Below, piece after piece: positions 1-8,637 of a stretch of 8,637 nucleotides of DNA. The notes under the pieces are model-generated. The model was not told where the DNA came from, made no database searches, and saw only the letters and a list, made by a program, of their open reading frames with translations. The first letter of the stretch is position 1. The number at the start of each line of letters is the position of its first letter. The DNA comes from Actinomycetes bacterium. Lineage in GTDB: Bacteria > Actinomycetota > CALGFH01. The position numbers and the translations under genes are program-made. The stretch spans positions 1 through 8,637 of the forward strand of contig JASLIH010000313.1 of assembly GCA_030152105.1 (NCBI GenBank). The letters are read 5' to 3'.

Positions 1-1
1 C

Positions 2-1087
2 CCGGCCCGCTCGGCCGACTTCCGGGGGCTGCTGTCGGCAATGGGGTACGACCCCGACGACGCCTCGACCGACCCGGCGTCGCCGACCGGGGTCGGCAAC
101 CAGGCCGCCGCGGCCGTGCTCGCCTTCCGGGCCACCGACGGATCCAACCAGGCCGGCGGCTACGCCGACACCACCGGCTACGTCCCGGTCAACACCCCCG
201 ACCAGGTGAACGACCCGTTCCGCTGGCAGCCACTGCGCTTTGTCGACGCCAGCGGCAACACCGTCGTCCAGAAGTACCTGACGCCGCAGTGGGGCAACGT
301 GACCCCGTTCGCGCTGACCTCGCCCAACGAGTTCCTGCCGCCCGGCCCGACCCAGCGGACGCTGCTGCAGTTGGACGAGGAGGTCACCGACACCCTCCTG
401 CAGAGCGCGACCCTCACCGACCTCTCCAAGGTCCGGGCCGAGTACTGGGCCGACGGGCCGGCCAGCGAGACGCCACCGGGGCACTGGCTGCTGTTCGGCG
501 GGGCCGCCGCCAGGGCCAGGGGCTACACCCTCGACCAGAGCGTCAAGCTGACCTTCGCCCTCGCCAACGCCGAGCTGGACGCCAGCATCGCCGCCTGGAA
601 CGCCAAGCGCCGCTGGGACTACGTGCGGCCGATCACCGCGGTCCGGACCCGCATGAAGGGCAAGCTGGTGCTCGCCTGGGCCGGCCCGTACAAGGGCACG
701 CGGCTCATCCGAGGCGAGACGTGGCATCCCTACCAGGCGACCACCTTCCCGACCCCGCCGTTCCCCGAGTACGTGTCCGGGCACTCCACCTTCAGCGGCG
801 CCGGGGCCAGGGTTCTCCAGAGCTTCACCGGCAGCGACCTGTTCGGGGCCAGGGTGACGGTCCGCCCGGGCACCTCGTTCATCGAGCCGGGCGCGACCCC
901 GTTGCTCCCGACGGTGCTCCTCTGGCCGACCTTCACCATGGCCAGGGACGAGGCCGGTAACTCCCGCCGCCAGGGCGGCATCCATTTCCCCGACGCCGAC
1001 CTCGACGGCCGCAACCTGGGCGCGTCAGTGGGCCAGAACGCCTGGACCAGGGCCCAGACCTACTTCACCGGCACGGCGGGCGGCTAG
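2..1087 (+). CDS. Vanadium-dependent haloperoxidase / PAP2-family protein, C-terminal part (5' end off window)
   Basis: The reading frame is open from base 2, so the gene starts before the window. The ATG at 41 is internal: family-like sequence (RSADFRGLLSAMGYDPDD) runs straight through it. The visible part has about 361 residues. Three blocks match the vanadate/phosphate pocket of the vanadium haloperoxidase and acid phosphatase superfamily: K-x6-RP (KRRWDYVRP, 605-631); a PSGH-like loop, here YVSGHS, with its His at 782-784; and SR-x5-H (SRRQGGIHF), with its His at 983-985. PSGH reads VSGH, and Asp lies at +3 and +5 after the last His rather than +4. Such variation is seen in bacterial members, most of which are uncharacterised, so halide-oxidising activity is not shown. 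Whether it is secreted cannot be judged without the N-terminus. The gene converges on the OCD-family gene and is probably unrelated to it in function. Confidence 0.88.
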   Translation, partial: PARSADFRGLLSAMGYDPDDASTDPASPTGVGNQAAAAVLAFRATDGSNQAGGYADTTGYVPVNTPDQVNDPFRWQPLRFVDASGNTVVQKYLTPQWGNVTPFALTSPNEFLPPGPTQRTLLQLDEEVTDTLLQSATLTDLSKVRAEYWADGPASETPPGHWLLFGGAAARARGYTLDQSVKLTFALANAELDASIAAWNAKRRWDYVRPITAVRTRMKGKLVLAWAGPYKGTRLIRGETWHPYQATTFPTPPFPEYVSGHSTFSGAGARVLQSFTGSDLFGARVTVRPGTSFIEPGATPLLPTVLLWPTFTMARDEAGNSRRQGGIHFPDADLDGRNLGASVGQNAWTRAQTYFTGTAGG

Positions 1088-1112
1088 CCCCCCCTCACGC
1101 CCGCCTGGCGGC

Positions 1113-1157
1113 TGCCGCGCGGTCTGCCCACCCTCGAAGGAAGGCGACCGCGCGGCA
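1113..1157. terminator. Hairpin between convergent genes, likely bidirectional terminator
   Basis: A perfect 12-bp inverted repeat, TGCCGCGCGGTC at 1113-1124 and GACCGCGCGGCA at 1146-1157, is separated by a 21-nt loop. It lies in the 93-bp gap between the haloperoxidase stop (1087) and the OCD-family stop (1181), where transcription from both sides must end. No T-tract follows on either strand, as is common in high-GC actinobacteria, so this is a structural inference. The right arm lies inside the duplicated cyclase scrap noted separately. Confidence 0.6.
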
Positions 1158-1179
1158 ACCCGCCGCCACCCCGGCCGAC
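1138..1179 (-). repeat. Degenerate copy of the cyclase 3' end, just downstream of the OCD-family gene
   Basis: Positions 1138-1154 match 2260-2276 exactly over 17 bases (the 3' end of the cyclase gene). Similarity continues to about 1175, with 32 of 38 positions identical by my count, and slightly further if one base is gapped. On the minus strand the scrap would read AAGCRAVAFLRG, against AAFCRAVAFLEE at the true cyclase C-terminus, so the resemblance is also at protein level. It begins within a few bases of the OCD-family stop codon and is best read as a non-coding relic of an old duplication. GC-rich bias makes a partly chance match possible. Confidence 0.5.
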
Positions 1180-1180
1180 C

Positions 1181-2245
1181 TCACCAGCGGACGTACTCGG
1201 CCATGTTGGGATGGTCGAAGATCATCGTCTCCTGCATGGTGAGCTCGCGGCCCTTGCCCGCCTCGACGGCCCGCCGGTACATGGCCAGGGCGATGGCCAC
1301 GTCGACGAACGCCAGCCCGACGGCGTTGAAGTAGACGCGCTCGTCGTCGGCCTCCCGGCCCGGCTTCACGCCGGCCACGACCTCGTCCAGGTTCCCGTGG
1401 ATGTCGGCGTCGGTGAGCTCGCCGTCCTTGTACATCCGGCTCAGGGTCTGGGTGCGGTGCTTCACCGTCTCCCAGTCGTCGCACACGATCTTCTGGCACT
1501 GGCTGGCCACCGCGTACTCGTCCTCCCAGCCGCCGACGTGGCTGTAGAAGGACCCGGGCTTCATCCAGCTGGCCTTGAGCAACGGCGCCTGGGCGCTGGT
1601 CGCGGTGACCAGGATGTCGGCCCCCTCCATGGCCTTGGCGCCGTCGGTGCCGGTCGCCACCAGCTCCATGTCGGGGACCAGGGGGGCGAGCTCGCGGACG
1701 AACTCCTGGCCCTCCTCGGCCGTCTTGGCCGAGACCCGGCACTCGGCCAGCGTGGGGCAGGCCGTCTTCATGGCCAGCAGGTGCATCTTTGCCTGCTCGC
1801 CGCTGCCGATGAAGCCGATCACCCGGGCGTCGGTGGGCGCGAAGTGCTTGGCCGCGAGCGCCCCCATGGCCCCGACCCGGATGTTGGAGGCGAGCGTCCC
1901 CTCGAGCACCGCGATCGGGAACCCTTTCTCGATCTCGGAGAGGATGAACAACGCGGTCAGGTTCTGGAGGCCGAACCTGGGCACGTTGGGCGGGAAGACC
2001 GACACCCATTTCATGCCGCAGACCTTCTCCGGCAGGAGGGTCGCCGGGAGGCAGTTGATCCGCTCCTGGGTCTCCTGGTTGAAGATCTGGACGATCTTCT
2101 CGGGGAACATCACGTCGCCGTTGCGGTGGGCCAGCAGCGCCGACTCGGCCGCCCCGATGGCCAGCCGGAAGTCGAGGCAGCCGGCCTCGAGCAGGTCCTC
2201 CTGGGACAGGTAGGTGAAACGGATCGCGTGGGGGGCCTGGGTCAT
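1181..2245 (-). CDS. Ornithine cyclodeaminase / mu-crystallin family NAD(P)-dependent protein
   Basis: This 354-residue protein has the usual length for the family. The N-terminal part contributes the substrate site: K79 in GMKWVSVFPPN, and R123 in LASNIRVGAMGALAAKHFA, where many members have LTAYRTGA. A Rossmann dinucleotide-binding loop follows (IGFIGSGEQAKMHLLA, about residues 143-158). The C-terminal block DGELTDADIHGNLDEVVAG plus a KPGREADDE stretch matches the conserved family end. Members include ornithine cyclodeaminase, alanine and opine-type dehydrogenases and ketimine reductases, and the substrate cannot be read from sequence. The LASNIRVGA variant suggests it is not a classical ornithine cyclodeaminase. 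The ATG at 2245 is 4 bp after the cyclase stop and has a strong Shine-Dalgarno, so the two are translationally coupled and probably act on one pathway. It is the last gene of the minus-strand series. Confidence 0.88.
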   Translation of the reverse strand: MTQAPHAIRFTYLSQEDLLEAGCLDFRLAIGAAESALLAHRNGDVMFPEKIVQIFNQETQERINCLPATLLPEKVCGMKWVSVFPPNVPRFGLQNLTALFILSEIEKGFPIAVLEGTLASNIRVGAMGALAAKHFAPTDARVIGFIGSGEQAKMHLLAMKTACPTLAECRVSAKTAEEGQEFVRELAPLVPDMELVATGTDGAKAMEGADILVTATSAQAPLLKASWMKPGSFYSHVGGWEDEYAVASQCQKIVCDDWETVKHRTQTLSRMYKDGELTDADIHGNLDEVVAGVKPGREADDERVYFNAVGLAFVDVAIALAMYRRAVEAGKGRELTMQETMIFDHPNMAEYVRW

Positions 2246-2249
2246 GTCC

Positions 2250-3047
2250 TCACTCCTCCAGGAAGGCGACCGCGCGACAGAACGCCGCCTCCCCGCCGAC
2301 GAACTTCCAGGGGAAGCAGCCGAACTGGATGCGCCGGTCGAGCACCTCGTCGATCTGGCCGCCCAAGTTCTCGATGTGGATGACGTCGTGGGGGAACAGC
2401 AGGGTGTGCATGATCTGAAGATCCCCCTTGGGGAACAGCTCGTCCAGGGGGCGGCCGAGCGCGGCCTCGGCGTCCTCGGCCTCGTCGGGCCGGATCTTGC
2501 GGATGACGGTGTTCATCGGGTGGTCGGCGCTGCCGGCGTCGACGGCCAGCCAGCGCACCCCCCGGGCCAGCACCCACTCGGCGAACTCCCGGGTCGGCCC
2601 GGGGTGGCGGACGAAGTAGCGGGTCTCGTCCACCTGGCTGCGGTCGACCCAGTTCTCGTTGTAGAAGCGGTGGTAGCCGGTGTGGATGATCAGGATGTCG
2701 TCGCGCTCGACCCGAAGGCCGGTCTCCCGCTCCCAGCGCTCGAAATGCTCGGGCCCGTACAGCTGGTAGTCGCCAATCCCCATCCGCTCCAGGTCCACCA
2801 CCACCGCCGACCCGACCAGCCAGGGCAGCGGCAGCTCCCCGATGGTCCTGCCCGCCGACCAGAAGTGCACCGGCCCGTCCAGGTGCGTGCCCACGTGCAG
2901 GGTCGAGGTGATCTCCTGGCCGCCCACCTTGTCGAACGCCAGCCGCTTGACCCACTTGATCGAGGGTCCGTCATAGCTCGCGAACGCCGGCGTGTGCATG
3001 CTGAAGTCCTGCGACAGGTCAAGCACCCGCATCGACTCGAGCCCCAC
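2250..3047 (-). CDS. Cyclase family protein (PF04199), metal-dependent amide hydrolase
   Basis: The 265-residue protein carries the family signature H-x-G-T-H-x-D-x-P-x-H (HVGTHLDGPVHF, H51, H55, D57, H61), which binds the catalytic divalent metal. A distal metal/active-site block fits around HPGPTREFAEWVLARGVRW and VDAGSADHPMN. Known relatives are kynurenine formamidase (KynB) and isatin hydrolase, which hydrolyse amide bonds, the latter in a ring. The substrate here is unknown. The GTG at 3047 is chosen because GGGAG sits 7 nt upstream; the ATG at 3032 (MRVLDLSQDF) is a possible alternative with a weaker site. No signal peptide is visible, so it is probably cytoplasmic. It is coupled to the OCD-family gene and lies downstream of the allFGH-like genes, with the ArsR-VOC pair in between. 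A role in ureide or nucleobase-derived ring opening is inference. Confidence 0.88.
   Translation of the reverse strand: MGLESMRVLDLSQDFSMHTPAFASYDGPSIKWVKRLAFDKVGGQEITSTLHVGTHLDGPVHFWSAGRTIGELPLPWLVGSAVVVDLERMGIGDYQLYGPEHFERWERETGLRVERDDILIIHTGYHRFYNENWVDRSQVDETRYFVRHPGPTREFAEWVLARGVRWLAVDAGSADHPMNTVIRKIRPDEAEDAEAALGRPLDELFPKGDLQIMHTLLFPHDVIHIENLGGQIDEVLDRRIQFGCFPWKFVGGEAAFCRAVAFLEE
2253..2259 (-). promoter_or_regulatory. Shine-Dalgarno for the OCD-family gene, inside the cyclase C-terminal codons
   Basis: The minus strand reads GGAGGAG, 7 nt before the ATG at 2245. The same bases encode the last two Glu codons of the cyclase and directly precede its TGA. This fixes the OCD-family start and indicates coupled translation of the pair. 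Confidence 0.8.
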
Positions 3048-3099
3048 AGCACGTCTCCCTTCCGACTGGTCACCGCACGCCCAGGCCCGCCGGTGCCGG

Positions 3100-3122
3100 C
3101 TGGACTGCGTCCAGGCGTCCAG
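3100..3122. promoter_or_regulatory. Candidate operator upstream of the cyclase gene (palindrome plus extra half-site)
   Basis: CTGGAC (3100-3105) and GTCCAG (3109-3114) form a perfect 6-3-6 inverted repeat. A second GTCCAG follows at 3117-3122, making an 8-bp tandem direct repeat, GCGTCCAG twice, at 3107-3122. It lies 53-75 bp upstream of the cyclase start, where a regulator of the cyclase/OCD pair could bind. No convincing -35/-10 pair was found beside it, and the regulator is unknown. Confidence 0.35.
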
Positions 3123-3129
3123 GTGGGGA

Positions 3130-3174
3130 GCGTAGCCGAACCGAGGGCCGACGTGGCCGCTGGCGCGGCTACGC
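3130..3174 (-). terminator. Possible hairpin at the end of the arsR-VOC unit
   Basis: GCGTAGCCG (3130-3138) and CGGCTACGC (3166-3174) form a perfect 9-bp inverted repeat around a 27-nt loop. The second arm contains the VOC stop codon (3169-3171), which is unusual for a terminator. A competing shorter stem exists (3152-3160 with 3165-3173, one mismatch). There is no T-tract. It may attenuate read-through from the ArsR-VOC unit into the cyclase gene. Confidence 0.25.
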
Positions 3175-3552
3175 CTTGGCGATCTGGATCAGGTTGCCGC
3201 AGGTGTCGTCGAGCACCGCCGTCGTCACGGCCCCCATCTCGAGCGGTTCCTGCGTGAACTGGACGCCGAGGCCGCGGAGCCGCTGGAACTCGGCATGGAC
3301 GTCGTCCACGGCGAACGAGGCGACCGGGATCCCGTCGGCCGCCAGTGCCGCCTTGAAGGGCTTGGCGGCCGGGTGGGCGTCAGGCTCCAGGAGCAGCTCG
3401 GGGCCGTCGGGAGCATCGGGAGCAACGACGGTGAGCCAGCGATGCTCTCCGACGGGAATGTCGGTCTTCTTCACGAACCCGAGCGCGTCGGTGTAGAACC
3501 GCAGCGCCTTCTCCTGGTCGTCCACCAGCACCGACGTCACGTAGATCCTCAT
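3169..3552 (-). CDS. VOC (glyoxalase/extradiol dioxygenase fold) family protein
   Basis: This is a 127-residue protein, the normal length of a single-domain vicinal-oxygen-chelate protein. The first beta-alpha-beta module is visible in YVTSVLVDDQEKALRFYTDA, the metal-side strand in PELLLEP, and the second module from FAVDDVHAEFQRLRGLG to the C-terminal TCGNLIQIAKA. The C-terminal metal-ligand position, usually Glu in glyoxalase-type enzymes (GNLIEL), is Gln here, and the first strand lacks an obvious His. It may therefore bind a ligand rather than catalyse, as resistance or binding VOC proteins do. The ATG at 3552 overlaps the ArsR stop in an ATGA motif and has GGGAAGGG just upstream; longer in-frame extensions would run through the arsR gene and are rejected. 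Its partner ArsR protein probably represses this gene. Confidence 0.85.
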   Translation of the reverse strand: MRIYVTSVLVDDQEKALRFYTDALGFVKKTDIPVGEHRWLTVVAPDAPDGPELLLEPDAHPAAKPFKAALAADGIPVASFAVDDVHAEFQRLRGLGVQFTQEPLEMGAVTTAVLDDTCGNLIQIAKA

Positions 3553-3836
3553 GTCCCTTCCCTTCCGCGGGTTGGTCGCCAGCGCTCGACGATCGTCTCG
3601 AGCGGCTTGGTGTCGAGATGGTGGAACTTGTATCGGCCCTGCCTCCTCGTCCTCACCAGGCCCGCCGACTCCAGGACGTCGAGGTGCTGAGAGATCGCCT
3701 GTCGCGACGAGCTCAGTCCGTGCTTGACCGCGAGCCGGGAGCAGATCTCGAAGAGGGTCTGCCCGTCCCGGTCGCTGAGCTCGTCGAGGATCGCTCTCCT
3801 CGTCGGGTCGGCGAGCGCCCGATACACGTCGGTCAC
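3549..3836 (-). CDS. ArsR-family winged-helix transcriptional repressor
   Basis: The 95-residue protein from a GTG start is VTDVYRALADPTRRAILDEL, the typical N-terminus of the family. A winged helix-turn-helix follows, with the recognition helix in SSSRQAISQHLDVLESAGLV and the wing in RTRRQGRYKFHHLD. The metal-sensing ELCxC motif of true arsenic or zinc sensors is absent; there is a single Cys (FEICSRL), so the signal is probably not a metal. A longer frame opening at a TTG at 3872 would translate through the promoter and operator and is rejected. The stop overlaps the VOC start (ATGA), so the two genes form one unit, a common actinobacterial pairing. The adjacent palindrome suggests autoregulation. 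Confidence 0.9.
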   Translation of the reverse strand: MTDVYRALADPTRRAILDELSDRDGQTLFEICSRLAVKHGLSSSRQAISQHLDVLESAGLVRTRRQGRYKFHHLDTKPLETIVERWRPTRGREGT

Positions 3837-3842
3837 GCCCGC

Positions 3843-3872
3843 AGTATATGCAAGTAGCGACTTGCCTATCAA
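3843..3872 (-). promoter_or_regulatory. Promoter of arsR-VOC (TTGATA, 18 bp, TATACT), leaderless
   Basis: On the minus strand a -35 box TTGATA (3872-3867, five of six to consensus) and a -10 box TATACT (3848-3843) are spaced by 18 bp. The expected start of transcription, about 7 nt past the -10, falls on the GTG start codon of arsR at 3836. No Shine-Dalgarno precedes that codon, so a leaderless mRNA is likely. The -35 box contains the TGA stop of allH. Confidence 0.7.
3846..3869. promoter_or_regulatory. ArsR operator palindrome within the promoter spacer
   Basis: A 24-bp interrupted palindrome has inner arms GCAAGT (3850-3855) and ACTTGC (3860-3865) around AGCG, one mismatched base each side, then ATA (3846-3848) and TAT (3867-3869). 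It fills the spacer and touches both promoter hexamers, so a bound dimer would block RNA polymerase. The position is ideal for autorepression by the adjacent ArsR protein. Confidence 0.72.
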
Positions 3873-4810
3873 CCTCGGTCAGGGACGGCCCGATCGCCGG
3901 CGGCCCCACCGAGCAGGCAGGCGGCGGCGATCCCAATCGCGTAGGCCCGGCCGCTGCCGTGGCCCAGCCGCCGTAGCCGCGCCAGGGCCGCCGGCCAGGC
4001 CCGCTCGCCGGCGGGGCTCAGGTCGAGCAGTCGCCCGGCCGGCTCGGCCAGGAGACCATGGGCGGCCAGCTCGAGCAGCGTCGCCGACAGGGCGGTCGTC
4101 CGCTCTGGCGCCGGGTCGACGAGGGCGGCCAGAAAGCTGTGCAGGAACGACCGGCCCATCCCTGTCGCCGGGCCCAGGACCGCCACGGTCCCGGCGACCG
4201 CGGCCAGCAGGTCGTCGCCCTCTGGGGTCAGCCCTGGCCCACGCCCCAGCAGCTCGCGGGCGCCCGCGGCGGCGGGCTCCGGGTCGCGCTCCCGAATCCC
4301 CCGGAACAGCCACGCCAGCCCGGCCGCCCCCTCCGGGTCGGCCGCGGTGGCCAGCCCGATCCGGCCCAGCTCCCGAACCAGGGAAGGGGTGTGCTGGTGG
4401 TCGTCCGCAGCCCCCTCGGCCCCGAGGGCACGGAGAAGCGCCGCCCCGCGGGCGCCGACCGCCTGCCGCGTGGCGCCTGAAGGAACGGGGACCGTCGGGT
4501 CCCAGCCTGGGGGGGCGGCAGGGTCCCAGGTGACCTGGACGGAACCCAGCCCCACCCGGCCAGGGGCCAGCCGGGCGGCCCTACCCACACCCGCACTGGC
4601 GTCGGCCCCCACCAGGGCGCCCGACCCGGCGGAAAGCGCGATGGCGTTGGGCAGGAGGGGCACCTCGCGGGTGGTGATGGCGATCACGAACCCGTCCAGG
4701 TCGACCCAGGCGGCGGTGGCCCCGGCGCCGAGGACCACGCCGTCATGGGGGCCGGGCGTGAGGCGTTCCAGGACCGGCGTGGCGACCAGGTGGGCGGGGA
4801 GGGTGACCAC
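3869..4810 (-). CDS. allH: AllH/YlbF-like (DUF2877), oxamate carbamoyltransferase subunit
   Basis: The 313-residue protein carries the DUF2877 hallmarks: GRGPGLTPEGDD (about 189-200), TTALSATLLELAA (238-250) and GHGSGRAYAIGI (283-294). In E. coli the homologue YlbF/AllH works with FdrA/AllF and YlbE/AllG as a carbamoyltransferase acting on oxalurate/oxamate; the same role here is inferred from co-occurrence of all three. The GTG start at 4810 lies 11 bp after the allG stop with only a weak ribosome site, so it probably relies on coupling. No signal peptide or membrane segment is seen. It ends with tandem stops, TGA TAG, the first lying within the -35 box of the downstream arsR promoter. Confidence 0.85.
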   Translation of the reverse strand: MVTLPAHLVATPVLERLTPGPHDGVVLGAGATAAWVDLDGFVIAITTREVPLLPNAIALSAGSGALVGADASAGVGRAARLAPGRVGLGSVQVTWDPAAPPGWDPTVPVPSGATRQAVGARGAALLRALGAEGAADDHQHTPSLVRELGRIGLATAADPEGAAGLAWLFRGIRERDPEPAAAGARELLGRGPGLTPEGDDLLAAVAGTVAVLGPATGMGRSFLHSFLAALVDPAPERTTALSATLLELAAHGLLAEPAGRLLDLSPAGERAWPAALARLRRLGHGSGRAYAIGIAAACLLGGAAGDRAVPDRG

Positions 4811-4821
4811 GTGGAGCCCGC

Positions 4822-6219
4822 TCAGCCGGTGTCGGCCAGGGCCCGGGTGGCGGCCACGAACGCCTCCATGGGCGGTTCGACGAGGCCGGCGCCGACCTGG
4901 CCGACGCCGGGGTCCTTGTGGGCGATGCCGGTGTTGACGGTGGGGAGGACGCCGGTGTGGACGACCTCGCGGGCGTCGATGCCGAGCGGGGTGCCGCGGA
5001 AGCCCAGCGTGGGAAGCTGGTAGGAGGCGCTCTCGGCCCAGGTGATGTCGTACATGGCCAGGGTGGCCGCGACCGCATCGGAGGGGCTGCCGCCGACGAA
5101 GCGGACGATCGCCGGGGCGGCGGCCATGGCCATCCCGCCGATGCCGATCGTCTCGGTGATGGTCGAGTCGCCGATGTCGCGGTTGGCGTCCTCGGGACCG
5201 AACCCGGGCAGATACAGGCCGTCGACCACACCGGCCGGTCCGGTGAACCAGCGGTCGCCGGTCCCGGCCAGGCGGACCCCGAACTCGGTGCCGTTGCGGG
5301 CCATGGCGGTCACGATCGATGAGCCGGCCGTCCCGGCGGCCGCGTCGGCGGTGGCCTTGCCGGCGGCCATGGCCAGGTTGAGGAAGAAGTGGTCGTTGCC
5401 GGAGATGAACTCGGCCGCGGCGACCACCTCGGCGGTCGGCTCCTCGATGGTCAGCAGGGCCGGCAGGAGCGTCCGCAGCAGTAGCGAGGTGCCGGCCCGG
5501 TTGCGGTTATGGCCCTCGTCGCCCATCTGCAGCGCCTGGGCGATCAGGGCCCGGAGGTCCAGCGGCTCGGGCAGCCGTTCCAGCGCGGCGGTCAGGACCC
5601 GGGCGAGGACGTCCCGCATCCAGGCCAGCCGGTCCAGCACCTGGGTGTCGTAGGCGCCGTAGCGGAGCACCTTGCCGAGGCCCTCGTTGAGGGTGCAGAA
5701 CGCGCGGTTGCCCGAGGCGCCGTTCTCGACCACCCACACCGGCATGGAGGCGCTGACCACCCCGGCCATGGGTCCGACGGCACCGCGCTCGTGGCAGGGA
5801 CCAAAGCGCAGCCCGCCCTGCTCGGCCAGCCGCACCGCCTCCGCCGGGTCGGCGGCGATGCCCTCATAGATGGCCGCGCCGATGATCGCGCCCCGCAGCG
5901 GTCCGCACATCTCGGCCCAGTCGATCGGCGGGCCGGCGTGCAACAGGGTCCGTTCGTCCAGGCCGGGTAGCAGGTCCCCGGCCCGCCCGATCCCCACGAC
6001 CCGCGGCTCGGCCGCCTGCATGGCCGCCACCGCCCGGTCGTTGGCGTCGGCGATCTCGCCCGCCCGGGCGCCCAGGCGTTCCAACGCCCCCTCGGCCCCG
6101 TCCGCCGGGGGTCGCCACTCGACCCTCGCCACCTCGGCCTGCTGGCGTTCCAGCTCCGCGGCGAACAACTCCACGCCGGCGTTGACCACCTTGAGCGGCT
6201 GTCCCAGCAGGCCGCTCAT
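4822..6219 (-). CDS. allG: AllG/YlbE-like (DUF1116), oxamate carbamoyltransferase subunit
   Basis: The 465-residue protein has full family length. Conserved blocks in order are MCGPLRGAIIGA (104-115), GPMAGVVSASMPVWVV (149-164), QMGDEGHNRN (231-240), FISGNDHFFLNLAMAAGKA (271-289) and an acidic/Gly-rich block (about 333-370, with GFGPEDANRDIGDS). In E. coli the homologue YlbE/AllG is part of the FdrA-YlbE-YlbF carbamoyltransferase, which exchanges the carbamoyl group between oxalurate/oxamate and phosphate. The ATG at 6219 overlaps the allF stop (ATGA) and has a GGAGAG-type site about 8 nt upstream. The frame stays open upstream to 6786, but that part is antisense-like R/P/G-rich sequence inside allF and is not used. 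It is cytoplasmic by appearance. Confidence 0.9.
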   Translation of the reverse strand: MSGLLGQPLKVVNAGVELFAAELERQQAEVARVEWRPPADGAEGALERLGARAGEIADANDRAVAAMQAAEPRVVGIGRAGDLLPGLDERTLLHAGPPIDWAEMCGPLRGAIIGAAIYEGIAADPAEAVRLAEQGGLRFGPCHERGAVGPMAGVVSASMPVWVVENGASGNRAFCTLNEGLGKVLRYGAYDTQVLDRLAWMRDVLARVLTAALERLPEPLDLRALIAQALQMGDEGHNRNRAGTSLLLRTLLPALLTIEEPTAEVVAAAEFISGNDHFFLNLAMAAGKATADAAAGTAGSSIVTAMARNGTEFGVRLAGTGDRWFTGPAGVVDGLYLPGFGPEDANRDIGDSTITETIGIGGMAMAAAPAIVRFVGGSPSDAVAATLAMYDITWAESASYQLPTLGFRGTPLGIDAREVVHTGVLPTVNTGIAHKDPGVGQVGAGLVEPPMEAFVAATRALADTG

Positions 6220-7919
6220 CCCCGCTCTCCGCTCTGGCTGCCCGGAAGGTCCGGACGGGTCCGGCCGGGGCGGCGCAGCCCCGCGCCGGGACCGCCCGGT
6301 CCAGGGCCAGGCCGAAATGACATGGTCTCCAGCCCGCCTGGCAGCGGTTTGCGCTGCGCTGTGGCGGTGTCCGTGCCGGCCACGCCGGTGCGGCCGGCGG
6401 CGGCCAGGGCGAGGCGGGCCGCCTGGGCGCTCGATCGGGTGACCAGGGCGCCGGCCTCGCGCAGGGTGGCCGCCTGGCCGTCCAGGCCCTGGGGGTCGCC
6501 GGCGGCACCGCACAGCGAGACCACCACCGACAGCCCGCCCGGGCGGTCGGCCAGGGCCCGCTCGACCAGGGGCGCCAGCTCGCCGGCCGGGTCGGGGTGG
6601 GCGCCGAAGCCGAGGACCACGTCCAGCAGCACCACTCCGGTCTCGGGGTCGGCGGCCTCCCGGCGGAACCGTTCGTTGCGCAGGCCTGGGTCGATCATCG
6701 GATGGGCCCGGCCCTCGGTCATGGCGTCGTCGCCGAAGTCCACGAAGGTGTGCCCCTCGCTCCGGTTCGGGTCGGCGAGCCGCCACTCGGGCCGCAGTGG
6801 GATGTTGGACGCGACCCGCCCCACCACCCCGGCCACCACCGCCATCGCCTCATAGCACAGGGTCCCCCCACTGAACAGCCCCCTGATCGCCCCCGGGGTG
6901 ACAGCCGGCGGGTCGGCCGGGAGATCGGGCTCCGTCGTGCTCCCGACCCCCGGGATCCCGGTCGCCCAGGCGGCCGCGGCCTCCAGGGAACCCGCGAACC
7001 CCACCCCGGGCGGCAGGGGCGGCGGGTCGGTCATGGCGGGGAAGGCCAGGATCACCGGCTTGCCGGTGGTGGCGGCGGCGTCGGCGACCCGGCGGGCCAC
7101 CTGCGGGTCGGGGGGCTTGGAGATGACGACCAGGCGCTCGGTGGCGTCGTCGGCGGCCAGGAGGTCGAGGGCGCGGAGGGTCATGATGCCGCCGACCTCG
7201 GGGGAGAGGTCGCGGCCGCCGACCCCGATGGCGTGGGAGATGCCGATCCCGGCCGCGTCGAGCAGGCAGGTGACCTCCTGGATGCCGGTGCCGGAGGCGC
7301 CGACGACCCCGACCGGGCCGCGGCGGACGGCGTTGGCGAACCCGAGGCCGACGCCGTCGAGGATGGCGGTGCCGCAGTCGGGGCCCATGAGCAGCAGGCC
7401 GCGTTCGGCCGCGACCTTCTTGCAGGCGGCCTCGGTGGCCGGGTCGAGCCCGTCGGAGAAGCAGAACACGTGCAGCCCGGCCTGGAGGGCCTCGGCGATC
7501 TCGTAGTGGAGGTGCCGCCCGGGGACCGACAGCACGGCCAGGTTCAGGTCGGGGTCGCGCCGGGTCGCGGCCCGCAGCGACCTCGGCGCGGCAGCTGGGC
7601 CGCCGTCGGGGCCAGCGCCCGACCCACCGCCCGCGCCCACTCGCCCGGCGCCGGCCAACAGCGTGTCGACCTGCACCATGGCCTGGTCGGCGGCCGCGTC
7701 GTCGGCCGCCCGGACACACAGCACCAGGTCGCTCGGCCCGAGCCCGGCCGGGTCGACGGCGAACCCCTGCCTGGCCAGCAGCTCGAGGTTGACCGGGGTG
7801 GCGGCCACGGCCGCCGCCGCCTCGACCCCGGGCAGCTCCTCGGCCTGCCGGGACACCTGCATCAGGGTCACCGAGTCGTGATAGGTGCCCCTGCGGACCT
7901 CAACCCGGGAGGCCGTCAC
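6216..7919 (-). CDS. allF: AllF/FdrA-like, oxamate carbamoyltransferase subunit with succinyl-CoA synthetase-like fold
   Basis: The 567-residue protein is close to E. coli FdrA (about 555). From GTG 7919 it starts VEVRRGTYHDSVTLMQVSR, the family N-terminus. Residues about 165-260 form the CoA-ligase-like core: LMGPDCGTAIL (177-187), the Gly-rich loop GVVGASGTGIQEV (204-216) and VGGRDLSPEVGGIMTLRALD (233-252). The second half has LFSGGTLCYEAM (348-359), VDFGDDAMTEGRAHPMID (393-410) and VLLDVVLGFGAHPDP (430-444). A Gly/Pro-rich insert sits at about 88-115, and residues after about 508 form a Pro/Gly/Arg-rich tail that looks disordered and beyond the family core. The GTG overlaps a TGA in the frame of the upstream permease tail (GTGA), supporting this start over a longer one at 8066. 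Together with AllG and AllH it likely handles carbamoyl transfer with oxalurate/oxamate. Confidence 0.9.
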   Translation of the reverse strand: MTASRVEVRRGTYHDSVTLMQVSRQAEELPGVEAAAAVAATPVNLELLARQGFAVDPAGLGPSDLVLCVRAADDAAADQAMVQVDTLLAGAGRVGAGGGSGAGPDGGPAAAPRSLRAATRRDPDLNLAVLSVPGRHLHYEIAEALQAGLHVFCFSDGLDPATEAACKKVAAERGLLLMGPDCGTAILDGVGLGFANAVRRGPVGVVGASGTGIQEVTCLLDAAGIGISHAIGVGGRDLSPEVGGIMTLRALDLLAADDATERLVVISKPPDPQVARRVADAAATTGKPVILAFPAMTDPPPLPPGVGFAGSLEAAAAWATGIPGVGSTTEPDLPADPPAVTPGAIRGLFSGGTLCYEAMAVVAGVVGRVASNIPLRPEWRLADPNRSEGHTFVDFGDDAMTEGRAHPMIDPGLRNERFRREAADPETGVVLLDVVLGFGAHPDPAGELAPLVERALADRPGGLSVVVSLCGAAGDPQGLDGQAATLREAGALVTRSSAQAARLALAAAGRTGVAGTDTATAQRKPLPGGLETMSFRPGPGPGGPGAGLRRPGRTRPDLPGSQSGERG

Positions 7920-8124
7920 GGCTCCCGAGCCGGCCGGTCGCCGGGCTCGTCCCCGGCCCCTCGCCCGCCACCGCCCGGCGGGTCGGCCACCGGCGGCTCG
8001 CCACCACGTGCTGCATCCCGATCCCGGCGGTCCGTCCCCACGACAGCCGCTCCTCGGGCCGGACAACCGCTCCCGGGGTGACCGTCCTGCCGTCGCCGTG
8101 CAGCTCCCAGAGCCGGAGCGCCAT
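7916..8124 (-). pseudogene. Internally deleted NCS2 nucleobase (uracil/xanthine) permease gene
   Basis: From ATG 8124, with GAGGAGGG 8 nt upstream, the first 42 codons match the cytoplasmic start of NCS2 permeases of the UraA/RutG type: VVRPEERLSW then GRTAGIGMQHVVA. Intact proteins continue with MFGAT and some 12-14 membrane helices. Here homology stops dead at about 7999 and no helix follows. The N-terminal frame ends at 7900 after 74 codons. In another frame, 7999-7916 reads EPPVADPPGGGG and on to a TGA that overlaps the allF GTG in a GTGA motif, as expected of the permease's own hydrophilic C-terminus. The simplest reading is one internal deletion of roughly 400 codons that also shifted the frame. 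An assembly collapse is the alternative. The transporter cannot function as shown, but its place fits uptake of a nucleobase for the allFGH pathway. Confidence 0.72.
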
Positions 8125-8275
8125 CGCGTCTACCCTCCTCGTCGACCCCCCCTGGGCGTCACGCGGAGCGTATCCACCGGCGGTGGCAGGGGGAAGCCAT
8201 TCGGGCCGCTGACGGTTCCCGCAGGCGTTCCTACCTAGGTCAAGGGCACCCGCGGACCACCCCTCGAGGGCCCGG
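8125..8275. other. Divergent intergenic region with a CCACCG-G-CGGTGG palindrome
   Basis: This 151-bp gap separates the minus-strand permease/allFGH series from the + strand metalloprotease and should hold promoters for both. It contains a perfect 13-bp palindrome with a single-base centre at 8174-8186 (CCACCG, G, CGGTGG), about 50 bp upstream of the permease start. An 8-bp palindrome ACCTAGGT lies at 8233-8240. A weak minus-strand -10-like TACGCT lies at 8172-8167, beside the 13-bp palindrome, without a good -35. Operator function is a guess. Confidence 0.35.
8133..8140 (-). promoter_or_regulatory. Strong Shine-Dalgarno of the permease remnant
   Basis: GAGGAGGG on the minus strand lies 8 nt before ATG 8124. 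Its quality shows that this was the genuine first cistron and probably still allows the leader fragment to be translated. Confidence 0.7.
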
Positions 8276-8637
8276 ATGCGGCGGCGGTTGCCGACGGTGC
8301 ATGCGGCTTGGTCCGGTTCCTCCTCGGCAGCTGTGCCTAGGCCGCCCCCAGCCAACTGGCCGCCCCGCCGGGCCGGTGCGGTGCGCTCGACCCGGAATCA
8401 GGCCGGCTGGGCCACCCCGAATTACGACCCGAAGACCAACCTCGCCTGGTACGGCAGCCTGCACCTGAACACCCGCTATCTGACCAACGCCTCCGCCCGC
8501 CGCAAGACCGCCTGCCACGAGCTGGGCCACATCTTCGGGCTCGACCACCGCCGGAGCGGCAAGACCTGCATGCGCGACGGCTTCACCACCATGTACGGCC
8601 ATCCCGACAGCACCGACTTCGCCAACCTCCGCCGGAT
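8276..8637 (+). CDS. Matrixin-like zinc metalloprotease, N-terminal part (3' end off window)
   Basis: The frame is open from 8213 to the window edge. It contains TACHELGHIFGLDH, the HExxHxxGxxH zinc site of metzincin proteases, with the first His at 8516-8518 (residue 81 from ATG 8276). The catalytic Glu follows and three His ligands are present. Just downstream comes a Cys-Met pair (KTCMRDGF) that could be the Met-turn, with a possible disulfide between that Cys and the one preceding the site. Upstream, AGWATPNYDPKTNLAWYGS and LHLNTRYLTN look like the preceding strands of the domain. ATG 8276 has GAGGG 5 nt upstream. The first 35 residues are Arg/Pro-rich with no hydrophobic signal-peptide core, odd for a family that is nearly always secreted. 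The 5' part may be mis-started, truncated or rearranged. Later GTG codons (8297, 8333, 8381) are weaker start options. Confidence 0.72.
   Translation, partial: MRRRLPTVHAAWSGSSSAAVPRPPPANWPPRRAGAVRSTRNQAGWATPNYDPKTNLAWYGSLHLNTRYLTNASARRKTACHELGHIFGLDHRRSGKTCMRDGFTTMYGHPDSTDFANLRR

Follow-up and report, generated by a model that had tools for sequence, protein, structure and literature searches.

A PF04199 cyclase linked to AllFGH-type carbamoyltransferase genes suggests a variant of the oxidative pyrimidine pathway

AllFGH of Escherichia coli is described as an oxamate carbamoyltransferase (PMC11326118). In nitrifier genomes, allFGHK genes lie beside a biuret hydrolase, an arrangement for which the authors propose oxalurate (PMC12625717). 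The known oxidative pyrimidine pathway runs through barbiturase and then ureidomalonase (Soong 2001, 2002, cited in PMC3758960), and it has been called rare because AtzD/Bar homologues occur in only 3% of 6423 genomes (PMC3758960). Isatin hydrolase, a protein of the PF04199 fold, carries a GLQC or GLAS signature (PMC6117287). The locus analysed here is likely to hold the central genes of an oxidative pyrimidine pathway that has exchanged two of its known enzymes for others, each of its reactions being a prediction from homology and gene context.

The window, an 8,637-nucleotide stretch of DNA from an Actinomycetes bacterium, encodes homologues of all three AllFGH subunits (Table 1). The FdrA, PF06545 and PF11392 families stand side by side, the composition of the AllFGH family, and AllF and AllG overlap by 4 nt; Pfam matches and coordinates thus bear out the tightly packed trio of the original prediction. 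Identity to the E. coli K-12 proteins is 39% for AllF, 50% for AllG and 33% over 111 aa for AllH. Also borne out is the absence of allantoin genes and a carbamate kinase from the window: Pfam finds neither AllD nor carbamate kinase there, and the E. coli-type linkage to ureidoglycolate dehydrogenase AllD and carbamate kinase is not seen. No oxidase or kinase gene lies within the 8.6 kb, and there is no Rfam match in the window. The ArsR and VOC genes between AllH and the cyclase, missing from the earlier description, form an insertion of about 0.8 kb that is absent at the AllH-cyclase junction of the two nearest relatives, L019 and L011. The permease remnant ahead of AllF is real, with an intact copy in the nearest genome (locus L019). 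BLASTN matches window positions 8112-8000 to the start of that NCS2 gene at 95.6%, and from 8005 on the window matches its last 26 codons; because the match jumps from gene start to gene end, about 1.2 kb of the permease gene has been lost. The window carries a partial copy of the system, with the permease deleted and the oxidase and kinase absent from the 8.6 kb.

Table 1. Features of the window, with the profile or alignment evidence for each.
Feature	Position	Strand	Evidence and remarks
Vanadium-chloroperoxidase-like protein (DUF6851 + VCPO second domain)	2..1087	+	Pfam PF21167, PF22778; 5' end beyond window; convergent; outside system
OCD/mu-crystallin family dehydrogenase, 354 aa	1181..2245	-	PF02423 E 3e-54
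PF04199 cyclase, 265 aa; proposed second, PF04199-type barbiturase	2250..3047	-	PF04199 E 1e-35
VOC protein (glyoxalase/dioxygenase fold), 127 aa	3169..3552	-	PF00903
ArsR-type regulator, 95 aa; overlaps VOC start	3549..3836	-	PF12840/PF01022; NF033788 60.7 bits, cut-off 55
AllH-like subunit (PF11392, formerly DUF2877), 313 aa	3869..4810	-	PF11392 E 1e-17
AllG-like subunit (PF06545, formerly DUF1116), 465 aa	4822..6219	-	PF06545 E 2e-95
AllF/FdrA-like subunit, 567 aa	6216..7919	-	PF00549 (Ligase_CoA), PF02629 (CoA_binding); NF004760 411.9 bits, cut-off 433
NCS2 nucleobase permease remnant, start and last codons only	7928..8124	-	BLASTN vs L019
Matrixin-like metalloprotease fragment; divergent; outside system	8381..8635	+	PF00413 E 5e-4, under curated cut-off

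The cyclase belongs with AllFGH, as the original prediction had grouped them. Among 80 AllG loci from many phyla, a biased sample in that they are those closest to the AllG of the window, 70 carry the cyclase, which starts less than 600 bp after AllG in 64; six of the ten loci lacking it end within 142 bp of AllG. The reverse comparison took 388 Bacillota genomes and their 30 best cyclase loci, 23 of which have AllG within 1.5 kb. Exceptions are L026, where the 2.5 kb that follow AllG contain no cyclase, and the cyclase of L229, with 1.5 kb upstream and no AllG. Linkage of AllG to the cyclase is genuine, spans many phyla and is not a product of chance. AllH, whose divergence may let it escape searches, was found in 55 of the 70 cyclase loci and in all 32 long ones. 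Linkage to carbamate kinase also recurs, in 13/70 cyclase loci, in 13 of the 30 best Bacillota loci with the same type of cyclase (15 of which hold a nitrilase-family gene) and in 11 of 13 loci with a barbiturase homologue, discussed below.

The coupling of the cyclase to the OCD gene holds in part. The two genes are only 4 nt apart in the window, but they were found linked only there and in two close genomes, G001 and G002. OCD orthologues occur in 4 of 296 genomes; in the other two, no cassette gene is nearby, and the gene has a GGDEF protein as its neighbour or lies close to an AraC-type regulator. The best curated model for the protein is archaeal alanine dehydrogenase, which it matches at 187 bits (cut-off 409). 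The OCD gene is a lineage-specific rider outside the AllG-cyclase linkage; on this distribution its earlier assignment to a pathway step is not supported, and a role as a general pathway part is rejected.

The window cyclase scores 123.5 bits against PF04199 (cut-off 23.1), the only Pfam family found in it; the PF09663 (AtzD/Bar) profile is not found in it. The metal motif HxG[T/A]HxDxPxH is exact in this protein, and the form HxG[T/A]HxDxxxH is present in 28/28 aligned cyclases, with the proline kept in 13. Among the folds listed in a structure comparison, isatin hydrolase and kynurenine formamidase come closest; they share the PF04199 fold and the metal motif, and arylformamidase, kynurenine formamidase and cyclase family protein are names found among the 120 homologues listed. 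It is nonetheless very improbable that the cyclase is one of these two enzymes, serving tryptophan or indole breakdown and lying beside AllFGH by chance. The kynurenine formamidase (arylformamidase) model TIGR03035 gives 41.2 bits against a cut-off of 223, GLQC or GLAS occurs in 0/28 aligned cyclases, and both identities were rejected on these grounds. An invariant Glu226 falls within a stretch reading H-x-E-[N/C], similar to the glutamate motif of KynB, and the gene neighbours differ from those of isatin hydrolase and kynurenine formamidase, with AllG linkage seen in both directions.

Partner genes at the cyclase loci, where some gene calls rest on a home-made codon score, point toward pyrimidines. 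Among the 32 cyclase loci of at least 19 kb, Xdh-like genes, whose products are candidate uracil oxidisers, occur in 28, NCS2 permeases in 26, CoA-transferases in 14, amidases or nitrilases in 13, carbamate kinases in 7 and a cytosine deaminase or permease in 3. Cytosine-deaminase-family genes are present in L020, L021, L036 and L091, those of L020 and L021 having been checked with NCBIfam. In one stretch, L020 combines NCS2, XdhM-S-L, a cytosine-deaminase-family gene, carbamate kinase, AllF-G-H, the cyclase and a partial amidase. The nearest genomes, G001 and G002, are of the cyclase type and hold such Xdh genes and carbamate kinases away from the cassette; their best cytosine deaminase is only 37% identical, which counts against a uracil or barbiturate reading. 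Single E. coli query sequences, which reach near relatives only, detected AllA-AllE in 0/70 cyclase loci; an AllD match was obtained in L155 and L156. Also present at some loci are HyuA/HyuB-like and GNAT-thiolase-DUF35 genes, for which the barbiturate reading does not account; the GNAT-like protein of the thiolase module is modelled with a GNAT fold, with no specific function indicated.

Judged by their TM10 motif, the permeases of these loci are of the uracil type, the window keeping a remnant only. The 80 loci yield 45 NCS2 matches, five of them fragments that cannot be scored for the motif; the 40 that cover it all read EN, as in UraA and RutG (39/39 in a narrower count limited to two sequence clusters), whereas XanP, XanQ and UacT carry QN. 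The intact L019 copy has RutG as its best model, at 437 bits, below the cut-off of that model. In the clusters with a barbiturase homologue, EN is found in 13/14 distinct aligned permeases, and the permease of L139 scores closer to PbuX than to UraA, a point against uracil. A purine route was also considered, in which an Xdh-like enzyme and the permease would handle xanthine or urate and the cyclase would open a purine-derived hydantoin. Xdh-like and PucR genes, both present in the loci, are typical of purine catabolism, but the uracil-type motif in all scorable permeases, the lack of allantoin genes in the 70 loci and the four loci with cytosine-deaminase-family genes make this route quite unlikely, a shade more so than the two other ring substrates weighed below.

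The substrate of the cyclase is suggested by what stands in its place elsewhere. Thirteen actinobacterial AllG loci contain a PF09663 gene and none of these contains the cyclase; in L151, the PF09663 gene abuts AllH-AllF-AllG-Xdh. Across 396 genomes, PF09663 is present in 21/21 of a sister AllG clade vs 0/27 of the other AllG genomes (Fisher 2.5e-17, for co-occurrence). The four PF09663 proteins compared with the PDB (L139, L151, L014 and L141) all match barbiturase 5hwe best, at 520, 541, 538 and 519 bits, against best cyanurate hydrolase scores of 318, 315, 309 and 304 bits, and the remaining proteins of the 13 loci are 70-89% identical to that of L139. No close cyclase was found in the 13 barbiturase genomes, the best match being at E 3e-12 and 29% identity. 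The exclusion is imperfect, since two of the 25 genomes with cyclase-type loci also carry PF09663. In a FastTree tree, XdhL of the cyclase genomes G001 and G002 groups with barbiturase-locus XdhL, and XdhL of the barbiturase locus L151 falls among cyclase-locus XdhL. Because a PF09663 barbiturase homologue takes the place of the cyclase in sister clusters, the cyclase may itself act as a barbiturase, and the substrate of ring opening is probably barbiturate rather than parabanate.

Cyanurate or another cyclic ureide could fill the same position, being opened to carboxybiuret or biuret, from which AllFGH would take the carbamoyl group. The NCBIfam cyanuric acid amidohydrolase model is passed by 3/3 actinobacterial PF09663 proteins scanned (456-460 bits, cut-off 360), NCBIfam listing no separate barbiturase model. 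In Bacillota, AllG lies within 1.5 kb in 7/12 PF09663 loci, and the two AllG-linked proteins tested are nearer cyanurate hydrolases (732 vs 333 bits and 334 vs 204 bits); the nitrifier genomes with AllFGH beside a biuret hydrolase (PMC12625717) also speak for this reading. Cyanurate needs no oxidation, yet Xdh-like genes recur at the long cyclase loci, the permeases are uracil-type, and the four actinobacterial proteins compared are all nearest barbiturase, which leaves this reading a low probability. Because the Bacillota proteins are nearer cyanurate hydrolases and two Bacillota AllG-PF09663 loci (L247, L248) have AllB- and AllC-like genes nearby, the AllFGH family as a whole is not tied to barbiturate.

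In the original prediction the cyclase opened parabanate to oxalurate, which AllFGH would convert to oxamate and carbamoyl phosphate. To open the ring first and transfer the carbamoyl group afterwards is the natural order and fits the gene content; parabanate as the ring is not supported. In favour of parabanate are the oxamate carbamoyltransferase of E. coli (PMC11326118) and the title of a 1965 paper, in the reference list of PMC3364942, on such an enzyme induced by parabanic acid in a Streptococcus. CoA-transferase III genes occur in 26 of the 70 cyclase loci, and of two tested, that of L044 is closest to the CoA:oxalate model (378 bits vs a cut-off of 522) and that of L021 to a succinate-glutarate model. 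The parabanate route is nevertheless demoted to an unlikely alternative because the permease motif, the partner genes (a molybdenum hydroxylase, joined at some loci by cytosine deaminase) and the barbiturase replacement point elsewhere. Allantoin genes are missing from the 70 cyclase loci, and an E. coli Gcl query, which might be expected to detect an oxalyl-CoA decarboxylase, found no match in them. In a quick tree, AllG of E. coli groups with AllD-linked AllG in a separate clade (3 rows, SH-aLRT 100) that excludes the window AllG and nests, on a long branch, among the larger cyclase-linked AllG group of anaerobes.

With barbiturate as the proposed centre, uracil would be imported by the NCS2 permease or formed from cytosine and oxidised to barbiturate by a molybdoenzyme of the xanthine dehydrogenase family. 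The PF04199 cyclase, in the role of the unrelated PF09663 barbiturase, would open barbiturate to ureidomalonate, the CH2 homologue of oxalurate. From ureidomalonate and phosphate, the AllF-AllG-AllH complex would form malonamate and carbamoyl phosphate, a carbamoyl transfer proposed because the complex is homologous to the E. coli enzyme. Carbamate kinase would use carbamoyl phosphate to make ATP, and malonamate may be removed by an amidase or an enzyme of the nitrilase family, perhaps together with a CoA-transferase. A point against the ureidomalonate step is that the known substrate of E. coli AllFGH is oxamate and not malonamate.

Each described system is matched in part. Window-type loci share with E. 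coli AllFGH three homologous, tightly packed subunits and a recurring carbamate kinase; they differ in the PF04199 cyclase, in the lack of allantoin genes across 70 cyclase loci and in the putative substrate, ureidomalonate. They resemble the nitrifier allFGHK clusters in that AllFGH occurs with carbamate kinase while the upstream allantoin genes are lacking, and differ in that the word "cyclase" does not appear in the main text of PMC12625717. Likeness to the known oxidative pyrimidine pathway lies in the uracil-type permease, the cytosine deaminase family at some loci, the barbiturase homologue of sister clusters and barbiturate itself; a PF04199 cyclase would replace barbiturase in the window's group, and where ureidomalonase yields urea and malonate, the proposed route would save energy by carbamoyl transfer.

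The wider proposal, favoured a little less firmly than the assignment of the window, is an energy-conserving uracil breakdown by an Xdh-family uracil dehydrogenase, a PF04199 barbiturase and an AllFGH-type ureidomalonate carbamoyltransferase, widespread in anaerobic spirochaetes, clostridia and Chloroflexota and found in actinobacteria. Searches of an open-licence PMC library listed no description of a barbiturase-AllFGH or cyclase-AllFGH route. If correct, the proposal would offer an alternative to the single known route for barbiturate, with energy saved as carbamoyl phosphate. It would also extend AllFGH beyond a single reaction, making the family a class of ureide carbamoyltransferases, and would indicate a gene for the enzyme that oxidises uracil. 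Should this type of PF04199 cyclase prove to be a barbiturase, the oxidative route would be far commoner, above all in anaerobes, and a large group of cyclases, in which 1737 homologues reach E 1e-40 or lower, would gain a function. Among the 388 sampled Bacillota genomes, 41 hold a cyclase homologue with an E value no worse than 1e-30, the top 30 having at least 61% identity.

A survey of the gene neighborhoods of AllG, proposed in the original prediction as a check on its linkage to PF04199 proteins, reveals that this association recurs from both sides. With the AllG of the window as query against one genome for each of 84,980 species, at least 538 relatives were recovered, and the best 80 loci were retained and scored with family profiles built from these same loci. 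The PF04199 cyclase is found in 70 of the 80, in Actinomycetota, Dormiibacterota, Spirochaetota, Bacillota, Atribacterota, Bipolaricaulota, Chloroflexota, Acidobacteriota, Pseudomonadota, and others, and its start lies at most 600 bp after AllG in 64 of the 70. In the rest, AllH (four loci) or a CoA-transferase gene (one) intervenes, or the distance is 9.6 kb (one). Six of the ten cyclase-less loci stop within 142 bp of AllG. Four others (L022, L026, L085, L094) have no cyclase in the locus: the genome of L094 encodes one elsewhere (46% identical), that of L022 has a broken copy (pieces 73–80% identical), and the AllG of L085 is identical to that of L145, whose genome, G269, carries a PF09663 protein instead. 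Locus L026 continues 2.5 kb behind AllG without a cyclase. Because this sample is biased toward AllG proteins resembling that of the window, a reverse test started from the cyclase, which is present at E 1e-30 or better in 41 of 388 Bacillota genomes. AllG lies within 1.5 kb in 23 of the 30 best loci examined. The remaining seven include two that end at a contig edge upstream (L220, L227), three in which the cyclase adjoins genes for a nitrilase and XdhM, a subunit of a xanthine-dehydrogenase-like enzyme (Xdh), rather than AllG (L221, L223, L225), one in which it adjoins CoA-transferase and nitrilase genes (L230), and one with no partner gene in the 1.5 kb upstream (L229). Linkage to carbamate kinase, another item of the proposed survey, is seen in 13 of the 70 cyclase loci and, within 1.5 kb, in 13 of the 30 best Bacillota loci; a nitrilase-family gene lies within that distance in 15 of the 30. 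Among the 13 loci with a barbiturase homologue described next, 11 encode carbamate kinase.

Sister actinobacterial clusters contain the same partners with the cyclase missing, and in 13 such loci a ring-opening amidohydrolase of the barbiturase/cyanurate hydrolase family PF09663 takes its place. In comparisons with solved structures, four of four score best with barbiturase 5hwe rather than with cyanurate hydrolases (L139, 520 versus 318 bits; L151, 541 versus 315; L014, 538 versus 309; L141, 519 versus 304). All 13 proteins are at least 70% identical to that of L139 (L135 across 165 residues only), to which a Moorella-type cyanurate hydrolase is 47% identical. As counter-evidence, three of three scanned pass the NCBIfam cyanuric acid amidohydrolase model (456–460 bits; cut-off 360), and no barbiturase model was among the matches listed. 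Across 396 actinobacterial genomes, AllG occurs in 48, PF09663 in 26, and both in 21 (Fisher 2.5e-17); five PF09663 genomes are without AllG. In the AllG tree, the proteins of those 21 genomes group together as sister to the cyclase clade that includes the window (SH-aLRT 96 for the joint clade), with PF09663 in 21 of 21 genomes of the former versus 0 of 27 other AllG genomes. No close cyclase was found in the 13 barbiturase genomes (best E 3e-12, 29% identity; 81–97% in three cyclase genomes searched alongside). The exclusion is imperfect: of 25 genomes with cyclase-type loci, two also encode PF09663, and one of the two (G400) has its cyclase split in two pieces. Overall, one enzyme step seems to be filled by two unrelated families, for which reason we take the cyclase to be a second, putative barbiturase. 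In L151, the PF09663 gene lies directly against AllH-AllF-AllG-XdhM-S-L; next comes the GNAT-thiolase-DUF35 module that is also found in anaerobes, there behind the cyclase. In a FastTree phylogeny of the large subunit, XdhL of L151 falls among those of cyclase loci, and those of G001, the nearest genome compared, and G002 group with barbiturase-locus sequences. Cyclase genes in pieces occur at L194, L198, and L202 of the Dormiibacter genomes G399 and G400, and the G400 PF09663 gene adjoins an XdhL-like gene.

The barbiturase product is given in PMC3758960 as 3-oxo-3-ureidopropionate, or ureidomalonate, the CH2 homologue of oxalurate. E. coli AllF, AllG, and AllH, to which the window proteins are 39%, 50%, and 33% identical, jointly catalyze the reversible conversion of oxalurate to oxamate and carbamoyl phosphate, as assayed in the reverse direction (PMC11326118). 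By analogous chemistry, an AllFGH-like complex would convert ureidomalonate to malonamate and carbamoyl phosphate; the malonamate could then be handled by candidate enzymes of the amidase, nitrilase, or CoA-transferase families. Judged by titles, abstracts, and term counts, searches of the open-licence PMC library turned up no work connecting barbiturase or a PF04199 cyclase with AllFGH. The closest study among those listed concerns nitrifiers with allFGHK next to biuret hydrolase (PMC12625717), and the word "cyclase" does not occur in its main text.

The 32 cyclase loci of at least 19 kb encode AllH (32), Xdh-like proteins (28), NCS2 nucleobase permeases (26), CoA-transferase (14), amidase or nitrilase (13), thiolase (12), carbamate kinase (7), and cytosine deaminase or permease (3). 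A profile search finds the allantoin genes AllA–AllE in none of the 70 cyclase loci; the same profiles do detect AllD in L155 and L156. Locus L020 (Solirubrobacterales) unites NCS2, XdhM-S-L, a cytosine deaminase family protein, carbamate kinase, AllF-G-H, and cyclase in one stretch, along with a partial amidase at the contig end and one divergent PucR gene. The 80 loci yield 45 NCS2 matches, of which 40 span TM10 (36 in cyclase loci). The TM10 EN/QN positions, which we take to be a readout of permease specificity, read EN, as in E. coli UraA and RutG, in all 40, and none has the QN motif of XanP, XanQ, and UacT. For the nearest genome's permease the best model is RutG, at 437 bits, under that model's cut-off. 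HyuA/HyuB-like (caprolactamase-like) genes recur with cyclase or barbiturase (L062:4422-8476, L139:1-3088, L140:4077-7567, L191:5802-9778). A module of GNAT-fold protein, thiolase, and DUF35-like protein lies behind the cyclase in L070:12356-14640 and L081:12297-14530 and behind Xdh in barbiturase locus L151:11810-14083; its GNAT-fold protein has no Pfam match (scanned for L046; fold modeled for L070).

In Bacillota, AllG also adjoins PF09663 in 7 of 12 PF09663 loci (L233, L234, L235, L237, L240, L241, L242; about 1500-2600), and these 12 genomes share none with the 41 that have the cyclase (1.3 expected). The two such proteins tested, those of L233 and L240, are nearer cyanurate hydrolases (732 versus 333 bits in one case and 334 versus 204 in the other), and AllFGH at these loci may act on carboxybiuret or biuret. 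Because of this affinity, and of AllB- and AllC-like genes near PF09663 at two of the loci (L247, L248), several different ring-opened ureides may serve as carbamoyl donors to enzymes of the AllFGH type. The assignment of barbiturate to the window's group therefore depends on a combination of features: the uracil-type permease, the Xdh-like partner, cytosine deaminase, and PF09663 proteins of the barbiturase type. The permeases found in barbiturase clusters belong to another NCS2 branch (L139: PbuX, 278 bits, versus uracil permease, 126), with EN in 13 of 14 distinct sequences aligned. In the AllG tree, the clade of E. coli-type proteins sits on a long branch inside the cyclase-linked sequences of anaerobes. 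At L017, L152, and L154, the AllFGH-type cluster includes a RutB-like hydrolase, neither cyclase nor barbiturase was found, and the substrate is perhaps biuret or another ureide.

Features of the window
Feature	Position	Strand	Remark
NCS2 permease remnant	8124 to about 7928	-	start and last codons only
AllF/FdrA	7919-6216	-	
AllG	6219-4822	-	
AllH	4810-3869	-	
ArsR regulator	3836-3549	-	
VOC protein	3552-3169	-	
PF04199 cyclase	3047-2250	-	
OCD-family gene	2245-1181	-	
Vanadium-chloroperoxidase-like gene	2-1087	+	flanking; convergent with OCD gene
Matrixin-like fragment	8381-8635	+	flanking

Within the window, gene order bears out the predicted AllFGH trio with a permease remnant in front and cyclase and OCD genes behind on one strand, transcribed as permease remnant, AllF, AllG, AllH, ArsR, VOC, cyclase, OCD. 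The predicted absence of carbamate kinase also stands, neither oxidase nor kinase being found in these 8.6 kb. The OCD gene, originally cast as a pathway step, is instead a passenger of the window's genus; our guess at its role, assimilation of ammonia as alanine, comes from the curated model that fits it best, with a score under that model's cut-off. G001, whose contig is from an uncultured actinobacterium, has an AllG 94% identical to that of the window and the order NCS2-AllF-AllG-AllH-cyclase-OCD, with ArsR-VOC missing. Compared with G001, an internal deletion has removed about 1.2 kb of the permease from the window, and an insertion of about 0.8 kb separates AllH from the cyclase; the intact counterpart of the deleted permease is present in L019, the locus of the nearest relative. 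XdhL is encoded elsewhere in G001 and G002 (57% identical to that of L020), and both carry carbamate kinase (51–52% identical); the best cytosine deaminase match is 37% identical. CoxG-like, nitrilase-family, and HyuA/HyuB-like genes lie downstream of the G002 Xdh genes. The ArsR and VOC genes (3169-3836, minus strand) overlap by 4 nt and constitute an insertion not present in the two nearest relatives.
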